This document shows, one piece after another, positions 1 through 64,000 of a DNA stretch of 64,000 nt. Every line of letters begins with the position of its first letter. Positions within the stretch are counted from its first letter, which is position 1. The notes beneath the pieces were generated by a model, which had not been told where the DNA came from, ran no database searches, and was given only the letters and a program-made list of their open reading frames with translations. The translations under genes and the position numbers were made by a program. Source of the DNA: Halorubrum halophilum (lineage in GTDB: Archaea > Halobacteriota > Halobacteria > Halobacteriales > Haloferacaceae); contig NZ_BBJP01000004.1 in the NCBI RefSeq assembly GCF_000739595.1, positions 1 through 64,000 of the forward strand, written 5' to 3'.

Positions 1-134
1 AATAACATAAAACTAACTCGGCTGTGAAGCGCTCGCTCGGCTTCGCCGTGCGAGCGCGGTCATGGTTTCGTGAGTTCCGCGAAATCGCGCTGATGTGTGT
101 CGTCTATAACATCAAGCGCTTCGTCAAACAGTGA
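1..134 (+). pseudogene. Transposase C-terminal fragment
   Basis: The frame ending with the TGA at 132-134 reads as the C-terminal tail of a haloarchaeal DDE transposase of the IS4/IS5 type, with the recognisable run WFREFREI then VVYNIKRFVKQ. In the same frame there is a stop at 3-5, so either the upstream part is decayed or it belongs to another frame outside the window. Only about 42 codons are visible. A perfect 8-base arm palindrome (GCGCTCGC/GCGAGCGC, 29-57) lies inside this coding stretch. Assignment to an exact IS family is uncertain. Confidence 0.55.
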
Positions 135-167
135 ATCTCTACGCCTTACAGCGATTCAACACAGCCG

Positions 168-392
168 GTGGAGATCATTGGTCCGTTCTCAGTAGTAGTC
201 TCTCAACGAGTGGCTGATGAGATTGGTGTAAGCGAGCGCAATAGAAACCACAGGTACCTGCCTTCAGTAGATATTCGTGTTGGACCGCGCAGGCGAGAGC
301 CGGACACTGACTGGGTAGTTTTCGGGACAGATACAACGCCACCGCTGATGATGCGACAAAATCTGTCTTATACCACGAACGCTCTTGGGTAG
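168..392 (+). CDS. Short unrecognised open frame interrupted at the IS edge
   Basis: This 74-codon frame has no family I recognise. It ends with SYTTNALG just inside the left end of the IS1595-like element. Immediately after the element's right inner repeat, DNA can be read as YTTRAL, so the frame may be the front part of a gene cut by the insertion. GTG is the first available start. It may equally be chance coding between two IS remnants. Confidence 0.22.
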   Translation: MEIIGPFSVVVSQRVADEIGVSERNRNHRYLPSVDIRVGPRRREPDTDWVVFGTDTTPPLMMRQNLSYTTNALG

Positions 393-404
393 AGGATTGT
401 TGGT
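378..404 (+). repeat. Left terminal inverted repeat of the IS1595-like element
   Basis: Starts AACGCTCTTG and ends ATTGTTGGT. It pairs with 1351-1377 on the opposite strand at 21 of 27 positions. Confidence 0.7.
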
Positions 405-457
405 GAATTCTCAGCAGTAGCTGGAAGTCACAGCGGGCAAGGGTGACGCGGCCGCGT

Positions 458-1347
458 CACCCGACGAACGATGTTCCAATCAAGACGTTCGTCTCGGAGC
501 GACGCGCCGCGAATCTGCTGGCATAGATTCAGTGGCGTGACGGCGTCTATTGCCCACGTTGCCGTGGCGAATCTGTGATTCGGTACGGCAGCTATCGGGT
601 ATTTCAGCGGTATCTCTGTAAGGATTGCGACCGCACGTTCAACGATCAAACAGGCACAGTGTTCGAACACTCCGCAGTAGCGCTTAGAAAGTGGTTCCTC
701 GCAGTCAACACGTACATCCGTTTCAACGCGAGTCTCAGGCAGTTAGACGTAGAAATCGACGTTCCTTACAAGACGATCTACCGGCGCGTCCAGCGCTTCC
801 TACGATCGCTGGACGCGCCTCGACTACAATTTGAAGGCCCGATTGAGATCGACGAATTCTACGTGAAAGCTGGACTCAAAGGCCGCGAGCGCGACTAGCC
901 GTCGCGCTCGCGTGCTGTCACGCGCGAACGTGGATAACGCTGAGGACAAACTCCCCTCTTTGTTCTCGCAGATCGTGGCAGTGGTGAACGGTACGTGATC
1001 CCGGCGAAAGCCGCAACGGAATCGAAGATTCGACTCCTGCTGGCGGTCGGCCAGCAGGAGTCGTTAACTGTTTATACTGACGGCTTTCGGGCGTACGAAC
1101 CTCTTGAGGAGGACGACACATTCACTCGTGAATACGTCGTCCACGGTGACGGTGAGTATGTTAATGGAGACGTTCACATGAACACCTGCGAGAGCCACGC
1201 GTCGCTGGCGTGACGGTGGCTCTCGCCGCATCGAGGTTCTCCAAAGACAGACTCACACCGTATTTTCGAACGTTTCAGCTCTGCCGTGAAGTGTTCCGCA
1301 AACCAGGTGAAGAAGCGCTCAAAATAATCCTCGAAACTGTACTGTGA
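458..1347 (+). pseudogene. IS1595-family transposase, multiply disrupted
   Basis: The translation follows the ISH4-type transposase: a CPRC pair and CKDC pair (zinc ribbon), the core IEIDEFYVKAG with a catalytic Asp, YTDGFRAY with the second Asp, then VNTCESHASLA and the tail VFRKPGEEALK. The frame has amber codons at 524-526 (after NLLA) and 896-898 (Gln position after GRERD), then TAA at 935 and TGA at 941, and TGA at 1211. A one-base loss near 1237 shifts to the frame that ends at TGA 1345-1347. Five stops and one frameshift mean that it is dead. The true start is not clear; a likely N-terminus lies near 450-470. Confidence 0.9.
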
Positions 1348-1350
1348 CTC

Positions 1351-1377
1351 ACCAACAATCTATACCACAAGAGCGTT
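1351..1377 (-). repeat. Right terminal inverted repeat of the IS1595-like element
   Basis: Reverse complement begins AACGCTCTTGTGG and continues ATTGTTGGT, matching the left end. It contains the second copy of TATACCAC. Confidence 0.7.
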
Positions 1378-1599
1378 AACTAAAGACGGATGAGAACTAC
1401 CGTTCCGCGAACCGAAGACGCAGCACGAGTTAGACAAGTTCGACTCGGGCGCGCCACATATTGTAAAATTCTGTCGCGGCGGAGTTGATGTCAGTATTGA
1501 TGAGCCAATATCTGTTGGAACTAGTCACTAAGTAAGACGCCGAGACTGTGTTCGGAATGAGACGCTGAGAGACTATTTCCGGTCGCACGTCTGACTCAC
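1378..1599. other. Intergenic spacer with no recognised gene
   Basis: This stretch between the IS remnant and the first glycosyltransferase is of mixed composition and contains stops in all frames. I see no repeat, RNA gene or promoter that I can name. Confidence 0.5.
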
Positions 1600-2358
1600 T
1601 CAATTATCTTGGATTTGTCTAATAATACTTCTCATAGCGACAATTGGGGGCGTTAATATTCTCCCTAATGCAGGTAAGATATTCTTGAAGCCATTCATCC
1701 AAACGCGCTGGATGAGAAAAAGATCAATAAAATGATATCCTGGCTCAAGTATGAGCCCCCGGAGCGAGGGTTCAGTATGTTTCGCTTGAAGTCCGGTGTA
1801 ATTCCAGAATTTCTTCAGGAATCCGGTATAGCTCGTGTGTGTGTAATGAATTAACCCGTTTGACTCGATTGCTGGTAGTTGATACACATCACTGTCTTCC
1901 CTAGCAACTATTCCTTGGTGAAGCCGATCGGTAACCACAACTGTGCCCTTTTTCCACAACGTTGTGGTATAGTCGGGCCAGCTAAACTCGTACCAAGAAT
2001 CCAGAATAAAGTTCTTTCGCGGAACTTTAATTACGTCGTGTTCTTCTCGCTTTATAATCTGTTGTAGTGTTTCTGCGAGCGACTCTGGAATGCGCTCATC
2101 AGCATCGATCCGTAATATCCACTCATTGGTGGCCTCATCAATCCCATATTGGCGAAGTATCTCGAAGGATTCTTGATCAGGGGGCACTTCTCGAACTATA
2201 GTTTTATCAGCTAATTCAGATGCAATCTCATGAGTTGAGTCGGTGCTTTCGTTATCAACAACGATAACTTCATCACACCAATCAAGGGTTGCGATACAAT
2301 CGCGCAGATTTTCTTCCTCGTTGTGCGCAATAATGATCGCGGAAACTGGCGTACTCAT
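1600..2358 (-). CDS. Family 2 glycosyltransferase
   Basis: A 252-residue GT-A type transferase. The N-terminus has the nucleotide-sugar fold pattern AIIIAHNEEENL (residues 7-18), then EVIVVDNESTDST near 30-42, and the metal-binding motif RIDADER near residues 82-88. This architecture matches the WaaE/KdtX-like branch of GT2 that adds a sugar to a cell-surface glycan. There is no strong C-terminal membrane anchor, although hydrophobic segments occur near residues 205-245. It is divergent from the next glycosyltransferase, and both lie in DNA with much lower GC than the bulk of the window, close to aglG and aglB. A role in building the N-linked or surface glycan is inferred from position; the sugar is unknown. 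Confidence 0.85.
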   Translation of the reverse strand: MSTPVSAIIIAHNEEENLRDCIATLDWCDEVIVVDNESTDSTHEIASELADKTIVREVPPDQESFEILRQYGIDEATNEWILRIDADERIPESLAETLQQIIKREEHDVIKVPRKNFILDSWYEFSWPDYTTTLWKKGTVVVTDRLHQGIVAREDSDVYQLPAIESNGLIHYTHTSYTGFLKKFWNYTGLQAKHTEPSLRGLILEPGYHFIDLFLIQRVWMNGFKNILPALGRILTPPIVAMRSIIRQIQDN

Positions 2359-2491
2359 ATACTGGGTCGTTTATCGGACCCCTTCTTTTTTATCGTATTG
2401 GTCTGTTATGTCCTTCATTGATCACAAGACACGACTCACAGGTGGATACAAGTGGAAAAGCACTTTGGTTGCCACGCCTTATTATCGATAA
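2359..2491. promoter_or_regulatory. Divergent promoter region of two glycosyltransferase genes
   Basis: The 133-base AT-rich spacer lies between two divergent starts. On the minus strand a run reading GATAAAAAAG lies about 30-40 bases before the start at 2358. On the plus strand the sequence before 2492 is AT-rich (TTATTATCGATAA) but is too close to the start to be a clear TATA box. Confidence 0.4.
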
Positions 2492-3559
2492 ATGGACGTT
2501 CTAATGCTTCCTTTTTTCAGCGACAACCCCTATCAAGAATTGCTAGCCGAAGGTATCCGTGGCGAAGATATTGAGGTGACGACGCAAGAGGACCCTCTGC
2601 CATTCACCCCATTCATCCATCGGATTATATTTGGAAACGTTGATGTCCTCCACATCCACTGGACTCATCCCTACTTTCTCTTCGGCAGCAGAGATAACAT
2701 ATACAGGATTCCTGGAATCAGGATCGTCGCTTTGCTCGCTGCGTTTTGGTTCACAGTTCAAGTTCGAGTTGCCGGAAGATTCTGTGATAGGGTGGTATGG
2801 ACAGTCCATAACAAACATAACCACGAACAACGGTTCCTTCGGATTGATCGTTGGGTGAGCAGGCAACTTGGTCAGGCCGTAGATGTTGTACAGGCTTGGG
2901 ATGAGAATACCGCACAAGAGGTCTCAGACACGTTCGAGATACCCCGTTCGTCAATTGAATGTATCCCCCACGGGAACTACATCCCGGTTTATGACGATAC
3001 TGATGCCCCCTCGGTTGAGGAGGCACGTCAAGAACTCGGATTACAAGATTTTGATCGTGTTTTTTTATATTTCGGAATAATACGACCCTATAAGAATGTA
3101 CCCGGTTTGCTGAAAGCTTTCTCAAAGATCGATTCAAACACGTGTTTGCTAATCGCTGGAAACCCAATGAACGCTGAAGTAAAGAGAAATATCCAAGAAC
3201 TCGCAGTAGATGATCCACGTGTCAGGCTTGATTTGCGATATATCCCGGATAAGGAGGTTCCTAAGTTCTTTACTGCGTGTGATGCGGCTATTTTCCCTTA
3301 TAAAGACATTTTCAACTCTGGCTCTGTTGTACTCGCTATGAGTTTTGGACGTACGTTTCTAGCACCAGCAAAGGGGAGTATTCAGACAATCGCCCCGGAT
3401 GAAAATCTGCTGTACAATGACTTAGAATCCGGCCTTCGAAGGCTACAGCAAAAATCCCGGAGGGACCTACAAATAATCGGTGAGAGTAATCTAAAGGCAG
3501 CAAAGGATAATCATGACTGGGATAAAATATCTCGACAGACGGTAGAGTTGTACTCTTAG
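2492..3559 (+). CDS. GT4-like glycosyltransferase (GT-B fold)
   Basis: A 355-residue protein with the two-domain layout of GT-B enzymes. The N-terminal half includes DVLHIHWTHPYF (around 50-61) and VVWTVHNKHNH, as in family 4 enzymes. The C-terminal half begins FLYFGIIRPYKNVPGLLKAF (around 189-208), the donor-binding domain, and continues to CDAAIFPYKDIFNSGSV (around 263-279), where a polar residue replaces the Glu of the common EX7E motif. The last four bases overlap the end of the convergent aglG. Composition is low GC like its neighbour, which suggests a glycan cassette gained by transfer. Donor and acceptor sugars cannot be read from sequence. Confidence 0.8.
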   Translation: MDVLMLPFFSDNPYQELLAEGIRGEDIEVTTQEDPLPFTPFIHRIIFGNVDVLHIHWTHPYFLFGSRDNIYRIPGIRIVALLAAFWFTVQVRVAGRFCDRVVWTVHNKHNHEQRFLRIDRWVSRQLGQAVDVVQAWDENTAQEVSDTFEIPRSSIECIPHGNYIPVYDDTDAPSVEEARQELGLQDFDRVFLYFGIIRPYKNVPGLLKAFSKIDSNTCLLIAGNPMNAEVKRNIQELAVDDPRVRLDLRYIPDKEVPKFFTACDAAIFPYKDIFNSGSVVLAMSFGRTFLAPAKGSIQTIAPDENLLYNDLESGLRRLQQKSRRDLQIIGESNLKAAKDNHDWDKISRQTVELYS

Positions 3560-4494
3560 CTGTTTGCTTTTTCCACTATGTCCGGTGTTAACATCGCATA
3601 CAGGTACCCGAACCCTACAGCTCCTGTAAACACAAAGATTGACACCAACTGCTTCACGCCTGCTAGTGACGGCGATTGGATCAAGTCTTTCACTCGTCTC
3701 GGCACAAAGCATGTCAATAGTTGTTTCAGATAGTCCCCCTTGGCGTCGGGCGCGTCCGGATACAGGAGGTCCATAACCCGTTTCGAATACCCCTGCCAGA
3801 ACGACCGCGACACCAGCCACCGGAACTCCCCGCGGTACTCGAACAGGGTGTGATACACGACCGCGTCCTCGGTGTACACCATCCCCTGTCCAAACTCCTC
3901 CAGCAGCCGAATCCCCACGGGCGCCTCGTGCGCCTGTAGGTGTTTGTCGCCCTTCCGGCCCGTGTTCGGGTCGTAGCCGCCGACCTCCAGGAACGCCTCG
4001 CGTCGGTACGAGATGTTCGATCCGTACGTGTTTCGGACCTCCTCGCCGTCCTCGGCGAACCCCGGCTCGACGCAGCCGACGAGCCAGTAGAACTCCTCGG
4101 GGAAGAAGTCGGGTCGCTCCCCCTGCCAGTTCGGGCGCACGTCGCCGCCGGCCGCGATGGCGTCCGTCTCCTCGTACACGTCGACGAGGTTCGCGATCCA
4201 GTCTTCCTCGGCCACCCCGTCGTCGTCGATGAACGCGACGATCTCGCCCGACGCCAGCTCCGCGCCCCGTGTCCGACTGTAGGAGATGCCCTGATTCTCG
4301 TCGTTGTCGGAGATCACGACGTTCTCGTTGTCCCCGAAGTCCTCGACCGCGCGCTCGTACACGTCGGGGTTGCCGTCGATCACGAGCACGACCTCGATCG
4401 GGTCATGGGTCTGCGCGAGCGCGCTCTCGACGGCCTCGGTAAACACGTCGTAGCGCTCCATCGTGTACGTGCAAACGACGACGGAGACCTTCAT
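3556..4494 (-). CDS. aglG: AglG-like glycosyltransferase of the N-glycosylation pathway
   Basis: A 312-residue family 2 transferase with N-terminal VSVVVCTYTMERYDV, the segment VVLVIDGNPDVY and the metal motif FIDDDGVAEEDW near residues 87-98. It resembles Haloferax AglG, which transfers a glucuronic acid to a dolichol-linked sugar on the cytoplasmic face. The gene sits back to back with aglB, as in Haloferax. A hydrophobic C-terminal segment (VSIFVFTGAVGFGYLYAML) could anchor it. I chose ATG 4494 (MKVSVVV); an earlier in-frame start at 4521 would add nine residues without domain support. The last ~170 bases (3556-3725) are poorer in GC than the rest of the gene, so the 3' end looks recombined. 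The exact sugar specificity is inferred only. Confidence 0.8.
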   Translation of the reverse strand: MKVSVVVCTYTMERYDVFTEAVESALAQTHDPIEVVLVIDGNPDVYERAVEDFGDNENVVISDNDENQGISYSRTRGAELASGEIVAFIDDDGVAEEDWIANLVDVYEETDAIAAGGDVRPNWQGERPDFFPEEFYWLVGCVEPGFAEDGEEVRNTYGSNISYRREAFLEVGGYDPNTGRKGDKHLQAHEAPVGIRLLEEFGQGMVYTEDAVVYHTLFEYRGEFRWLVSRSFWQGYSKRVMDLLYPDAPDAKGDYLKQLLTCFVPRRVKDLIQSPSLAGVKQLVSIFVFTGAVGFGYLYAMLTPDIVEKANS

Positions 4495-4548
4495 TATCGC
4501 CGACTCTCTCGCCCGGATCAATAAGGATTCTGACCCGCCGCCGGGCGG

Positions 4549-4555
4549 TATATAA
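4549..4555 (+). promoter_or_regulatory. TATA box upstream of aglB
   Basis: TATATAA lies 37-43 bases before the aglB ATG in an otherwise GC-rich spacer, giving a predicted transcript start near 4577-4581 and a short leader. The 97-base spacer also has to carry the aglG promoter on the other strand, where a CTTATTGATC run may serve. Confidence 0.6.
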
Positions 4556-4591
4556 CAAGCCTTATGGAGGTTTTGCGAGTGACATCGTGTA

Positions 4592-7500
4592 ATGAGTCAG
4601 CAAACCGACGCCGTCGACGCCGACGGGGGATCGCCTCTCGACGCGCTGCGACGGTGGTATCACGTCCCGATCCTCCTCGGGGCGCTCGCGTTCATGCTGT
4701 GGACTCGCCTCCGGTCGTACGGTAACTTCATCCAAGACGGCGAGGTGTACTTCCGCGGCAACGACGCGTGGTATCACTTCCGCGAGACGAGCTACCTCCT
4801 CGAAAACTGGCCGAACACGCTCCCCTTCGACGTGTGGACCGGCTTCCCGTACGGCCGGTCGGCCGGCCAGTTCGGGACGCTCTGGGACCACATCATGGCG
4901 GTGAGCGTCTGGATCGCCCGTCCCATCATGGGAAGCACCGAAGAGGTCCTGCTGATCATGGCCCCCATCGCGGGAGCGCTCGTTGCGGTTCCGACCTACT
5001 TCATCGCTCGGCGGTTCGTCGATCGCTTTGCGGCCCTCGCCGCGGTCGTCGTGCTTGCGCTCCTCCCGGGAACCTTCTTCAGCTACAGTCTCGTCGGCTT
5101 CCCGGACCACAGCGCGGCCGAGGTGCTCTTCCAGAGTATCGCCGTCCTCGCGTTCCTCGTCGCCTTCGCGGTCGCCGAACGGGAGGCACCGGTCTGGGAA
5201 CTCGTCGTCGATCGGGACTGGACCGCCCTCAAGCGTCCCGCCGCGTACGCGGCCGCCGCGGGCGTGGCGCTCGGTCTCTACATGTGGACGTGGCAGCCGG
5301 GCGTCCTCATGGTGGGGTTCACCGGCGTCTTCCTCGCGGTCAAGATCACGAGCGACGTGTACCACGAGAGGAGCCCCGAGCCGATCGCCTTCGCGGGCGC
5401 GGTGTCGATGGCCGTCGCCGGGCTGATGCAGGTGATTCCGCTCGACAACTTCTCGTTCGCCGTCACCAGCTACTCGCTCACGCAGGTCATTCTCCCCCTC
5501 GGCGTCGCCGTCGGCGCCGTCTTCCTCGCGTGGCTCGCTCGCCAGTGGGAATCGCGCGACCTCGAGACGATGACCTACCCGCCCGCGGTCGGCGGCCTCA
5601 TCCTCGCGTCCATGGGCGTCGTCTGGCTCGCGCTCCCCTCGCTGTGGTCGACGCTCACGAGTAACCTGTTGAACTTCGTCGGCTTCAGCGCCCGCGCGAC
5701 GTTCCAGACGATCGGCGAAGGCCAACCCCCCCTCCAAGACGCCTCCTTCGCCGACTTCGTGCTCTCGGAGTACGGGCTCGCCTTCTTCCTCGCGCTCGCC
5801 GCAGTCCTCTACGTCGTCGCCCGGCCCCTCTACCGCTCCGACGACGCGAACCACACGCTCTACATCCCGGCCGCGCTCGCCGTGGTCGGGTCCGTCTACG
5901 CGGTTCCCCAACTCTACGACGCGATTGGCGGCGTCGTCGGCGTGGGCTGGCAGGTGGTCGGGCTCGTCGTCGCCGCGGCCTTCCTCGTCGGTGCGACGTT
6001 CCTCGTCGAGTACGACACCGAGGACCTCTACTTCATCGTGTGGGCGGCGTTCATCGGCAGCGCCGCGTTCACCCAGACCCGATTCAACTACTACCTCGCG
6101 GTGATCGTCGCGGTCGGCGCGGCGTACTTCGTCCAGCTTGCCGTCGACTTCCTGCGTCTGCGCTCGCTCGACGAAGCCCGCGACATCGAGGGATGGCAGG
6201 CGATGGGCGCGCTCGTGCTCGTCGTCATCGTCCTCGTCCCGCTGGTCGCGATGGCGACGCCGGTGTGGGCCGCGGGCGCGAACACCGGCCCAGGCAGCGT
6301 CACGCAGTGGGACGGGAGCCTCCAGTGGATGAACGACGAGACGCCCACGCCGGGCGAGCTCGAGGGCGCCGACAACCCCATGGAGCTGTACGGCACCTAC
6401 GAGCGCCCCGCCGACGGCGACTTCGAGTATCCGGAGGGCGCGTACGGCGTGCAGTCGTGGTGGGACTACGGGCACTGGATCACCACCCGCGCCGAGCGCA
6501 TCCCGAACGCGAACCCGTTCCAGCAGAACGCGAACGAAGCCGCCGACTACCTCCTCGCGCCCAGCGAGGAGGCGTCCCGCGAGGTGCTCGCCAGCCAGAG
6601 CACGGAGGGTGAACACACCCGCTACGTGATGGTCGACTCGCAGATGGCCTCGCCCAACTCCAAGTTCGGCGCGCCCGTCACGTTCTACTCGGGCAACGAG
6701 ACGCGCTCGGACTTCAACCGCGTTCTCTACCAGCAGACGGAGCAGGGCGGGTTCCAGACGGTGATGCAGGTGAACACCCAACGGTATCACGAGAGCCAGA
6801 TGATCCGGCTGTACGAGCACTACGGCAGCGCGGTCGACCCCGCGCCGGTCGTCGTCGACTGGGAGACCCAGACCGCCCAGACAGCGAGCGGCGAGCAGGT
6901 CGACGTCGACACGCTTCCGGAGGATCAGGGCGCGACGATCCGACAGTTCGACAACGTCTCTGCGGCCCGCGCGTACGTCGAAGAAGACGGGAGCGCCCAG
7001 ATCGGCGGCGTCGGTGACCTCCCCTCGGAGCGCGTCGAGGCCCTCGAGAACCACCGACTCGTTCACGCGTCGGAGGCGGCGGGGCAGTCGCCGTCGGCGC
7101 TGCAGGTGCAGGTCCTCCAGCAGTTCGGCGTCGACGTCCAGAGCGTCCTCGGCGAGTCGACCCTGCAGGCCTTCCAAGACGACTTCGTGAAGACGTTCGA
7201 ACGCGTCCCCGGCGCGACGATCGAGGGCTCGGGCGCGGAGCCCGGCCAGGAGGTCGAAGCGACCGTCGAGCTCGAAAAGTCCACGGGAGACACCTTCGAG
7301 TACACCCAGTACGCCGAGGCCGACGCGAACGGGGACTTCGAGCTCACGGTCCCCTACTCGACGACGGGATACGACGAGTTCGGCCCCGAGAACGGCTACA
7401 CGAACACGAGCGTTCGCGCGACCGGTCCGTACCAGCTCTCGACCGGGCTCTCGATCGATAACGGCACCGCAAGCGCGCTCACTGGCACGGTGAACGTGAC

Positions 7501-7738
7501 CGAAGCGCAAGTCGTCGGCGCGGACGACGCGGCCGCCACGGTCGAACTCGAAGAGACGACTCTCGGCGGCGGCGAAGGCGAGGACGGCAGTGACGGTAGC
7601 AGCGACACCAGCAATAGCGACGGACCCAGCGGCAGCGACAGTACCGCCAACGACGACGGGAACACGACGAACGCGCTAACGGCGGCCGACGCGCTCGCCA
7701 TCGACGCGTCCGCCGATCCCTCCCTTACCACGGCGTAA
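4592..7738 (+). CDS. aglB: Oligosaccharyltransferase AglB (STT3 family)
   Basis: This 1048-residue membrane enzyme moves the lipid-linked glycan onto Asn of secreted proteins at the outer face of the membrane. A first external loop carries the acidic motif GNDAWYHF with Asp58, which fits metal binding in STT3. About a dozen hydrophobic helices run to about residue 560, followed by the catalytic-site signature WWDYG at 623-627. A soluble beta-rich region follows, and the last ~60 residues are Ser/Asp/Gly-rich and possibly disordered. It has its own TATA box and is divergent from aglG. The following DUF368 gene is on the same strand 101 bases downstream. Identity is very secure; the attached glycan is unknown. 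Confidence 0.97.
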   Translation: MSQQTDAVDADGGSPLDALRRWYHVPILLGALAFMLWTRLRSYGNFIQDGEVYFRGNDAWYHFRETSYLLENWPNTLPFDVWTGFPYGRSAGQFGTLWDHIMAVSVWIARPIMGSTEEVLLIMAPIAGALVAVPTYFIARRFVDRFAALAAVVVLALLPGTFFSYSLVGFPDHSAAEVLFQSIAVLAFLVAFAVAEREAPVWELVVDRDWTALKRPAAYAAAAGVALGLYMWTWQPGVLMVGFTGVFLAVKITSDVYHERSPEPIAFAGAVSMAVAGLMQVIPLDNFSFAVTSYSLTQVILPLGVAVGAVFLAWLARQWESRDLETMTYPPAVGGLILASMGVVWLALPSLWSTLTSNLLNFVGFSARATFQTIGEGQPPLQDASFADFVLSEYGLAFFLALAAVLYVVARPLYRSDDANHTLYIPAALAVVGSVYAVPQLYDAIGGVVGVGWQVVGLVVAAAFLVGATFLVEYDTEDLYFIVWAAFIGSAAFTQTRFNYYLAVIVAVGAAYFVQLAVDFLRLRSLDEARDIEGWQAMGALVLVVIVLVPLVAMATPVWAAGANTGPGSVTQWDGSLQWMNDETPTPGELEGADNPMELYGTYERPADGDFEYPEGAYGVQSWWDYGHWITTRAERIPNANPFQQNANEAADYLLAPSEEASREVLASQSTEGEHTRYVMVDSQMASPNSKFGAPVTFYSGNETRSDFNRVLYQQTEQGGFQTVMQVNTQRYHESQMIRLYEHYGSAVDPAPVVVDWETQTAQTASGEQVDVDTLPEDQGATIRQFDNVSAARAYVEEDGSAQIGGVGDLPSERVEALENHRLVHASEAAGQSPSALQVQVLQQFGVDVQSVLGESTLQAFQDDFVKTFERVPGATIEGSGAEPGQEVEATVELEKSTGDTFEYTQYAEADANGDFELTVPYSTTGYDEFGPENGYTNTSVRATGPYQLSTGLSIDNGTASALTGTVNVTEAQVVGADDAAATVELEETTLGGGEGEDGSDGSSDTSNSDGPSGSDSTANDDGNTTNALTAADALAIDASADPSLTTA

Positions 7739-7839
7739 CGTCGGATCACTGTCGCACCGCCTCCAGTTTTATCAGTTGGCCGCGTGTACCGAGTAAATAT
7801 CTCGTCGTACGACCGCCTCCCGAATGACCGTGGTAGTAC

Positions 7840-8784
<945 letters not shown>

Positions 8785-8878
8785 CCGCGGCCGACGCACG
8801 TCGGAGTACCGCCTCCTCGAAGCGACTCGCTCGCCACGGACCGCAGGTTGAAGTCCGCGCTCGTCGAAGGCGAGAGCG

Positions 8879-10054
8879 ATGCGAACGCGCCGGACCCTGC
8901 TGACATCGGGCGTCGCCGGGCTCGCTGGGATCGCCGGGTGTACCGCTATGCCCCCGACTGCGAACGACGAGAGCCTCGGAGCGACCGGCGACGACGCCGA
9001 AACGGGCGATAACGACGCTGATGCGGGCGACGAGGACGACTCCACCGAGGGCGACGCGACCCGGATAGGGTTCGTCGGCGACCTGATGCTCGGTCGGAGC
9101 GTCAACGAGCGGTGGGCCGACGACGATACTCCCGAAAACGTCTGGGGGTCGACACTCTCGCGACTCCAAGAACTCGACGGACTGGTCGGAAACCTGGAGT
9201 GTTGCGTCTCCAATCGTGGGACGCGCTGGCCGGACAAGGGGTATTACTTCCGGTCGGATCCCGACTTCGCCGTGCCGGCCTTGGAGGCCGCAGGCGCTGC
9301 GTTCGTCTCGCTCGCGAACAACCACGTCCTTGACTACAGCGAGCCTGCGCTCCGAGACACCGACTCGCACCTGACCGACGCCGGGATCGCACACGCCGGC
9401 GCCGGCACCGACAGCGACTCCGCGCTCGAACCCGCGGCCTTCGAGGCGGGCGATCTGACCGTCGCGGCCTTCGGGCTCACCGACCAGTCCGAGGAGTTCG
9501 CCGCGGGAGCGTCGGAGCCGGGGACCGCCTTTGCGACGCTCGATCCGTCCGTGCCCGCGACGCGCTCGCTGGTCGAGACGGTTCTCGAGCGCGCGGCGGA
9601 ACACGACCCCGACCTCGTCGTCGCGTCGCTCCACTGGGGACCGAACTGGGAGACCGAACCTCGGGCGGTCCACGAGCGGTTCGGCCGGTGGCTGATCGAT
9701 CAGGGTGTCGACGTGGTTCACGGCCACAGCGCACACGTTCTCCAAGGCGTCGAGGTGTACCACGGGCGCCCGATCATCTACGACGCGGGGGACTTCGTCG
9801 ACGACTATGTCGACTACATCGACCGGGAGGGCGTCCACAACAAGCGGAGCGCCCTCTTCGAACTGGTGGTGCGTGACGGCAACCTTGACGAACTGGTCGT
9901 CGAGCCGATCGAGATCGTCGACGAGGCGGCGACGCTGGCGGACGACGACATCGCCGAGTGGGTGCGCGATACCCTCACAGCGCGTTCTGCGGCGTTCGAC
10001 ACCGAAGTCGAGCGGAGCGGCGACCGGTTGGCGTTCCCGCTGAGCGAGGAGTGA
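8879..10054 (+). CDS. CapA-family metallophosphatase-like lipoprotein
   Basis: A 391-residue protein. Its N-terminus has twin Arg at 4-5, a hydrophobic stretch and a lipobox ending in Cys21 (AGIAGC), so it should be a Tat-exported lipoprotein. An acidic linker follows. The CapA domain shows GFVGDLMLGRSV (about 63-74), NLECCVSN, SLANNHVLDY (about 143-152), LHWGPNWE and VHGHSAHVLQG (about 279-289), which are the metal and catalytic positions of the poly-gamma-glutamate synthesis protein CapA fold. CapA-like enzymes act on surface polymers; the substrate here is unknown. It lies just after the DUF368 gene, consistent with a cell-surface theme, but there is no direct link. Confidence 0.87.
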   Translation: MRTRRTLLTSGVAGLAGIAGCTAMPPTANDESLGATGDDAETGDNDADAGDEDDSTEGDATRIGFVGDLMLGRSVNERWADDDTPENVWGSTLSRLQELDGLVGNLECCVSNRGTRWPDKGYYFRSDPDFAVPALEAAGAAFVSLANNHVLDYSEPALRDTDSHLTDAGIAHAGAGTDSDSALEPAAFEAGDLTVAAFGLTDQSEEFAAGASEPGTAFATLDPSVPATRSLVETVLERAAEHDPDLVVASLHWGPNWETEPRAVHERFGRWLIDQGVDVVHGHSAHVLQGVEVYHGRPIIYDAGDFVDDYVDYIDREGVHNKRSALFELVVRDGNLDELVVEPIEIVDEAATLADDDIAEWVRDTLTARSAAFDTEVERSGDRLAFPLSEE

Positions 10055-10129
10055 AAGCTAGCCGGCGCCGGAAGCCACCGCGCCATTCTCTCGACTACGG
10101 TTGCCGCTGTTGAGCCACTGGGATGGATT

Positions 10130-10178
10130 ATCCCGTTCTACAAAGATTTATTCCGTATAAAGTCGATATATTCCGTAT
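10130..10178 (+). promoter_or_regulatory. Three repeats spaced 20 bases apart over a promoter
   Basis: ATTCCGTAT occurs exactly at 10150-10158 and 10170-10178, and a weaker copy ATCCCGTTC at 10130-10138. The third copy runs into the ATG at 10177. Twenty-base spacing places all copies on the same helical face. The AT-rich block between them includes the likely TATA region. This fits an operator for self-control by the downstream HTH protein. Confidence 0.5.
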
Positions 10179-10752
10179 GGACGATCTGCGCCCCGAACTG
10201 ACGGCCTCTCGCGACGAGCGGAGAGAGGCGCCGGACTTCGACGCACTCACTCCACCATCCGAGCTCGTGAGTGGTGATCGTACGCGAGACGATTTCCTCG
10301 ATGCGGTTCTCGGGCTCGACGCCCCCGCGACGGCGGGCGACGTGGCGGAACTCGCTGGACACGGCGTGGACGCCGCGCGCGAGTACTTGGACTGGTTTGA
10401 ACGGATGGGCGTCGTGACCCAAGTCACCGAGTCCCCGGCGACCTACGAGCGCAATCAGGAGTACTTGAACTGGCGACGCGTCCAAACGCTTCGCACCGAG
10501 TACGCCACCGACGAACTACTCGATCTCCTGCAGACGGAGGCAGAACGCGTTGAGGAATTTACGGCCGAGTTCGACGCCGCGTCCCCCGACGATGTTTCGA
10601 TCACGGGTTATGCCGCGGAGACCGACCGGCCTATCGAAGAGGTCTGGGGACGCCTCTCCGCGTGGCGCACGGCTCGCCGTCGGGTGTCGCTTCTCGAGCG
10701 AGCGTTGACGACGGCATCCGACGACGCCGCTGATTCACGATCGGTCGTATGA
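10177..10752 (+). CDS. Winged-helix protein of DUF7342 type, probable antitoxin or regulator
   Basis: A 191-residue acidic protein. Residues about 40-95 form a winged-helix pattern (TAGDVAELAGHGVDAAREYL then a wing with MGVVTQV). A helical C-terminal half (LLDLLQTEAERVEEF to the end) is typical of haloarchaeal DUF7342 proteins. I chose ATG 10177 because a repeat/TATA block lies just before it; an ATG at 10123 would place the promoter inside the gene. The stop overlaps the next start by four bases (ATGA), so the two are translated together. Function as antitoxin is inferred from this arrangement. Confidence 0.7.
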   Translation: MDDLRPELTASRDERREAPDFDALTPPSELVSGDRTRDDFLDAVLGLDAPATAGDVAELAGHGVDAAREYLDWFERMGVVTQVTESPATYERNQEYLNWRRVQTLRTEYATDELLDLLQTEAERVEEFTAEFDAASPDDVSITGYAAETDRPIEEVWGRLSAWRTARRRVSLLERALTTASDDAADSRSVV

Positions 10753-11195
10753 CACACGGACGTGACGAGAATGCGTCCACTCCCGATCGCGGCGCGCCGA
10801 TCGACTTCGACCGACTGGAGATCGTCCGCGAGCGGTTCACCACTGACGACCGATTCGCTCGCATTGAGGCGCACCCGACGTTCGCTCCCGAACGGTTGCA
10901 GTGCGTGTACAATCGGCAGCTCTATCCGGGAAGTGTCCAGGCCGCCCGTCTGGAGGTCGTCTGGTACCAGAACGGCGACTTCTCGATCCACTACCACGAG
11001 GACCACGGGACTAGCGAATACGATCACCGATGGGACAGACACCCCTCTGACCACAACACACGGGATCACGTCCACCCGGGGCCGGACGCACCGACCCCAG
11101 GCGAGAACGCGTCGCACCCGACGGACTGGCGAGATGTCCTTTCGATGGCGCTTTCGGAAGTCGACGACCGACAGCGCGCGTTCTGGGAGCCCTAA
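10749..11195 (+). CDS. TumE-like small protein, probable toxin partner
   Basis: A 148-residue protein with a His-rich centre: VVWYQNGDFSIHYHEDH, then RWDRHPSDHNTRDHVHPGPD, and a C-terminal helix DWRDVLSMALSEVDDRQ. This pattern resembles the TumE (DUF6516) toxin-like family found beside HTH antitoxins. The start overlaps the stop of the upstream HTH gene, which supports a two-gene module. I cannot verify the family match or toxicity from sequence. An alternative is a small regulatory partner without toxicity. Confidence 0.6.
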   Translation: MTHGRDENASTPDRGAPIDFDRLEIVRERFTTDDRFARIEAHPTFAPERLQCVYNRQLYPGSVQAARLEVVWYQNGDFSIHYHEDHGTSEYDHRWDRHPSDHNTRDHVHPGPDAPTPGENASHPTDWRDVLSMALSEVDDRQRAFWEP

Positions 11196-11272
11196 TCCCG
11201 TAACCAGCAGATTTCGACCCCGCTCCCTGCTGGCGTCCAAACCCTATTGGGTCCGATGCCCCAACGACGACC

Positions 11273-12295
11273 GTGACGAACACCAACCGCGAGTGGCTTC
11301 TCGCCGAGCGACCCGACGGCGAACCCGACATGGACAGCTTCGAACTGCGCGAAACGGACGTCCCCTCCCCCGCCCCCGGCGAACTCCTCGTCCGGACGCG
11401 ATACCTCTCGGTCGATCCCTACATGCGCGGCCGAATGCGCGACGCCGAGTCGTACGCCGAGCCGTGGGACGTGGGCGACGCGCTGAAGGGCGGCGTCGTC
11501 GGCGAGGTGGTCGAGAGCGAGAGCGACGCGTACGACGCGGGCGACCTCGTGACGGGCGAGGGCCGGTGGGCCGACTACGCGACCCTCGACGCCGACGAGG
11601 TCGCGCCGGTCGACCCGACGGTCGCCGATCCGGAAGCGTATCTCGGCGTGCTCGGGATGCCCGGTCGAACCGCCTACTTCGGCCTGCTGGAGGTCGGCGA
11701 GCCCAAGCCCGGCGACACCGTCGTCGTCTCCGGTGCCGCGGGCGCGGTCGGCTCGGTCGTCGGCCAGATCGCCAAGCGCAACGGCTGTCGCGTGGTCGGC
11801 TTCGCCGGTAGCGACGAGAAGACAGCGTGGCTCACCGACGACCTCGGCTTCGACGCCGCGATCAACTACAAGACGGCCGACGACTACCGCGCCGCGCTCG
11901 ACGAGGCCGCGCCCGACGGCGTCGACGTGTACTACGACAACGTCGGCGGCCCCATTACGGACGCCGTGTTCACGAAACTGAACCTCGACGCTCGCGTCGC
12001 GGTCTGCGGCCAGATCGCCCACTACAACGACGAGGAGGCCCCGACGGGGCCGCGGAAGCTCCCGCAGCTGATCGCGGTGCGAGCCAAAGTCGAGGGGCTT
12101 CTCGTCGGCGACTTCGCGACCCGGTTCGGCGAGGCAAGCGAGCGGCTCGGCCAGTGGGTCGCCAGCGGCGAACTCGAACACCGCGAGACGGTCGTCGACG
12201 GGCTGGAGAACGCCCCCGACGCCTTCCTCGGGCTCTTCGCGGGCGACAACATCGGCAAGCAGGTGGTGCGAGTGTCGGCCGCGGGCGAAGAGTAG
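11273..12295 (+). CDS. Zinc-independent MDR oxidoreductase (CurA/LTB4 dehydrogenase-like)
   Basis: A 340-residue NADP-dependent double-bond reductase of the medium-chain family. The N-terminal half has LSVDPYMRGRM (about 44-54), a signature of the CurA/leukotriene B4 dehydrogenase group, and lacks the catalytic zinc Cys/His set. The Rossmann half has VVVSGAAGAVGSVVGQIAK (about 147-165) and VDVYYDNVGG (about 218-227). It should reduce alpha,beta-unsaturated carbonyls. GTG at 11273 is used as the start because homologous sequence begins there (NREWLLAERP). The gene stands alone between the toxin-like module and the amidohydrolase. Confidence 0.88.
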   Translation: MTNTNREWLLAERPDGEPDMDSFELRETDVPSPAPGELLVRTRYLSVDPYMRGRMRDAESYAEPWDVGDALKGGVVGEVVESESDAYDAGDLVTGEGRWADYATLDADEVAPVDPTVADPEAYLGVLGMPGRTAYFGLLEVGEPKPGDTVVVSGAAGAVGSVVGQIAKRNGCRVVGFAGSDEKTAWLTDDLGFDAAINYKTADDYRAALDEAAPDGVDVYYDNVGGPITDAVFTKLNLDARVAVCGQIAHYNDEEAPTGPRKLPQLIAVRAKVEGLLVGDFATRFGEASERLGQWVASGELEHRETVVDGLENAPDAFLGLFAGDNIGKQVVRVSAAGEE

Positions 12296-12403
12296 CGAGG
12301 CGGCGATCGGGGTCGTGGTCCCGACCTCGGCATCCCTTCCCTCGGTGTGCGGGAGTAAGCCACGACCATGATTAAGTAGCCTGACCGCCTCCCCTTCGGA
12401 CAG

Positions 12404-13684
12404 ATGTCCCACGACGCGCGAGCCAGACTGAGCGACCTCCGGCGGGCGTTCCACCGTCATCCGGAGCCCGGATGGCGCGAGTTCCGAACGACCGCCCGCG
12501 TCGTCGAGGAGCTCGAGCGAATCGGCGTCGACGAGATCGCGGTCGGCCGCGACGCGCTCGCGACTGACGCGCGGATGGCCGTGCCCGACGACGACGAGAT
12601 CCAGCCGTGGCTCGACCGCGCTCGGCGCGCCGGCGTCAGCGACGACCTCCTCGAACGCACCGCGGGCGGTCACACCGGCGTCGTCGCGACGCTCTCGCAG
12701 GGCGAGGGGCCGTGCATCGGCCTGCGCGTCGATCTCGACGCGATCTCGATTCGGGAGTCGGACGAGCCCGATCACCGGCCGGCGGCGGAGGGGTTCCGGT
12801 CCGAACACGACGGGTACATGCACGCGTGCGGGCACGACGCGCACCTCGCGATCGCGCTCGGCACGCTGGAAGCGGTCAAAGAGAGCGCCTTCGAGGGGAC
12901 GGTCAAGGTGTTCTTTCAGCCGGCCGAGGAGATCTCCGGGGGCGGCAAGGCGATGGCCGAGAGCGGCCACCTCGACGGCGTCGACTACCTGTTCGCGCTC
13001 CACATCGGACTCGGACACCCGACGGGCGAGATCGTCGCCGGCGTCGAGAGCCCGCTGGCGATGGCGCACCTGACGGCCACCTTCGAGGGCGCGAGCGCGC
13101 ACGCCGGGAAGGCGCCCAACGAGGGCGCCAACGCCATGCAGGCCGCCGCAGCTGCGATCCGGAACGCCTACGGCATCGCTCGCCACCGCGACGGGGCGAC
13201 GCGGGTGAACGTTGGCCGGATCGAGGGGGGCTCCGCGAGCAACGTCATCGCGGAGGAGGTGACGATCGACGCCGAGGTGCGCGGCGAGACGACCAAGCTG
13301 ATGACGTACGCGCGCACCGAGCTCGAGCGAATCCTGTACGCCGCCGCCGAGCTCCACGACTGCGATGTGACGCCCCGCGTGATCAGCGAGTCGCCGTGCG
13401 TCGACAGCCACCCGGCGCTCCGGGAGCTCGTCGGGAACGTGGCGTGGGACGTCGACGGCGTCGAGCGCGTGATCCCGTCCGAGGAGTTCGGCGTGAGCGA
13501 GGACGGCACGTATCTGATGCGGCAGGTGCAAGACGCCGGCGGGCTGGCTTCGTACGTGCTCGTCGGCACGGATCACCCGACGAGCCACCACACCCCCACC
13601 TTCGACGTCGACGAGGAGAGCCTCGCGATCGGCGTCGCGCTGCTGTCGGACGCCTTTGTCGAACTGTCGCGGCGGCGACCGTGA
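12404..13684 (+). CDS. M20 family amidohydrolase, AbgA-like
   Basis: A 426-residue zinc hydrolase of the M20D group. Metal-site residues are visible in HACGHDAH (His140, Cys142, His144, Asp145), in QPAEEISGG, and in TDHPTSHHT near the C-terminus. Between the first helix and the DLD motif there is an insertion (VGRDALATDARMAVPDDDE) like that of AbgA, the p-aminobenzoyl-glutamate hydrolase subunit. The dimerisation domain is inserted at about 210-330. It likely cleaves an N-acyl amino acid. A TATA-like ATTAAGTAG lies about 24-32 bases upstream, suggesting a leaderless ATG. No AbgB partner is present. Confidence 0.85.
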   Translation: MSHDARARLSDLRRAFHRHPEPGWREFRTTARVVEELERIGVDEIAVGRDALATDARMAVPDDDEIQPWLDRARRAGVSDDLLERTAGGHTGVVATLSQGEGPCIGLRVDLDAISIRESDEPDHRPAAEGFRSEHDGYMHACGHDAHLAIALGTLEAVKESAFEGTVKVFFQPAEEISGGGKAMAESGHLDGVDYLFALHIGLGHPTGEIVAGVESPLAMAHLTATFEGASAHAGKAPNEGANAMQAAAAAIRNAYGIARHRDGATRVNVGRIEGGSASNVIAEEVTIDAEVRGETTKLMTYARTELERILYAAAELHDCDVTPRVISESPCVDSHPALRELVGNVAWDVDGVERVIPSEEFGVSEDGTYLMRQVQDAGGLASYVLVGTDHPTSHHTPTFDVDEESLAIGVALLSDAFVELSRRRP

Positions 13685-13760
13685 ACTCCGGCTCGGCCGT
13701 CAGCTCTGGTTGGAGCCGGCTCCAAGCTTTTTGCGACCGCCCGTCGTACGCGCGACCACC

Positions 13761-14165
13761 GTGGCCGACACGATCCAGGTCCGACTGGCGGCCGCCGCCT
13801 GCGATCGCTGTCCCGTAGCCGTGCTCTCGGAACGGACGGCCCTACGAGAGGTCCGGGTCGACCCAGTCGACGAGCGCGCCGACTTCGTCGCCGACGAGCG
13901 TCCGCCCGACCCGCCGGGCGAACTGGTCGCCACCTTCGTGTTGACCGGGGATGGCGAGCTACAGGCGATCGTCAACGTGTTCGGCGCGGCGGAGGTGCGC
14001 CGGATCCTCGTCGACCGAGACGAGGGGGACGGCGGCGACGGAGACTGGCGACGGGACGTGGTCCCGATCGATCTCTCCGGCGTGACGGAGCGGCAAGCGG
14101 CGGAACCCGGAGACGTGGGTCGCGCGAGCGACGCGGCCGTAATCCCGTCTTCGCGGGGCTGTTGA
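13761..14165 (+). CDS. Short protein with CxxC motif, possibly a truncated regulator
   Basis: A 134-residue frame beginning at GTG 13761 (VADTIQVRL). It has CDRCPV near residues 14-19, an acidic middle and a beta-like pattern. It looks like the front half of a haloarchaeal bacterio-opsin-activator-type regulator, but there is no helix-turn-helix. The C-terminus (AVIPSSRGC) is low in conserved features. The stop lies ~45 bases before the left end of repeat element A, so the rest may have been lost with that insertion. An earlier ATG at 13656 would overlap the amidohydrolase by 29 bases and is less likely. Confidence 0.4.
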   Translation: MADTIQVRLAAAACDRCPVAVLSERTALREVRVDPVDERADFVADERPPDPPGELVATFVLTGDGELQAIVNVFGAAEVRRILVDRDEGDGGDGDWRRDVVPIDLSGVTERQAAEPGDVGRASDAAVIPSSRGC

Positions 14166-14210
14166 AACCCGTTGTTGACCCAGTTCTCTCGGTCTCGATC
14201 GGTACAGGTA

Positions 14211-14789
14211 CGGGGGCGGTCGAGAGCGGGAGTGAGCGTTGGAGATCGGCGATGAGATTCGGTATTTAAACGGCACTGAGCAGCGGCGACAATCCGTTAT
14301 AAATGAACGAGGCGGTGGCGCGCGCCTCCGAGCGGGCCGTAGACCCGCGAGGAGCGTCGCGCGAGGGAGTCGCTGGCGCCTTATAAGGCGCCAGCGACAG
14401 GGCGAGAGCGAAGCTCTCGCTTGCAGCCGGACGTAGTCCGGCGACGAGGCTGGGGAGGCGTGAGGTGCGGGGCGGTTGCGGGCGGGTGGGGCTCAAAGGG
14501 GCAGGCGGCGAGGCGGGCGCAGGCGTTCACGAGAGCGAAGCTCTCGTGAGCCAATCAGAACGCGAAGCGTTCTGATGACGACACAAGCACCGCAACGAGG
14601 GAGCGAACGACGTGAGCGACTGAGTGAGGAGCGCAGCGAGCGTGCGCCCGCCTCGCCGACTGGGGCTTTGGAGGTGTTCGCCGCAAAGTCGCTAATCACT
14701 CATAAACAGTCGACAGTAACACCACTCGATCATGTATACACAACCACTCACCCAACCCGATATACCTACACCCGCTATCGATCAAGAGG
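14211..14789 (-). mobile_element. Dispersed hairpin-rich element, copy A
   Basis: The longest of three related copies, lying in the opposite orientation to the other two. Its right end (14771-14788) reads CTCTTGATCGATAGCGGG on the minus strand and its left end (14218-14233) reads GGTCGAGAGCGGGAGTG on the plus strand, so the ends form a terminal inverted repeat. Perfect hairpins inside are 14507-14520 with 14644-14657 (14 pairs), 14369-14380 with 14387-14398 (12 pairs), 14402-14409 with 14413-14420, 14426-14432 with 14436-14442, 14527-14536 with 14540-14549 and 14554-14563 with 14567-14576. No protein is encoded. I see no clear target duplication, and boundaries are good to about ten bases. 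Confidence 0.72.
14312..14690 (-). ncRNA. Candidate structured RNA core of element A
   Basis: Read on the minus strand, the core starts after a TTTATGAG box with GAACACCTCCAAAGCCCC, enters the long outer stem, and ends near GGAGGCGCGCGCCACCG, as in copies B and C. The pairing of arms is kept although arm sequences differ from the other copies. Expression is not shown; the fold could instead act at DNA level. Confidence 0.4.
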
Positions 14790-14858
14790 TAGTCCTAATC
14801 GACGGGCTGTTTCGCAGGAATGAATGTCAAGATCTGAGTGTTCAACAGAGTCGTTCCC

Positions 14859-15461
14859 TTATAAATCGCGCCACGCACCGAGGAACCGCTGGACCGCAGT
14901 CAGGTGGCCGACGGCCGCGAACAGCGCGAGCAGGAGGCCGACGACGTTCAGGCCGACGACGATCGGCGCCGAGTAGACGGCGGCGACGACGCCGACGATC
15001 CCCATCAGCGCGAGCCGATCCGCCCGGCCGAGCAGGCCGCCGTACTCGCGGCCGATGCCGACCGCCTGGATCTGGGTGCCCATGTACGAGGTCATCAGCA
15101 CGCCGGTCACCGCGGCGAAGCCGAGCGCGTACGCTTCGATCCCGACCGTGAACCCGGCGATCACCGCGATGTCGGCGTAGCGGTCGAGGACGTGGTCGAG
15201 GAGGTCGCCGCCGTCGGAGGAGACCTCGAGGTGGCGCGCGAGCGCGCCGTCGACGATGTCGAGCCAGCCGTTGAGCAGGACCAAGACCGCCCCGGCAATA
15301 TAAAAGACGGGCTCGCCGACGGCGAACGCGCCGGCGGCGGCGACGGCGGCGCCGAACGCGAGGACGCTCACTTGGTCCGGCGAGAGCCCGATCTTGGCCG
15401 CGGCGCGCACCCACGGCCCGAGCAGGCGGTCCGCGACCGAGCGGTACTGGTCGAGGGTCAT
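14859..15461 (-). CDS. CDP-alcohol phosphatidyltransferase family enzyme
   Basis: A 200-residue membrane enzyme with the complete family motif in DIVDGALAR (about 68-76) followed by GGDLLDHVLDRYAD (about 84-97), giving the D-G-x2-A-R-x8-G-x3-D-x3-D pattern. Five or six hydrophobic helices follow. In haloarchaea such enzymes attach a polar head group to CDP-archaeol; archaetidylinositol-phosphate synthase is a likely role. It is the last gene of a minus-strand run hisC, adenylate kinase, this gene, with a 26-base gap. The head group cannot be told from sequence. Confidence 0.88.
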   Translation of the reverse strand: MTLDQYRSVADRLLGPWVRAAAKIGLSPDQVSVLAFGAAVAAAGAFAVGEPVFYIAGAVLVLLNGWLDIVDGALARHLEVSSDGGDLLDHVLDRYADIAVIAGFTVGIEAYALGFAAVTGVLMTSYMGTQIQAVGIGREYGGLLGRADRLALMGIVGVVAAVYSAPIVVGLNVVGLLLALFAAVGHLTAVQRFLGAWRDL

Positions 15462-15487
15462 CTATCGATCCGACCGTCGCGGCGGGC

Positions 15488-16033
15488 TCATATATATTCC
15501 ATGAAGTCGACGGTGCCCGCGCTCGGCTCGCGGTCACCCTCGATCGCGGCGCGGATCGCGTCCGCGACCGCCTCCGGATCGCGGTCGGTGGTGTCGATCT
15601 CGTAGACGTTCTCCGTCCCGTGTTCGGCGACCGCTTCCGAGAGGATCACGTCGAGCGCCTCGCTCTCCGCGTTTTCGGCGGCGGTCGCGTCCGATTCGCC
15701 CCGCTCGCGGAGCCGCGCTTCGATCGTCTCCGGGTGACACCGGAGGACGATCACGCGGTCGACGTCGAACCGGTGCGCCAAGTGGGAGTCGAGCACGCCG
15801 GCCCAGTCGCCGAGGCGCTCGCGGACCGCGTCGAGGTCGGCGACGAGCGTGTCGCGGTCGGCGTCGCGCTCGGTCCAGAGGTCGTCGTCCCCCTTGATGC
15901 GGTCGTTGAGGTGGATCACGTCGTACTCGTCCGCGAGCAGTTCCGTCGCCGTCGACTTCCCGGTTCCGGGGGTGCCGGTGACGGCGACGCGGGTCGGCGG
16001 GGAGCCCGAGCCGGATGGATCTGCGCCGCTCAC
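15488..16033 (-). CDS. AK6/Fap7-type adenylate kinase
   Basis: A 181-residue P-loop kinase. The Walker A is VTGTPGTGKST (about 18-28), followed by DEYDVIHLNDRI, which in Fap7-type enzymes is the nucleotide-binding region, and DSHLAHRF near 82-89. The length and lack of a long LID fit the archaeal AK6/Fap7 group, which has adenylate kinase activity and helps the final 18S/16S rRNA maturation. Its start overlaps the end of hisC by four bases, so they are likely co-transcribed. Confidence 0.88.
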   Translation of the reverse strand: MSGADPSGSGSPPTRVAVTGTPGTGKSTATELLADEYDVIHLNDRIKGDDDLWTERDADRDTLVADLDAVRERLGDWAGVLDSHLAHRFDVDRVIVLRCHPETIEARLRERGESDATAAENAESEALDVILSEAVAEHGTENVYEIDTTDRDPEAVADAIRAAIEGDREPSAGTVDFMEYI

Positions 16034-17124
16034 GCCCGAACACCCAACCCGAGGTCGGCGAGCGTCTCGTTGAGCCGGTCGACGGCCTCGCGGGTGCCCT
16101 CGCGCGTGCCGGTCGAGATCCGGACGTGGTTCGGGAGCCCGAACGAGGTGCAGTCGCGGATGATCACGCCGCGCTCCTGCGCCGCCTCGGCGACCTGCTC
16201 CGCGTCGCCGACCTCGGCGAGCACGAAGTTTCCGGCCGACTCGACGGTCGGGGCGTCGAGCTCGTCAGCGATGTACTCGCGGGCCCAGCGCGCCGTCTCG
16301 ACCGACTCCGCGACGTGCTCCTCGTCGTCGAGGGCCGCGAGCGCGGCCCGGCACGCGAGCTCGTTCGCCGCGAAGGGGGTGTTGACCCGGGCGTACGCCT
16401 CGCCCCACGCCTCCGGGACGACGCTGTAGCCGATCCGGAGCCCCGCGAGCCCGTACGCCTTCGAGAAGGTGCGGAGCACCGCCACGTCGTCGCGCTCGTC
16501 GACCAGCGGGATCGCGCTGTCGACCGCGGCGAACTCGCCGTACGCCTCGTCGACGACGACGAGGGTCTCCTCCGCGGTCGCGTCCGCGATCGCGCGCACC
16601 TCGTCTAGGGGCATGACCGAGCCCGAGGGGTTGTGCGGCGACGTGAGGTAGACGATCCGCTCGCCGCCGTAGGCGGTCAACACGGTCTCAGCGTCCTGTG
16701 CGAAGCCGTCGTCGGGGGAGAGCGCGTACTCGGAGACCTCGCCGTGGTGGTACCGGGCCGACATCCCGTAGTAGGCGAAGCCGGGAGTCGGCACCAGGAC
16801 CTCGTCGCCGGGCTCCAACGCGGCCCGCGAGAGGTAGTCGATCGAGCCGTCGGCGCCGGGCGAGACCCACACCTGGTCGGTCGACACGTCCCACTTCTCG
16901 GCCAGCTTCGCGGTGAGGTCTGTGTGCGAGGACTTGGGGTACTGGTGGACGCGGTCGGCGTGCTCGCGGATCGCCTCGACGGCCGCCGGACTCGGGCCGT
17001 GCGGGTTCTCGTTCGACGAGAGCTTGATGAGGTCGTCGGGGTCGAGCCCACGGTCGCGGGCGACCTCCTCGACGCCCCGACCCGGCACGTACCGCGAGTG
17101 ATCGGAGAGATCCCGTGGTTGCAT
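16030..17124 (-). CDS. hisC: Histidinol-phosphate aminotransferase
   Basis: A 364-residue class I/II PLP aminotransferase for step seven of histidine synthesis. Visible motifs are KLSSNENPHGPSP (about 34-46), YLTSPHNPSGSV for substrate binding, VVVDEAYGEF with the cofactor Asp, and TFSKAYGLAGLRIG with the Schiff-base Lys. C-terminal Arg contacts appear in HVRISTGTREG. It heads the run with adenylate kinase and the lipid enzyme. The length is normal for the family. Confidence 0.95.
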   Translation of the reverse strand: MQPRDLSDHSRYVPGRGVEEVARDRGLDPDDLIKLSSNENPHGPSPAAVEAIREHADRVHQYPKSSHTDLTAKLAEKWDVSTDQVWVSPGADGSIDYLSRAALEPGDEVLVPTPGFAYYGMSARYHHGEVSEYALSPDDGFAQDAETVLTAYGGERIVYLTSPHNPSGSVMPLDEVRAIADATAEETLVVVDEAYGEFAAVDSAIPLVDERDDVAVLRTFSKAYGLAGLRIGYSVVPEAWGEAYARVNTPFAANELACRAALAALDDEEHVAESVETARWAREYIADELDAPTVESAGNFVLAEVGDAEQVAEAAQERGVIIRDCTSFGLPNHVRISTGTREGTREAVDRLNETLADLGLGVRA

Positions 17125-17233
17125 GCGCGTGGATCCGGGCGGGGCGCTCTTAAGGGTGGCCGAACCGGTCGTTCACCGGAAACGCGGTGTGCGACCGGAC
17201 AGCACGGACCGCAAAACGAAGGCGGAGATCGGG

Positions 17234-17977
17234 TCAGGGAACCCGCACGTCGTGTTCGAGCGTCCCGACGCCCTCGATTTCGACCTCGACGGTGTCGCCG
17301 TCGGAGAGGGCGCCGACGCCCTCGGGCGTGCCGGTCGAGATCACGTCGCCGGGCTCCAAGGTGAGGTAGGTCGTGATCTCCTCGATCAGCGTCGGCACGT
17401 CGAACATGAGGTGCGAGCGGTCGCTCGACTGCTCCGTCTCGCCGTTGACGCGGAGCTCGACGCTCGCGTCGCTCGGGACCTCGTCCGGGGTCGCGAGCAC
17501 CGGACCGAGCGGCGCCGATCCGTCGAACGCCTTGCCGCGCACCCAGTTCTGCTCGCGTTCCTGGTCGTCGCGGTTCGATACGTCGTTCATGCATGTGAAC
17601 CCGGCGACGACGTCCATCGCGTCCTCGGCGTCGACGCCCTTGCACTGCTCACCGATGACGACCGCGATCTCGGCCTCCCAGTCGATCCGGTCTTTCCCCG
17701 CGGGGACCGTGATCTCGTCGCCGTGGCTCGCCACCGCGTTCGGCGGCTTCAGGAAGAGGAGCGGTCGGTCCGGTACGTCGTTGCCGAGCTCGGCGGCGTG
17801 ATCAGCGTAGTTGCGGCCGATACAGACGATCTTCGTCGGCTCCGCGGGCGGGAGCACGTCGATCGCGGGATCGTCGAGCGCGTACTCCTCGCCGGCGAAG
17901 GCGACGGTGTCGGTCTCGGGGTCGTAGGTCCCCTCGCGGATCGAGCCGGCCGGGTCGCGGAACCGTGCGTGGTGCAT
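17234..17977 (-). CDS. Fumarylacetoacetate hydrolase family protein
   Basis: A 247-residue protein. The N-terminal segment (MHHARFRDPAGSIREG) is short, and the catalytic domain begins KIVCIGRNYADHAAELG (about 49-65). It shows FLKPPNAVASHG, the metal-binding glutamates in DWEAEIAVVIG, and GDVISTGTPEGVG near 217-229. The family splits C-C bonds of diketo acids or decarboxylates oxaloacetate. No pathway partner is nearby, so the substrate is unknown. Confidence 0.9.
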   Translation of the reverse strand: MHHARFRDPAGSIREGTYDPETDTVAFAGEEYALDDPAIDVLPPAEPTKIVCIGRNYADHAAELGNDVPDRPLLFLKPPNAVASHGDEITVPAGKDRIDWEAEIAVVIGEQCKGVDAEDAMDVVAGFTCMNDVSNRDDQEREQNWVRGKAFDGSAPLGPVLATPDEVPSDASVELRVNGETEQSSDRSHLMFDVPTLIEEITTYLTLEPGDVISTGTPEGVGALSDGDTVEVEIEGVGTLEHDVRVP

Positions 17978-18039
17978 ACCGGGCCATCAAACGGACTGGC
18001 AAAAGGATTACCGAAGGACCCTCGTCGGAACGCGGTAGC

Positions 18040-19068
18040 TCAGCGTTCTCGCTCCGGCTCTCGTTCCGGCTCCTCGCCCTGTCCGAACTCGGAGCCGTCG
18101 ACATCGACGGCGTTTGGATCGAGGTCCGGATCGGTCTTCGTTTCGCTCGCGTCGCCCCCGAACAGCTCCTCGCGGGCGCAGTCGGCGCAGTAGTGGTTGT
18201 GCCGGGTCGAGTGGGTCCGGATCGGGACGCCCGCGACGACCGTCTCGTCGCGGCGCCGGCGGACGACGCCGCGCTCGAACCTCTCGCCGCAGACGATACA
18301 GGGCGCTTCCGTCCGCTCCGTCGCGGGGGTGATCCGGTGGTCGACGGTCCGGATCCGGCCGAACCGTGTGATCCCGTGTTGGCGGTCGAGCCGTCGCTCC
18401 CCCGGCGGAGAGATCGCTAGCCCGATGGCGGCAAACGCGAGCCCGAACAGCGCGACTGGGACCGAACCCACTTCGGCTGAGACGGCGGCGATCCCGAGCC
18501 CGATCAGCAGGAGAATGCCGCCCAAGAGGTAGCCGGAGAGCGTGACGAGCGGGTCGTCGTCGTCGCCGCGCGTCGTCAGTTCGTCGTCCGGGATCGGGCC
18601 GTCGGAGACGCTGAGACGACGCGTCTCTGCCATCTCGGAGTAGTTGTACCACCCGTACAGCAGGTTCCCGACGCCGCCGGTCGTCGGGAGCAGAAGGACG
18701 TGGACGGGTATCGAGCCGATATCCCTGTCGACGAGCACGACCCGATCGCCGTGGTCTTCGGTCAGCTCCCAGCCGGCATTGAGGTGGTCGCGAACCCGGA
18801 CGCGGAACTCGCGTCGGGCGTCCGGATCCACGGCGTCACCGACCTCGGTGCTCTCGCACGGCGCGCCGCAGTTCGCGCAGAACTCGTCGTCTGGCGCGAC
18901 GGACTCGCCGCACTCTGTGCAGTACGCGGACGGGGCGTCGTCTCGCGAGTCCGCAGCGCGCAGGTCGGCGCCACAGCCCGGACAGAAGTTCGCGTCTGGC
19001 GCGACCGCGCTGTTGCACTCGCGACACCGATCGGTCCGCGGCGGGGCGTCGTTCCGCTCGGAGGGCAT
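18040..19068 (-). CDS. Zinc-ribbon membrane protein of unknown role
   Basis: A 342-residue protein. Two N-terminal zinc ribbons use Cys15/18/29/32 and Cys50/53/64/67. A charged soluble region follows, with LNAGWELTEDHGDRVVLVDRD, then two membrane helices (about 190-235), then a third Cys pair set (CIVCGERF and HYCADCARE) and an acidic tail. I do not recognise a functional family. ATG 19068 (MPSERND) is preferred because earlier starts overlap the kinase gene upstream; the gap to that gene is 25 bases, so the two may share a transcript. Confidence 0.72.
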   Translation of the reverse strand: MPSERNDAPPRTDRCRECNSAVAPDANFCPGCGADLRAADSRDDAPSAYCTECGESVAPDDEFCANCGAPCESTEVGDAVDPDARREFRVRVRDHLNAGWELTEDHGDRVVLVDRDIGSIPVHVLLLPTTGGVGNLLYGWYNYSEMAETRRLSVSDGPIPDDELTTRGDDDDPLVTLSGYLLGGILLLIGLGIAAVSAEVGSVPVALFGLAFAAIGLAISPPGERRLDRQHGITRFGRIRTVDHRITPATERTEAPCIVCGERFERGVVRRRRDETVVAGVPIRTHSTRHNHYCADCAREELFGGDASETKTDPDLDPNAVDVDGSEFGQGEEPEREPERER

Positions 19069-19093
19069 CGGAGGCGGTTCGTGCGGCGGGCGG

Positions 19094-20209
19094 TTAACTC
19101 CTCTCCCGCCGGTCTCGTCGACGCAGTCGGAGCGAGACGTCGTTGCCACCGAGGTCGCTCGCGGCGAAGGACAGCTCCCCGCCGAACGTCTCGACGGTTA
19201 GCTCGGTGAGCCAGAGTCCGAGCCCGCTCCCGTGGTGGGTCGATGTTATCTCCGAACCGTCGAGGATCACGTCCCGCTCGTCGGCGGGGATCCGCGGTCC
19301 GTCGTCCTCGACGTGGATCGCGATCCACTCGTCGGATGCCGCGCCGGGGGCGTCCTCGGCGTCGTCGACCCGGACCCGGACCCGCGGCTCCGGTCTCGGG
19401 TTGTGCTCTATCGCGTTGTCGACGAGGCTGTCGATCGCGTACCGCAGGCGGCTGTCGGCCATCACCGGTCCGTTGTCGGCGATATCGACCTCGATCGCGG
19501 CGCTCGGCGACTGTTCCCGGTGATCGTCGACGACCGCTCGAACCATCGGTTCGGGATCGATGTCCGTCGCCTCGTCCGTGGGATGTTCGAGGACGCGGCG
19601 GATGTGACTCGCCTCTTCGGCCAGTCGTTCCAGCTCGTGGGCGGCCCGCTCGATCGTGGCCGCCACGTCCGTCGTCTCGCCGCCCTGATCGTCCAGCTCG
19701 GCCAGCAGCCGCGTCGTGTGACCGGCGACGACGTTGGCGTTGTTCCGGAGATTGTGCCGGAGGACCCGATTCAACACCTCTAGCCGCCGTTCGTTCCGAG
19801 ACACCTCCGTGAGGTCGGTGTAGACGGCGAAGCCGCCGTCGAGATCACCGGTTCCGCCCTCGCTGCCGGCGTACGGAATTCCGCGGTACAGGAACTCTCG
19901 GAGCCCGGTCGCGGTCTCGCGGGTCACCTGCTGGTAGTTGATCTCGCCGGAGGCCGTGTTCGCGTCCAACCCCTCCGCCTCCGCGAGCTTCCAGTCGGGG
20001 ACGACCCACTCGTTGAGCGATTCGCCGTGTATCTCGTCGGCGTCGTAGCCGAAGACGTCCACGAACGCCCGGTTGACGTCGCTGACGACGGGATCGCCGT
20101 CGACGAGGTCGAACTCGACGACCGCGTCCTGAACGTGCTCGATGAGGTGCCGATACCGGTCGGTCTCCGTCTCGCCGTCGACACGTCCGTCGATCGTCTC
20201 ACGTGCCAT
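19094..20209 (-). CDS. PAS-domain sensor histidine kinase
   Basis: A 371-residue soluble kinase. A PAS domain spans about 18-135 (VVEFDLVDGDPVVSDVNRAF to YTDLTEVSRNE). The H-box VLRHNLRNNANVV places the phospho-acceptor at His152. The ATPase domain shows the N-box VDNAIEHN, VEDDGPRIP (G1) and GSGLGLWL (G2). This layout is very common in haloarchaea. No response regulator is adjacent, so its partner is unknown. It probably senses a cytoplasmic signal. Confidence 0.92.
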   Translation of the reverse strand: MARETIDGRVDGETETDRYRHLIEHVQDAVVEFDLVDGDPVVSDVNRAFVDVFGYDADEIHGESLNEWVVPDWKLAEAEGLDANTASGEINYQQVTRETATGLREFLYRGIPYAGSEGGTGDLDGGFAVYTDLTEVSRNERRLEVLNRVLRHNLRNNANVVAGHTTRLLAELDDQGGETTDVAATIERAAHELERLAEEASHIRRVLEHPTDEATDIDPEPMVRAVVDDHREQSPSAAIEVDIADNGPVMADSRLRYAIDSLVDNAIEHNPRPEPRVRVRVDDAEDAPGAASDEWIAIHVEDDGPRIPADERDVILDGSEITSTHHGSGLGLWLTELTVETFGGELSFAASDLGGNDVSLRLRRRDRRERS

Positions 20210-20370
20210 GTCGAGGCTCCACTGTCACGGAGTCCGTAGGCCGATCCGGCTGTTAAGCGTGTAGCCGTGGGAAGATATTGCGACGTATCGTGGAAGAATT
20301 GATCGTTCGACGGAAATGTCTGGGTATAAAAACTCGGAGTAGACACATCGTCTGTTCTACCGTTGCGTTG

Positions 20371-20428
20371 CCTGCGGATCGCGCTTTCGGCCTGCGGATC
20401 GCGCTTCGGTCTGCGAATCTCCCTTCGG
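20371..20428. repeat. Short tandem repeat in the spacer before the hydrolase gene
   Basis: Three units of 20, 19 and 19 bases follow each other: two nearly identical copies of CCTGCGGATCGCGCTTCGG and a diverged copy TCTGCGAATCTCCCTTCGG, then a partial fourth. The rest of the 303-base spacer 20210-20512 holds no gene that I can support. The repeats lie 85-142 bases upstream of the next start. Confidence 0.75.
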
Positions 20429-20512
20429 CCCGCAAATTACCACCCGCGACGCCGCGTTCGGATCCGCGGTGTCGACTTTTATTACGACTCGCTGAGACGT
20501 ACCACGCGTACC

Positions 20513-21235
20513 ATGGAACTCACCTGGCACGGCCACTCCACGTGGCACGTCGTCGTCGACGACACGGAACTCCTGATCGATCCGTTCTTCGACAACCCGA
20601 AGACCGATGTCGACCCGGAGGAACTCGACCCCGACTACCTCCTCCTGACCCACGGTCACTCGGACCACATCGGCGACGCCGACCGATACGAGGGCGCGAC
20701 GGTGGTCGCCACCCCCGAGTTGACGGGGTACGTCCAGGACAACTTCGGCCACGACGACGCCGTCGGCGGCATGGGGATGAACATCGGCGGCACCGTCGAG
20801 TGCGGCGACGCGTGGGTGACGATGGTTCGCGCGGACCACTCGAACGGAATCGACAACGGCTACGGTACCTCCGCCGGGATGCCGGCCGGGTTCGTGATCG
20901 GCGACAAGAAGCCGACCCAGGAGTCAGATGCCGACTGCACGACGTTTTACCACGCGGGCGATACGTCGCTGATGTCCGAGATGGTGGACGTGATCGCGCC
21001 GTACCTCGAACCCGACGCCGCCGCGCTGCCGACTGGCGACCACTTCACGATGGGCCCCGCCGGGGCCGGCATCGCCGCCGACTGGGTGGGCGCCGACGTG
21101 GTGTTCCCGATGCACTACGACTCGTTCCCGCCGATCGAAATCGAGACGCAGGAGTTCGTCAACGAGGTGAAGGCGGCCGGCGCCGCGGCCGAACCCGTCG
21201 TCCTCGAGGGCGACGAGACGTACGTGTTGGAGTAA
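20513..21235 (+). CDS. UPF0173-type metal-dependent hydrolase
   Basis: A 240-residue metallo-beta-lactamase fold protein. It begins [11 protein letters not shown], and the metal motif [10 protein letters not shown] lies near 45-54. Further ligands appear in HAGDTS (about 148-153), and near the end in [10 protein letters not shown]. These match the UPF0173 group of small MBL-fold hydrolases. The substrate is unknown. ATG 20513 is used since the homologous region starts there; the tandem repeat lies just upstream of it. A T-run terminator follows. Confidence 0.88.
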
Positions 21236-21261
21236 TCGGAGCCGGCACGCGGCGGTGATCG

Positions 21262-21273
21262 TTTTTTTTTTTT
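21262..21273 (+). terminator. T12 run downstream of the hydrolase gene
   Basis: Twelve consecutive T bases begin 26 bases after the stop in otherwise GC-rich DNA. Archaeal transcription ends at such U-rich tracts. No strong stem precedes it. Confidence 0.6.
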
Positions 21274-21451
21274 CACGCGACGACACGCCGGAGAGCCGCG
21301 GGACTCGGATTTCGATCGGTGACTGCGTCGCCGCGTTCTCATGGCTATAGAATACTATTCGGAGACGAATAAATATTATACAAACAGGGGTAGATTCCGT
21401 TGATCTCCAAGAGCATGAAATAACACTATAGATTTAAATTAATAATAAATC

Positions 21452-21471
21452 AGAAGACTTCTAAATAAAAG
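21452..21471 (+). promoter_or_regulatory. Inverted repeat next to the TATA box of the sugar porter gene
   Basis: AGAAGACTTCT (21452-21462) is a perfect 5-1-5 inverted repeat. It abuts the TATA-like run CTAAATAAAAG, which is 26-36 bases before the ATG at 21497. Binding there would cover the TFB/TBP site. The surrounding 21340-21480 is strikingly AT-rich. Confidence 0.5.
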
Positions 21472-21496
21472 ACGGTTACGGTCAGATTGGTACGTC

Positions 21497-22894
21497 ATGT
21501 CAACCGCAGATATGCGGGCTGTGATCCGCGGAGAGGGCGGCCGATTCGTCTACATCGTCTCCGCGCTCGCAGCGCTCAACGGACTCCTGTTCGGGTTCGA
21601 CACCGGGATCATCTCCGGAGCCATCCTCTTCATCGACACGACCTTCGAGCTGACGCCGCTGGTGGAGGGGATCGTCGTCAGCGGCGCGATGGTCGGGGCG
21701 GCCGCCGGCGCGGCCGTCGGCGGGCAGATCTCCGACCGAATCGGCCGCAAACGGTTCATTCTCCTGTCGGCCGGGGTGTTCTTCCTCGGCTCGTTCCTCC
21801 TGGCGGTCGCGCCGACCGTCGAGGTGCTCGTCGCGGGGCGGATGATCGACGGGATCGCCATCGGCTTCGCGTCGATCGTCGGCCCCCTGTACATCTCCGA
21901 GATCGCGCCCCCCTCCGTCCGCGGCGGCCTCACGTCGCTGAACCAGCTGATGGTCACCGTCGGGATCCTCTCGTCGTACTTCGTCAACTACGCCTTCTCC
22001 GGCTCCGGCTCGTGGCGGATCATGCTCGGCGCGGGGATGGTCCCCGCCGTCGTGCTCGCGATCGGCATGCTCCGGATGCCCGAGAGCCCCCGGTGGCTCT
22101 ACGAGCAGGGCCGGACCGACGAGGCCCGCGCCGTGCTCCGCCGCACGCGCGACGGCGACATCGAGCCGGAGCTCTCCGATATCGAGGCGACCGTCGAGGC
22201 GCAGTCCGGAAACGGGGTCCGGGACCTCCTCAGCCCGTGGATGCGCCCGGCGATGGTCGTGGGTCTCGGGCTCGCGATCTTCCAGCAGATCACCGGGATC
22301 AACGCGATAATGTACTACGCGCCGACGATCCTGGAGTCGACCGCGTTCGGGAGCTCGCAGTCGATCCTCGCGTCGGTGGCCATCGGGATCGTCAACGTCG
22401 GGATGACGGTCGTCGCGATCCTCCTCGTCGACCGCGTCGGACGACGCCCGCTCCTGCTCGTCGGGACCGGTGGGATGATCGGGTCGCTGACCGTCGCCGG
22501 GCTCGTCTTCCAATTCGCCGACCCGACCGGCGGGATGGGGTGGCTGGCGACGCTCACGCTCATCGCGTTCGTCGCGTTCTTCGCGATCGGGCTCGGACCG
22601 GTGTTCTGGCTGCTCATCTCCGAGATCTACCCACTCGCCGTCCGCGGGAGCGCGATGGGGCTCGTGACCGTCGCCAACTGGCTCGCGAACCTCGCCGTGG
22701 CGCTGTCGTTCCCCGTGCTGCTCGACGGGATCGGCACCCCGATGACGTTCTGGCTGTTCGGCGTCTGTAGCGTCGTCGCGCTCCTCTTCACCTACCGCAC
22801 CGTTCCCGAGACGAAGGGCCGGACGCTGGAGGCGATCGAGGCCGACCTCCGGGGCGCGACCGGGGCGTCGGCGGAGGTTCCGGGAGACGACTGA
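21497..22894 (+). CDS. Sugar porter family MFS transporter
   Basis: A 465-residue, 12-helix transporter. Sugar porter signatures are clear: GLLFGFDTGIISGA in helix 1, DRIGRKR in loop 2-3, GRMIDGIAIGFASIVGPLYISE, PESPRWL in loop 6-7, QQITGINAIMYYAP in helix 7, DRVGRRPLL, and the C-terminal PETKGRTLEAIE. This is a proton-coupled or facilitative hexose or pentose carrier in the cytoplasmic membrane. It stands alone, with an AT-rich promoter that contains an inverted repeat, so its expression is likely regulated by substrate. The sugar is not known. Confidence 0.92.
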   Translation: MSTADMRAVIRGEGGRFVYIVSALAALNGLLFGFDTGIISGAILFIDTTFELTPLVEGIVVSGAMVGAAAGAAVGGQISDRIGRKRFILLSAGVFFLGSFLLAVAPTVEVLVAGRMIDGIAIGFASIVGPLYISEIAPPSVRGGLTSLNQLMVTVGILSSYFVNYAFSGSGSWRIMLGAGMVPAVVLAIGMLRMPESPRWLYEQGRTDEARAVLRRTRDGDIEPELSDIEATVEAQSGNGVRDLLSPWMRPAMVVGLGLAIFQQITGINAIMYYAPTILESTAFGSSQSILASVAIGIVNVGMTVVAILLVDRVGRRPLLLVGTGGMIGSLTVAGLVFQFADPTGGMGWLATLTLIAFVAFFAIGLGPVFWLLISEIYPLAVRGSAMGLVTVANWLANLAVALSFPVLLDGIGTPMTFWLFGVCSVVALLFTYRTVPETKGRTLEAIEADLRGATGASAEVPGDD

Positions 22895-22997
22895 GCGAGC
22901 GCGGTAACAGCCGATCGAGCGCGCCGTCGTTCGGTGAACTTCCGACGTTCCGATGCCGGTAACCTTTATCCCCGCGAGACCGAATCGGAGAACGACT

Positions 22998-23396
22998 ATG
23001 GCAGACATCGAGACATCCACCGTTTCCGAGGAAGGCTACGCCTGCACGAGTCAGGTCGGCGAGTTCGACCTGCAGATCGACGCGACCGACGAGACGGGAC
23101 CGAACCCGAACGCCGCGCTCGTCGCGACGTACGCCTCCTGTTACCTCCCCGCATTCCGCGTCGGCGGGAGCCAGCGCGGCGAGGAGGAGCTCGGCAAGGT
23201 CCAGATCGACGCGAGCGCGGAGCTCGACGACGACGACGACCTGGAGTCCATCGCTTTCGACGTACACGTCGAGGCCGACCTCGACGACGAGACCGCGGAC
23301 GACATCGCCGAGCGCGCCGAGGGCATCTGTCACGTCCACAGCGCGCTGCGCGACGGCCTCCACGCCGACATCAGCGTCTACCCTGGCGCGTTCTGA
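22998..23396 (+). CDS. OsmC-family protein
   Basis: A 132-residue thiol-dependent hydroperoxide reductase-like protein. The conserved region LVATYASCYLPAF (about 40-52) has the first redox Cys at 47, and the second Cys lies in EGICHVHSALRDG near 111. That pair reduces organic peroxides in the OsmC/Ohr group. ATG 22998 follows a TATA-like CCTTTATCC about 30 bases upstream, in accord with leaderless starts. A T-run near 23436 follows the gene. Confidence 0.88.
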   Translation: MADIETSTVSEEGYACTSQVGEFDLQIDATDETGPNPNAALVATYASCYLPAFRVGGSQRGEEELGKVQIDASAELDDDDDLESIAFDVHVEADLDDETADDIAERAEGICHVHSALRDGLHADISVYPGAF

Positions 23397-23494
23397 GCCG
23401 GCGTCGCGAACGCTTCGAGGGTCCAGCGGTTCAACGATTTTTTGCGTTAGCTCGCACGGTTCGGGAGCCGTCGGACCGTCCCGCAAAGCGTTCC

Positions 23495-25729
23495 TCAGGG
23501 CCGCTCGACGCCTGTGAACTCGAAGCGGGCGCCGCCGTCATCGCCCTCCGTCAGCGTCACCTCCCAGCCGTGGGCCTCCGCGATGCGCTCGACGATGGCG
23601 AGCCCGAACCCGGTTCCCGACTCTGAGGTGGTGTGGCCGCTCTCGAACACCTCGTCGCGGCAGTCTTCCGGGATCCCGGGGCCGTCGTCCTCGACGTAGA
23701 ACCCGTTCGGGAGATCGCCGACGACGACGCGGTCCCCGCCGTGTTCGGCCGCGTTCCGGAAGAGGTTCTGGAGCAAACGCTTGAGCCGGCCGGGGTCCGC
23801 GAGCACGTCGCGTTCGGTCTCGACGGCGATTTCGATCGAGCCGGCCGTCTCGTCCTCTCGGCCGCCGTCATCGTCGTCGCCCACGCCGTCGATCGACCCG
23901 AGCGCCTCGTTCGCGTATCGGGTCGCCAGCTCGCCGAGCGGGACGGGATCGACCGACCCCACGGCGTCGCCCTGCCGGGCGAGGGTAAGCACGTCGTCGA
24001 TCAGCCGCTCCATCTCGTCGAGCGCGGTGTCACAGCGGTCGAAGTACGACTCGTTGCCCGTCTCTCGGGCGAGCCGGAGGTACCCGGAGAGCACGTTGAG
24101 CGGGTTCCGGAGGTCGTGCGAGACGATGTTCGCGAACTCGTCGAGCCGCTCGTTCTCGCGCTCGATCCGGCGCTCGTACGCCTTCCGCTCCGAGATGTCG
24201 CGGCTGGTGGCGAGGAACCGGTCCTCGCCCCGCACGTCGACGCGGCGGACGTGCACCTCGACCGGGAACGTCGTGTCGTCAGCCCGTCGAAACGTCGTCT
24301 CCAGTCGGCGCGTCTCGCCCATCTCGATGCGCTGCCAGAGGTCGATCCCCTCCGCCGGGTCCAGCTCCGCGTCGATCTCCCAGACGTCCATCCCCGCGAT
24401 CTCCTCGCGGTCGTAGCCGAGCTCGGCCGCCATCACCGGGTTCGCGTCGACGATCTCGCCCGCCTCGTCGTGGATGTCGATCATGTCCGGGGAGTCCTCG
24501 AAGAGGGCCTCCAGCCGAGCCGACGTGCGTTCGAGTTCCCGCTGGCGGCGGCGCTTCTCGGTCACGTCGCGGGCGACCCCGAGCACCCCGTCGAACTCGC
24601 CGTCGATGACGAGCCGCCGGAGCCCGAAGTCGACGATCGCGTCGGACCGGTCGGCGAGGTCCAGTTCGACCGACCCGGACAGCGTCTCGCGGTCGCCGGA
24701 GACCAGCGCCGCGAACGGGTCGTTGTCGCTGGTCTCCCGAAGCCGCTGTAACAGGGGGCTCTTCCGACCGACGAGTGCCTCGCGGGTCGAATCGTACACC
24801 TCGGTCAATCGGTCGTTGACGACCGCGAACCGTCCGTCGGCGTCGTACAGGGCCACGGAGTCGGGAAGTTCGTCGACGAGGCGCCGATAGCGCTCCAGGT
24901 CGCGCTCGCGCTGTTTCTTCTCGGTCACGTCCCGGAAGTACACCGACAGTCCGGTGTCGGAGGGGTAGGCGTCGATCGCGAGGTCCAGATCCGGGCCGTC
25001 GAAGTGAAACTCGAAGTCGGCCGGCTCCCCGGTCGCCATCGCCTCGCGGAACCGCTCTTCCAGTTCGGTCCCGCGGAGCGCCTCGAACCGGTCCCAGATC
25101 CGGTCGCCGAGCAGGTCGTCGGCATCGCGGTCGAGCAGCTCCGCCGCCTGCTCGTTGAGGTACGAGAGTCGCCAGGACTCGTCGATGCCGCAGAACGCGT
25201 CAGTCATCCGGTCGAGGTGCTCCGTCACCCGGCACTCGGTGTGCGACCGAGACACGACGCGCTCGACTCGGGACGCGAGCGTCGCGTAGGGGTCGTCGGT
25301 GTCGTCGGTGTCGTCGGTATCGGCGAGATCCTCGGTGTCGGCGTGGCCCTCATCACCGCCCACCGGCAGGTACTCGTCGACGCCCGCGGCGACTGCCTCG
25401 CTCGCGACCGCTTCCGACCCGCGGGCCGTGAACAGCACGAATGGGAGGTCGTCGACGCGGTCGCGAACGGCGCGGAGGAACTCGACGCCGTCCATTCCGG
25501 GGAGATCGTAGCCGCTGACGACGCAGTCGACCTCGCCGGAGTCGACGACGCCGAGGCCCTCAGTCGCGTCGGCGGCCGCCGTCACCGCGAACCGGGAGGC
25601 GCGGGCCTCGATGGCCGACGCTGCGCGATCCCCGACAGCCGGCTGATCGGCGACGAGGAGCACTCGCACCGGTTCGGACCGCGTATCTGCCGCGAGCGCG
25701 TCCGATCTGCGATCCTCCCGTGTCGTCAT
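23495..25729 (-). CDS. Hybrid histidine kinase with degenerate receiver and three PAS domains
   Basis: A 744-residue soluble kinase. An N-terminal receiver-like domain (about 20-130) lacks the phospho-acceptor: the normal Asp position in VVSGYDLPGMDG is Gly73, and the usual Lys near its end is Val (YLPVGG). A short linker with three ADTDD-like repeats follows. PAS domains lie at about 165-275, 280-395 and 400-520. The H-box IVSHDLRNPLNVL has His538. The ATPase domain shows NLFRNAAEHG, VEDDGPGIP and GTGFGLAIVERI. The kinase half looks intact, so the receiver probably acts in protein contact, not by phosphorylation. Confidence 0.92.
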   Translation of the reverse strand: MTTREDRRSDALAADTRSEPVRVLLVADQPAVGDRAASAIEARASRFAVTAAADATEGLGVVDSGEVDCVVSGYDLPGMDGVEFLRAVRDRVDDLPFVLFTARGSEAVASEAVAAGVDEYLPVGGDEGHADTEDLADTDDTDDTDDPYATLASRVERVVSRSHTECRVTEHLDRMTDAFCGIDESWRLSYLNEQAAELLDRDADDLLGDRIWDRFEALRGTELEERFREAMATGEPADFEFHFDGPDLDLAIDAYPSDTGLSVYFRDVTEKKQRERDLERYRRLVDELPDSVALYDADGRFAVVNDRLTEVYDSTREALVGRKSPLLQRLRETSDNDPFAALVSGDRETLSGSVELDLADRSDAIVDFGLRRLVIDGEFDGVLGVARDVTEKRRRQRELERTSARLEALFEDSPDMIDIHDEAGEIVDANPVMAAELGYDREEIAGMDVWEIDAELDPAEGIDLWQRIEMGETRRLETTFRRADDTTFPVEVHVRRVDVRGEDRFLATSRDISERKAYERRIERENERLDEFANIVSHDLRNPLNVLSGYLRLARETGNESYFDRCDTALDEMERLIDDVLTLARQGDAVGSVDPVPLGELATRYANEALGSIDGVGDDDDGGREDETAGSIEIAVETERDVLADPGRLKRLLQNLFRNAAEHGGDRVVVGDLPNGFYVEDDGPGIPEDCRDEVFESGHTTSESGTGFGLAIVERIAEAHGWEVTLTEGDDGGARFEFTGVERP

Positions 25730-25792
25730 CTGTTTGGGTGTCGAGTCTCCGACATGGTAATTATTGCTATTCTGATTGTCAGGTCCCCCTCG

Positions 25793-25978
25793 TCACGCCG
25801 ACGCGTACGCGACGACGGCGCTGGACGCGACGTACCCGATCGCAGCCAGGATAAGGGCCGCGACGAGCGCGACCGCGAACTCCCGAGCGATCGCGAACGC
25901 GAGCAGGAAGCCGGCCATGCCGACCGCGTTCGCACACAGCAGCCGGAGCGTTCGGTAGGACGGCTCTCGGGTGGACAT
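25793..25978 (-). CDS. Small membrane protein with two helices
   Basis: A 61-residue frame: a short charged N-terminus (MSTREPSYRTLRLL), then two hydrophobic segments, AVGMAGFLLAFAIA and ALVAALILAAIGYVASS. It is too short for a family call but has normal haloarchaeal codon use. A longer frame running upstream to 26767 is not supported by composition, so I place the start at 25978. Confidence 0.55.
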   Translation of the reverse strand: MSTREPSYRTLRLLCANAVGMAGFLLAFAIAREFAVALVAALILAAIGYVASSAVVAYASA

Positions 25979-26126
25979 AGCCGCGCTACGACTCCTCGGA
26001 CCAAAAACCCACGAGTCGCCGGCAGGCCGAGAGCGTCGGCACGCGGTTCGCCGCCGATCGCGACCTGAGTCGGTTTCGGGGGAAGCGGGGAACGGTTTAG
26101 GACGGATGCCGCGGCCACCCGCCCCA

Positions 26127-26471
26127 ATGCGACCGCGAGACGACCCGGCGGAGCGGGGCCGAGATCCGACAGGACGGCGACGCCGACCAAACGCCCGGGA
26201 ACGGGCCCGTCCTCGCCGGGACAGCGAGACTACTCCGCGCGGGAGGGAGTGCCGAGCCGGAGCGTCTCCGGCCCTCGTTCCGGGTGCGACGCTCGCCGCG
26301 CTGGGCGTCGTCGCGATCCTCGCGGCGGTGCGGTCGGCGAGCGGCCTTCTCCGAGAGTGGTCCCTCGCGCTCGCGGTCCCTCTCGCCGTCGCGGGGTGTT
26401 GGTTAGGCGCGCTCGCCGTCGCGCACGTCGCGGCCAGAGTGGCCGCGAGACGGGTCGGTGAGGGGCGGTGA
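26127..26471 (+). CDS. Small hypothetical membrane protein
   Basis: A 114-residue frame. The first ~50 residues are very Arg-rich and lack conserved features. The rest holds two hydrophobic stretches (ALVPGATLAALGVVAILAAV and LALAVPLAVAGCWLGALAVA). The Arg-rich front may be out-of-frame noise, so a later start is possible. It is divergent from the preceding small membrane protein. I do not recognise it. Confidence 0.4.
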   Translation: MRPRDDPAERGRDPTGRRRRPNARERARPRRDSETTPRGRECRAGASPALVPGATLAALGVVAILAAVRSASGLLREWSLALAVPLAVAGCWLGALAVAHVAARVAARRVGEGR

Positions 26472-26546
26472 AACCCGCAGCGACGGTCCCTCTCGTCGAT
26501 GACCCCCCGCGGAACGGTTTTGGGGACGGCGCGGAAAGTGACGCGT

Positions 26547-27107
26547 ATGGTCGCGATGGAATCCGACTCGGAGCTCGACCGGGGCGACGCCGCGCCCGCG
26601 TTCGATCTGCCGGGCACCGACGGCGAGACGCACACGCTCGAGGACTTCGACGCGGACGCCCTGCTCCTGGTGTTCACCTGCAACCACTGCCCGTACGCGC
26701 AGGCGAAGTTCGACCTCCTCAACGACCTGGCGGCCGAGTACGACGACCTGGCCGTCGTGGGGATCAACCCGAACGACGCCGCGGAGTACCCCGACGACTC
26801 CTTCGAGGCGATGCGCGAGCGCGTCGCCGACGGGACGATCGCGTACGACGCGTACCTCCGCGACGAGACCGGCGAGGTCGCGGACGCGTACGGCGCGGTC
26901 TGTACCCCCGACCCGTTCCTGTTCGGCCGCGACGGCGACGACTTCCGGCTCCGGTACCACGGCCGGCTCGACGACGCGCTGAACCCCGACGACGAGCCGA
27001 CCGAGTTCTACGTCCGCGACGCCGTCGACGCGGTCCTCGCCGGCGAGGAGGTCGAGGTCCCGGACCGCCCCTCGCGGGGCTGTTCGATCAAGTGGCCGGA
27101 GGAGTGA
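26547..27107 (+). CDS. Thioredoxin-fold peroxiredoxin-like protein
   Basis: A 186-residue protein of the AhpC/TSA redoxin type. It begins with DAAPAFDLPGTDGETHTL, and the active-site strand is LLVFTCNHCPYAQAKF, with a CNHC pair near residues 46-49. A third and fourth Cys occur at AVCTPDP and SRGCSIKW near the C-terminus, which recurs in this subgroup. It likely reduces peroxides or disulphides in the cytoplasm. ATG 26547 and 26556 are both possible starts. Confidence 0.85.
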   Translation: MVAMESDSELDRGDAAPAFDLPGTDGETHTLEDFDADALLLVFTCNHCPYAQAKFDLLNDLAAEYDDLAVVGINPNDAAEYPDDSFEAMRERVADGTIAYDAYLRDETGEVADAYGAVCTPDPFLFGRDGDDFRLRYHGRLDDALNPDDEPTEFYVRDAVDAVLAGEEVEVPDRPSRGCSIKWPEE

Positions 27108-27250
27108 GGGGCGGACGGGACCGAGCGGCGGCGCTTTTTAAGTAGCCCGCGCGGGTGAGGACGTAGCTACGCAGATTACTTATAAGCGAAGAGCTCTGTC
27201 CGACCGATCTGGATGCGATCCTACAAGTCGCTCCGCTGGTAAGTGGGAAC

Positions 27251-27994
27251 ATGGCACGTGTCACGGTCTGGAACGAGTACCGCCACGAGCGCGAGAGCGA
27301 CGCGGTCGCCGACGTGTACCCCGATGGGATCCACGCGGTCGTCGCGGACGCGCTGGAGGAGGCCGGCCACGAGGTCCGGACCGCCACCCTCGACGAGGGG
27401 CCGGATCACGGGCTCACCGAGGAGGTGGTAGCCGACACCGACGTGCTGACGTGGTGGGGCCACGCGGCCCACGACGAGGTGCGCGACGAGGTCGTCGACC
27501 GGGTTCACGAGCGCGTCCTCGACGGGATGGGCCTGTTGGTGCTCCACTCCGCGCACTACTCGAAGATCTTCAAGCGGCTGATGGGAACCAGCTGCTCGCT
27601 CAAGTGGCGGGAGGCCGCCGAGACCGAGCGGCTGTGGGCGGTCGAGCCGGGCCACCCGATCGCAGACGGGATCGGCGAGTACGTCGAGCTCGACGAGACG
27701 GAGATGTACGGCGAGCGGTTCGACGTTCCGGCGCCGGACACGCTCGTGTTCACCTCCTGGTTCGCCGGCGGCGAGGTGTTCCGCTCCGGCTGCTGTTACC
27801 GCCGCGGCAACGGGCGGGTGTTCTACTTCCGGCCCGGCCACGAGACGTACCCGATCTACCACGACGACGACGTGCGACAGGTGCTCCGGAACGCTGTCGC
27901 GTGGGCCGAGCCGGGTGACGGCCCCACGCCCGACTTCGGCAACGCCGACCCGATCGAGGAGATCGACACCGACGACGACCGGACGGTCCACTGA
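27251..27994 (+). CDS. ThuA-domain protein
   Basis: A 247-residue class I glutamine amidotransferase-like fold of the ThuA family. It shows [10 protein letters not shown] at the start, [15 protein letters not shown] (about 58-72), [14 protein letters not shown] (about 96-109) and [18 protein letters not shown] (about 191-208). ThuA proteins are linked to sugar uptake and breakdown in bacteria, but the reaction is unknown. No sugar gene is directly next to it. AT-rich motifs TTTTTAAG and CTTATAAG (27135-27185) lie upstream. Confidence 0.87.
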
Positions 27995-28041
27995 TCGGAG
28001 CGTCCGCGGTCGGCGGTCGCGGCGCGGTCACCTCTTCTCTG

Positions 28042-28512
28042 CGATCTTGATCGATTGCGGGAGTGGATATAGCAAATTGGTGGAACGGTTATTTATAAGC
28101 GATCGAGTGATGTTGCTGGCGGCTGTTTATAAGCGATCGACGGCACTGCGGTGAACACCTCCAAAGCCCCAGCCGTTGCGGGCGGCGCACGCTCGCTGCG
28201 CTCCTCGGTCGCTCGTTACACTCGCTCCCTGCGGTGCTTGGGTCGCCTGCGCCGCCCGCAACGGCTGCCCCTTTGAGTCCCACCCCGCACCGCAACCGCA
28301 CAGCCTCACGCCTCCCCAGCCTCGTCGCTGGCGCCGACGGCGCCAGCGACTCCCTCGCGCGGCGCTCCTCGCGCCCTACGGCCGCTCGGAGGCGCGCGCC
28401 ACCGCACAGCCGGGTCCATTTATAAGCGATCATCGCAGCCGGTTATCACTATTTAAATATTGTATTACTGCCGACAAGCTGCAACACGCACTCTCGCTAT
28501 CGATCACTGCTG
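28042..28512 (+). mobile_element. Dispersed hairpin-rich element, copy B
   Basis: The left end reads GATCGATTGCGGGAGTG (28049-28065), and the right end is CACTCTCGCTATCGATC (28489-28505), its inverted partner. A perfect 18-base stem joins 28171-28188 to 28249-28266. A second perfect hairpin is 28324-28335 with 28339-28350 (12 pairs). TTTATAAGCGATC occurs three times (about 28091, 28125 and 28420). The element fills nearly the entire spacer between the ThuA and PHP genes. It has no coding evidence. Confidence 0.72.
28148..28415 (+). ncRNA. Candidate structured RNA core of element B
   Basis: Starts about 20 bases after a TTTATAAG box that could be its TATA element. It shares GAACACCTCCAAAGCCCC, the outer long stem, GGCTGCCCCTTTGAG and the second hairpin with the other copies. 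The loop of the long stem is highly conserved between copies while the arms vary together. Confidence 0.4.
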
Positions 28513-28561
28513 CGTCTGTACTGACCGCCTCCCGGTTAGCATGTCTCTCTTGCTAAGGATT

Positions 28562-29344
28562 TCAACAGATTCTCTCCAACCGGACGGGCTCTAGGCCGCG
28601 CCGGTCCAGTTCGGCCTCGATCTCGTCGAGCCGGGGCGCGATGACCGCCGGCTCGTGGCTGTCGGTGCCGACGCTCACCCGGAGGCCGGCGTCGACGATC
28701 CGGTCGAGGAAGGCGGGCGCCGGGTGGAACTCCCCGTAGTCGTCGAGCAGGCGCCCGGCGTTGATCTCCGGGACGGTCCGCGAGCCCCGGAACGCCTCGG
28801 CGACCGCGGCGTAGTGGTCCTCGGTCGCGAACCCGCGGAGGTGCGGGTTGCGCTCGATCAGGTCCGGATGCGCGGCGATCGCGAACAGCTCAGCGTCGAT
28901 CAGCGCGACCAGCTTCTCGAAGTACCGGTCGACGAGCGCCCGTCGTTCGTCGGCGGGTTTGTCGGCGAAATGCGAGCGCGTGTGGACGTTCGCGCCGTCG
29001 AGCTCGTGGACGCTCCCGATCGCGTAGTCGAATCCCGCCTCGTCGAGGAACTCCGCGATCGCCCCCTCGTGGGCGGGGTCGTAGTCCATCTCCGCGGCGT
29101 CGTACACGTCGATATCGACGCTGGAGTCCGCGCGGACTTCTTCGATCGCCTCGCGTCGTCGCTCGTAGGTCAGATCGAGGTTGAAGCCGAGCGCGCGCTT
29201 GAACCGCGCCGCGCTCGGGTCGGGCGAGACGTTGCAGTGGTCGGCGATTCCCACCCCGTCGACTCCCGCGTCGGCGGCGGCGTTCACCATCTGGCGGAGG
29301 AACGCGCCGTCCGAGTAGTTCGTGTGGACGTGGTAGTCGTGCAC
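28562..29344 (-). CDS. PHP-domain phosphoesterase
   Basis: A 260-residue metal-dependent hydrolase with the PHP signature MHDYHVHTNYSDGAF at the start, IADHCNVS (about 33-40), DAAEMDYDP, IGSVHELDG, AIAAHPDLI and GTDSHEP near residues 232-238. These give the trinuclear metal site of the histidinol-phosphatase-like group. Histidinol phosphatase is a possible role, since hisC is in the window, but distance makes this weak. The end of the gene lies ~50 bases from element B. Confidence 0.88.
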   Translation of the reverse strand: MHDYHVHTNYSDGAFLRQMVNAAADAGVDGVGIADHCNVSPDPSAARFKRALGFNLDLTYERRREAIEEVRADSSVDIDVYDAAEMDYDPAHEGAIAEFLDEAGFDYAIGSVHELDGANVHTRSHFADKPADERRALVDRYFEKLVALIDAELFAIAAHPDLIERNPHLRGFATEDHYAAVAEAFRGSRTVPEINAGRLLDDYGEFHPAPAFLDRIVDAGLRVSVGTDSHEPAVIAPRLDEIEAELDRRGLEPVRLERIC

Positions 29345-29426
29345 GGACCGAATTGGTTCCGGATCGACTCGTAGTTTCGGGTCGGGTGTGACTTCATCCC
29401 ACGGGCCTGCCGGCCGCCGCCCCGCG

Positions 29427-30599
29427 TCAGTACCCCGTTCCGAGCGCCCAGTTCGCGGCGAGCACGGCGAACGTGACTCCGAACAGCACCGCCAGGATCG
29501 CGAAGGAGACGCCCCAGCCGAACAGGTCGGCCGCCAGTCCGACGCCGAAGGAGCCCGCGGAGCCGATCACGGTGTAGACGGTTCGGGCGAGCCCGAAGCC
29601 GGCGCCGCGCTCCGCGTCGCCGAGCGCGTCCATGAACCGCGGGTCGATCGCCGAGAAGAAGCTCGCGCCGGAGCCGGCCAACAGCACCGCGACCGCGACG
29701 CCGACGAGTCCGGGACCGAGGACGAAGGCGGCGGTGCCGACCGCGCCCGCGAGCATCGCCGCGCCGATGGCGGCGTCGCGGCCCACGCTGTCCGACAGCC
29801 GACCGAGCCCCACCTGCGCGACGGCGCGGACGACGAAGAACGCGGAGAAGACGCTGGCGGCGAACGCCGGCGAGTAGCCGCGGAACTCGACGAGAAAGGT
29901 CGGGAGAAAGGACATCACGCCCTGCACGACGTACGTGCCGGTCATCGCGACGAACAGCGGGAGGAGGACGCTCGGCCGCGAGAGGAGCTCGACGAGCGGC
30001 GCGAGCGCGAACCGCTCCCGCATCGGCTGGTCCGGGCGCCGCGGCTCGGTCGGCCGGACGCGCCACGCGAACAGCAGGAACACCGGCGCGCCGACCAGCG
30101 CGGCCAGCGCGACCGCGGGCCGCCAGCCGTACCGGAACCCGACCCACGCGGCGGCGACGGGCGCCACGAGCCCGGCGATCGGTCCGCCCGCGGAGTGGAG
30201 CCCGAACGCCGTGCCGATGTCGTCGAAGGTCCGCGAGAGCAGCGTCGTCGCCACCGCGTAGTGGAGTCCGGCGACGAGCCCTAGACACACCGCCGCCAGC
30301 ACGAAGGCGGGGAAGACGGGCGCGAGCGCGAGGACGACGCTCATCGCCGCGGTGCCGCCGACCGCGACGAGGATCACGAGGCGCTCGCCGTACCGGTCCG
30401 CGAGCACGCCGCTCGGGAACTGGGCGGCGCCGTACGCCAGCCACATCCCGGAGAGCGCGACGCCGATGGCGGTGTTCGACACCGCGAAGTCGTCGACGAT
30501 CAGCGGGACGACGGGGCTGATCGCCAGCCGGGCGAAGTACGTCACCAGAAACGCGAGCATACACAGCGACAGCACCGTGTGTCGGTACTGCCAGCTCAT
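29427..30599 (-). CDS. Major facilitator superfamily transporter
   Basis: A 390-residue 12-helix membrane protein. The MFS motif between helices 2 and 3 reads GVLADRYGERLVI, and the equivalent in the second half is GRLSDSVGRDAAI. Many small-residue helices and the lack of a sugar porter signature suggest a drug, anion or metabolite carrier. ATG 30599 (MSWQYRHTV) is chosen; a start at 30662 would add 21 uncharacteristic residues and overlap nothing. The substrate cannot be told. Confidence 0.85.
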   Translation of the reverse strand: MSWQYRHTVLSLCMLAFLVTYFARLAISPVVPLIVDDFAVSNTAIGVALSGMWLAYGAAQFPSGVLADRYGERLVILVAVGGTAAMSVVLALAPVFPAFVLAAVCLGLVAGLHYAVATTLLSRTFDDIGTAFGLHSAGGPIAGLVAPVAAAWVGFRYGWRPAVALAALVGAPVFLLFAWRVRPTEPRRPDQPMRERFALAPLVELLSRPSVLLPLFVAMTGTYVVQGVMSFLPTFLVEFRGYSPAFAASVFSAFFVVRAVAQVGLGRLSDSVGRDAAIGAAMLAGAVGTAAFVLGPGLVGVAVAVLLAGSGASFFSAIDPRFMDALGDAERGAGFGLARTVYTVIGSAGSFGVGLAADLFGWGVSFAILAVLFGVTFAVLAANWALGTGY

Positions 30600-30692
30600 C
30601 CGACCGTCACTGGCGACTCGTCGGGGCGGTCCGCGGTCAACGCTTTCGGTTCCGGACGACATCGCATCGGTCCTCGATCGCGGCGCCCGTGC

Positions 30693-31610
30693 TCACTCGT
30701 CGAAGGTGCCGGCGGTGAGGTAGCGCTCGCCGCTGTCCCAGAAGACGGTGACGACGAGGGGCTCCTCGCCCGCGAACGCGCCCGACTCCCGGAGCTCGGC
30801 GGCGACCTCCTTGGCCGCGAGGTTGGAGGCGCCGGAGGACTGCCCGACGAGCAGCCCCTCCTCGCGCGCGAGCCGGCGGCACTCGGCCTCGGCGCTCTCG
30901 ATGTCGACCGTGTGGACCTCGTCGAGCAGGTCCGTGTCGAGGTTCGGCGCGATGAAGCCCGGTCCCATCCCCTGAAACGCGTCGATTCCGGGCTCGCCGC
31001 CGGAGAGGACGGCGTTGTCGCTCGGCTCGACCGCGTCGATCCGTACGTCGGGGAACGCCTCCCGGAGGCGCCGCCCGATCCCGGTGATGGTCCCGCCCGT
31101 GCCGACGCCCGCGACGAGGGCGTCGACGGTGCGGTCGTCGACCTGCTCGAGGACCTCCGGGCCGGTGGTCTCGTAGTGGGCCCGCGGGTTCGCGGGGTTC
31201 TCGAACTGCCGGAGCTGAACCATTCCCTCGTCGCGCTCAAGTGCGTCGGCGCGCTTCTTGGCCTCGGAGATGTCGCCGTCGACGAGCTCCACGTCGGCGC
31301 CGTACGCGCGCATGAGCCGCCGGCGCTCGACAGACTTGCCCTCCGGCATCACGAGCGTCACGTCGTACCCCTTCACCGCGCCGACCATCGCCAGCCCGAT
31401 GCCCGTGTTGCCGGAGGTGGGCTCGACGATCCCGTCGCCGGGCGTCAGATCCCCTGACTCCTCGGCGGCCTCGACCATGTACTGCGCCGGGCGGTCCTTC
31501 GCGGAGCCGCCCGGGTTGCGCGACTCGACCTTCGCGGCCACCGTCGTCTCCGGCGGCGAGTCGACTCGCACGAGCGGCGAGCCGAGCGTATCCAACGCGT
31601 CGTCGTCCAT
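30693..31610 (-). CDS. Cysteine synthase family enzyme
   Basis: A 305-residue fold type II PLP enzyme. The Schiff-base Lys lies in NPGGSAKDRPA (about 32-42), and substrate binding in EPTSGNTGIGLAM (about 63-75). The phosphate loop is GVGTGGTITGIG (about 166-177), with SSGASNLAA near the end. It should make cysteine from O-acetylserine or phosphoserine and sulphide. ATG 31610 (MDDDAL) is used because the frame above it has no conserved features. It is divergent from a thioredoxin-like gene, with 124 bases between them. Confidence 0.9.
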   Translation of the reverse strand: MDDDALDTLGSPLVRVDSPPETTVAAKVESRNPGGSAKDRPAQYMVEAAEESGDLTPGDGIVEPTSGNTGIGLAMVGAVKGYDVTLVMPEGKSVERRRLMRAYGADVELVDGDISEAKKRADALERDEGMVQLRQFENPANPRAHYETTGPEVLEQVDDRTVDALVAGVGTGGTITGIGRRLREAFPDVRIDAVEPSDNAVLSGGEPGIDAFQGMGPGFIAPNLDTDLLDEVHTVDIESAEAECRRLAREEGLLVGQSSGASNLAAKEVAAELRESGAFAGEEPLVVTVFWDSGERYLTAGTFDE

Positions 31611-31734
31611 GTGCGACCCGACGGGAGCGCCACTCAAATGCCCCGCGGACTGCGGCAAGTCGTGTCCGGCGGGCACCTCCCGAGCGGTTGCCACCGACGC
31701 GGCGTTTACAAGCGTCGCCGGCGTACGACCGAGC

Positions 31735-32154
31735 ATGACGCTCGAAACGCTCGATCCCGACTTCGACGACGCCGACGATGCTGCCGACGCCCCGGCTTCC
31801 CCCGACGCCGAGGAGTTCGATCCCGCCGTGCTCGACGCGCTCGGAGGCCACGACTACCGGTTCAAGGTGTGGGGCGGCGACTGGTGCGGCGACTGTCAGC
31901 GACAGCTCCCGGCGTTCGGCGCGGCGCTCGCCGCGGCCGGCGTCCCCGGCGATCGGATCGAGGACTTCCCGGTGACGAAGGGCCCGGACGGCAAGGAGGG
32001 CGAGGGCGTCGACGAGTACGGGATCGAGCTGATCCCGACGGTCGTCGTCGAGACCGCCGACGGCGAGGAAGTCGCGCGCTTCGTCGAGGAGGAGGACGTG
32101 TCGATCGCGGCGTTCCTCGCGGGCGAGCTTGCGGGCGTGGACGTTCCGACGTGA
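31735..32154 (+). CDS. Small thioredoxin-like protein
   Basis: A 139-residue protein. After an acidic N-terminus of about 30 residues comes the thioredoxin strand FKVWGGDWCGDCQRQLPAFG with the CxxC pair near residues 50-53. The cis-Pro region reads IELIPTVVVETADGEE near 98-113. It is probably a disulphide reductase or thiol-transfer protein. It is divergent from cysteine synthase, so a shared promoter region links the two in a thiol theme. That link is inference. Confidence 0.85.
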   Translation: MTLETLDPDFDDADDAADAPASPDAEEFDPAVLDALGGHDYRFKVWGGDWCGDCQRQLPAFGAALAAAGVPGDRIEDFPVTKGPDGKEGEGVDEYGIELIPTVVVETADGEEVARFVEEEDVSIAAFLAGELAGVDVPT

Positions 32155-32256
32155 CGTGACGGCGGAAGCGGATTCAGCGGTCCGGAGTTCGGTCGTCGAA
32201 ACGCCCACTGTCGAACGCGAAACCGTCGATACTCACGGGCAGTTGGTCCTCCGTGC

Positions 32257-33327
32257 TCACAGATCGAGTTCGACGCGTCTGCCGCTCTCGGCGGACTCGT
32301 AGAGGGCACGGATGGCGCGCATGTCAACCATACTGTGGTCGCCGTCGGGTCCGAGGTCGAGACCGTGCTGGAGGCGATTGGCGAAGTAGTCGAACTCCTC
32401 GCGCATCTGGTCGACCGGTTCCGGTCGGTACTCGCCCTCGATGTCCGGCCCGGATATCCGGAGCACCTTCCGGGTGTTCGGGAAGAACAGCCCCTCGATG
32501 CTCAGTTCGCCTTCGGTGCCGACGAACCGGAGGCTCGACGTCACCGTCGCGCTATGGGAAACCGTACACGAGGCGAGCTTGCCGTCGGGGAACTCAAGCT
32601 GGAAGGCTCCGTGTTCGTCAGTTCCCTCGTAGGCGGGGTGCTCTGACTCCGTCCGGGCGTACACCGCCTGCGGGTCCTCCTCCAAGACGAACCGGATCGT
32701 GTTCAGCGGGTAGATCCCGATGTCGTTGAGCGTCGTCCCTCCCGCCAGGTCTGGGTCGAACCGCCAGCTCGTCTCGTCGACGGCGTCGAGGACCGTGTCC
32801 GACATGTGCCCGACTATCGAGACGACGTCGCCGATTGCGCCGTCCCCGATCAGCTCTCGAGCGCGGCGAACCACCGGTTCGGTCTGGAGCCGGTAGGCGA
32901 CCATCAACGGTACGTCCGCTTGGCGGCAGGCATCGACGGTCGCCTGTGCGTCCTCGACGGTCGCTTCCAGGGGCTTCTCGCAGAGAACCGCCCTGCCCTG
33001 TCCAACCGCGGCCTCGACGTGCTCGCGGTGGAATCCGTTCGGCGTGCAGACGTACACCGCGTCGTACGCGTCGCTCGCCGCGCCGCCGGCGTACTCGTCG
33101 TACGTGAGCGTCGCTTCGATACCCTCCAGGTCTGCCGCGACGTCCTCGGCCTTCTCGGTGCTGGAACTGACGAGGGCCGTCGTCGTGCAGTACTCCGCGT
33201 TTTCGACGGCAGGGATCGCCTGTTCGCGCGTCCACCATCCGAGCCCGACCATGGCGAACCGGATCGGGTCGGCGTCGGTGGGCTTCTCCCAGTCACGTCC
33301 GCTGAAGCTTTCGAGGTTGACTTCCAT
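32257..33327 (-). CDS. Gfo/Idh/MocA oxidoreductase, Gfo6-like (candidate D-xylose dehydrogenase)
   Basis: A 356-residue two-domain dehydrogenase. The Rossmann start is RFAMVGLGWWTREQAIPAV, and the catalytic motif CEKPLEATVEDA has the active Lys. The core loop GGTTLNDIGIYPLNTIRF follows. The GWWTR segment and the whole N-terminus (LESFSGRDWEK) closely resemble haloarchaeal Gfo6, which oxidises D-xylose with NADP. No xylose genes are near, so another sugar is possible. Start 33327 begins MEVNLES. A CGACAAAT pair lies just upstream, where a regulator may bind. Confidence 0.85.
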   Translation of the reverse strand: MEVNLESFSGRDWEKPTDADPIRFAMVGLGWWTREQAIPAVENAEYCTTTALVSSSTEKAEDVAADLEGIEATLTYDEYAGGAASDAYDAVYVCTPNGFHREHVEAAVGQGRAVLCEKPLEATVEDAQATVDACRQADVPLMVAYRLQTEPVVRRARELIGDGAIGDVVSIVGHMSDTVLDAVDETSWRFDPDLAGGTTLNDIGIYPLNTIRFVLEEDPQAVYARTESEHPAYEGTDEHGAFQLEFPDGKLASCTVSHSATVTSSLRFVGTEGELSIEGLFFPNTRKVLRISGPDIEGEYRPEPVDQMREEFDYFANRLQHGLDLGPDGDHSMVDMRAIRALYESAESGRRVELDL

Positions 33328-33330
33328 GGG

Positions 33331-33355
33331 CGACAAATCCCCCCCCACGACAAAT
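33331..33355 (-). promoter_or_regulatory. Direct repeat at the promoter of the sugar dehydrogenase gene
   Basis: CGACAAAT occurs at 33331-33338 and at 33348-33355, 17 bases apart, separated by a run of C. Both lie within 30 bases of the start at 33327 on the minus strand, near where TATA and transcript start should be. Confidence 0.45.
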
Positions 33356-33517
33356 AGTCTTCATGTACGAGATGAACAGCAACAGTTGGAGTGTGAAAGC
33401 GAGCAAATCCAAACCACTCCCCATCGCTCCGCGGCCGCATCCGCAAGTTGACGGTCAGCGATAGAACAAGGAGCGGCTACCACTTGGAGACTACAACGAC
33501 GATTTGTACCATCGTTC

Positions 33518-33526
33518 CTTTTTATA
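33518..33526 (+). promoter_or_regulatory. TATA box of the repeat-containing exported protein
   Basis: CTTTTTATA lies 24-32 bases before the ATG at 33550, the expected distance for a leaderless haloarchaeal transcript. This decides the start at 33550 over the frame's earlier ATG at 33448. Confidence 0.65.
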
Positions 33527-33549
33527 GATGGCGTCGATGTCCCCTGGGT

Positions 33550-36447
33550 ATGGTACGACCCTCCCGTCGGGGCTTCCTCGGGGGAAGCGCCCTGACGCTC
33601 GCAGCGCTGACAGGGGTTCTGAACCCCGAAACCGACGCGCAGAGTTCCGGCCGACCGACCGATCTCGACCTCGACATGTCGGGCCCGCTCGCCGACGCAT
33701 TCCTCCCCGTTCCGGCGGGCGACGCGCTGTCGACGACGTACGCGACGGTCATTGCGGAGCGCATCGACGCCGACGCGGCGGAGGACCTGAGCTACCGCGC
33801 CCGTTCCGTGACCGAGCGGCTCGACATCGACGCCGACGAGTTGGCTGCGACGGTCGCGGTCACGCCGTCCGAACGCGGGTTCCAACTGCTGGCGGCAGCC
33901 GGCGGGTTTGACCGACTCGACCACGGTGAGACGATCGCGGTCGGCGAGGGAGACGGTGCGTCAAACGACGACATCCCCACGGAGGCCGAGACGACGGACA
34001 AACTCCCCGCCGGCTGGCGACTCACCGATGACGGTGAGACCGCGTTCGTCACCGGCGAGGGCGTGGCGGCCGCCGCGACCGGCAACGAGAGTCCGCCGAG
34101 TCCTCGCGGTCGTTCGGACACGTCAGGAGACGCCACGACCGACTGGCGGCTCGAAGCTGCTCGCGCCGCCGGCCGTGCGGCCGCCGGTGAGGCCGACCGC
34201 GTTGCGGAATCGCCGTTGGGCACGGCTGCCCTCCCTCGTCTCGGTGGGTTCGAAACGGTGCTTTTGGTTCCGGACGCCGCCGGCGGTCCGTTTCCGCCCG
34301 CGGTTCCCGACGACGTGGACGCATTCGCTGTCGGCTTCGAGACCGACCCTGACGATCTCAGAGACCTCGACGGAACCGCGGAGAACGCGTACGTGATTCG
34401 CCCGGCTGCTGACGCCCGCGGGCTCGACGACGAGACCATCGAGCGACTCGTGAGTTCCGTCGATCCCGCCGTCCCGGTCGAGATGGAGGTCACCCGAACT
34501 GACGGACTCGTGCTCGTCGACGCGGTCGTCGAGGCCCCGCCGGAACTCGACCGCGAGGCGTCGCCGGACGCCGGAGTCCGGTCGCAGTTCGACCGTGCCG
34601 CCGGGACAGTGACGTTCGAACACGTCGAGGGCGAGCCGGTGCCGGCCGACGAGCTGGAGGTGTGGCACGACGGCGAGGAGGTGAGCGACGCGGTCCTCGA
34701 CGGCGAGGAATTCACGGCCGGCGACGAGATCGCGATCGAGACCGGACTGATCGCAACCGTCACGCTGCGGTGGTTCGACCCGGACGCGAACGTCTACGAC
34801 ACGTACGCTCGCGAACGGGTCGACCGCGAGGCGTTCGCCGTCGACTACGACATGAGTGCCGAGACGGTGGAGCTCGGCTACGAGGCCGAACGCCCCGCCG
34901 ACGCACACACCCTTCGGCTGGTCCACCGCGGCGAGGACGGCGTCCAAACGGTCGGAGACGAATTGACCGACGGAACGCTCGAACCCGACGACGCTGTCAC
35001 CGTCGAGGACGTGTCGATTGGCGACAGTGTACAGCTGGAGTTCGACGTTGAACAACCTCGGGGTGGCGGCTCGCTCGTCCATTACCGTGCCCGTCCCCCG
35101 CGCGTTTGGATCCACTCGCGCCCCGAGGAAGGGACTACGGTACAGTACAACGGAGAGGAGTCTCGTCCCGCTGACGCGTTCGTGACGCTGAACGACGGAG
35201 AGCCCACAGACGTGCAGTTCGCCGACGAGCACGACACGCTCTCGGGCGACGAGGAGCTGGTTCTCGGCGACCTTCCACTGGGGAGTACAGTCGCAGTCGA
35301 GTGGCGCGAGCCGGACGAGCCGACCGTCATCGCCGAAGAGGAGGTCGTCCCGAACACGCGCGCGTCGATGGAGTACGACCCGGACGCGGGCGAGATCACG
35401 GTCCAGCATCGGAGCGGCCGGGCCCTTCCGGCTTCGGAGTTAGAGCTTCAGGCCGGTCGGACCCCGACCGATGTCCAGCCCGCGGACGAACTCGACGAGT
35501 TCGGACCCGACGACTCGTTCAGCGCTCCGGTGCCGCCGCTCTCGCGGGTCCGACTCGTGTGGACCGGCGGCGACCGCGACCACCATCTCGGCGGCGCGAC
35601 CACGGCAGGCGACGCGGTCGCGGCGACCTACGACGTTGACGCCGAGGCCATGACGATCGAGTACGTCGGTGAACAACCCGCTGACCCCGATCGGCTGCGC
35701 GTGTCGGTGAACGGCGCCGACGGATCACGGGGGCGAGAACGCGATCAGGAGCCGGCGTTTGCGGTCGAGCACGACGAACTCACGGCGGGAGACACGATCA
35801 CGGTCGACGACGTCGGGCTCGACGAAACCGTGATCGTCAGCGTCCACACCGAGTTCGAGAACGGTTCGGCGACCAGTTCCGTCGCTCACTTCTCGGGGAC
35901 CCCCCGCCGCGGATTCGTCGTCGATGACGGAGACGACGACGAAGCGTCAGCGACGACGCTCCGCTACGTCGGCGAGGTTCGCCGCGACGCCGACGCCTTC
36001 CGGGTTCTGATCGACGGTGAACCCGCACCGGACCAGCCTGCCGACGAGACGGACCGGCTGACTGGTGGGGAGACGCTGTCGCTCGGCGATCTGTCCGCCG
36101 GTACAACGGTTGCTGTCGAGTGGACGGCCGGCGGCGAGACCCGAACCGTGACGGAGCACGTGATTCCCCCGCAGGCGACGTTCGAGGTCGCGTATGAACC
36201 GGCCGACGACGCCGAGGGAGGCGTCGTGACGGTCTCCCACGTCGGCGGTGACACACTGGACGCCGACCGCGTTGACGTGGTCGTGGAACCGGCGACTGAG
36301 GGATTGCGCCCGTGGGATCCCGACGCCGACGAGGTGGCCGCCGGCGACGAGATGAGTGTCACGGTCGACACGAGACCCGAGATGGCCGTCGTCGTCTTCA
36401 ACGAGAGCGAGGCACTCCACCGCGAACCGTTCGACCAAGACGGGTAA
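33550..36447 (+). CDS. Large Tat-exported protein with seven beta-rich repeats
   Basis: A 965-residue acidic protein. The N-terminus MVRPSRRGFLGG and the hydrophobic ALTLAALTG form a Tat signal without a lipobox Cys. A unique domain of about 310 residues comes next. From about residue 345 to the end, seven related units of about 80-95 residues follow. Each starts near a form of YDPDAGEITVQH or YDVDAEAMTIEYVGE, then has a form of ADELEV or DADAFRVLIDGE, and later GDEL or GGETLSLGDLSAGTTVAVEW. The pattern resembles the beta domain of archaeal pilins, multiplied. It could be an extracellular stalk or adhesin. There is no C-terminal sorting signal visible. The gene is divergent from the dehydrogenase. 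Confidence 0.82.
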   Translation: MVRPSRRGFLGGSALTLAALTGVLNPETDAQSSGRPTDLDLDMSGPLADAFLPVPAGDALSTTYATVIAERIDADAAEDLSYRARSVTERLDIDADELAATVAVTPSERGFQLLAAAGGFDRLDHGETIAVGEGDGASNDDIPTEAETTDKLPAGWRLTDDGETAFVTGEGVAAAATGNESPPSPRGRSDTSGDATTDWRLEAARAAGRAAAGEADRVAESPLGTAALPRLGGFETVLLVPDAAGGPFPPAVPDDVDAFAVGFETDPDDLRDLDGTAENAYVIRPAADARGLDDETIERLVSSVDPAVPVEMEVTRTDGLVLVDAVVEAPPELDREASPDAGVRSQFDRAAGTVTFEHVEGEPVPADELEVWHDGEEVSDAVLDGEEFTAGDEIAIETGLIATVTLRWFDPDANVYDTYARERVDREAFAVDYDMSAETVELGYEAERPADAHTLRLVHRGEDGVQTVGDELTDGTLEPDDAVTVEDVSIGDSVQLEFDVEQPRGGGSLVHYRARPPRVWIHSRPEEGTTVQYNGEESRPADAFVTLNDGEPTDVQFADEHDTLSGDEELVLGDLPLGSTVAVEWREPDEPTVIAEEEVVPNTRASMEYDPDAGEITVQHRSGRALPASELELQAGRTPTDVQPADELDEFGPDDSFSAPVPPLSRVRLVWTGGDRDHHLGGATTAGDAVAATYDVDAEAMTIEYVGEQPADPDRLRVSVNGADGSRGRERDQEPAFAVEHDELTAGDTITVDDVGLDETVIVSVHTEFENGSATSSVAHFSGTPRRGFVVDDGDDDEASATTLRYVGEVRRDADAFRVLIDGEPAPDQPADETDRLTGGETLSLGDLSAGTTVAVEWTAGGETRTVTEHVIPPQATFEVAYEPADDAEGGVVTVSHVGGDTLDADRVDVVVEPATEGLRPWDPDADEVAAGDEMSVTVDTRPEMAVVVFNESEALHREPFDQDG

Positions 36448-36628
36448 GGGAGCCTTTTGACATCCTCTCACGGGACACATACGTAACAGGGGGCGCCTGT
36501 TTATTCTACAAAATATTGTACTGAATATAGAGTTCCAACGGGGCTTGGACGATTAGCATTCGGGGAAATATCGAGAGACAGCATAACCGAAAGCACCACC
36601 GAGAGGCGCGGTTGAGGGAGCATAACTC

Positions 36629-36982
36629 CTACGCGTGGGTCTCATCGTCGTCATCCGAAACGACGTCGTCAACGCCGGTCGGTCCTTCGAGACGAACGGC
36701 GTGACGTGTATGCCGCGCATGGGCCTCTGCCCAGCGCCGAGCGGGTCGCTCTGAGAGAAACTGGTCACCGTCCGGGCAGCGCTGGCACTGAACGATCCAC
36801 GGAGTCACGTCATCCGGGAAGTGACCGGTGTGACGCTCGTGGTCGAGCGCGAACTGCTCGATCGCATGGCTTCCCGGACCGAGATCGGCAAACTCGGTGT
36901 CGAGTGTCCACTCTCGATCACAACGAGTACACGAAACGGTCGGTACCTCGGTTTCGTCGTTCGGAGCCGAATCGTCCGTCAC
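36629..36982 (-). CDS. Small Cys/His-rich protein, unrecognised
   Basis: A 117-residue protein. It has CTRCDREW near residues 17-24, then IEQFALDHERHTGHFPDDVTP, then CQRCPDGDQF, then AEAHARHTRH, so two copies of a helix with repeated His and two CxxC pairs. This could bind one or two zinc ions. I do not recognise a family. GTG 36982 fits the start of the ordered region; an ATG at 37051 is the alternative and would add 23 residues. Confidence 0.6.
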   Translation of the reverse strand: MTDDSAPNDETEVPTVSCTRCDREWTLDTEFADLGPGSHAIEQFALDHERHTGHFPDDVTPWIVQCQRCPDGDQFLSERPARRWAEAHARHTRHAVRLEGPTGVDDVVSDDDDETHA

Positions 36983-37518
36983 GGCTCCGCTTCGTCCCGA
37001 GGCCACTTCAACGGCGACCACTGTGGCTTCGTGTGATCGCGCCACCACCAACGATCACGACGAGTGGATCGTCTCCACGACCATTCTCAGAGCGTTCGAA
37101 CGGGTGATCCGTGTCACCGAGGCTGTTGTCTGTCGTGCGCTATTCGACCGTCTGAAGACCCGACTCGAGGGCGTCAACCGCGCGCTCAAGCTACGGGCGG
37201 TCGATCGTCGCGCGGTGGCTGGTCGCGCCGTCGTCACTCGGCATGTGTCGGGGTCGCCTCGACGCACGGATTACTGTGGCCCGGCCGGTTCCGAACGGTT
37301 CCGGAGGGTCGCGCTCTCGGTGGCGTCTCCGGGGTTCGGTGGTTCCGGATGGTCGGTTACTCAGGATCGCCGTCGACCGACAGCGGGTGTCGCGTCGGCG
37401 TCGTTCCCTCGGGGCCGATTCCGAGCAGGGGTATCGTCTGCAGAGACGAGCAGACAGCGGGCGCCGTGAGTTCTCTCGGCGTGGGTGATACTGGTGGAGC
37501 CACCAACTGTTCGTACCG
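36983..37518. other. Long spacer without a supported gene
   Basis: About 535 bases between a zinc-ribbon-like gene and the DMT exporter gene. Open frames exist on both strands, but none has the acidic composition or motif of a haloarchaeal protein; all are Arg/Ser-rich. I see no repeat element or RNA gene here. Confidence 0.5.
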
Positions 37519-38409
37519 CTATGGCCGAGGCAGCGCCCGCCACTTCGCGGCGACGAACCCCGCGAAGATGAACGCGAATCCGGCGACGGTCGCTGGCGTC
37601 ACGTCCTGCCCGAGCACGAGCCAGCCTGCCAGCGCCGCGAACACGGGAATCACGTACTCGATGAAGCTCATCTCGATTGGGCCGAGGTCATCGAGGAGTG
37701 TGAAGTACAGCAGGAAGCCGCCGACGCCGGCGACCGCGGAGAGGTACGCGATGGCGCCGAGCGCGGACGGCGTCCACGTGGCGGCCGCGAACGACTGGCC
37801 GGGGAGCGCAAGCACGGCGGCGTGGAGGACGACCGCGCCGACGGCCATCATCCACGCCTGCGTGGAGAGGAACGGCATCGACGGTGATCGGCTGTGGGTG
37901 ACGACCGCGGCGACGGCGAACGCGAGCGCGGACGCGAGCACGAGCGACACACCGAGGACGCTGTCCGCGATGTTTGCGGGGTCGGGGTCAGCGATGATGA
38001 TGACGCCAACGAACCCGAGCGCGACGCCGAGCGCGGTGGCGCCGGTGAACTCCGCGTCGGTGGAGACGAGGCGCGTGAGCGCGGGCGTCACCACGGGGAC
38101 GAGACCCAACAGAACGGCGGCGACGCCGCCCGTGACGTACCGCTGGCCGGCGAAGAGGAACGCGTGGTGGGCGCCGATGATGAGCGCGCCGCCGATGAGC
38201 ACGTAGACGTAGTCGTCCCGAGTTCGGGGGCGGAACTCAGTACCGGAGGCGAAAACGGCGGCGAACAGCAGCGCGGCGGCGATGTCGAAGCGCACGGCCG
38301 CGAACGGCACCGCGGGGAGGTCCGCGAGGCCGACATCCGTCGCCATAAACGCCGTTCCCCAGACGGCACACAGTAGCAGGTAACGGCCGGCCGTCCGGTA
38401 GCGACTCAT
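37519..38409 (-). CDS. EamA/DMT family transporter
   Basis: A 296-residue membrane protein with ten hydrophobic helices in two similar halves, each an EamA domain. The first includes LLLCAVWGTAFMATDVGL and PVVTPALTRLVS. The second has PIEMSFIEYVIPVFAALAGWLVLGQ, the typical helix pair with Pro before the end. Members export amino acids or other metabolites. The substrate is unknown. The gene is alone and divergent from the trp operon. Confidence 0.88.
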   Translation of the reverse strand: MSRYRTAGRYLLLCAVWGTAFMATDVGLADLPAVPFAAVRFDIAAALLFAAVFASGTEFRPRTRDDYVYVLIGGALIIGAHHAFLFAGQRYVTGGVAAVLLGLVPVVTPALTRLVSTDAEFTGATALGVALGFVGVIIIADPDPANIADSVLGVSLVLASALAFAVAAVVTHSRSPSMPFLSTQAWMMAVGAVVLHAAVLALPGQSFAAATWTPSALGAIAYLSAVAGVGGFLLYFTLLDDLGPIEMSFIEYVIPVFAALAGWLVLGQDVTPATVAGFAFIFAGFVAAKWRALPRP

Positions 38410-38564
38410 TCACGAGGAGGTCGCCGCCAACGGCGAAATATGCGTCGAACCGCTCCGCCTATCCGAGCGTCCGGACGCGCGTGGCGACGGCGGTAATAGT
38501 ATTTTATAGATAGTACCACTCGTTGACGTTCTGAGATTCCTTCACGTCCCCTTCCCCCGCAAGC

Positions 38565-38572
38565 CTTATGAA
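38565..38572 (+). promoter_or_regulatory. TATA box of trpCBA
   Basis: CTTATGAA centred 29 bases before the trpC ATG fits a leaderless transcript starting near the ATG. Confidence 0.55.
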
Positions 38573-38582
38573 CAGATACGTG

Positions 38583-38600
38583 CATTAGTGTACACTAATG
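38583..38600 (+). promoter_or_regulatory. Perfect 18-base palindrome overlapping the trpC start
   Basis: CATTAGTGTACACTAATG is its own reverse complement and includes the trpC ATG as the last three bases. It lies downstream of the TATA box, exactly where a repressor could block initiation. The centre TGTACA equals the TRP box core bound by TrpY in Methanothermobacter. Confidence 0.7.
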
Positions 38601-39407
38601 GAGGATCAATCCGAGCTGGCCCCGGCGGTCAGATCGATCCTGTCGGCGGCCCGCGACCGGGCGGCCGAGGGCCGATCCGGCGAGGTCGCCGTCGAGCCGC
38701 GTGACCTGCGGGCGGCGTTCGACCGCGCCGAGGCCGACGGGCGCGTCCCCGTGATCGCCGAGGTGAAGCCCACGAGCCCGACGACGGAGGGCACCCGCGA
38801 GGACGATCCGGTCGCGCTCGCGGAGGGGATGGTCGCCGGCGGCGCGGCCGCGCTGAGCGTGCTCACCGAGCCGGCGCACTTCGGCGGGAGCACCGACACG
38901 CTCGACCGCGTGCGCGAGGCAGTCGACGTGCCAGTCCTCCGGAAAGACTTCGTCGTCGCCGAGTCGCAGCTCGACGCCGTCGCAAGCGACGTGGTCCTGC
39001 TGATCGCGCGGTTCGTCGGTGACGACCTCCCCGACCTGCTCGCTGCCGCGCGCGACCGCGGCTTCCAGGTCCTCGTCGAGGTCCACGACCGCGAGGAGCT
39101 GGACCGCGCGCTCGACGCGGGCGCGACGATCATCGGCGTGAACAACCGCGACCTCGCCGAGCTGGTCGTCGACCTCGAAACCTTCGAGTCGGTGGCGCCC
39201 CGCGTCCCCGACGACGTGACGCTGATCGCCGAGAGCGGCATCGGCTCGCTCGCCGACGTTCGCCGGATGCGCGCGGCGGGCGCCGACGCCCTCCTCGTCG
39301 GTAGCGCGATCATGGACGGCGACGTGGAGGCGAACACGCGTGAGTTGGTGCGGGCGGAGGCGGACGACGAGAGCGACACCAGAGACACCACGGAGACACC
39401 CACATGA
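38598..39407 (+). CDS. trpC: Indole-3-glycerol phosphate synthase
   Basis: A 269-residue TIM-barrel enzyme that closes the indole ring from carboxyanthranilate ribulose phosphate. Family motifs are [15 protein letters not shown] (about 50-64), [22 protein letters not shown] (catalytic Lys), GVNNRDL near residues 180-186 and [12 protein letters not shown] near 213-224. It is the first gene of trpCBA, with a four-base overlap to trpB. Its start sits inside an 18-base palindrome. Confidence 0.95.
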
Positions 39408-40708
39408 GCGAGACCGAATCATCGACGAGCGAGGTTGGAGAGCTTTCGCGACGGCCCGGCCGCGAGCGCGGCCGCGACGACGGGAAGTTCGGCCGCTACG
39501 GCGGCCAGTACGTCCCGGAGGCGCTGATGCCCGCGATCGAGGAGCTGACAGACGCCTACGAGCGCTACGTCCTCGACAACGAGGACGGGTTCATGGACGA
39601 GTTCCGCGAGCGACTCGCGGACTTCGGCGGGCGGCCGACGCCGCTTCAGCGCGCCGACCGGCTCTCGGAGCGCTACGACACGGAGGTGTACCTCAAACGG
39701 GAGGACCTCCTCCACGGCGGCGCCCACAAGCTGAACAACGCGCTCGGGCAGGTCCTGCTCGCGAAGTACATGGGCAAAGAGCGGATCATCGCGGAGACGG
39801 GCGCCGGCCAGCACGGCACCGCGACCGCGATGGCGGCCGCGCACCTCGACATGCCCTGTACGATCTACATGGGCGAGCGCGACATCAACCGCCAGCGACC
39901 CAACGTGTTCCGGATGAAGCTCAACGGCTCGGAGGTGAAGCCGGTGACGACGGGTCGGGGCACGCTCAAGGAGGCCATCTCCGAGACGATGCGCGACTGG
40001 GCGGAGACGGTCGAGGACACCCACTACGTGATCGGGTCGATCGTCGGCCCGCACCCGTTCCCGGTGATGGTCCGCGACTTCCAGGCGGTCATCTCCGAGG
40101 AGGCGCGCGAGCAGTCGATCGAGAAGACGGGCGGGCTCCCGACCGACGTGGTCGCCTGCGCGGGCGGCGGCTCGAACACGATGGGGGCGTTCGCCGACTT
40201 CGTCGACGACGAGTCGGTCGACCTCCACGCGGTCGAGGCCGGCGGCTCGACGCTGGAGGTCGACGAGGAAGCGGGCGTGGCCCCGAACTCGGCGTCGCTG
40301 TACGCGGGCGACGAGGGCGTGCTCCACGGGGCGCGCACGAAGCTCCTGCAGGATTCCGACGGCCAGATAATGGAGAGCCACTCGATCTCCTCCGGGCTCG
40401 ACTACGCCGGCGTCGGCCCCGAGCTCGCCTACCTCGTCGACGAGGGGCGGGTGAGCCCCGTCGCCGTCGACGACGACGCGGCGTTAGAGGGGTTCCACCG
40501 GCTCTCCTCCACGGAGGGGATCATCCCCGCGCTGGAGACGGCGCACGCGTTCGGCTTCTTGGAGGAACACCACGAGGACCTCGGCGAGCGCGTCGTCGTC
40601 AACGTCTCCGGGCGCGGCGACAAGGACCTCGACGCCGCCATCGAGGAGACGGACCAGCGCGACATCGACGAGGCGCCCGACATGTCGATGTTCACGGGGG
40701 GGATCTGA
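39404..40708 (+). CDS. trpB: Tryptophan synthase beta chain
   Basis: A 434-residue PLP enzyme that joins indole and serine. The segment [15 protein letters not shown] opens the conserved part, and the Schiff-base Lys109 lies in [24 protein letters not shown] (about 128-139) is the catalytic Glu region, and the phosphate loop is [12 protein letters not shown] near 250-261. A normal-length TrpB1-type chain, it overlaps trpC and ends one base before trpA starts, so the three are a tight operon. Confidence 0.97.
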
Positions 40709-41605
40709 ATGGCCGATACCGGAAATTCGGAGGCCATCGCCGAGGCGTTCGCCGACGGTCCCGCCTACGTCCCGTACCTCGTCGTCGGCGACCCGGACTA
40801 CGAGTCCTCGAAGGCGTACGTCGAGGCGCTCGACCGCGGCGGCGCTGACGTGATCGAGCTCGGGCTTCCCTTCTCCGAGCCGATCGCGGAGGGGTCGACG
40901 ATTCAGGAAGCGCTCGTCCGCTCGCTCGACGCGGGGATGACGCCCGACCGGTTCTTCGCGTTCGCGGAGGAGCTGGATGTGGACGCCGCGTTGGTCTGCA
41001 TGACGTATTATAACCTCATTTACCAGTACGGGGATAGCGAGGCGCGGAGCGCCTCGGACGCGAGCGGTGAAACCGCGAGCGCCGGCCCCCGACCCTTCGT
41101 CGAGCGCGCCGCCGCGGCCGGCATCGAGGGGCTCGTCGTCCCCGACCTCCCGGCCGAGGAGGCCGACCCGCTGCGGGAGGCCTGCGACGAGTTCGGGCTC
41201 GACCTCGTCTTCATCGTCGCGCCCACCACGCGCGCGGACCGCCTCGACCGGCTCATGGAGCGCGTGTCCGGGTACGTGTACGTCCAGGCCCGGCTCGGCA
41301 CGACCGGCGCCCGCGACGACGTGTCCGACCAGACCACCCAGAGCCTCGACCGGCTCCGCGAGTACGACGTGCCGAAGGCCGTCGGGTTCGGCATCTCGGC
41401 GGGCGAGCACGCCGAGCGCATCGTCGCCGGCGGCGCCGACGGGATCATCGTCGGTTCGGCGCTCGTCGACATCGTCGCCGAGGGCGTCGAGGACGACCTG
41501 TCGACCGCCGAGATCGCCGACCGGCTGGAGGCGCTCTCGCGGGAACTGAAGGAGGGGGCCGAGCGCGGCTACGCCGCGCGCGTCGAGCCGGCGGAGTCGC
41601 GGTGA
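40709..41605 (+). CDS. trpA: Tryptophan synthase alpha chain
   Basis: A 298-residue TIM barrel that splits indole-glycerol phosphate. Catalytic Glu lies in [15 protein letters not shown] (about 48-62). The indole-site region [13 protein letters not shown] follows, then [10 protein letters not shown], and the phosphate loops [11 protein letters not shown] and IVGSALVDI. Between YQYG and the next helix (PRPFVERA) there are about 18 extra residues ([18 protein letters not shown]) encoded by short palindromes. The insertion is in frame and other motifs are intact, so the protein is probably active. Confidence 0.95.
41038..41076 (+). repeat. Two adjacent palindromes inside trpA
   Basis: CGAGGCGC-GGA-GCGCCTCG (41038-41056) is a perfect 8-base stem with a three-base loop. 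GCGGT-GAA-ACCGC (41064-41076) is a 5-base stem with a GAA loop. Together they encode the extra TrpA loop. The same stem-GAA-stem style is seen in repeat element A. Confidence 0.7.
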
Positions 41606-41687
41606 TCGCGGCTTCGAGCCAATACGTCCCCGAACGAAACCCACTTACCTACGATTGCCACACTCTCACACAACGACCGACACCATC

Positions 41688-42479
41688 ATGACAGCAGGAC
41701 TCTCGGCACGACTCGACCGCATCTCCACGAACGACCGGTACCTCATCGTCCCCATGGACCACGGGCTCACGATGGGCGCCGTCGACGGCCTCGTCGACAT
41801 CGAGTCGACGATCGACGGCGTGACGAGCGGCGGCGCGGACGCGGTGCTCACCCAGCGGGGGATCGCGCCGCGCGTCCACGAGAACAAGAACGACGCGGGC
41901 TACATCGTCCACCTCAACGGATCGACGACGATCGGCCCCGACGAGAGCGACAAGCGCGTCACCGGCACTGCCGAGGACGCGGTGCGCGCGGGCGCCGACG
42001 CCGTCTCCTTCCACATCAACGTCGGCTCCGACCACGAGCCGGACCAGATCGAAGAGCTCGCGGAGCTGACCGCCGACGCCGACCGCCTCGGCCTCCCCGT
42101 GCTCGCGATGGCGTACGCGCGCGGACCCGGCGTCGACGAGACCGATCCCGAGGCGCTCGGGCACGCGGTACGGCTCGCCGAGGAAGTCGGCGCCGACGTG
42201 GTGAAAACGGGCTACTCGGGCGACGGCGACTCCTTCGAGCGCGTCACGGAGTCGACCCGGCTCCCGGTCGTCATCGCCGGCGGCTCGAAGGGGACCGACC
42301 GCGACACCGTCGAGATGGTGCGCGGCGCGATGGACGGCGACGCGGCCGGCGTGTCGATGGGGCGATCGATCTTCCAGCACGAGGACCCTGAGGGGATCGC
42401 CCGCGCGGTGTCGGCGGTCGTCCACGACGACGCGAGCGTCGACGACGCGCTCGCCGCGGGCGGGTTTGTCGAGGCGTAG
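41688..42479 (+). CDS. ADH synthase (2-amino-3,7-dideoxy-D-threo-hept-6-ulosonate synthase)
   Basis: A 263-residue class I aldolase-like barrel. It shows LIVPMDHGLTMGAVDG (about 20-35), VLTQRGIAPR, NGSTTIGPD, then VVKTGYSGD with the Schiff-base Lys, and VIAGGSKGTD (about 193-202). This set separates it from plain FBP aldolases. It makes the first intermediate of the archaeal route to 3-dehydroquinate, the partner of DHQ synthase II coded ~1.7 kb away. ATG 41688 is chosen because the conserved region begins there. It follows trpA by 82 bases. Confidence 0.9.
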   Translation: MTAGLSARLDRISTNDRYLIVPMDHGLTMGAVDGLVDIESTIDGVTSGGADAVLTQRGIAPRVHENKNDAGYIVHLNGSTTIGPDESDKRVTGTAEDAVRAGADAVSFHINVGSDHEPDQIEELAELTADADRLGLPVLAMAYARGPGVDETDPEALGHAVRLAEEVGADVVKTGYSGDGDSFERVTESTRLPVVIAGGSKGTDRDTVEMVRGAMDGDAAGVSMGRSIFQHEDPEGIARAVSAVVHDDASVDDALAAGGFVEA

Positions 42480-42506
42480 CGGTCCGATCCGTTTCGACGT
42501 TCAGGC

Positions 42507-44084
42507 TCAGCAGGCGGCGCGTATCCGCTCTTCTCTCACCGACTCACCCACCGGCCCGTTGGGATCGACCGGCTGCTCGACGTGGAAGACGGTCACGGAC
42601 TCCACGCTGCGGTCCGATCGCTCACAGACGTACGCCGCCACCGGTCGATACCGCGACTCCCCGGCGTTCTTCATCCTGAATCCGAACTGGTGCCAGAGGG
42701 TCGTCGGATAGGCCTCCGCAGCGTCCGGCGGTCGGTCGTACGTGACCGCCTCCCCGTGGTGCACGTCGATCGATTCGCCCGATTCGAGCGTCCCCCGGAT
42801 GACGTACCAGCTGGAGGCGTCCGGCGGGTTCGGCGCGAAGAACGACCAGCTCACCTCCGACAGTTCGCCGCCGGATTCCGACGCCGGGAGATCGACAAGC
42901 CCGACACCCGCGGCCTGCCACCACACGAGCGCGAGGAAGAAGCCCGCGAGCAGCAGGACCGCTCCCACCCGGATCCCGCGGCGAACCCGTGACTGAACCG
43001 GAGACGCGACCTCGGCCGCGCTTCCGCCGTCGTCTCGATCGGTCTCGCTCGCGTCGCCGCCGCTTCGGTATGCCCGCTCCGCAGGCCCGGAGGAGCCGTG
43101 GAGCTTCGACGCGGCGGCCTCGACGCAGTTCCAGACCCCGGGCGGGAGAAACAGGAGCAGGATCGCGATCATGACGAACGGGAACACGCCGAGCCGCATC
43201 GTCGCGGCCATGCCGAGGTGCGCGGAGACGAACGCGAGTGCGATCCCGGCCCTCAGCCACCCGGTCGCGACGACCAGCAGAACGGACGCCGAAAGGAGCG
43301 CGATCCAGAGCCAGTTTACCGCCGCGAGAACCGCGGCGTGTTCCGAGAGAAGCGGCCCCAGTCCGACAGTGAGCTCCCCTAACTGGAAGATCCGAGGGAC
43401 CGCGACACCAGACATCCACGCGTCGCTCCGGTACTTGGAGACCGCGTTCGCCGCGTAGATCGACACGAGCGTCAGGAGCGTGACGGCCGTTCCGAGCGAA
43501 CAGACTCGCGGAGCGACGCCGTCCTCTCGCTCCTCAGCACCTCGCCCGCCGGCGGTATCTCGCTCCGTGCGATCGCCCCATCGATCCGCACCCAGCGACC
43601 AGCGGGCGTCGAGCGGGAGAAAGAGGCTCAAGAAGAGGAACACGACCAGAATCGTGTTCCCGCCGTTGATCACGTACGGGTTCCGAGCGTACAGCGACGC
43701 GAGCAGGACGACCGAGAGACCCGTCGACGCCCGCGTCCGATAGCCGACGAGCAGGCCGACGGTGGCGCAAACCGCGACCGCTATCAGTCCCGTCTGTACC
43801 CACATCGACCCCGAGATCGCGTGGATCGAGACGGCCTCCAACAGCGGGAACACTTCGGCAAGCGTCGAACGCGGAAGGACGCCGCCGTCCGTGTAAAACG
43901 CCCTCACCGCCGGAAGCCGAAAGACTAGCAGGTCCCCGAGGATGCAGAGCGCCACCGCGATTCGGAACGCGCCGAGGGCTCGCGGATCGATCCCGAGAGA
44001 CGGCGTGGCCCGCTCGCGGAGGGACTCGCGTGCCGCCGCGTATCGGGAACCCGCCTTCGAGAGGCGCTGGCGTGGTGGCGTCAT
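42507..44084 (-). CDS. HTTM-domain membrane protein
   Basis: A 525-residue protein. The N-terminal half matches the HTTM (vitamin K-dependent gamma-carboxylase-like) domain: GAFRIAVALCILGDLL, FYTDGGVLPRS, and helices with NGGNTILVVFLFLSLFLPLD. About seven or eight helices end near residue 400, and a soluble C-terminal part follows with SWSFFAPNPPDASSWYVIRG, a feature of these proteins. Whether haloarchaeal members carboxylate anything is unknown. It lies between the ADH synthase gene and the DHQ synthase II gene on the opposite strand. Confidence 0.82.
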   Translation of the reverse strand: MTPPRQRLSKAGSRYAAARESLRERATPSLGIDPRALGAFRIAVALCILGDLLVFRLPAVRAFYTDGGVLPRSTLAEVFPLLEAVSIHAISGSMWVQTGLIAVAVCATVGLLVGYRTRASTGLSVVLLASLYARNPYVINGGNTILVVFLFLSLFLPLDARWSLGADRWGDRTERDTAGGRGAEEREDGVAPRVCSLGTAVTLLTLVSIYAANAVSKYRSDAWMSGVAVPRIFQLGELTVGLGPLLSEHAAVLAAVNWLWIALLSASVLLVVATGWLRAGIALAFVSAHLGMAATMRLGVFPFVMIAILLLFLPPGVWNCVEAAASKLHGSSGPAERAYRSGGDASETDRDDGGSAAEVASPVQSRVRRGIRVGAVLLLAGFFLALVWWQAAGVGLVDLPASESGGELSEVSWSFFAPNPPDASSWYVIRGTLESGESIDVHHGEAVTYDRPPDAAEAYPTTLWHQFGFRMKNAGESRYRPVAAYVCERSDRSVESVTVFHVEQPVDPNGPVGESVREERIRAAC

Positions 44085-44208
44085 TCGGTCGTTGACTCAA
44101 ACAGTGTGATCTCACTGGTAAGTGCTTTGTCATCGGAACGCCGCGCCGTCGCCCGCAACGCACGACCCTTCCGCAGTTTTCAAGCACGCCCGCCGTGAGG
44201 TTCCGACA

Positions 44209-45381
44209 ATGACACGCACGGTCTGGGTGAAAGCCGACGGGGACGTCGGCGACTGGGAGGCGCGCAAGCGACGGATCACGGCCGCCATCGAGGCCGGCGC
44301 GGACTGGGTGCTCGTCGACGAGACCGACGTGGGCCGCGTCCGCGACCTCGGCGACATCTCGGTCGCCGCGTTCCGCTCCGAGGCGGACGTGATCGACGAC
44401 GGCGAGAACGGTCCCGAGGCCGACGCCTACTTCGTCGGGAAGGGCGGCGAGGGGGACGGCACGATCGACATGCCCGAGGACCTGTCCGGGTCCGCGGACC
44501 TCACGACGGTCCGGCGGCGCGACGACCGGGCACAGGGCGTCTACGTCCGGGTGCTCGGCACCGAGTACGAGCGCTTCGCCGAGGAGGCCGCCGACGACGC
44601 CGAGTTCACCGTCGTCGTCGGCGAGGACTGGTCGATCATCCCGCTGGAGAACCTGATCGCGCGGGTCGGCGAGGAGACGCACCTCGTCGCGGGCGCGACC
44701 ACCGCCGCCGAGGCGAAGACCGCCTTCGAGACGCTGGAGATTGGCGCCGACGGCGTCCTTCTCGACACCGACTCCCCGGACGAGATCCGCGGCGCGGTCG
44801 ACGCCCGCGACGCCGCCGACCGCGAGACGCTCGACCTCCGGCACGCCGAGGTGACCGCGGTCGAGCGCACCGGGATGGCCGACCGCGTCTGTATCGACAC
44901 CGGCTCGCTCATGGACGACGACGAGGGGATGCTCGTCGGGTCGATGTCGCGCGGGCTGTTCTTCGTCCACGCCGAGACCGCGGAGTCGCCGTACGTCGAG
45001 TCGCGCCCGTTCCGCGTGAACGCCGGCGCGGTCCACGCGTACGTCCGCAACGCCGAGGGCGGCACCAACTACCTCGCGGAGCTGACGAGCGGCGACGAGG
45101 TGCAGATCGTCGACACCGCGGGCCACACCCGGGAGGCGATCGTCGGGCGCGTGAAGATCGAGAAGCGGCCGATGTTCCGGATTCAGGCCGAGGTCGAGAC
45201 GGAGGAGGGCGTCGACCGCATCGAGACGCTGATCCAGAACGCCGAGACGGTGAAGGTCGCGACCGCGGACGGGAAGAAGGCGGTCACCGACTTAGAGGAG
45301 GGCGACGAGGCGCTCGTCTACTACGAGGACGTGGCGCGTCACTTCGGTGAGGCGGTCGAGGAGAGCATCATCGAGAAGTGA
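44209..45381 (+). CDS. 3-dehydroquinate synthase II
   Basis: A 390-residue archaeal-type enzyme, unlike bacterial AroB. It begins MTRTVWVKADGDVGDWEARKRR, followed by GADWVLVDETDVGRVRDLG, then VGEDWSIIPLENLIA, GADGVLLDTDSP and RVCIDTGSLMDDDEGMLVGS, which are conserved in this family. The C-terminal third has VHAYVRNAEGGTNYLAEL. It turns the ADH synthase product into 3-dehydroquinate with NAD. ATG 44209 is used since sequence above it is not conserved. Hairpins follow the stop. Confidence 0.93.
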   Translation: MTRTVWVKADGDVGDWEARKRRITAAIEAGADWVLVDETDVGRVRDLGDISVAAFRSEADVIDDGENGPEADAYFVGKGGEGDGTIDMPEDLSGSADLTTVRRRDDRAQGVYVRVLGTEYERFAEEAADDAEFTVVVGEDWSIIPLENLIARVGEETHLVAGATTAAEAKTAFETLEIGADGVLLDTDSPDEIRGAVDARDAADRETLDLRHAEVTAVERTGMADRVCIDTGSLMDDDEGMLVGSMSRGLFFVHAETAESPYVESRPFRVNAGAVHAYVRNAEGGTNYLAELTSGDEVQIVDTAGHTREAIVGRVKIEKRPMFRIQAEVETEEGVDRIETLIQNAETVKVATADGKKAVTDLEEGDEALVYYEDVARHFGEAVEESIIEK

Positions 45382-45430
45382 GTGGTCGAACGCAGTGAGA
45401 CCACTACAAACGAGCGGGCCTGTGGCCCGC
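45381..45430 (+). repeat. Two hairpins downstream of DHQ synthase II
   Basis: AGTGGTC (45381-45387) pairs perfectly with GACCACT (45399-45405), and GCGGGCC (45414-45420) with GGCCCGC (45424-45430). They directly follow the stop. They may act in termination or be short palindromic insertions. The spacer 45382-45513 shows no gene. Confidence 0.6.
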
Positions 45431-45513
45431 GAGTAGCGGGACCGACCGGATGGGAGGTCTCGTAGGCGAACGGCGAAGCCGCGAGCATCGTTATCGCGGA
45501 ATCGGGAGCGTGT

Positions 45514-45906
45514 TTACGAATACGCGTCGTCGAACTCTCGTTCGCGTCGCATCAACTCCTCAACGCCGTGTTCAAGGATCCCGCGCCCCATTCCGGTCGG
45601 TCGGTAGTACGTGTAAAACCCCTGGCTGTCGGCGGTGCGTCGCTGACGCTTCTCCACGAGGCCGACATCCACCAGTTCGCTGAGGTGGTAGTGGAAGTTG
45701 GGAGCGTCGGCGCCGATCACCCGATTCAGCTCGGTCGCGCTCAGCTCGTCGTTCGCGACGAGCGTTCGGAGGATTCGGAACCGCATCGGATGGCCGATCG
45801 CCTGCTGCATCGCGAGGTACTCTTCGAGCGTCAGCCCGCTCTCCTCCGGGAGCGGCGGCTCGGGACGGCGTATCTCGCCCGGAGACCGACGATCTGTTTC
45901 ACCCAT
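45514..45906 (-). CDS. ArsR-type winged-helix regulator
   Basis: A 130-residue protein with a winged HTH: HPMRFRILRTLVANDELSATELNRVIG (about 39-65), then recognition helix APNFHYHLSELVDVGLVEKRQ and a wing with TADSQGFYTYYRPT. It ends with a helical tail. No metal Cys are seen. The gene is divergent from a small gene at 46027, separated by an AT-rich spacer, so it may control itself and that gene. The signal is unknown. Confidence 0.85.
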   Translation of the reverse strand: MGETDRRSPGEIRRPEPPLPEESGLTLEEYLAMQQAIGHPMRFRILRTLVANDELSATELNRVIGADAPNFHYHLSELVDVGLVEKRQRRTADSQGFYTYYRPTGMGRGILEHGVEELMRREREFDDAYS

Positions 45907-45964
45907 CTCTCATGAGAGCGATAAATCGCAATTCACTTAACCGTTCTCTAGTCGAATATTTTTG

Positions 45965-45982
45965 ACAAACCCGATATTTATA
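45965..45982 (+). promoter_or_regulatory. AT-rich TATA-like element in divergent spacer
   Basis: The segment around GATATTTATATACT is the only strong TATA-like run between the regulator gene and the small gene at 46027. It is placed for a plus-strand transcript starting near 46000. Confidence 0.4.
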
Positions 45983-46026
45983 TACTACCCGCACGGTACG
46001 ACCACACCGTCTTCATCGCCCCGCAG

Positions 46027-46320
46027 GTGGGCGATAACCTCGGCGTCGGGATCGAGATCGGAAGCGTGTTCGAAGATCTGCTGGCTACTGAGGAGATGGA
46101 TCGACCGGCGGCCGAGGCGACGCCGCCGGAACGAGCACGTCGAATGATGGTCGCGACCGAACCGTCTGTCCGGAGCGCGATGCTCGGATCGGTTCACTCC
46201 CGATGGGACGCCAGCGTGCGAACGTTCTCCGACGCGGCCGACTGCTGCCGTCTCTGTGCGCAGTTCAGCACGCATATTCAAAACGAGGAACTATACGGGT
46301 CGCTCGCGAGGAAAGACTGA
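46027..46320 (+). CDS. Short unrecognised protein with CxxC
   Basis: A 97-residue frame starting with GTG. Its composition is mixed acidic and basic, with CCRLCAQ near residues 73-79. I do not recognise a family. Support is a TATA-like element about 50 bases upstream and position divergent from a regulator. A gene on the other strand across the same bases is possible but less acidic. Confidence 0.35.
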   Translation: MGDNLGVGIEIGSVFEDLLATEEMDRPAAEATPPERARRMMVATEPSVRSAMLGSVHSRWDASVRTFSDAADCCRLCAQFSTHIQNEELYGSLARKD

Positions 46321-46404
46321 CCTCGGGTCGTTCGTGTCGGCTCGCTCGTTTCGGTGATTGCGTCGATCACAACGACTATCAAATAACTGAATGATCATTG
46401 TCAC

Positions 46405-47019
46405 ATGGCTGTCAGTCACGAGACCAGTCGCGTCGCGGACGGGAACGTAATAGAGCGCGTTCAGCACCTCGCGAACGCCGCGAACCCGGCGTTCGCAGCC
46501 GGGAGTCTCCTTATTCCGTTGGTCTTCCTCGGCGCGAGCCTCCTCCTTTCGAGCACGGAGCTGCTCTTCTACACGCACGTCGCGGCGGGCGCGGTGTGGT
46601 TCGGCTTCGCGCTGATCTTCCCGGCGATCATCGGCCCGACGCTCGGCGGGCTCGATGCGGAGGCGTCGGCCGCGGTGAACACCGCGCTCATTCCGAAGGC
46701 GGTCTTCTTCCTCGTCGGCTTCTCGCTGACGACGGTGCTCTCGGGAACGGTGCTCCTGACGCCCGAGATCGGGCTCGGCTACGGGTTCGCGGGGCGGTGG
46801 TCGGGGCTCGCGCTCGGCGTCGGCTGGGGCCTGTTCGCGTTCGGGCTCGCGGTCCCGCACCGCCTGCAGCTCAGCGCGTACTACGAGACGCTCTCGCCGG
46901 ATCCCGACGCCTCGCGGCTCGAAGCGATCGAGAAGAAGAACCTCGTCGTCGGACTGTTCGAGGCGGCCGTCATGCTCGGGCTCATCGTGTTGATGACGGG
47001 GTTCCGGCTGGGAGCGTAA
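46405..47019 (+). CDS. Membrane protein of unknown function
   Basis: A 204-residue protein with five or six hydrophobic helices: AFAAGSLLIPLVFLGASLLL, FYTHVAAGAVWFGFALIFPA with His and Trp in helix 2, VFFLVGFSLTTVLSGTVLL, GLALGVGWGLFAFGLAV and LFEAAVMLGLIVLM. The THVAAGAVWFG pattern resembles CopD/DUF2269-like proteins, in which His could bind haem or metal. That is only suggestive. The gene has an ATG start with AT-rich sequence before it. Confidence 0.78.
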   Translation: MAVSHETSRVADGNVIERVQHLANAANPAFAAGSLLIPLVFLGASLLLSSTELLFYTHVAAGAVWFGFALIFPAIIGPTLGGLDAEASAAVNTALIPKAVFFLVGFSLTTVLSGTVLLTPEIGLGYGFAGRWSGLALGVGWGLFAFGLAVPHRLQLSAYYETLSPDPDASRLEAIEKKNLVVGLFEAAVMLGLIVLMTGFRLGA

Positions 47020-47144
47020 CGGCGCTGTCGACATCCCGGATCACCGAAGAGAGCGGAGAACGTCTCGCGCTGGAGGGCGAAGAGGAGTCCAACGACCCTC
47101 GTCGATCAGCGTGTTTCCGGCCGCCGGCTCTGTCGCGGTCGCGT

Positions 47145-48035
47145 TCAGTCGCCGCTCGAAGCGGATGACTCGGGGGCACGCTCCGTCACGGTCACTTCCC
47201 CCGAGAGTGACTGCGCAGACGGGGGCGCGAGCGCGATCCCCTCCTCGTCGAAGCGCCGTTTCACCGTCCGGCGGAAGTCAGAGCGGATCGTCGTCAGGTC
47301 CCTATCTCTCGGATCGTCGATCCAGAACTCCGCCTGTATCGTGATCGCGTTCTCGCCGAGTTCGACGAGGCGTGTGTTCGGCGCCGGGTCACTGAGAACC
47401 GGATCGAGAGCCGCGGCGATCCGTTGTAACTCCAGTAGGGCCCGCTCTGCGTCCTCGTCATAGGCGACGTACGCTTGCTCCGTGATTCGATACGTATTCC
47501 GACCGTAGGGCCGGGTGATGGCGTTGGTCGTGAGTTCGGTGTTGGGGATCGAGACGGTCTCGTTGTCCGGCGTCCGGACCCGAGTGACGCGGAAGTCGAC
47601 CGCCTCGACGGTGCCGCTCCCGCCCTGCCACTCGATCCAGTCGCCGACGTTGAAATCCGGGTCGGCGACGAGGAACATTCCACTGATGAGCGACCCGAAC
47701 ACCTGCTGACCGGCGATCCCGAGAGCGAACGTGAGCGCCGCGATAATGACCGCCGACTCGGAGAGCACCCGCCCGTAGCCGGCGGCGATGATGCCCGTGA
47801 GGATCGCAAACCCGATCAGAAGCACCTGAAGATACGTCTTCGCCGCGGTCTCGATCGTGGGATTATTCCGGTTACGCGTTCTGACGACGCGGGTGATGAG
47901 GGGAATGAGAAACGCCTGGCCGACGAGATAGATAACTCCGAACCCCACGAGAAACCAGAACAGCTCCGAAAACACCTGATTGTACGCCGAGAAGATGTCT
48001 GTCGCCCATTTCGGCGGAGAAATCTGGCCGATCAT
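47145..48035 (-). CDS. MscS-family mechanosensitive channel
   Basis: A 296-residue protein. Three or more helices end with the pore-lining TM3 (ALTFALGIAGQQVFGSLISGMFLVAD, Gly/Ala-rich), followed by the beta domain FNVGDWIEWQGGSGTVEAVDFRVTRVRTPDNETVSIPN, the MscS signature. The C-terminal alpha-beta domain follows. It opens under membrane tension on sudden dilution, relevant for a halophile. The gene is alone. Confidence 0.92.
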   Translation of the reverse strand: MIGQISPPKWATDIFSAYNQVFSELFWFLVGFGVIYLVGQAFLIPLITRVVRTRNRNNPTIETAAKTYLQVLLIGFAILTGIIAAGYGRVLSESAVIIAALTFALGIAGQQVFGSLISGMFLVADPDFNVGDWIEWQGGSGTVEAVDFRVTRVRTPDNETVSIPNTELTTNAITRPYGRNTYRITEQAYVAYDEDAERALLELQRIAAALDPVLSDPAPNTRLVELGENAITIQAEFWIDDPRDRDLTTIRSDFRRTVKRRFDEEGIALAPPSAQSLSGEVTVTERAPESSASSGD

Positions 48036-48087
48036 GCGCTGCGTATCGCGGCGTGTCGGTAAAAATCCCGGCTGCTAGGTGCGCGAG

Positions 48088-49614
48088 CTAGATCCCGTAC
48101 AGCTCGCCGTACTTCTCTTCGACGTAGTCGGTGAAGGCGTCCGCCGAGAAGTCGTCGCCGGTCGCCCGCTTCACCAGCTCGTTCGTCTCGTAGCGCGAGC
48201 CGTGCCGGTGGACGTTCTCGCCGAGCCATTCTTGAAGATCGTCGAACTCGCCCGCCGCGATCTTGTCGTCGAGGTCGTCGATCTCCGATTCGGCGGCCGC
48301 GAACAGCTGCGCGGCCATCACGGAGCCGAGCGAGTAGGTCGGGAAGTAGCCGAAGTTGCCGTGGCTCCAGTGGATGTCCTGCAGACAGCCCTCGGCGTCG
48401 TTCTCTGGGCGGATCCCGAGGTATTCCTCGTACTTGTCGTTCCAGACCTCGGGCACGTCCTCGACCGCGAGGTCGCCGCGGACCAGGTCGCGCTCGATCT
48501 CGAACCGGACGACGATGTGGAGGTGGTAGGTGAGCTCGTCGGCCTCGACCCGAATCAGGTTGTCCTCGTGGACCTGATTGAACGCCTGATACGCGTCCTC
48601 GACGGTGGCGTCATCGGTCTCCGGGAAGTGCTCCTTGAAGGTCGGGAGGAACAGCTTCCAGAACGCCCGGCTGCGGCCGACGTGGTTCTCCCAGAGCCGC
48701 GACTGCGACTCGTGGACCGACAGGTCGCGGGACTCGCCGAGCGGAGTTCCGAACTGCTCCTGCGGAAGCCCGAGGTTGTACTGCGCGTGGCCGAACTCGT
48801 GGACCGTCGAGCCGATGGCGCCGAGCGGGTCGGACTCGTCGAACCGGGTGGTCACGCGGCAGTCGAACTGGTTGCCTGCGGTGAACGGGTGCGAGGAGAC
48901 GTCGAGCCGGCCGCGGTCGAAGTCGTAGCCGACCAGTTCGAGGGTCTCGCGCGCGAGCGCCTCCTGCTCCTCTTCGGGGAATACCCCCTCGAAGGTGTCG
49001 ACGGCGAGGTCGGCGTCGGACTCGCGGATCGCGTCGATCATGGGGACGAGCGTCTCGCGCAGTTCCGTCAGGATCGACTCCGTGCGCTCCATCGAGAGGC
49101 ACGGCTCGTACTCCTCGAAGAGGACCTCGTAGGGGTCCCGGTCGGGGTCGATGTGCTCGGCGTACTCGCGTTTCAGCTCGACGTGTTTCTCCAGGTGGGG
49201 AGCGAATTTCTCGAAGTCGTCCTCGGCCTTCGCCTCCTCCCACGCCTGCAGCGCCTCCGTGCCCGTCTCGGAGATCTCCTCGACGAGTTCGACGGGGACG
49301 GCGTCGGCGCGCTCGTAGTCGCGACGGACCTCGCGGACGACCGCCGCCCGCTCGTCGGTGAGGTCGGCGTCGGCGAGCTCGTCGAGCAGGTCGCCCGTCT
49401 CCTCGTCGGTGACCATGTCGTGGCGGATCGACGAGAGCGTCGAGAGCTGCTTCGACCGGGCGGGGGTGCCGCCCTCGGGCATCATCACCTGCTGGTCCCA
49501 CCCGAGCACGCCGGCGGCGCTCCCGACCGCGTTCCAGCGTCGAACGCGGTCCAAGAGGTCGTCGTACGCGTCGGGGGCGTCGGCTGCGTCGTCGACTGCG
49601 GCTTCCGTCGTCAT
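48088..49614 (-). CDS. M32 carboxypeptidase
   Basis: A 508-residue zinc metallopeptidase of the thermostable carboxypeptidase 1 family. The helical start has VLGWDQQVMMPEGG (about 37-50). The metal motif is HEFGH with His272 and His276, inside STVHEFGHAQYN. Later come ESQSRLWENHVGRS and GYFPTYSLGSVMAAQLF, all typical of M32. It removes C-terminal residues in the cytoplasm. ATG 49614 (MTTEAAVDD) is used; the frame continues upstream without family features. Confidence 0.93.
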   Translation of the reverse strand: MTTEAAVDDAADAPDAYDDLLDRVRRWNAVGSAAGVLGWDQQVMMPEGGTPARSKQLSTLSSIRHDMVTDEETGDLLDELADADLTDERAAVVREVRRDYERADAVPVELVEEISETGTEALQAWEEAKAEDDFEKFAPHLEKHVELKREYAEHIDPDRDPYEVLFEEYEPCLSMERTESILTELRETLVPMIDAIRESDADLAVDTFEGVFPEEEQEALARETLELVGYDFDRGRLDVSSHPFTAGNQFDCRVTTRFDESDPLGAIGSTVHEFGHAQYNLGLPQEQFGTPLGESRDLSVHESQSRLWENHVGRSRAFWKLFLPTFKEHFPETDDATVEDAYQAFNQVHEDNLIRVEADELTYHLHIVVRFEIERDLVRGDLAVEDVPEVWNDKYEEYLGIRPENDAEGCLQDIHWSHGNFGYFPTYSLGSVMAAQLFAAAESEIDDLDDKIAAGEFDDLQEWLGENVHRHGSRYETNELVKRATGDDFSADAFTDYVEEKYGELYGI

Positions 49615-49746
49615 ACCCCGCAGATCGGCCGCGTCAGTTAAGAAGGGACCGGACCCGGAAGCCGGCGCTCGCTCACCGTACGGAGGCGGTCGGCCCCGCC
49701 CGGAACGCGACCTATTTCTGCCCCGGAGCCGAACCGCCGGCAACGA

Positions 49747-50793
49747 ATGGACACCGACGAGGACACCATCGACCTGCGATCCGACACCGTCACGACGCCC
49801 TCCGAGGCGATGCGGGAGGCCGCCCGCGACGCCGAGGTCGGCGACGACGTGTACCGCGACGATCCGACGGTCAACGAGCTGGAGCGCCGCGCCGCTGACG
49901 CGGTCGGGACCGAGGCCGCGCTGTACGTCCCCTCCGGAACCATGGCCAACCAGATCGCCGTCCACGTCCACACCGAACCCGGACAGGAGCTCCTCTTAGA
50001 GCGCGAGTCCCACGTCTATCGCTGGGAGCTGGCGGGCGCCGCGAAGCTCTCCGGCACCCAGACCCGGACGATCGACGCGGGCGAGCGCTGCGTCCCGACG
50101 CCCGAGGCGGTCCGCGAGGGGCTCGTCGACGAGGATCTCCACCGCCCCGGCACCGGGCTCCTCTCGCTGGAGAACACCCACAACTACCGCGGCGGGACGG
50201 CGATCCCCGTCGACCGGATCGCCGCGGCCGCTGAGGTCGCCCGCGACGCTGACGTGCCGGTCCACCTCGACGGCGCGCGCGTGTTCAACGCCGCGGTCGC
50301 GCTCGGCGTCGACGCGAGCGAAATCGTCGCCCCCGTCGACACCGTCACGTTCTGTCTCTCCAAGGGGCTCGGCGCGCCCGTCGGCTCGATCGTCGCCGGC
50401 GACGAGGCGTTCGTCGACGAGGCCCGCCGCGTCCGCAAGCTGTTCGGCGGCGGGATGCGACAGGCCGGGATGATCGCCGCGCCGGGCCTCCTCGCGCTGG
50501 AGAACGTCGACCGGCTCGCCGACGACCACGCCAACGCCGAGCGGCTCGCCGCCGGCCTTGACGCGCTCGACGGGGTCAGCGCGCCCGAGCCCGACACCAA
50601 CATCGTCGTCGCGCACACCGAGGACGCCGGAATCGCGGCGGCCGACCTCGTGACGGCCTGCAAGGACGCCGGCGTCGGCTGCGTGGAGTTCGACGAGTAC
50701 ACGACGCGGTTCACCACCCACCTCGACGTCGACCGCGACGACGTAGACGCCGCGATCGACCGGATCGGCGACGTGATCGCGGAGCTTGCGTAG
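49747..50793 (+). CDS. Low-specificity threonine aldolase
   Basis: A 348-residue PLP enzyme. It has DLRSDTVTTPSEAM (about 9-22), then VGDDVYRDDPTVNELE, LENTHNYRGG, HLDGARVFNA with the cofactor Asp, and LSKGLGAPVGS with Schiff-base Lys206. It splits L-threonine or L-allo-threonine into glycine and acetaldehyde. The gene is divergent from the carboxypeptidase, with 132 bases between them. Element C lies ~100 bases downstream. Confidence 0.92.
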   Translation: MDTDEDTIDLRSDTVTTPSEAMREAARDAEVGDDVYRDDPTVNELERRAADAVGTEAALYVPSGTMANQIAVHVHTEPGQELLLERESHVYRWELAGAAKLSGTQTRTIDAGERCVPTPEAVREGLVDEDLHRPGTGLLSLENTHNYRGGTAIPVDRIAAAAEVARDADVPVHLDGARVFNAAVALGVDASEIVAPVDTVTFCLSKGLGAPVGSIVAGDEAFVDEARRVRKLFGGGMRQAGMIAAPGLLALENVDRLADDHANAERLAAGLDALDGVSAPEPDTNIVVAHTEDAGIAAADLVTACKDAGVGCVEFDEYTTRFTTHLDVDRDDVDAAIDRIGDVIAELA

Positions 50794-50888
50794 GAGAGAT
50801 TTATAAGGTATTCTGCGGTTGGTTATAAGAGAGTTGTCGAGGTTGGGATAGAGTGAGAGATCGGACCCGGTTCCTGTCGGTACAGGAT

Positions 50889-51356
50889 CTGCGGCGATTG
50901 ATAGCGGGAGTGTGTGTAGTACGTCTCAAGTGTGATTGTTTATCAGTGATCGAGTGGGCTTGCTGTCGGCTGTTTATAAGCGGTCGATGGCTCTGCGGTG
51001 AAGACCTTCAAAGCCCCAACCGGTAAGGCGGGCGCACGCTCGCTGCGCTCCTCAGTCGCTCGTTTCACTCGCTCCTTGCGGTGCTTGTGTCGCCTGCGCC
51101 CGCCTTACCGGCTGCCCCTTTGAGTCCCACCCGCCCGCAACCGCACCTCACACCTCCCCAGCCTCGTCGGTCGCCCGTCGCTTCGCTCCGGACGACCGAC
51201 TCCCTCGCACGACGCTCCTCGCGCCCTTTGGGCGCTCGGAGGCGCGCGCCACCGCCGCGTTCATTTATAAGAGATCGGCGCTGTCGCTCAAGTCTTTTTA
51301 AATATGCTCCCGCCACCGACGATCTGCAGTACATACTCCCGCGACCGCTCAAGAGC
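50889..51356 (+). mobile_element. Dispersed hairpin-rich element, copy C
   Basis: The left end GATTGATAGCGGGAGTGTG (50896-50914) is inverted at the right as ACTCCCGCGACCGCTCAAGAG (51335-51355, partial match). A perfect 17-base stem joins 51020-51036 to 51095-51111. A second hairpin has arms 51166-51173 and 51193-51200 with extra inner pairs. TTTATAAG boxes lie near 50978 and 51263. Same orientation as copy B. It encodes no protein that I can support. Confidence 0.72.
50996..51262 (+). ncRNA. Candidate structured RNA core of element C
   Basis: Starts downstream of TTTATAAGCGGTCGAT. It shares CAAAGCCCC, the loop of the long stem and GGCTGCCCCTTTGAG with copy B, but has a different arm sequence (CCGGTAAGGCGGGCGCA) that still pairs perfectly. 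Expression is not shown. Confidence 0.4.
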
Positions 51357-51633
51357 TACTGTTCACTGGCCAATCGTCGCGGACGAAGACATCTCTAAGG
51401 AGAAGACTTCGACAGGGCCGTATCCGTCATCTCTGAGAACCGATCGACGAGCCGTCGGCTCAGCACTGTAGGGCGACCGCCGCTACGGTGCGGACGTTGA
51501 AAGGTGGCCGCCTCACGCGAACGCGAGACGACCAGTGGTGTCGCACACCGGCGGCCGGTCGAGTGAACGTCGGCCGCTCCGGTACTTAAACCCTCGTTCA
51601 CGCGGCCCCGTTCGTGTCACTCCGTCGGATGAG
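51357..51633. other. Spacer without a recognised gene
   Basis: About 277 bases after element C. GTGAACG (near 51561) and CGTTCAC (near 51595) form a weak 7-base inverted repeat around a TACTTAAA run. I see no gene. Confidence 0.45.
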
Positions 51634-52494
51634 TCACTCCGGTCGGTGGACCTCGCCCTCGCGCTCGTCGGCGTCCTTCCGGCGGAGCGCGGCGGCGGCG
51701 TTGTTGGCGTCGTAGCCGAAGAACACGTCCTTCGCGTAGCGCTCCGCGACCTCAGCGGCGTGGATCAGGTCGTCGACGTCGACCTCGACCGCGTACAGCT
51801 CCAGCGAGAACGGCGTCTCCGGGGGCGCACCGTGCAGGTCGTAGTCGCCGCCGAGCCGCGAGCGGAACCCGCGGGCGATGGTCTCCAGCCAGTAGGTCGT
51901 CGCGTACTCGGTGTCGTACAGCGGGACCACGAACTCGTCGACGTGCTCGGCGAGCCGATCGAGATCGAGCCCGGCCCGCGCTCGGAGGTGGCCGGGGTAG
52001 GGGTCCGGGTACAGCGTGAGCAACACCCGACCGGGAATCCGGTCGGCGGCGTCGGCGACGAACTCGGTGATCACGTCCGCGCGCCAGTCGGTCCGGTCCT
52101 CGCGGTCGCTCTCGGCGAAGAGCCGCTCGCAGCGGTCGCAGCGGCAGAACCCCTCGCGCGGGAACCCCACGTCGTCGAGGCGCACGTCGTCGTTCTCGGC
52201 GGCGCAGTCCTCGATGATCTCAAGCAGTCCCTCGCGGTACTCCGGGTGAGTCGGGCAGATGTACGCCCAGTCGAAGTAGTCGCGGTCGCGGGTCGCCGGC
52301 TCGCCGCGCTCGTCGACCGGGACGAGGTCGGGATTCTCGCTCGCGGCGGCGTTGTCGCCGAAACACGACACCATGTTCACGGCGTTCGGCAGGGGCGCGG
52401 CCGCCCGTCCCGTGACGTCTTTCACCTCGTAGAAGCCGAGGTCGAACGGCTCCATCTCGACCTCGTCGGCGTTTCGCGTGACGACCCCGTACAT
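51634..52494 (-). CDS. Conserved-looking protein of unknown function, possible TIM barrel
   Basis: A 286-residue acidic protein. It has a CRCDRCERLF cluster near residues 116-125, after DVRLDDVGFPREGF. VLLTLYPDPYPGHLRARAGLD and HVDEFVVPLYDTEY look like barrel strands of glycosidase-like proteins. The Cys cluster may bind zinc. I do not recognise a named family. The gene is alone; an AT-poor spacer lies upstream. Confidence 0.65.
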   Translation of the reverse strand: MYGVVTRNADEVEMEPFDLGFYEVKDVTGRAAAPLPNAVNMVSCFGDNAAASENPDLVPVDERGEPATRDRDYFDWAYICPTHPEYREGLLEIIEDCAAENDDVRLDDVGFPREGFCRCDRCERLFAESDREDRTDWRADVITEFVADAADRIPGRVLLTLYPDPYPGHLRARAGLDLDRLAEHVDEFVVPLYDTEYATTYWLETIARGFRSRLGGDYDLHGAPPETPFSLELYAVEVDVDDLIHAAEVAERYAKDVFFGYDANNAAAALRRKDADEREGEVHRPE

Positions 52495-52616
52495 GCGCGT
52501 CGCTACGAGACTGACGGGTAAAAACGGCGGGCATCCGCCCGCGGGAGGTAGTGGGCGAACGGTTCGTGAGGTGGTCGGGGAACGACCCGACGGGGGATCG
52601 CGCGGCGACCCGGGTA

Positions 52617-52709
52617 TTAGACTTCGACCGGCTCCTTGTCGCCGGCGAACAGGAAGTACGCGAGGGCGACCAGCGACAGGACCAGGACGAGCTTCAGTTT
52701 CTTGCTCAT
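52617..52709 (-). CDS. 30-residue single-helix membrane peptide
   Basis: The frame encodes 30 residues: a basic start MSKKLK, a helix LVLVLSLVALAYFLFA and an acidic tail GDKEPVEV. This N-in, charged-ends design is typical of real small membrane proteins and unlikely by chance in GC-rich DNA. It lies 72 bases downstream of pyrI on the same strand, so it may ride on the pyrBI transcript. Function unknown. Confidence 0.72.
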   Translation of the reverse strand: MSKKLKLVLVLSLVALAYFLFAGDKEPVEV

Positions 52710-52781
52710 GTCCGATGTATCGAGGGGCGGGCGCTAAAATCTACCGGAGCCCTCGTCGATCGCCGACGGGACCTCCCGCCG

Positions 52782-53240
52782 TCACACGTCGATGTGATCG
52801 GCGATGTCAGCGCGCAGGATCGTCGAGCAGTAGTCGCAGCGGACGCCGTCGGCGACCACGTCGAACCGGGTGTCGACCGGCTCGTCCGCGTTCGTGATGC
52901 AGTTGCGGTTCGGACACGAGAGCACGCCGGTCACGCTGTCGGGGCGGGTGACGCGGTTCTTCTCGACGACCTCGAAGTCGCGGACGATGTTGATCGTCGC
53001 CTCGGGCGCGATCAGCGAGAGCACGTCGACCTCGGACTGCGAGAGCTCCCGCTCCTCCACCTTCACGATGTCCTTCCGGCCGAGTCGGTCCGAGGGGACG
53101 TTCATCCCGACCGAGACGCCGAACCCCTCGGAGCCGTCGATGCCGAGGATGGCGAGCACGTTGAGCGCCTGCCCGCCCTCGACGTGGTCGATCACGGTGC
53201 CGTCGCGGATCTTCGAGACGCGGAGCTCGTGGTCGCTCAT
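52782..53240 (-). CDS. pyrI: Aspartate carbamoyltransferase regulatory chain
   Basis: A 152-residue regulatory subunit. The nucleotide-binding half has [22 protein letters not shown] (about 7-28). The zinc half has four Cys, in CPNRNC and CDYC (about 110-145), which bind to the catalytic chain. It gives allosteric control of pyrimidine synthesis. Its start overlaps the pyrB stop by four bases. Confidence 0.96.
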
Positions 53241-54184
53241 CGGTCCACCTCCGTCCCCTCGTCGCCGTCGGGGTTCGCGTTCTCCAAGAGGGTGTCGAGC
53301 AGCGCCATCCGCACCGGAATCCCGTTGTGAGCCTGTTCGAAGTACGTCGCGTGGTCGGTCTCGTCGACGTCGGGCGCGATCTCGTCGACGCGCGGCAGGG
53401 GGTGCATCACGGTGAGGTCGTCGTCGGCCTCTTCGAGCGTCTCGGCGTCGATCTGATACTCGCCCGCGACGCGGTGGTACTCGTTCTCGTCGGGGAACCG
53501 CTCCTTCTGGATCCGGGTGACGTAGAGCACGTCGAGCTCGTCGAGGACCGGCTCCAGCTCCTCGTGTTCGCGGATCTGCGCGCCGGTCTCGTGGAGGTCG
53601 AACCGCACGGAGCGCGGGAGCCGAAGCGACTCCGGACTGATGAAGTGCTGGTTGACGTCGAACTCCGTGAGCGCCGCCGCCAGCGAGTGGACGGTGCGGC
53701 CGTACTTCAGGTCCCCCATGATCCCGACCGTAAGGTCGTCGAGCCCGTGATTCTCGCGGATCGTGTGGAGGTCGAGGAGGGTCTGAGAGGGGTGCTGGCC
53801 CGCGCCGTCGCCCGCGTTGACGACGGGGACGGAGACGTGCTCCGCGGCCAGCGTCGCGGCGCCCTCGCTCGGGTGGCGGAGCACCATCGCGTCCGCGTAG
53901 CCCTCGATGACGCGGACAGTGTCGGAGAGCGACTCACCCTTCGAGACCGACGAGGAGTCGACGTCGCCCATGCCGATCGTGTCGATTCCGAGGCGTTTGG
54001 CCGCGCTGTCGAAGCTCATCCGGGTGCGCGTGCTCGGCTCGAAGAAGCAGAGCGCGAGCACGCGCCCGGCGTGCCGGTCCGCGTAGGCGGCGGGGTCGTC
54101 GGCGACCTCGCGGGCCCGGTCGAGCACCGCCTCGATGTCATCCCGCGAGAGCTGCGTCGCGGTGATGAGGTGGTCCTGACGCAT
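53237..54184 (-). CDS. pyrB: Aspartate carbamoyltransferase catalytic chain
   Basis: A 315-residue enzyme that starts pyrimidine ring formation from carbamoyl phosphate and aspartate. Motifs are [15 protein letters not shown] (about 51-65), [40 protein letters not shown] and [10 protein letters not shown] near 265-274. All catalytic residues are in place. It is first in a pyrBI operon with possible third gene at 52617. Confidence 0.97.
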
Positions 54185-54351
54185 TGTCGAAGCAGGGGGC
54201 CGGCAGTATCTTGAATCCCTCGGCTCGGCCGTCGACGAGGGTGTTCACGTCCGTGTAGATCGGCGCGAACGAGCGTTTCGAGATTCGCAGAACGCGGGGC
54301 GCGTCAGCACGGTTCGCACCTGCGGCGGTCGGAAGTCGCCGTCGGCCGCGC

Positions 54352-54360
54352 TTATAAACC
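54352..54360 (+). promoter_or_regulatory. TATA box of the ASCH-like gene
   Basis: CTTATAAAC lies 23-31 bases before the ATG at 54383, in accord with a leaderless start. Confidence 0.6.
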
Positions 54361-54382
54361 GATCCGCTCCCTACGGACCGGT

Positions 54383-54700
54383 ATGTCCGAAAACGACCCG
54401 GCAGACCTGCTCCCGAACGACCGCGTGAAACAGGCCGCGCTCGACGGCGACGTGACCCAGCTTCACCGCGGGAACCGGTACGGCGAGGAAGGCGACACCT
54501 TCGAGATCGACGGCGTGACGTTCGAACTCACCGAGGTGACCGAGCGCACCCTCGGCGATATGACCGACGAGGACGCGAAGCGAGAGGGGTCGCCGTCGCT
54601 GGAGGCGTACAAAGAGCGGATGGTCCGCGCACACGGCGGGAGCTTCGACTGGGACGACGACGCCGACGTGGTGCGACACCGGTTCCGTCGGGTCGAGTGA
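54383..54700 (+). CDS. ASCH-domain-like protein
   Basis: A 105-residue protein. The pattern DRVKQAALDGDVTQLHRGNRYGEEGDTFEIDGVTFELTEV and a later MVRAHGG fits the small beta-barrel ASCH fold, proposed to bind RNA or modified nucleosides. It is a single gene with its own TATA box. Molecular role unknown. Confidence 0.78.
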   Translation: MSENDPADLLPNDRVKQAALDGDVTQLHRGNRYGEEGDTFEIDGVTFELTEVTERTLGDMTDEDAKREGSPSLEAYKERMVRAHGGSFDWDDDADVVRHRFRRVE

Positions 54701-54724
54701 GGGCCAGATTCGGCGCGCCGACGC

Positions 54725-55549
54725 TCACCCGCCGAACGCGCCCAGACTCGACTGCAGCTCGCGGTCCGGCACCTCCTCGGTGAGTTCGTACCCCACCAGG
54801 TCTCGGGCGTCGACCGCGTACGTCGACCCGCCGCGGTCGAGCACGAGCACGCGCCCCTTCCAGCCCCGGACCGTCCCGGCCGCCATCGTCTCCGCGACGG
54901 GGCGCTCGCCGAGGTCGAGGCCGTCGTCGAACGCGAACCGCTCGATCGGGTCGAACCCCTCTAGAAGGGACTCCCACACCGCCGCGTCCACGTCGCGGCC
55001 GAACCCCGAGACCTTCGTCGGGACGCGCACCCGGTCGACGAGGTCGTCGCGCTCGGCCAGTTCGGCCTCGATCTCTCGCGCGATCCGCCCGTCGGGGTAC
55101 GTCCGGATGTGGGCCGCGCGGTCGGCGCCCTGCTCGCGGAGCCGGGTCTCCAGCCGCCACAGCCGCGTGACGCCCACCTTCAGCACGTCCGGCGCGAACG
55201 CCGCGAGGTACACCGCGTGCTCCTCGTGGCAGTCCATCTCGTCTTTTAAACACGTCCCCGTACAGCGGGCGCAGACCCAGACGTGCCGATGCGCGTCGCA
55301 GTAGGGGGCGTCGTCGGCGTCGCAGGCGATATGGTCGCCGTCGTGGACGGTCCCCGCGCAGCGGCGGTCGCCGAGCCCGAAGGAGAGCGCCGTGCCGGGG
55401 GTCGCCTCGACGAACTCGACCGCGCCGCCGCTGGCGACCGTGAGCCCTTCGCCCGACTCGTAGCCGACGACCTGCACGCGAGTCGCTACGGGGAGCCGCG
55501 ACTTAGGCGCGTCGTCGTCGGAGACGGCTCCCGGCGAATCCGCTGCCAC
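54725..55549 (-). CDS. DUF2797 protein
   Basis: A 274-residue protein. Cys clusters occur in RRCAGT, HIACDADD, YCDAHRHVWVCARCTGTC, followed by HEEHAVYLAAFAPDVLKVGVTR, which resembles a GIY-YIG-like core, and a C-terminal beta-rich region. The family DUF2797 is widespread in archaea, but its function is not known; zinc binding and nucleic acid contact are likely. Convergent with the ASCH-like gene. Confidence 0.83.
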   Translation of the reverse strand: MAADSPGAVSDDDAPKSRLPVATRVQVVGYESGEGLTVASGGAVEFVEATPGTALSFGLGDRRCAGTVHDGDHIACDADDAPYCDAHRHVWVCARCTGTCLKDEMDCHEEHAVYLAAFAPDVLKVGVTRLWRLETRLREQGADRAAHIRTYPDGRIAREIEAELAERDDLVDRVRVPTKVSGFGRDVDAAVWESLLEGFDPIERFAFDDGLDLGERPVAETMAAGTVRGWKGRVLVLDRGGSTYAVDARDLVGYELTEEVPDRELQSSLGAFGG

Positions 55550-55584
55550 GTGTCTTTAAGCCGATTCCCGTGCGATACGGTCTC

Positions 55585-55965
55585 ATGCTCGACGCAGCGC
55601 TCGCGATCGATCCCGACGACGACGCCGGCGGTGGGGTCGACCTCGCGCTGACGGTGCGAAACGCCGGGGACTCGCCCGAGACCCTCCGGTTCAGGACCGG
55701 CCAGCGGGCCGACTTCGCGGCCTACTCGATCGACGGGACGAGCGAGGAGGACGGCAACGACGTGTCCGACGGCGACCCCGTCTGGCGGTACGGCACCGGC
55801 CGGCTGTTCACGCAGGTGCTCGGCAGCGAGACGCTGGAGCCGGGCGAGTCGACGGCCTACGAGGAGACGTGGGAGAACCCCTCTCCGGGACGGTACCGGA
55901 TCGTCGGCGAGGTGACCGCGGAGGAGTGTGACCTGACCGCGACCGCGACCGTCGCGGTCGACTGA
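55585..55965 (+). CDS. BsuPI-like domain protein
   Basis: A 126-residue beta-rich protein. It shows DLALTVRNAGDSPETLRFRTGQRADF (about 19-44), VWRYGTGRLF, LEPGESTAYEETWE and GRYRIVGEVTAEE, the pattern of the BsuPI intracellular proteinase inhibitor domain. It lacks a signal peptide. ATG 55585 (MLDAAL) is preferred over 55570 because it gives the ordered start. Target unknown. Confidence 0.8.
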   Translation: MLDAALAIDPDDDAGGGVDLALTVRNAGDSPETLRFRTGQRADFAAYSIDGTSEEDGNDVSDGDPVWRYGTGRLFTQVLGSETLEPGESTAYEETWENPSPGRYRIVGEVTAEECDLTATATVAVD

Positions 55966-55976
55966 GCCGCGTTCGG

Positions 55977-57836
55977 CTATTCTGAGCCGTCGCCGTGGAC
56001 CGCGCGCTCGACCGCCGCTTCGAGGCGCTCGCGGGTGCGGTGGCTCGACTCGGCGTCGGCCCGCACCTCGATCAGGTGTGAGCCGTCCGCGTCGCGAGCC
56101 CGTGTGTACGCGTCGGCGAGATCCTCGGGGACGCGCGCGGCGTCCGCCGCGGAGTCCGCTCGCGCGTCGATCCGAGCGTACTCCAGCCCGTGGAGGTCGG
56201 CCAGCGGCTCGAACTCGATGCCGTGTGGCGTCTTGAACGACTCCGTGAACTCCGGCTCGAACGACGCGATCGGGAGTTCGTGGAAGATCCCGCCGCCGTC
56301 GTTGTTGATCAGCACGACGGTCACGTCGACGTCACAGCGGTCGATAGCGAGCAGCCCGTTCGTGTCGTGGTACAGCGCCAGATCGCCGACGACGAGCGTG
56401 AGGTCGTCGGTGGTCGCGGAGCCGGCGCCGAGCGCGCTGGAGACGATCCCGTCGATGCCGCTCACCCCGCGGTTGCCGAGGGCGGTGACGCTCGTCGTCG
56501 TCGGCCCGACGAAGCGGTCGAGGTCGCGGACAGGCATGGAGTTCGAGACGAACAGCGTCGCGGGGTCGGGAAGCGCGTCGGCCACCGCGCGGAGCGCGTC
56601 GCCCTCGTGGAACTCGACCGGGTCGTCGTCGGCGAGGGCGTCTTCGTCCGTCTCTCGGTCGTGAACCGCTCTGGCGGTCCGGTCGGCGTCCTCCCACTGC
56701 GCGCGCCAGTCGGCGTCGCCGCCGCCCCCGGGGACGAGCCGGGAGAGGCGGGCGCAGAGGCGGCTCGGCTCGGCGACGACGAGGTCGGTGGCCGCGAACT
56801 CCGCCTCGCGCCAGCGTCCGGCGGGGTCGACCTGGTACTGATCGGCGCCCGTCTCGGCGAGGTACTTGCGGAGGCGCTTGGAGGTCGGCGACGCGCCGAG
56901 CCGGAGGACGAGTTCGGGGTCGGTCCAGTCGGCCGCCGCGCTCTCTGCGTCCGCGTCGTCGCCCGCGACCGCCGCCGAAAGGTACGCGTCGTAGGCGCCG
57001 ATCACGGGCGCGACCCGGGTGTGGCCGCCGAATCGGACGCCGGAGAGCGGGTCGGCGAGAATCGGGAACCCCGTCGCGTGCGACAGCGCCGTGACGGCCT
57101 CGGCGTCGAGCCCCGGCGGGTCCGCGGGGCCGGCGACGATCAGTCCGTGATCGGTCGTCGCGAGTTCGTTGGCGAGCCGCTGGAGCTCCTCGTCGCCTGG
57201 CTCGGGCGACCCGGGCGTCACGTCGACGTAGGGGCCGTCGCGACCGCGCTCAGCGGCCGGATCGAGATCGGCGGGCACGTCGTCGGGAACCCGGGTCGGC
57301 TCCAGCGGCTTCTTAAAGGGAACGTTGAGGTGAACCGGGCCGGGGTCGGCGCCCTCGGCGGCCCCGACGGCGCGGGCGACCGTGGTCCGGAGCGACCGGA
57401 GCGCGCGGTCGTTCGGCGCGGGCTCCGGCAGGTCCTTATAAAACCGGACGGCGTCGCCGTACAGCTTCTCTTGGTCTGCGGTCTGGTTCGCGCCCGAGTC
57501 GCGCAGCTCGGGGGGACGGTCGGCCGTGAGCGCGAGCAGGGGGACGCGGGCCTCGCTCGCCTCCATCACGGCGGGGTGGTAGTTGGCGGCGGCGGTGCCG
57601 GAGGTGCAGATCAGCGGCGTCACCGTCCCGGTCCGGCGCGCGCGGCCCAGCGCGAAGTAGGCGGCCGATCGCTCGTCCAACTGGGAGAAGACGCGCAGGT
57701 CGTCGTTGCGCGCGGCGGCCATCGTCAGCGGCGTCGAGCGGCTCCCGGGCGAGGCCACGACGGCGTCGACGCCCGCGGCGACGAGCTCGTCGACGAGGGC
57801 GCGCGCCCACAGCGTGTTCCGGTTCGGCGCGGTCAT
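55977..57836 (-). CDS. menD: SEPHCHC synthase (menaquinone synthesis)
   Basis: A 619-residue ThDP-dependent enzyme. The PYR domain begins MTAPNRNTLWARALVDELVAAGVDAVVASPGSRSTPL, with SQLDERSAAYFALG holding the ThDP-activating Glu. The central domain follows. The PP domain has VTALGNRGVSGIDGIVSSALG and LVVGDLALYHDTNGL with the GD-x-N type metal motif, then NNDGGGIFHELPI. It joins isochorismate and 2-oxoglutarate on the way to menaquinone. ATG 57836 is set by homology; the upstream frame is Ser-rich noise. Other men genes are not in the window. Confidence 0.95.
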   Translation of the reverse strand: MTAPNRNTLWARALVDELVAAGVDAVVASPGSRSTPLTMAAARNDDLRVFSQLDERSAAYFALGRARRTGTVTPLICTSGTAAANYHPAVMEASEARVPLLALTADRPPELRDSGANQTADQEKLYGDAVRFYKDLPEPAPNDRALRSLRTTVARAVGAAEGADPGPVHLNVPFKKPLEPTRVPDDVPADLDPAAERGRDGPYVDVTPGSPEPGDEELQRLANELATTDHGLIVAGPADPPGLDAEAVTALSHATGFPILADPLSGVRFGGHTRVAPVIGAYDAYLSAAVAGDDADAESAAADWTDPELVLRLGASPTSKRLRKYLAETGADQYQVDPAGRWREAEFAATDLVVAEPSRLCARLSRLVPGGGGDADWRAQWEDADRTARAVHDRETDEDALADDDPVEFHEGDALRAVADALPDPATLFVSNSMPVRDLDRFVGPTTTSVTALGNRGVSGIDGIVSSALGAGSATTDDLTLVVGDLALYHDTNGLLAIDRCDVDVTVVLINNDGGGIFHELPIASFEPEFTESFKTPHGIEFEPLADLHGLEYARIDARADSAADAARVPEDLADAYTRARDADGSHLIEVRADAESSHRTRERLEAAVERAVHGDGSE

Positions 57837-57963
57837 TACGACCGCTTGGAGGTCGTGATTTAAATACTCCCGCGGGTCGGACGCGCGAAGCGAAACCGGC
57901 GCCCCGCCCGCGAGCCCGCTCCGTTCTGCAACGCTTATGCCCGCCGACCGACTTCGATCGGAC

Positions 57964-58650
57964 ATGAGCGACGACGACGCCGTCGACGTCGAGGTCGAGT
58001 CCCCCGACGACGCCGCGGCCGACGCGGCGAGGACGAACGGTACCGCGGACGCGACCGCCGAGGGAACGAGCGGTGAGTCGGCCGGCGCGGACGGGGAGGG
58101 CCGCGGAGCCGCCGACCGCGAGGCGCTGGCCGCCGCCGTCGCCGAGCACGACGAGGCGCTCGCTCGGGAGGTCGCGGCGCTGGAAGCGGAGCTCGACGAG
58201 ACGCGCGACGAACTGCTCGACGCCGAGGAGGAGATCGAGGAGCTGACGAGCAAGCTCGCCCGCGTCAAGGCCGACTTCAGCAACTACAAGCAGCGCGCCA
58301 AGCGCAAGCAGGACGAGATCCGCGAGCGCGCCTCGGAGGCGCTCGTCGAGCGCATCGCCCCGGTCCGCAACGACCTCCTGCGCGCTCTCGACCAGGAGGA
58401 GGGGAGCGACCTCCGCCCCGGCGTCGAGTCGACGCTGGAGAAGTTCGACGAGGTGCTCGCCGACGAGGGCGTCGAGCCCATCGATCCCGATCCCGGCGAG
58501 GCGGTCGATCCGGCCCGCCATCAGGTGATGCTGCGGGTCGAGAGCGACCGGCCCGAGGGGACCGTCCACGAGGTGTACGAGCCCGGCTACGAGATGGGCG
58601 ACCGCGTGGTCAGCGAGGCGAAGGTCACCGTCAGCGCCGACGAGGAGTAG
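57964..58650 (+). CDS. grpE: GrpE nucleotide exchange factor
   Basis: A 228-residue protein. An acidic tail of about 70 residues is followed by a long coiled coil (about 75-125), then RVKADFSNYKQRAKRKQDEI, the GrpE signature region, and the beta domain ending in HQVMLRVESDRPEGTVHEVYEPGYEMGDRVVSEAKVTVS. It swaps ADP for ATP on DnaK. ATG 57964 is used (MSDDDAV). dnaK, often next to grpE, is not present before the next, convergent gene. Confidence 0.94.
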   Translation: MSDDDAVDVEVESPDDAAADAARTNGTADATAEGTSGESAGADGEGRGAADREALAAAVAEHDEALAREVAALEAELDETRDELLDAEEEIEELTSKLARVKADFSNYKQRAKRKQDEIRERASEALVERIAPVRNDLLRALDQEEGSDLRPGVESTLEKFDEVLADEGVEPIDPDPGEAVDPARHQVMLRVESDRPEGTVHEVYEPGYEMGDRVVSEAKVTVSADEE

Positions 58651-58664
58651 TCTCGGCCAGCCGT

Positions 58665-59486
58665 TTAGCGGATATTTTCTGTCGCGCGTCCGTACGCCGC
58701 TGCCACCTCGTCGAGCCCCGCGTCCGGTTCCGCGGCGTGCGGGACCGACAGCGGCGAGACCGAGACCTCGTCGTCGAGGACCGCGCGGCGATCGGTGCCG
58801 ACCGGGTCCGGCACGTCGTCCGCGTTCATTTTCCCCCAGATCGGGTCGGAGAAGGTCACGCGACCGTTTCCGTCGTGGGCCGCCTCCATCCCGTACCACG
58901 GGGAGGGGGCGGTGACGCGCATCGGCGCCGGGGCGTCGCGCTCGTCGTCTTCGCCCGCGCCCGCAATCGGAGCGTTGACGTTGAGGTAGTCGACGCGGTC
59001 GAACGCCCCGGCGGCGGTCGCCTCCGCGACGAGGAACCGGGTCGCGCGGCTCGCGTTCGCGAACTCCGCCGGCTTTAGCTCCCGTTTCCACCAGTCCTCC
59101 CCGCCCGGGACGTACATCGAGGTCGCCACCGCGGGCACGTCGAAGAAGGCGGCCTCGACCGCGGCGGAGACGGTTCCCGACCGCCCGAGCGTGTACGCGC
59201 CGAGGTTCGCCCCCTCGTTACAGCCCGCGACCACGACATCGGCGTCGGGGACTAAGGCGTCGAGCCCCGCGACGACGCAGTCGACCGGGGTGCCGTCGAC
59301 GGCGTACCCGAGCTGGTGGTCCGCGACGTCGACACCGTCCGAGAGGGTGCGCCCGGTAGACGACTGATCGTCGGTCGGGGCGACCGCCACCACGTCGTAG
59401 TCGGCTTCGAGCGCGTCGTAGAGCGCTCTGAGGCCGGCGGCGTCGATCCCGTCGTCGTTGGTCAACAGGACGCGTTCGACGCTCAT
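58665..59486 (-). CDS. surE: SurE-type nucleotidase
   Basis: A 273-residue 5'/3'-nucleotidase. It starts VLLTNDDGIDAAGLRALY (metal Asp pair at 11-12), then VVAVAPTDDQSSTGRTLS and VVAGCNEGANLGAYTLGRSGTVSAA (about 92-116). These give the metal site and family loop. It frees phosphate from nucleoside monophosphates. Convergent with grpE, 14 bases between stops. Confidence 0.93.
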   Translation of the reverse strand: MSVERVLLTNDDGIDAAGLRALYDALEADYDVVAVAPTDDQSSTGRTLSDGVDVADHQLGYAVDGTPVDCVVAGLDALVPDADVVVAGCNEGANLGAYTLGRSGTVSAAVEAAFFDVPAVATSMYVPGGEDWWKRELKPAEFANASRATRFLVAEATAAGAFDRVDYLNVNAPIAGAGEDDERDAPAPMRVTAPSPWYGMEAAHDGNGRVTFSDPIWGKMNADDVPDPVGTDRRAVLDDEVSVSPLSVPHAAEPDAGLDEVAAAYGRATENIR

Positions 59487-59612
59487 AGGGTTACCTCGGG
59501 CGGTTCGGCCAAAAGTCCACCGTCGCGGGCGGGGGACGGGACGCCACGGCACGGCGACGACCCCGCCGCGCCGAACGGAAAGGCCCACGTACCTCGGATT
59601 CGATCGACCGGT

Positions 59613-59963
59613 ATGGGATTCGGGGACACGGCGAAGAAGATCCAGACGCTCGCCGACAAGGCGGAGCGCACGTACCAGAAGATCAACGAGCTCCGCACCG
59701 AGGTCGAGGAGACGCAGACGACCGTGCTCGACACCTCCGAGCGCGTCCAGCGGCTCGAAAACGAGATGGCCGAACAGCGGGCCGTCCTCGACGCGGTCGC
59801 CGAGGAAGTCGGCGTCGACCTCGAGAGCGTGAGCACCGAGGCGCACATCACCGACGCCGAGGCGGTGGCCGCGGCCGACGCCGACGGCGGGGACGCCGGG
59901 AGCGGCGAAAGCGACGACGCCGAAAGCGACGCCGACGAGTCCGCGGACGAAGCCGAAAAATAA
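59613..59963 (+). CDS. DUF5798-type small coiled-coil protein
   Basis: A 116-residue protein. It begins MGFGDTAKKIQTLADKAERTY, followed by a long heptad-like helix to about residue 65 and an acidic Asp/Ser/Glu tail. This haloarchaeal DUF is of unknown function; assembly by coiled coil is likely. It is divergent from surE. The start is well placed after a 126-base spacer. Confidence 0.83.
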   Translation: MGFGDTAKKIQTLADKAERTYQKINELRTEVEETQTTVLDTSERVQRLENEMAEQRAVLDAVAEEVGVDLESVSTEAHITDAEAVAAADADGGDAGSGESDDAESDADESADEAEK

Positions 59964-59977
59964 ACCAGAGGCGCACC

Positions 59978-60577
59978 TCAGTCGTTGTCCAAGTTTTTCT
60001 CACCGACTTCTTCACCCTCTGTACCCGCCCGAGAGACGACTTCGGCCGGCACGCCGGCGACCGTCGTCCCGGGCGGCACGTCCTCGGCGACGAGCGAGTT
60101 GGCGGCGACGCGCGCGCCCTCGCCGACCGTGACGCCCGGGAGGACGACCGCGCTCGCGCCGATCATCGCGCGGTCCCCGACGACCACGTCGCCGAGGCGG
60201 TACTCGTCCTGGAGGAACTCGTGGCAGAGCAGCGTGGCGTCGTAGCCGATTATGGCGTCGTTCCCGACCGCGATTCGTTCCGGCCAGAACACGTCCGGCG
60301 TCGACTCAAGCCCCCACGAGACGCCGGCGCCGACGGTCACGCCGATCCGGCGCAGCAGCCAGTTCTTCAGCCGGAGGCTCGGGCAGATCCGGGCGAGCAC
60401 GATCACAACGTAGTTGCGGACGACCGCGAGCGGCGACTTCGCGTCGGGCCACGACCACAGCGAGTTCCGAACGCCGCCGGTCGGGTGGCGCTCCAGTCGG
60501 TCGGTGCGGGAGCCGGCGGTCTCCGCACCCGCAGCGAAATCCGCCTCGCCCGTCTCGCGCTCGTCCTCGTGAGTCAC
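59978..60577 (-). CDS. Left-handed beta-helix acyltransferase
   Basis: A 199-residue protein with hexapeptide repeats (about 80-190), e.g. IAVGNDAIIGYDATLL, VVVGDRAMIGASAVVLPGVTVGEGARVAANSLVAEDVPPGTTVAGVPA in pieces. This is the O-acetyltransferase fold of the LacA/WbbJ/CysE type. A short hydrophobic helix (NYVVIVLARI) precedes it. It may acetylate a sugar or amino acid. Convergent with DUF5798; upstream lies purD on the same strand. Confidence 0.85.
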   Translation of the reverse strand: MTHEDERETGEADFAAGAETAGSRTDRLERHPTGGVRNSLWSWPDAKSPLAVVRNYVVIVLARICPSLRLKNWLLRRIGVTVGAGVSWGLESTPDVFWPERIAVGNDAIIGYDATLLCHEFLQDEYRLGDVVVGDRAMIGASAVVLPGVTVGEGARVAANSLVAEDVPPGTTVAGVPAEVVSRAGTEGEEVGEKNLDND

Positions 60578-60625
60578 GGGGGACCGTTCGTGCGGCTCCG
60601 GTAAAAGGGTCGCTGACGCGGCGCG

Positions 60626-61909
60626 CTACTCGCGGAGCTCGGCCATGTGCTCGATCCGTCGCTCGACGAGGTCGGCTTTCCCGATGTCGTGGCGGATGCG
60701 GACCCGGTCGCCGGCGGCGGCGAGCGCCTCTTCGGCCTCGGCCTCCGCGGCCGCGATGGAGTCGCCGCGGCCGACGACCGCGAACGACCGGGAGGTGGTG
60801 GTGTAGATCCCGTCGTCGCGCTCGTCGACGCTGGCGTAGTAGAGGAGCGCGTCGCCGACGCTCTCCTCGTCGACCGCGATCTTCGCGCCCGCGTCAGGGT
60901 CGGTCGGGTACCCGTCCGGCACGGCGTACTTACAGACAGTGGCCTCGCCGGAGAAGTCGAGTTCGGGGAGGCCGCTTCCATCGCGCGCGGCCGTGAGCAC
61001 GTCGAGGAAGGGCGTCTCCAAGACGGGGAGGGTGTTCATCGCCTCGGGATCGCCGAAGCGCGCGTTGAACTCGACGACCTTTGGGCCCTCAGCGGTGAGC
61101 ATGAACTGGCCGTAGAGCACGCCCTTGTAGTCGGGGAGCGCGTCGACGACCGCCTCCAGCACGTCGACGGCAGCGTCGTAGTCGCCCTCGGCCATGAACG
61201 GCAGCGAGTGTCCGGTGGCGGTGTACGAGCCCATGCCGCCGGTGTTCGGCCCCTCGTCGCCCTCGTAGGCGCGCTTGTGGTCCTGGACCGCGGGCGTCGT
61301 GCGGATCTCGCCGTTCGCGACGAACGCCTGGATCGTGAACTCCTCGCCGACGAGCCGCTCTTCGAGGACGACGCGGTCGTAGTCGGAGTCGCGGAGGTAC
61401 GCCTTCGCCTCCTCGGCAGTCACCTGATCGCCGATCACCTTCACGCCCTTGCCGCCGGTGAGTCCGGCCGGCTTCACCGCGAGGTCGCCGTCGTAGTCGT
61501 CGATGTACTCGCAGGCGGCCTCGATGTCGTCGAACACCGCGTAGTCCGGGCAGCCGGGGATCGCGTTCTCGTCCATGAACTCGCGCTGGTACGCCTTGTC
61601 CGTCTCCAAGCGCGCCTCCTCGGCCCGCGGCCCGAAGGCGTACACGCCGGCCTCGTCGAGGGCGTCGGCGACGCCCGCCGCGAGCGCGGACTCCGGCCCG
61701 ATAACGGCCAGATCCGCGCCGACTGCGGTCGCGTAGTCGGCGACGGCCTCGGCGTCGGTCTCGTCGATCGTCTCGAACTCGTCGGCGAGCCGGCGGATCC
61801 CCGGGTTCCGGTTGCTCGCGCAGGCGTACAGCGCGCCGTCGTCGGCGACAGCGCGGGCGATCGCGTGTTCGCGTCCGCCGCCCCCCACCAAGAGTACGGT
61901 CTCCGTCAT
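60626..61909 (-). CDS. purD: Phosphoribosylamine-glycine ligase
   Basis: A 427-residue ATP-grasp enzyme of purine synthesis. It starts TETVLLVGGGGREHAIARAV (nucleotide fold), then VIGPESALAAGVADAL, LAVKPAGLTGGKGVKVIG, VVLEERLVGEEFTIQAFV and PNTGGMGSYTATG, and VEFNARFGDPEAMNTL (about 284-299). All family motifs are intact. An inverted repeat lies just upstream of the ATG. Confidence 0.96.
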   Translation of the reverse strand: MTETVLLVGGGGREHAIARAVADDGALYACASNRNPGIRRLADEFETIDETDAEAVADYATAVGADLAVIGPESALAAGVADALDEAGVYAFGPRAEEARLETDKAYQREFMDENAIPGCPDYAVFDDIEAACEYIDDYDGDLAVKPAGLTGGKGVKVIGDQVTAEEAKAYLRDSDYDRVVLEERLVGEEFTIQAFVANGEIRTTPAVQDHKRAYEGDEGPNTGGMGSYTATGHSLPFMAEGDYDAAVDVLEAVVDALPDYKGVLYGQFMLTAEGPKVVEFNARFGDPEAMNTLPVLETPFLDVLTAARDGSGLPELDFSGEATVCKYAVPDGYPTDPDAGAKIAVDEESVGDALLYYASVDERDDGIYTTTSRSFAVVGRGDSIAAAEAEAEEALAAAGDRVRIRHDIGKADLVERRIEHMAELRE

Positions 61910-61920
61910 GTGCGACCGAT

Positions 61921-61935
61921 CACTACACGGTAGTG
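61921..61935 (-). promoter_or_regulatory. Inverted repeat at the purD promoter
   Basis: CACTAC-ACG-GTAGTG is a perfect 6-3-6 inverted repeat, 12-26 bases upstream of the purD ATG. On the minus strand it follows a TATA-like TAAAGCTTAC, so it overlaps the expected transcript start region. Confidence 0.5.
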
Positions 61936-62040
61936 TAAGCTTTACTCTCTATCTGCACTCGTATATGCACGTTTGTGTGGTAGTCAACTCGCTCGCGCTC
62001 TTGTGACGGGTTTTTGCCGCGTCGGGCCGAATCGGACGTA

Positions 62041-64000
62041 TGTCACAGCCCACCGAGCGGAACCGCCTCGACGGGGAGGCGAGTCCGTACCTCCAGCAAC
62101 ACGCCGACAACCCCGTCAACTGGCAGCCGTGGGGCGAGGAGGCCTTCGAGCGCGCCCGCGAGCACGACGTACCGGTGTTCGTCTCGATCGGCTACTCCTC
62201 GTGTCACTGGTGTCACGTGATGGCCGAGGAAAGCTTCGAGGACGAGTCGGTCGCCGCGGTGCTCAACGAGGAGTTCGTCCCCGTCAAGGTCGACCGCGAA
62301 GAGCGCCCGGACGTCGACAGCACCTTCATGACCGTCTCACAGCTCGTCACCGGCGGGGGCGGATGGCCCCTCTCCGCGTGGTGTACGCCGGAGGGCGAGC
62401 CGTTCTACGTGGGGACCTACTTCCCGCCGGAGCCGCGTCAGAATCAGCCGGGGTTCCGAGACCTCTGCGACCGCATCGCCGACTCGTGGGCCGACCCGGA
62501 GCAGCGCGAGGAGATGAAGCGCCGCGCCGACCAGTGGGCGACGAGCGCCCGCGACGAGCTGGAGTCGGTGCCGGAGCCGGCCGCCGCGGACGTCACGGGG
62601 GGCGCCGGCGACGCGGACGCCGCCGAGGCGCCCGGTCCCGAACTCCTCGACGAGGCCGCGGCTGCGGCGATCCGCGGCTACGACGACGAGTACGGCGGGT
62701 TCGGAAGCGGCGGCGCGAAGTTCCCGATGCCCGGCCGGATCGACGTGCTCATGCGGGCGTACGCGCAGACCGGTCGCGACGCCGCGCTCACGGCCGCGAC
62801 GGGCACCCTCGACGGGATGGCCCGCGGCGGCATGTACGACCAGATCGGCGGGGGGTTCCACCGGTACGCGGTCGACCGCCAGTGGACGGTCCCGCACTTC
62901 GAGAAGATGCTGTACGACAACGCGGAGCTCCCGATGGCGTACCTCGACGCCTACCGACTGACGGGCGACGCCTCGTACGCCCGGATCGCGAGCGAGACCC
63001 TCGGCTTTCTCGACCGCGAACTCCGGCACGACGAGGGCGGCTTCTTCAGCACGCTCGACGCCCGGAGCCGACCGCCCGAGAGCCGGCGCGGAGGCGCGGG
63101 CGCCGACGGGAGCGACGGTTCCGACGAGGTCGACGACGTGGAGGGCGCGTTCTACGTCTGGACGCCCGCCGAGGTCGACGCGGTCCTCGACGAGCCCGCG
63201 GCGTCGCTCGCGAAGGAGCGGTACGGGATCGAGTCGGGCGGGAACTTCGAGCGCGGCACCACCGTTCCCACGATCGCGGCGTCGATCCCGGAACTCGCCG
63301 AGGCGCACGACACGTCGACCGAGGAAGTCCGAGAGACCCTCACGGAGGCTCGCGTCGCGCTCTTCGAGGCGCGCGAGTCGCGGCCGCGCCCCGCCCGCGA
63401 CGAGAAGGTGCTCTCATCGTGGAACGGGCGGGCGATCTCCGCGTTCGCCGCCGCCGGACAGGCCCTCGGCGAGTCGTACGCCGAGATCGCCAGTGACGCG
63501 CTCGCGTTCTGTCGCGAGCGCCTGTACGACGAGGAGACCGGCGTCCTCGCGCGGCGCTGGCTCGACGGCGACGTGCGCGGGCCGGGGTACCTCGACGACC
63601 ACGCGTTCCTCGCTCGCGGCGCGCTCGACGTCTACGCGGCCACCGGCGACCCGGACGCGCTCGAGTTCGCGCTCGATCTGGCGGCGACGATCGTTTCGGA
63701 CTTCTACGACGACGAGGACGGGACGATCTACTTCACGCGGGACCCCGACGAAACGGCAGATCAAGGCGATGACACCCTCTTCGCCCGCCCGCAGGAGTTC
63801 ACCGACCGGTCGACCCCGTCGAGCCTCGGGGTGGCGGCCGAAACGCTCGCGCTCCTCGACGGGTTCCGGACCGACCGCGAGTTCGCCGAGGTCGCGGAGC
63901 GGGTCGTGACGACCCACGCGGACCGGATCCGGGCGAGCCCGCTAGAGCACGTCTCGCTCGTGCGCGCGGCCGACCGCGTCGCGTCCGGCGGGATCGAGGT
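62041..64000 (+). CDS. DUF255 thioredoxin-domain protein (YyaL/Spata20-like), 3' truncated by window
   Basis: A frame open from ATG 62041 to the window end (653 codons). The N-terminus [21 protein letters not shown] opens the DUF255 thioredoxin-like domain, with active-site [20 protein letters not shown] near residues 50-69. [18 protein letters not shown] follows. The alpha/alpha toroid domain has [46 protein letters not shown] in pieces and [14 protein letters not shown]. Full family length is about 700-750 residues, so the end lies just outside. Family function is unclear. Confidence 0.93.

Follow-up and report, generated by a model that had tools for sequence, protein, structure and literature searches.

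The window analysed here, the whole 64,000-nucleotide stretch of a Halorubrum halophilum contig (NZ_BBJP01000004.1, positions 1 to 64,000), carries three dispersed copies (A, B and C) of a hairpin element, and these three places are the only ones that a covariance model built from 45 copies of the hairpin, B and C among them, matched along the window's full length. The long stem of the original prediction was placed to the nucleotide in copy B (18 pairs) and in copy C (51020-51036 with 51095-51111, 17 pairs), and the arms given for copy A (14507-14520 with 14644-14657) are also real, lying in reverse orientation relative to B and C. Followed along the window's minus strand, the core of copies B and C runs from the P3 hairpin through the P2 hairpin and a G-rich linker to P1 and a 3' tag, and each copy sits in a unit bounded by terminal inverted repeats (TIRs). 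The features are:

28049-28505, no strand assigned: TIR-bounded carrier unit of copy B, with GATCGATAGCGGGAGTRGGTRT at 28049-28070 and its inverted copy at 28484-28505
28092-28134, plus strand: two TTTATAAG(CGATCG) boxes upstream of core B (28092 and 28127), seen in the sequence and in a positional histogram over copies
28161-28284, minus strand: P1 rod hairpin of copy B, supported by covariation and by the covariance model (129.1 bits, E 1.8e-23, B being in the training set)
28162-28166 with 28271-28275, minus strand: P1 base helix CAAAG/CTTTG of copy B
28171-28188 with 28249-28266, minus strand: variable P1 stem of copy B, with a GGG/GGG internal loop below it and the tandem-G.A rod between its arms
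28276-28323, minus strand: linker between P2 and P1 of copy B, CGAGGCTGGGGAGGCGTGAGG...GGGGTGGGACT, conserved across Halorubrum copies
28324-28350, minus strand: P2 hairpin of copy B, GTCGCTGGCGCC-GAC-GGCGCCAGCGAC, hypervariable in sequence between copies, with covarying pairs P2.5 and P2.7
28356-28400, minus strand: P3 hairpin of copy B, with outer CGCGC/GCGCG and inner CTCC/GGAG helices (P3a:11/P3b:17, E=0.008)
28419: third TTTATAAG(CGATCG) box, downstream of core B
28506-28572, minus strand: right outer transposon-like end of copy B, with GAATCTGTTGAAATCC at 28557-28572; its junction is visible against empty sites
14218-14783, no strand assigned: TIR-bounded unit of copy A, with extra hairpins and both outer ends recognisable
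14485-14671, plus strand: P1 rod of copy A, with two extra perfect hairpins inserted at about 14524-14577 (covariance model 61.5 bits, E 3.3e-10)
50896-51350, no strand assigned: TIR-bounded unit of copy C
51008-51131, minus strand: P1 rod of copy C (covariance model 130.5 bits, E 9.7e-24, C being in the training set)

Read on the minus strand, P1 is a rod of about 120 nt in which 2-bp Watson-Crick steps lie between symmetric GA/GA internal loops. At its base an invariant GGG/GGG internal loop sits between CAAAG/CUUUG and CAGYCG/CGRCUG, a GNA triloop forms the apex in 115 of 147 copies, and the tags at either side are fairly conserved (5' GGYGGGACU; 3' GAGGUGUUC-like). The segment between the long arms had been described as a loop that is nearly the same in all copies; it is indeed near-constant, but on the minus strand it is a covarying rod rather than a loop. 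Nearly every 2-bp step of this rod has changed on both sides in some copies (5 to 21 of 45, depending on the step), the GA/GA mismatch loops are 96-99% invariant among copies, and the GGG/GGG and GA/GA columns together are 96-100% conserved. P2 occurs in about 60 distinct listed sequences with pairing kept in nearly all of them, the linker takes the form TCGGCTGGGGAGG in other genera, and a candidate closing stem (GCGGTG/CACCGC) may enclose the whole core. Possibly by chance, the P1 5' tag (GGTGGGACTGAAAG) looks like the 3' half of what we take to be a common haloarchaeal CRISPR repeat (GTGGGATTGAAGC). Small stereotyped perfect palindromes (e.g. ACGAGAGCTTCGCTCTCGT and ATCAGAACGCTTCGCGTTCTGAT) are inserted within P1, P2 or P3 of some copies, at 14524-14577 of the window, at loci L017, L025, L046, L154 and L377 and in another genus too; they are similar to the SMRs of Haloquadratum but shorter. 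Of 220 scorable copies, 8 (L043, L153, L154, L158, L159, L209, L228 and L250) have the rod interior of P1 inverted with respect to the base stem.

We assessed covariation with our own R-scape-like implementation in Python (not R-scape itself), which uses a G-test with average-product correction and a null in which the substitutions of each FastTree branch are re-placed. Ten pairs reached E<=0.05 in a core alignment of 150 copies from about 30 species, nine of them proposed P1/P2 pairs and one within P3; the top 11 pairs (E<=0.09) of a structure-free MAFFT alignment of the rod alone (147 copies) all fell on a single helix diagonal; and the top 12 pairs (E<=0.07) in an alignment of 71 Haloferacaceae copies from genera other than Halorubrum likewise shared one diagonal, all these E-values being approximate because gene conversion between copies would blur the tree. 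That the top pairs sort onto the helix is a stronger statement than the E-values. In a pair-counting control 98.0% of cells were paired, a value equalled in 0 of 500 shuffles and falling to 30-43% when the partner was slid by 1-3 columns. Thus, the proposal that arms which differ while their pairing is kept are a sign of selection on structure is borne out by tree-aware covariation in the Halorubrum alignments and across other genera: the suggested collection of homologues and R-scape-type test returned significant covarying pairs beyond phylogeny in both, which is what defines a structure-conserved nucleic acid.

Complementarity might instead arise with no selection at all, if template-switch (quasipalindrome) correction or the insertion of palindromes kept the arms matched, and the whole-hairpin swaps at orthologous sites, the perfect palindromes nested in copy A, L017, L025 and L046, and the 8 inverted interiors among the 220 scorable copies are the kind of event that such processes leave behind. 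Correction would, however, erase mismatches, yet the GGG/GGG loop and the tandem G.A mismatches are kept in 96-99% of copies; moreover, many changes hit one to three pairs per branch, and the strand asymmetry described below is not accounted for. Neither correction nor local palindrome duplication, the latter being the alternative that the original prediction had set against its own claim, therefore fits, and we regard the palindrome-correction reading as largely refuted and very improbable. DNA-level palindrome dynamics (whole-hairpin swaps, nested palindromes, the 8 inverted interiors) are superimposed on selection. These analyses show that the element is a structure-selected, strand-specific, dispersed family whose shape is preserved while its letters change.

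One-sided departures from pairing point to the selected strand. On the CAAAG...CTTTG (pyrimidine) strand A·C outnumbers G·T by 123 to 34 (p=5e-13), an excess which implies that wobble pairs are favoured on the complementary minus strand, and this asymmetry is not mutation bias, since G>A (0.040) and C>T (0.036) are nearly equal in unpaired columns. Among the top pairs from other genera, G·T (33) outnumbers A·C (15) when the structured strand is read. Moreover, GA/GA mismatches make sense solely on the minus strand. Minus-strand folding energy (MFE) is lower in 130 of 130 copies, but dinucleotide shuffles shift equally, so that this measure does not discriminate the strands. Wobble asymmetry and minus-strand GA/GA loops together favour a folded single strand over a strand-neutral cruciform and show that what is selected is the fold of the window minus (purine-rich) strand in single-stranded form, as RNA or ssDNA. 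Of the two forms first envisaged, RNA or extruded DNA, a single folded strand (RNA or ssDNA) is retained, whereas the double-stranded cruciform is disfavoured by the minus-strand-specific selection.

The family is large and widespread. A conserved 15-mer, CCTTTGAGTCCCACC, has 137 matches with at most one mismatch in the genome as against 0 for the reversed control, so the copies are not chance, and a single genome may contain as many as about 140 members of the family. BLAST of 28148-28415 against the same genome gave at least 40 long matches (best 40 of 251 candidates), together with 9 short ones that are self-complementary. An exact 17-mer was found in 32 of 33 Halorubrum genomes and, as a single match, in one further genus of the family, with no match in the remaining genomes searched in the order Halobacteriales; a collection scan returned, among the matches listed, 80 named contigs, all from Halorubrum. 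The rod covariance model R1 reached further, matching 50 of 52 Halorubrum genomes (many with at least 69 candidates), 88 of 119 genomes and 21 of 28 genera of the family Haloferacaceae, and 100 of 155 genomes and 41 of 57 genera of the order Halobacteriales, where E-values are rough and the order-level matches outside the family are model matches apart from one inspected Haloarcula plasmid copy. The family-level matches whose sequences were inspected keep the GGG/GGG base and the rod, and many keep the P3-P2-P1 order. Plasmid matches are few, with one full-length copy on the Haloarcula plasmid (98 bits) and three more on two Halobaculum plasmids. A Halorussus plasmid (L443, about 1460-1555) has a P3-P2-like module and a GTCGGTTGGGGAGG linker without P1, which suggests that the domains are separable. 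Viral contigs of IMG/VR and the phages searched gave no match, Rfam had 0 matches in the window at gathering score and a single chance match (E 0.19) in a permissive scan, the searchable literature (subscription papers aside) held no description of the element, and it is unannotated in the annotated records checked. This haloarchaeal hairpin repeat family is thus apparently undescribed so far.

In the H. halophilum genome some copies travel within a carrier. The TIR pattern occurs 87 times (0 in the control) and pairs into 46 units, mostly with the repeats about 440-530 bp apart, and beyond the TIRs lie degenerate outer ends, GGCTCTGTTGAAATCC. Compact ends of this GGCTCTGTTGAAATCC type (about 65 bp each) also bound unrelated cargo of about 120-1300 bp (window 28557-28572; L301, L303, L304, L308). 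Several of these elements carry 8-bp direct repeats, and most lack a recognised transposase; the GGCTCTGTTGAAATCC-bounded elements are a non-autonomous carrier family. An IS6-family transposase considered as the source of the TIRs is present, but the copy inspected ends in GTGTTCAGATAAG, not GGCTCTGTTGAAATCC. At the site of copy B, 8 relatives have the flanking genes 31-97 bp apart and no element; the insertion in the window touches the 3' end of a convergent gene, and a direct repeat is not resolvable there.

The carrier has TIR pairs of its own, and other elements that share its outer ends have 8-bp direct repeats; the whole element might accordingly be an ordinary non-autonomous transposable element (MITE/PATE) with the hairpins merely its ends, as the 46 TIR-paired units, those direct repeats and the absence of copy B from 8 relatives would suggest. 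The core, however, also exists without the carrier: among fully flanked copies of this genome TIRs lie on both sides in 42 and on neither side in 64, and with 97 copies from elsewhere these 64 make up the TIR-less cores. When core-only loci were set against their orthologous sites in three close species (28 comparisons, with overlap between some loci), a core was retained in 23; these cores are ~77-84% identical as against about 92% for the flanking genes, with stems compensated or replaced. Conserved orthologous sites of this kind, an order-wide covarying internal structure left unexplained and a described Halorubrum PATE of different sequence (Halorubrum virus HRTV-DL1/lacusprofundi, tried as the same element; rod model, best 4.8 bits) make this reading improbable.

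Genomic context was scored with our own gene caller. Among 203 Halorubrum copies, 99 lie between convergent genes, 24 between divergent genes and 40 in each tandem orientation, and the TIR form is between convergent genes in 44 of 66 cases. This bias would suit extragenic 3'-region hairpins acting as bidirectional terminators, in mRNA stability, or as gyrase/SMC sites between convergent genes, but any insertion is expected to be depleted from promoter regions, both orientations are used equally, the selection is single-strand-specific, and the 23 contexts in other genera, unlike those in Halorubrum, comprise 10 divergent and 7 convergent gene pairs; we consider such a role unlikely. The equal use of the two tandem orientations (40 versus 40) also speaks against a cis-regulatory leader. 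The proteins flanking 5 rod loci, inspected by eye, are ordinary, with no transposase or other partner recognised. Inverted twin rods occur at 6 of 31 family-level loci in other genera (five with spacers of 24-30 nt, one of 273 nt) and also at the chosen loci L400-L404, always with the 5' tags facing.

The more serious rival, close behind the reading that we prefer below, is a structured ncRNA transcribed from the minus strand, whose copies would be paralogous RNA genes or SINE-like RNA and whose tandem G.A rod would bind a protein. Strand-specific wobble tolerance, conserved non-Watson-Crick motifs, the conserved order of three domains and the persistence of copies at orthologous loci would all be natural for an RNA, as would the conserved TATTTAAA box found about 40 nt upstream of P3 (minus strand) in 40 of 55 TIR copies. 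That box is, however, rare in core-only Halorubrum copies (7 of 106), and inspection by eye revealed no promoter upstream of the rods in other genera. The TTTATAA box that had been put forward as the promoter is likewise not supported, being not seen in other genera, and its spacing would put the start inside P3. Inverted twins, furthermore, place one rod antisense in any transcript, and there is no orientation bias relative to genes. We hold the ncRNA reading to be possible, with appreciable weight but well short of an even chance. Some core-only copies (e.g. L005, L047, L087) have upstream tandem units of ~57 bp, each with a TTATAAA box and GGTGAACACCTCCAAAGCCCCAGCCGCTCG, the latter being the reverse complement of the P1 3' tag.

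We lean, with somewhat less than even confidence, towards a REP/REPIN-like non-autonomous repeat that would be recognised as folded single-stranded DNA. The purine-rich strand would fold as P3-P2-P1 in ssDNA, for example at the replication fork; a candidate structure-specific enzyme, such as an HUH/Y1-type transposase, would recognise the folded strand; and this recognition would maintain the fold while the stem letters drift. Some Halorubrum copies would hitch-hike on the TIR carrier, and copy B probably reached its site in this way. Covariation beyond phylogeny in three alignments, single-strand specificity, invariant GA/GA loops and GNA triloops, orthologous core-only copies that keep the fold, high copy number and order-wide spread all favour the REP-like reading. 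DNA is preferred to RNA because of the lack of orientation preference, the 99 of 203 convergent placements, the inverted twins with facing 5' tags, the absence of a promoter by eye in other genera and the 3'-tag tandem repeats of core-only copies. Against it stand the ordinary genes at the flanks inspected by eye, with neither transposase nor partner, and the 10 of 23 divergent contexts in other genera, unlike Halorubrum; core-only copies mostly stay at orthologous sites, so that the core itself need not be mobile; and G.T tolerance, tandem G.A, GNA loops and the conserved P3-P2-P1 order fit RNA too. A bolder reading, which we hold with rather less confidence, is that these elements form an order-wide haloarchaeal class of nucleic acid served by a recognition system of their own. 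Its hallmark would be a single-stranded rod in which 2-bp steps alternate with tandem sheared G.A pairs, preserved by structure-specific selection in as many as a hundred or more copies per genome, and it would have no counterpart in known RNA families or transposons.

If the element acts as ssDNA, it would point to a structure-specific archaeal transposition or maintenance enzyme comparable to the REP/RAYT pair; if as RNA, archaea would have an abundant and widespread class of RNAs whose tandem G·A rod is unusual. On either reading it offers a natural test set, orthologous loci included, for compensatory evolution that keeps a fold during sequence turnover, and model R1 can be used to annotate it.

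Among known haloarchaeal repeats, PATEs are marked by short palindromes close to their termini, which are related to IS605 ends; they share with this element a non-coding, palindrome-rich, high-copy nature and frequent hits by other palindromic inserts (PMC3119063, PMC10544981). PATE/IS605-type ends come without TIRs or target duplication, whereas the TIR form here has TIRs. The SMRs of Haloquadratum are 80-110 bp long and lack target duplications, and SMR-A/B and the MITEs of that genus resemble the TIR carrier in having terminal inverted repeats around short non-coding units (PMC3119063). The present units differ in their length of ~457 bp, in outer ends that are accompanied by 8-bp direct repeats on other elements, and in a core that is independent of TIRs. 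Integron attC sites are recognised as a folded bottom strand, with variable stem sequence and conserved unpaired bases; the likeness would be one of working principle alone, as the haloarchaeal element has no arrays, no integrase seen and a different fold. REPs are generally described as strand-asymmetric hairpins with tags beside a variable stem. In place of their GTAG/CGTC-type tag and 20-40 bp, the haloarchaeal element has the tag GGYGGGACTSAAAG and a ~120-nt rod, and it further differs from REP/BIME/REPIN elements in its extra domains P2 and P3, its invariant tandem G.A steps, its archaeal host and the lack of a RAYT by eye at the flanks of 5 rod loci. It shares with these bacterial, RAYT-associated repeats the high-copy, intergenic, palindromic character (137 motif matches, with the scored copies between called genes), the inverted pairs with short spacers, the conserved tags beside a variable stem and the strand-asymmetric hairpin.

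Follow-up and report, generated by a model that had tools for sequence, protein, structure and literature searches.

How did a head domain of archaeal pilins come to stand seven times over in a single exported chain, and what might such a chain do at the cell surface? This question is raised by one open reading frame in the window (the whole 64-kb stretch of DNA analysed here), whose 965-residue product begins MVRPSRRGFLGGSALTLAALTGVL and whose limits, signal and putative promoter are as follows.

33550..36447, + strand: whole gene, 965 aa, predicted to be Tat-exported with seven pilin-head units (open reading frame and translation; purifying selection)
33550..33639, + strand: Tat signal peptide without a lipobox (TIGR01409, 18.3 bits, cut-off 16.7; zero Cys)
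33520..33527, + strand: TATA-like promoter element, ~30 nt before the ATG (sequence and Halorubrum comparison)

The twin-arginine signal is recognised by the NCBIfam model TAT_signal_seq (18.3 bits vs a cut-off of 16.7), and since the acidic protein (116 Asp, 98 Glu) does not contain a single cysteine, it lacks the lipobox of Tat lipoproteins. The TATA-like TTTTTATA lies ~30 nt 5' of ATG 33550, and 11 of the 13 Halorubrum copies compared have a comparable hexamer at -30 to -27; given this conserved spacing, a leaderless mRNA probably starts at ATG 33550.

Downstream of a large N-terminal domain, residues 339-965 form exactly seven consecutive beta units of 84-99 residues each, sorted below by the types (A, B, C) that emerge from comparison with relatives.

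34564..34827, + strand: unit 1 (type A), pilin-head beta domain (residues 339-426; best Pilin_N stretch 334-376; aligned to 8fj5_A by VIA-align)
34828..35100, + strand: unit 2 (type B; residues 427-517; 39.7 bits; pairs with unit 5)
35101..35352, + strand: unit 3 (type C; residues 518-601; 39.5 bits; 46% identity with unit 6)
35353..35610, + strand: unit 4 (type A), the most conserved unit (residues 602-687; 48.9 bits; median dN/dS 0.127)
35611..35907, + strand: unit 5 (type B; residues 688-786; 46.1 bits)
35908..36168, + strand: unit 6 (type C; residues 787-873; 40.1 bits)
36169..36444, + strand: unit 7 (type A-like, terminal; residues 874-965; 25.3 bits; second Pilin_N match in the whole-genome scan)

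The units are 15-46% identical to one another, units 3 and 6 being the closest pair. When a profile of the protein was compared with itself, residues 301-666 aligned with 572-944 over 355 columns (30% identity, E 1.8e-45), a shift of ~275 residues that equals three units. A unit HMM built from four-unit relatives only found seven significant domains (25.3-48.9 bits); in the control, 412 of 1000 residue shuffles that kept the composition gave any match, with a top score of 11.2 bits. The preliminary description had counted about seven repeats, and structure prediction with AlphaFold2 gave neither an unrelated fold nor fewer repeats: the same beta unit recurs along 339-965, where 10-residue blocks mostly have a pLDDT of 70-92 (below 50 for residues 1-215). 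The model has a pTM of 0.42, because of which it does not establish the rod shape or the angles between units. In the L030 copy, an unusually long segment (162 aa) takes the place of unit 7.

The likeness of these units to the pilin beta domain of archaea, and their linkage into a single chain behind a Tat signal without a lipobox, had also been noticed at the outset and are borne out by several comparisons. Pfam Pilin_N (PF07790) scores 40.9 bits on the whole protein (cut-off 25.2). When 177,635 PDB sequences were searched with a profile of 21 Halorubrum units, only the pilin 8fj5 of Haloferax volcanii matched clearly (E 3.2e-5, followed by 0.085). A second profile, drawn from 25 diverse members of the family, returned 8fj5 again (E 2.2e-7, followed by 0.32); scanned singly, 12 of 25 family members matched Pilin_N at E 1 or better. 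At the level of structure, VIA-align placed 8fj5_A first for unit 1 of the AlphaFold model (Z 10.7, 2.6 A, 91 residues aligned; next Z 7.1), a match obtained for this unit and not for every unit, and pilin ranked first in VIA-align only: the 50 Foldseek matches listed consisted mainly of complement proteins and of arrays of the receptor and fibronectin types. The same genome has seven loci above the Pilin_N cut-off, with N-terminal helices visible by eye, and the top Pilin_N match of the genome, a 166-aa pilin of contig C77, is also found by the unit profile besides the seven units themselves (E 5.9e-4). Altogether, profiles and model indicate homology between the seven units and the head domain of archaeal type IV pilins.

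Judged by its sequence, the 965-aa protein is nevertheless not a pilin. Pilins use a hydrophobic N-terminal helix for membrane storage and polymerisation. Here, the best Pilin_N stretch covers model positions 33-76 of 78 only, that is, past the helix, and the N-terminus is a Tat signal instead of the class III signal and hydrophobic helix of PF07790 pilins, which are small one-head subunits and not chains of 965 residues with seven heads. Because this helix is missing, the protein cannot be built into a pilus as pilins are.

The part between signal and array is a domain of its own.

33640..34563, + strand: N-domain without a named family, ~300 residues, its second lobe modelled as alpha/beta (residues ~31-338; profile and models)

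Searches of Pfam and NCBIfam returned no family for this N-domain, its profile had 0 matches among PDB sequences, and no catalytic family was recognised. A profile of 24 diverse N-domains (including an ortholog from the same genus), built without the 965-aa protein, recovers its N-domain at E 3.3e-44. At E 1e-4 or better, it has matches in 95 of the 292 genomes searched across the class (completeness 90% or higher) and in 38 of 76 genera, haloarchaea being the only group searched. The predicted structure has a mean pLDDT of 49.5 and model residues 1-185 are nearly all below 50, so low that only the second lobe can be interpreted. The best that this model finds in the PDB is weak: Foldseek reaches E 0.06, and the top VIA-align score is Z 5.9, ahead of ribosomal S24e/S6 and ACT-like folds. 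Such values lie within the range that the tool calls common, and we therefore claim no fold. DUF3352 (PF11832) was considered as the identity of the N-domain and rejected: it had no match in the genome itself and none over the cut-off in 39 genomes, where three fell below it.

Absent from the preliminary description was the fact that the protein belongs to a family found across haloarchaea, in which the N-domain is common to all members and is followed by 0, 1, 4, 6 or 7 units. Named relatives at 62-85% identity to the 965-aa protein are all from Halorubrum. Among 79 relatives with a complete N-terminus, 39 have four units, 34 seven, five six and one a single unit, counts in which the 0/1-unit class is under-sampled, the 79 having been chosen by similarity to the 965-aa protein and its relatives. 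In the 34 seven-unit proteins, position profiles pair 1 with 4 (E 4.6e-25), 2 with 5 (7.4e-25) and 3 with 6 (8.6e-33), and profile 7 matches 4 and 1, which gives the order A-B-C-A-B-C-A; from this order, the seven-unit form would have arisen through duplication of a three-unit block. The first units of four-unit proteins sort imperfectly (24/39 best match types 1/4/7 and 15/39 type 5). In six-unit proteins (L080, L079, L130-L132), type C is the best match of units 3, 4 and 5 in all five, so these forms, which carry extra type-C units and have two origins on the tree, appear to have grown differently from the seven-unit ones.

An N-domain tree of 99 rows, made by a quick method and rooted at its midpoint, bears on this growth. 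All 33 seven-unit rows form one side of a branch with support 98, and the full set of unit-number labels needs 7 changes vs 49.9 in shuffles, with 0/1-, 4- and 7-unit rows separate. The tree thus shows what would be a single duplication of the three-unit block on the way to the seven-unit form, whose sister group comprises four-unit lipoproteins and most six-unit forms. Because the root is a midpoint, we infer, and do not read off, the direction from one to four to seven. The relatives with 0 or 1 unit are ~300-460 residues long, and all 17 of the signals laid out bear a twin arginine and a lipobox (a further 0-unit relative outside the tree, L157, has no lipobox by eye); nearly all are predicted Tat lipoproteins. 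In two loci (L143, L147), related genes for Tat lipoproteins with one unit each stand in tandem, three or four to a row. By pattern, a lipobox is present in 8/38 four-unit, 2/5 six-unit and 0/33 seven-unit rows, with the proviso that the pattern missed three of 15 one-unit rows, all of which bear AGC or SGC lipoboxes by eye. Work on Haloferax supports a role of the lipobox cysteine in how Tat substrates are processed and associate with the membrane (PMC2945643). The simplest history would start from a Tat lipoprotein with one pilin head, pass through four units (A-B-C-A) and reach seven by duplication of a three-unit block, the lipid anchor being lost along the line to the seven-unit form.

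The surroundings of the gene point to no fixed partners. Its ten neighbours encode ThuA-like, PHP, MFS, PLP-dependent, GFO/IDH/MocA and EamA proteins, an unnamed 140-aa protein, indole-3-glycerol phosphate synthase, a second PLP-dependent enzyme (in the trpB place) and tryptophan synthase alpha; no pilus or assembly gene occurs among these ten. When 33450-36468 was compared with other Halorubrum copies (L021-L033), the shared DNA mostly began ~63-105 nt 5' of the start codon (29 nt in L025, and 5 nt or less from the ATG in L033 and L029) and stopped within ~21 nt of the stop codon, leaving a short promoter stretch and the ORF only, and the flanks vary in nearly every Halorubrum genome compared, even inside the genus. 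From this restricted sharing and the differing flanks, the gene, which has a TATA-like box of its own, is most likely transcribed alone. A conserved operon was considered and rejected: even the most frequent other family turns up in just 5 of 34 neighbourhoods (in this clustering the simple gene caller lost the gene at L068, taking an overlapping frame instead).

Selection on the protein is purifying throughout, with median dN/dS of 0.13-0.39 by region (66 pairs from 12 Halorubrum orthologs). These orthologs differ less in the array than in the N-domain (mean identity 83.0% vs 74.0%; median dN/dS 0.222 vs 0.338), which argues that the array is not a free linker. The slowest regions are units 4 and 3 (dN/dS 0.127 and 0.149) and the fastest is the first N-domain lobe (0.386; identity 70.4%).

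What could such a protein do? At about an even chance, we read it as an exported surface protein in which a Tat signal and an N-domain precede a rod of Ig-like pilin heads that serves for surface contact or adhesion. The protein would fold in the cytoplasm, cross the membrane by Tat, and then be held by an uncleaved signal or lie in or outside the S-layer; with neither a lipobox nor another anchor, it may also be simply released. An Ig-like domain is usually ~4 nm long, and the seven heads would form an extended rod of ~25-30 nm that contacts surfaces, other cells or the S-layer.

The roles of the two parts could also be reversed, with the N-domain as the working part (ligand binding or catalysis) and the array as a spacer raising it through the S-layer. 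The N-domain is indeed the constant part of the family, many lipoproteins have it with one unit or none, and the number of units varies among relatives. However, the first lobe of the N-domain evolves fastest and units 3 and 4 slowest, and the N-domain matches no recognised catalytic family; we regard this alternative as rather unlikely. Still less probable, in our estimate, is that the array pairs with real pili or other pilin heads, as a pilus partner, cap or decoy. Its units are homologous to pilin heads, the genome has its own Pilin_N loci, and Ig-like outer domains touch one another in published archaeal pili (PMC11178852); against it stand the lack of any pilus gene among the ten neighbours examined and the patchy occurrence of the gene, which is present in 12 of 35 Halorubrum genomes. 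The new kind of surface fibre that the preliminary description had envisaged, with the 965-aa protein polymerising, comes slightly lower again and we consider it improbable: the repeated domain is one used in filaments, but the polymerising helix is absent, the ten neighbours hold no assembly genes, and single-chain arrays reach length without polymerisation. Finally, repeats arising by chance or from the acidic composition of a haloarchaeal protein are refuted by the shuffles of that same composition, which never exceed 11.2 bits, and by the recurrence of one unit in the AlphaFold model.

The 965-aa protein can be set beside three known kinds of protein. With the Haloferax volcanii type IV pilin 8fj5 it shares the beta head to which each unit is homologous, but it has a Tat signal, seven heads and a large extra N-domain where that pilin has a class III signal and a helix. 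With the haloarchaeal 0/1-head Tat lipoproteins, for which no family name was found, it has the N-domain, the order of parts and the Tat signal in common, whereas those have a lipobox and no more than one unit, and it has seven units and no lipobox. To Ig-like and fibronectin-type arrays such as fibronectin and gp130 (among the best 50 Foldseek matches listed) it is similar in having tandem beta-sandwich domains in one extracellular chain, an arrangement also described for hypervariable Ig proteins of Thermococcales (PMC8416519). The units of Ig and fibronectin type III arrays resemble the unit here in fold, and the unit profile gave no sequence match to them in the PDB; the unit here is a pilin head, and it follows an N-domain found in haloarchaea, the only group searched.

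More tentatively, and with somewhat less than even confidence, we propose that the pilin head moved out of the filament to become the building block of a distinct class of haloarchaeal surface proteins: Tat-exported single-chain rods on an unnamed N-domain, grown from one to four to seven heads by duplication of a three-domain block and acting as adhesins or contact proteins without pilus machinery. We found no published description of such a protein in the literature searched, outside which most subscription papers lay. In this protein the pilin head of archaea is seen reused as a repeat unit outside filaments, and the growth stages that survive in living species (0/1, 4, 6 and 7 units) offer a testable case for the origin of archaeal Ig-like surface arrays. 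The comparison also brings to light a lipoprotein family that is widespread in haloarchaea and for whose N-domain the Pfam and NCBIfam searches returned no family.

Genome G110, from another family of the order, holds a copy (L064/L044) that is 80% identical to the 965-aa protein and nests among Halorubrum copies on the N-domain tree, which suggests acquisition by horizontal transfer. No relative was found in the viral scan and none in phages, and the plasmid search returned one distant relative, annotated as a hypothetical protein, from Natronorubrum aibiense. Two copies depart from the intact form: that of genome G185 (L075) is broken into two reading frames of 579 and 630 aa, and in that of genome G012 (L012) similarity fades after about unit 2, both probably reflecting damage or an assembly error. 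Elsewhere in the window, two short frames at 575-1213 resemble, by eye, a broken insertion-sequence transposase, and 8879-10054 encodes a Tat lipoprotein with a CapA-like look, again judged by eye.
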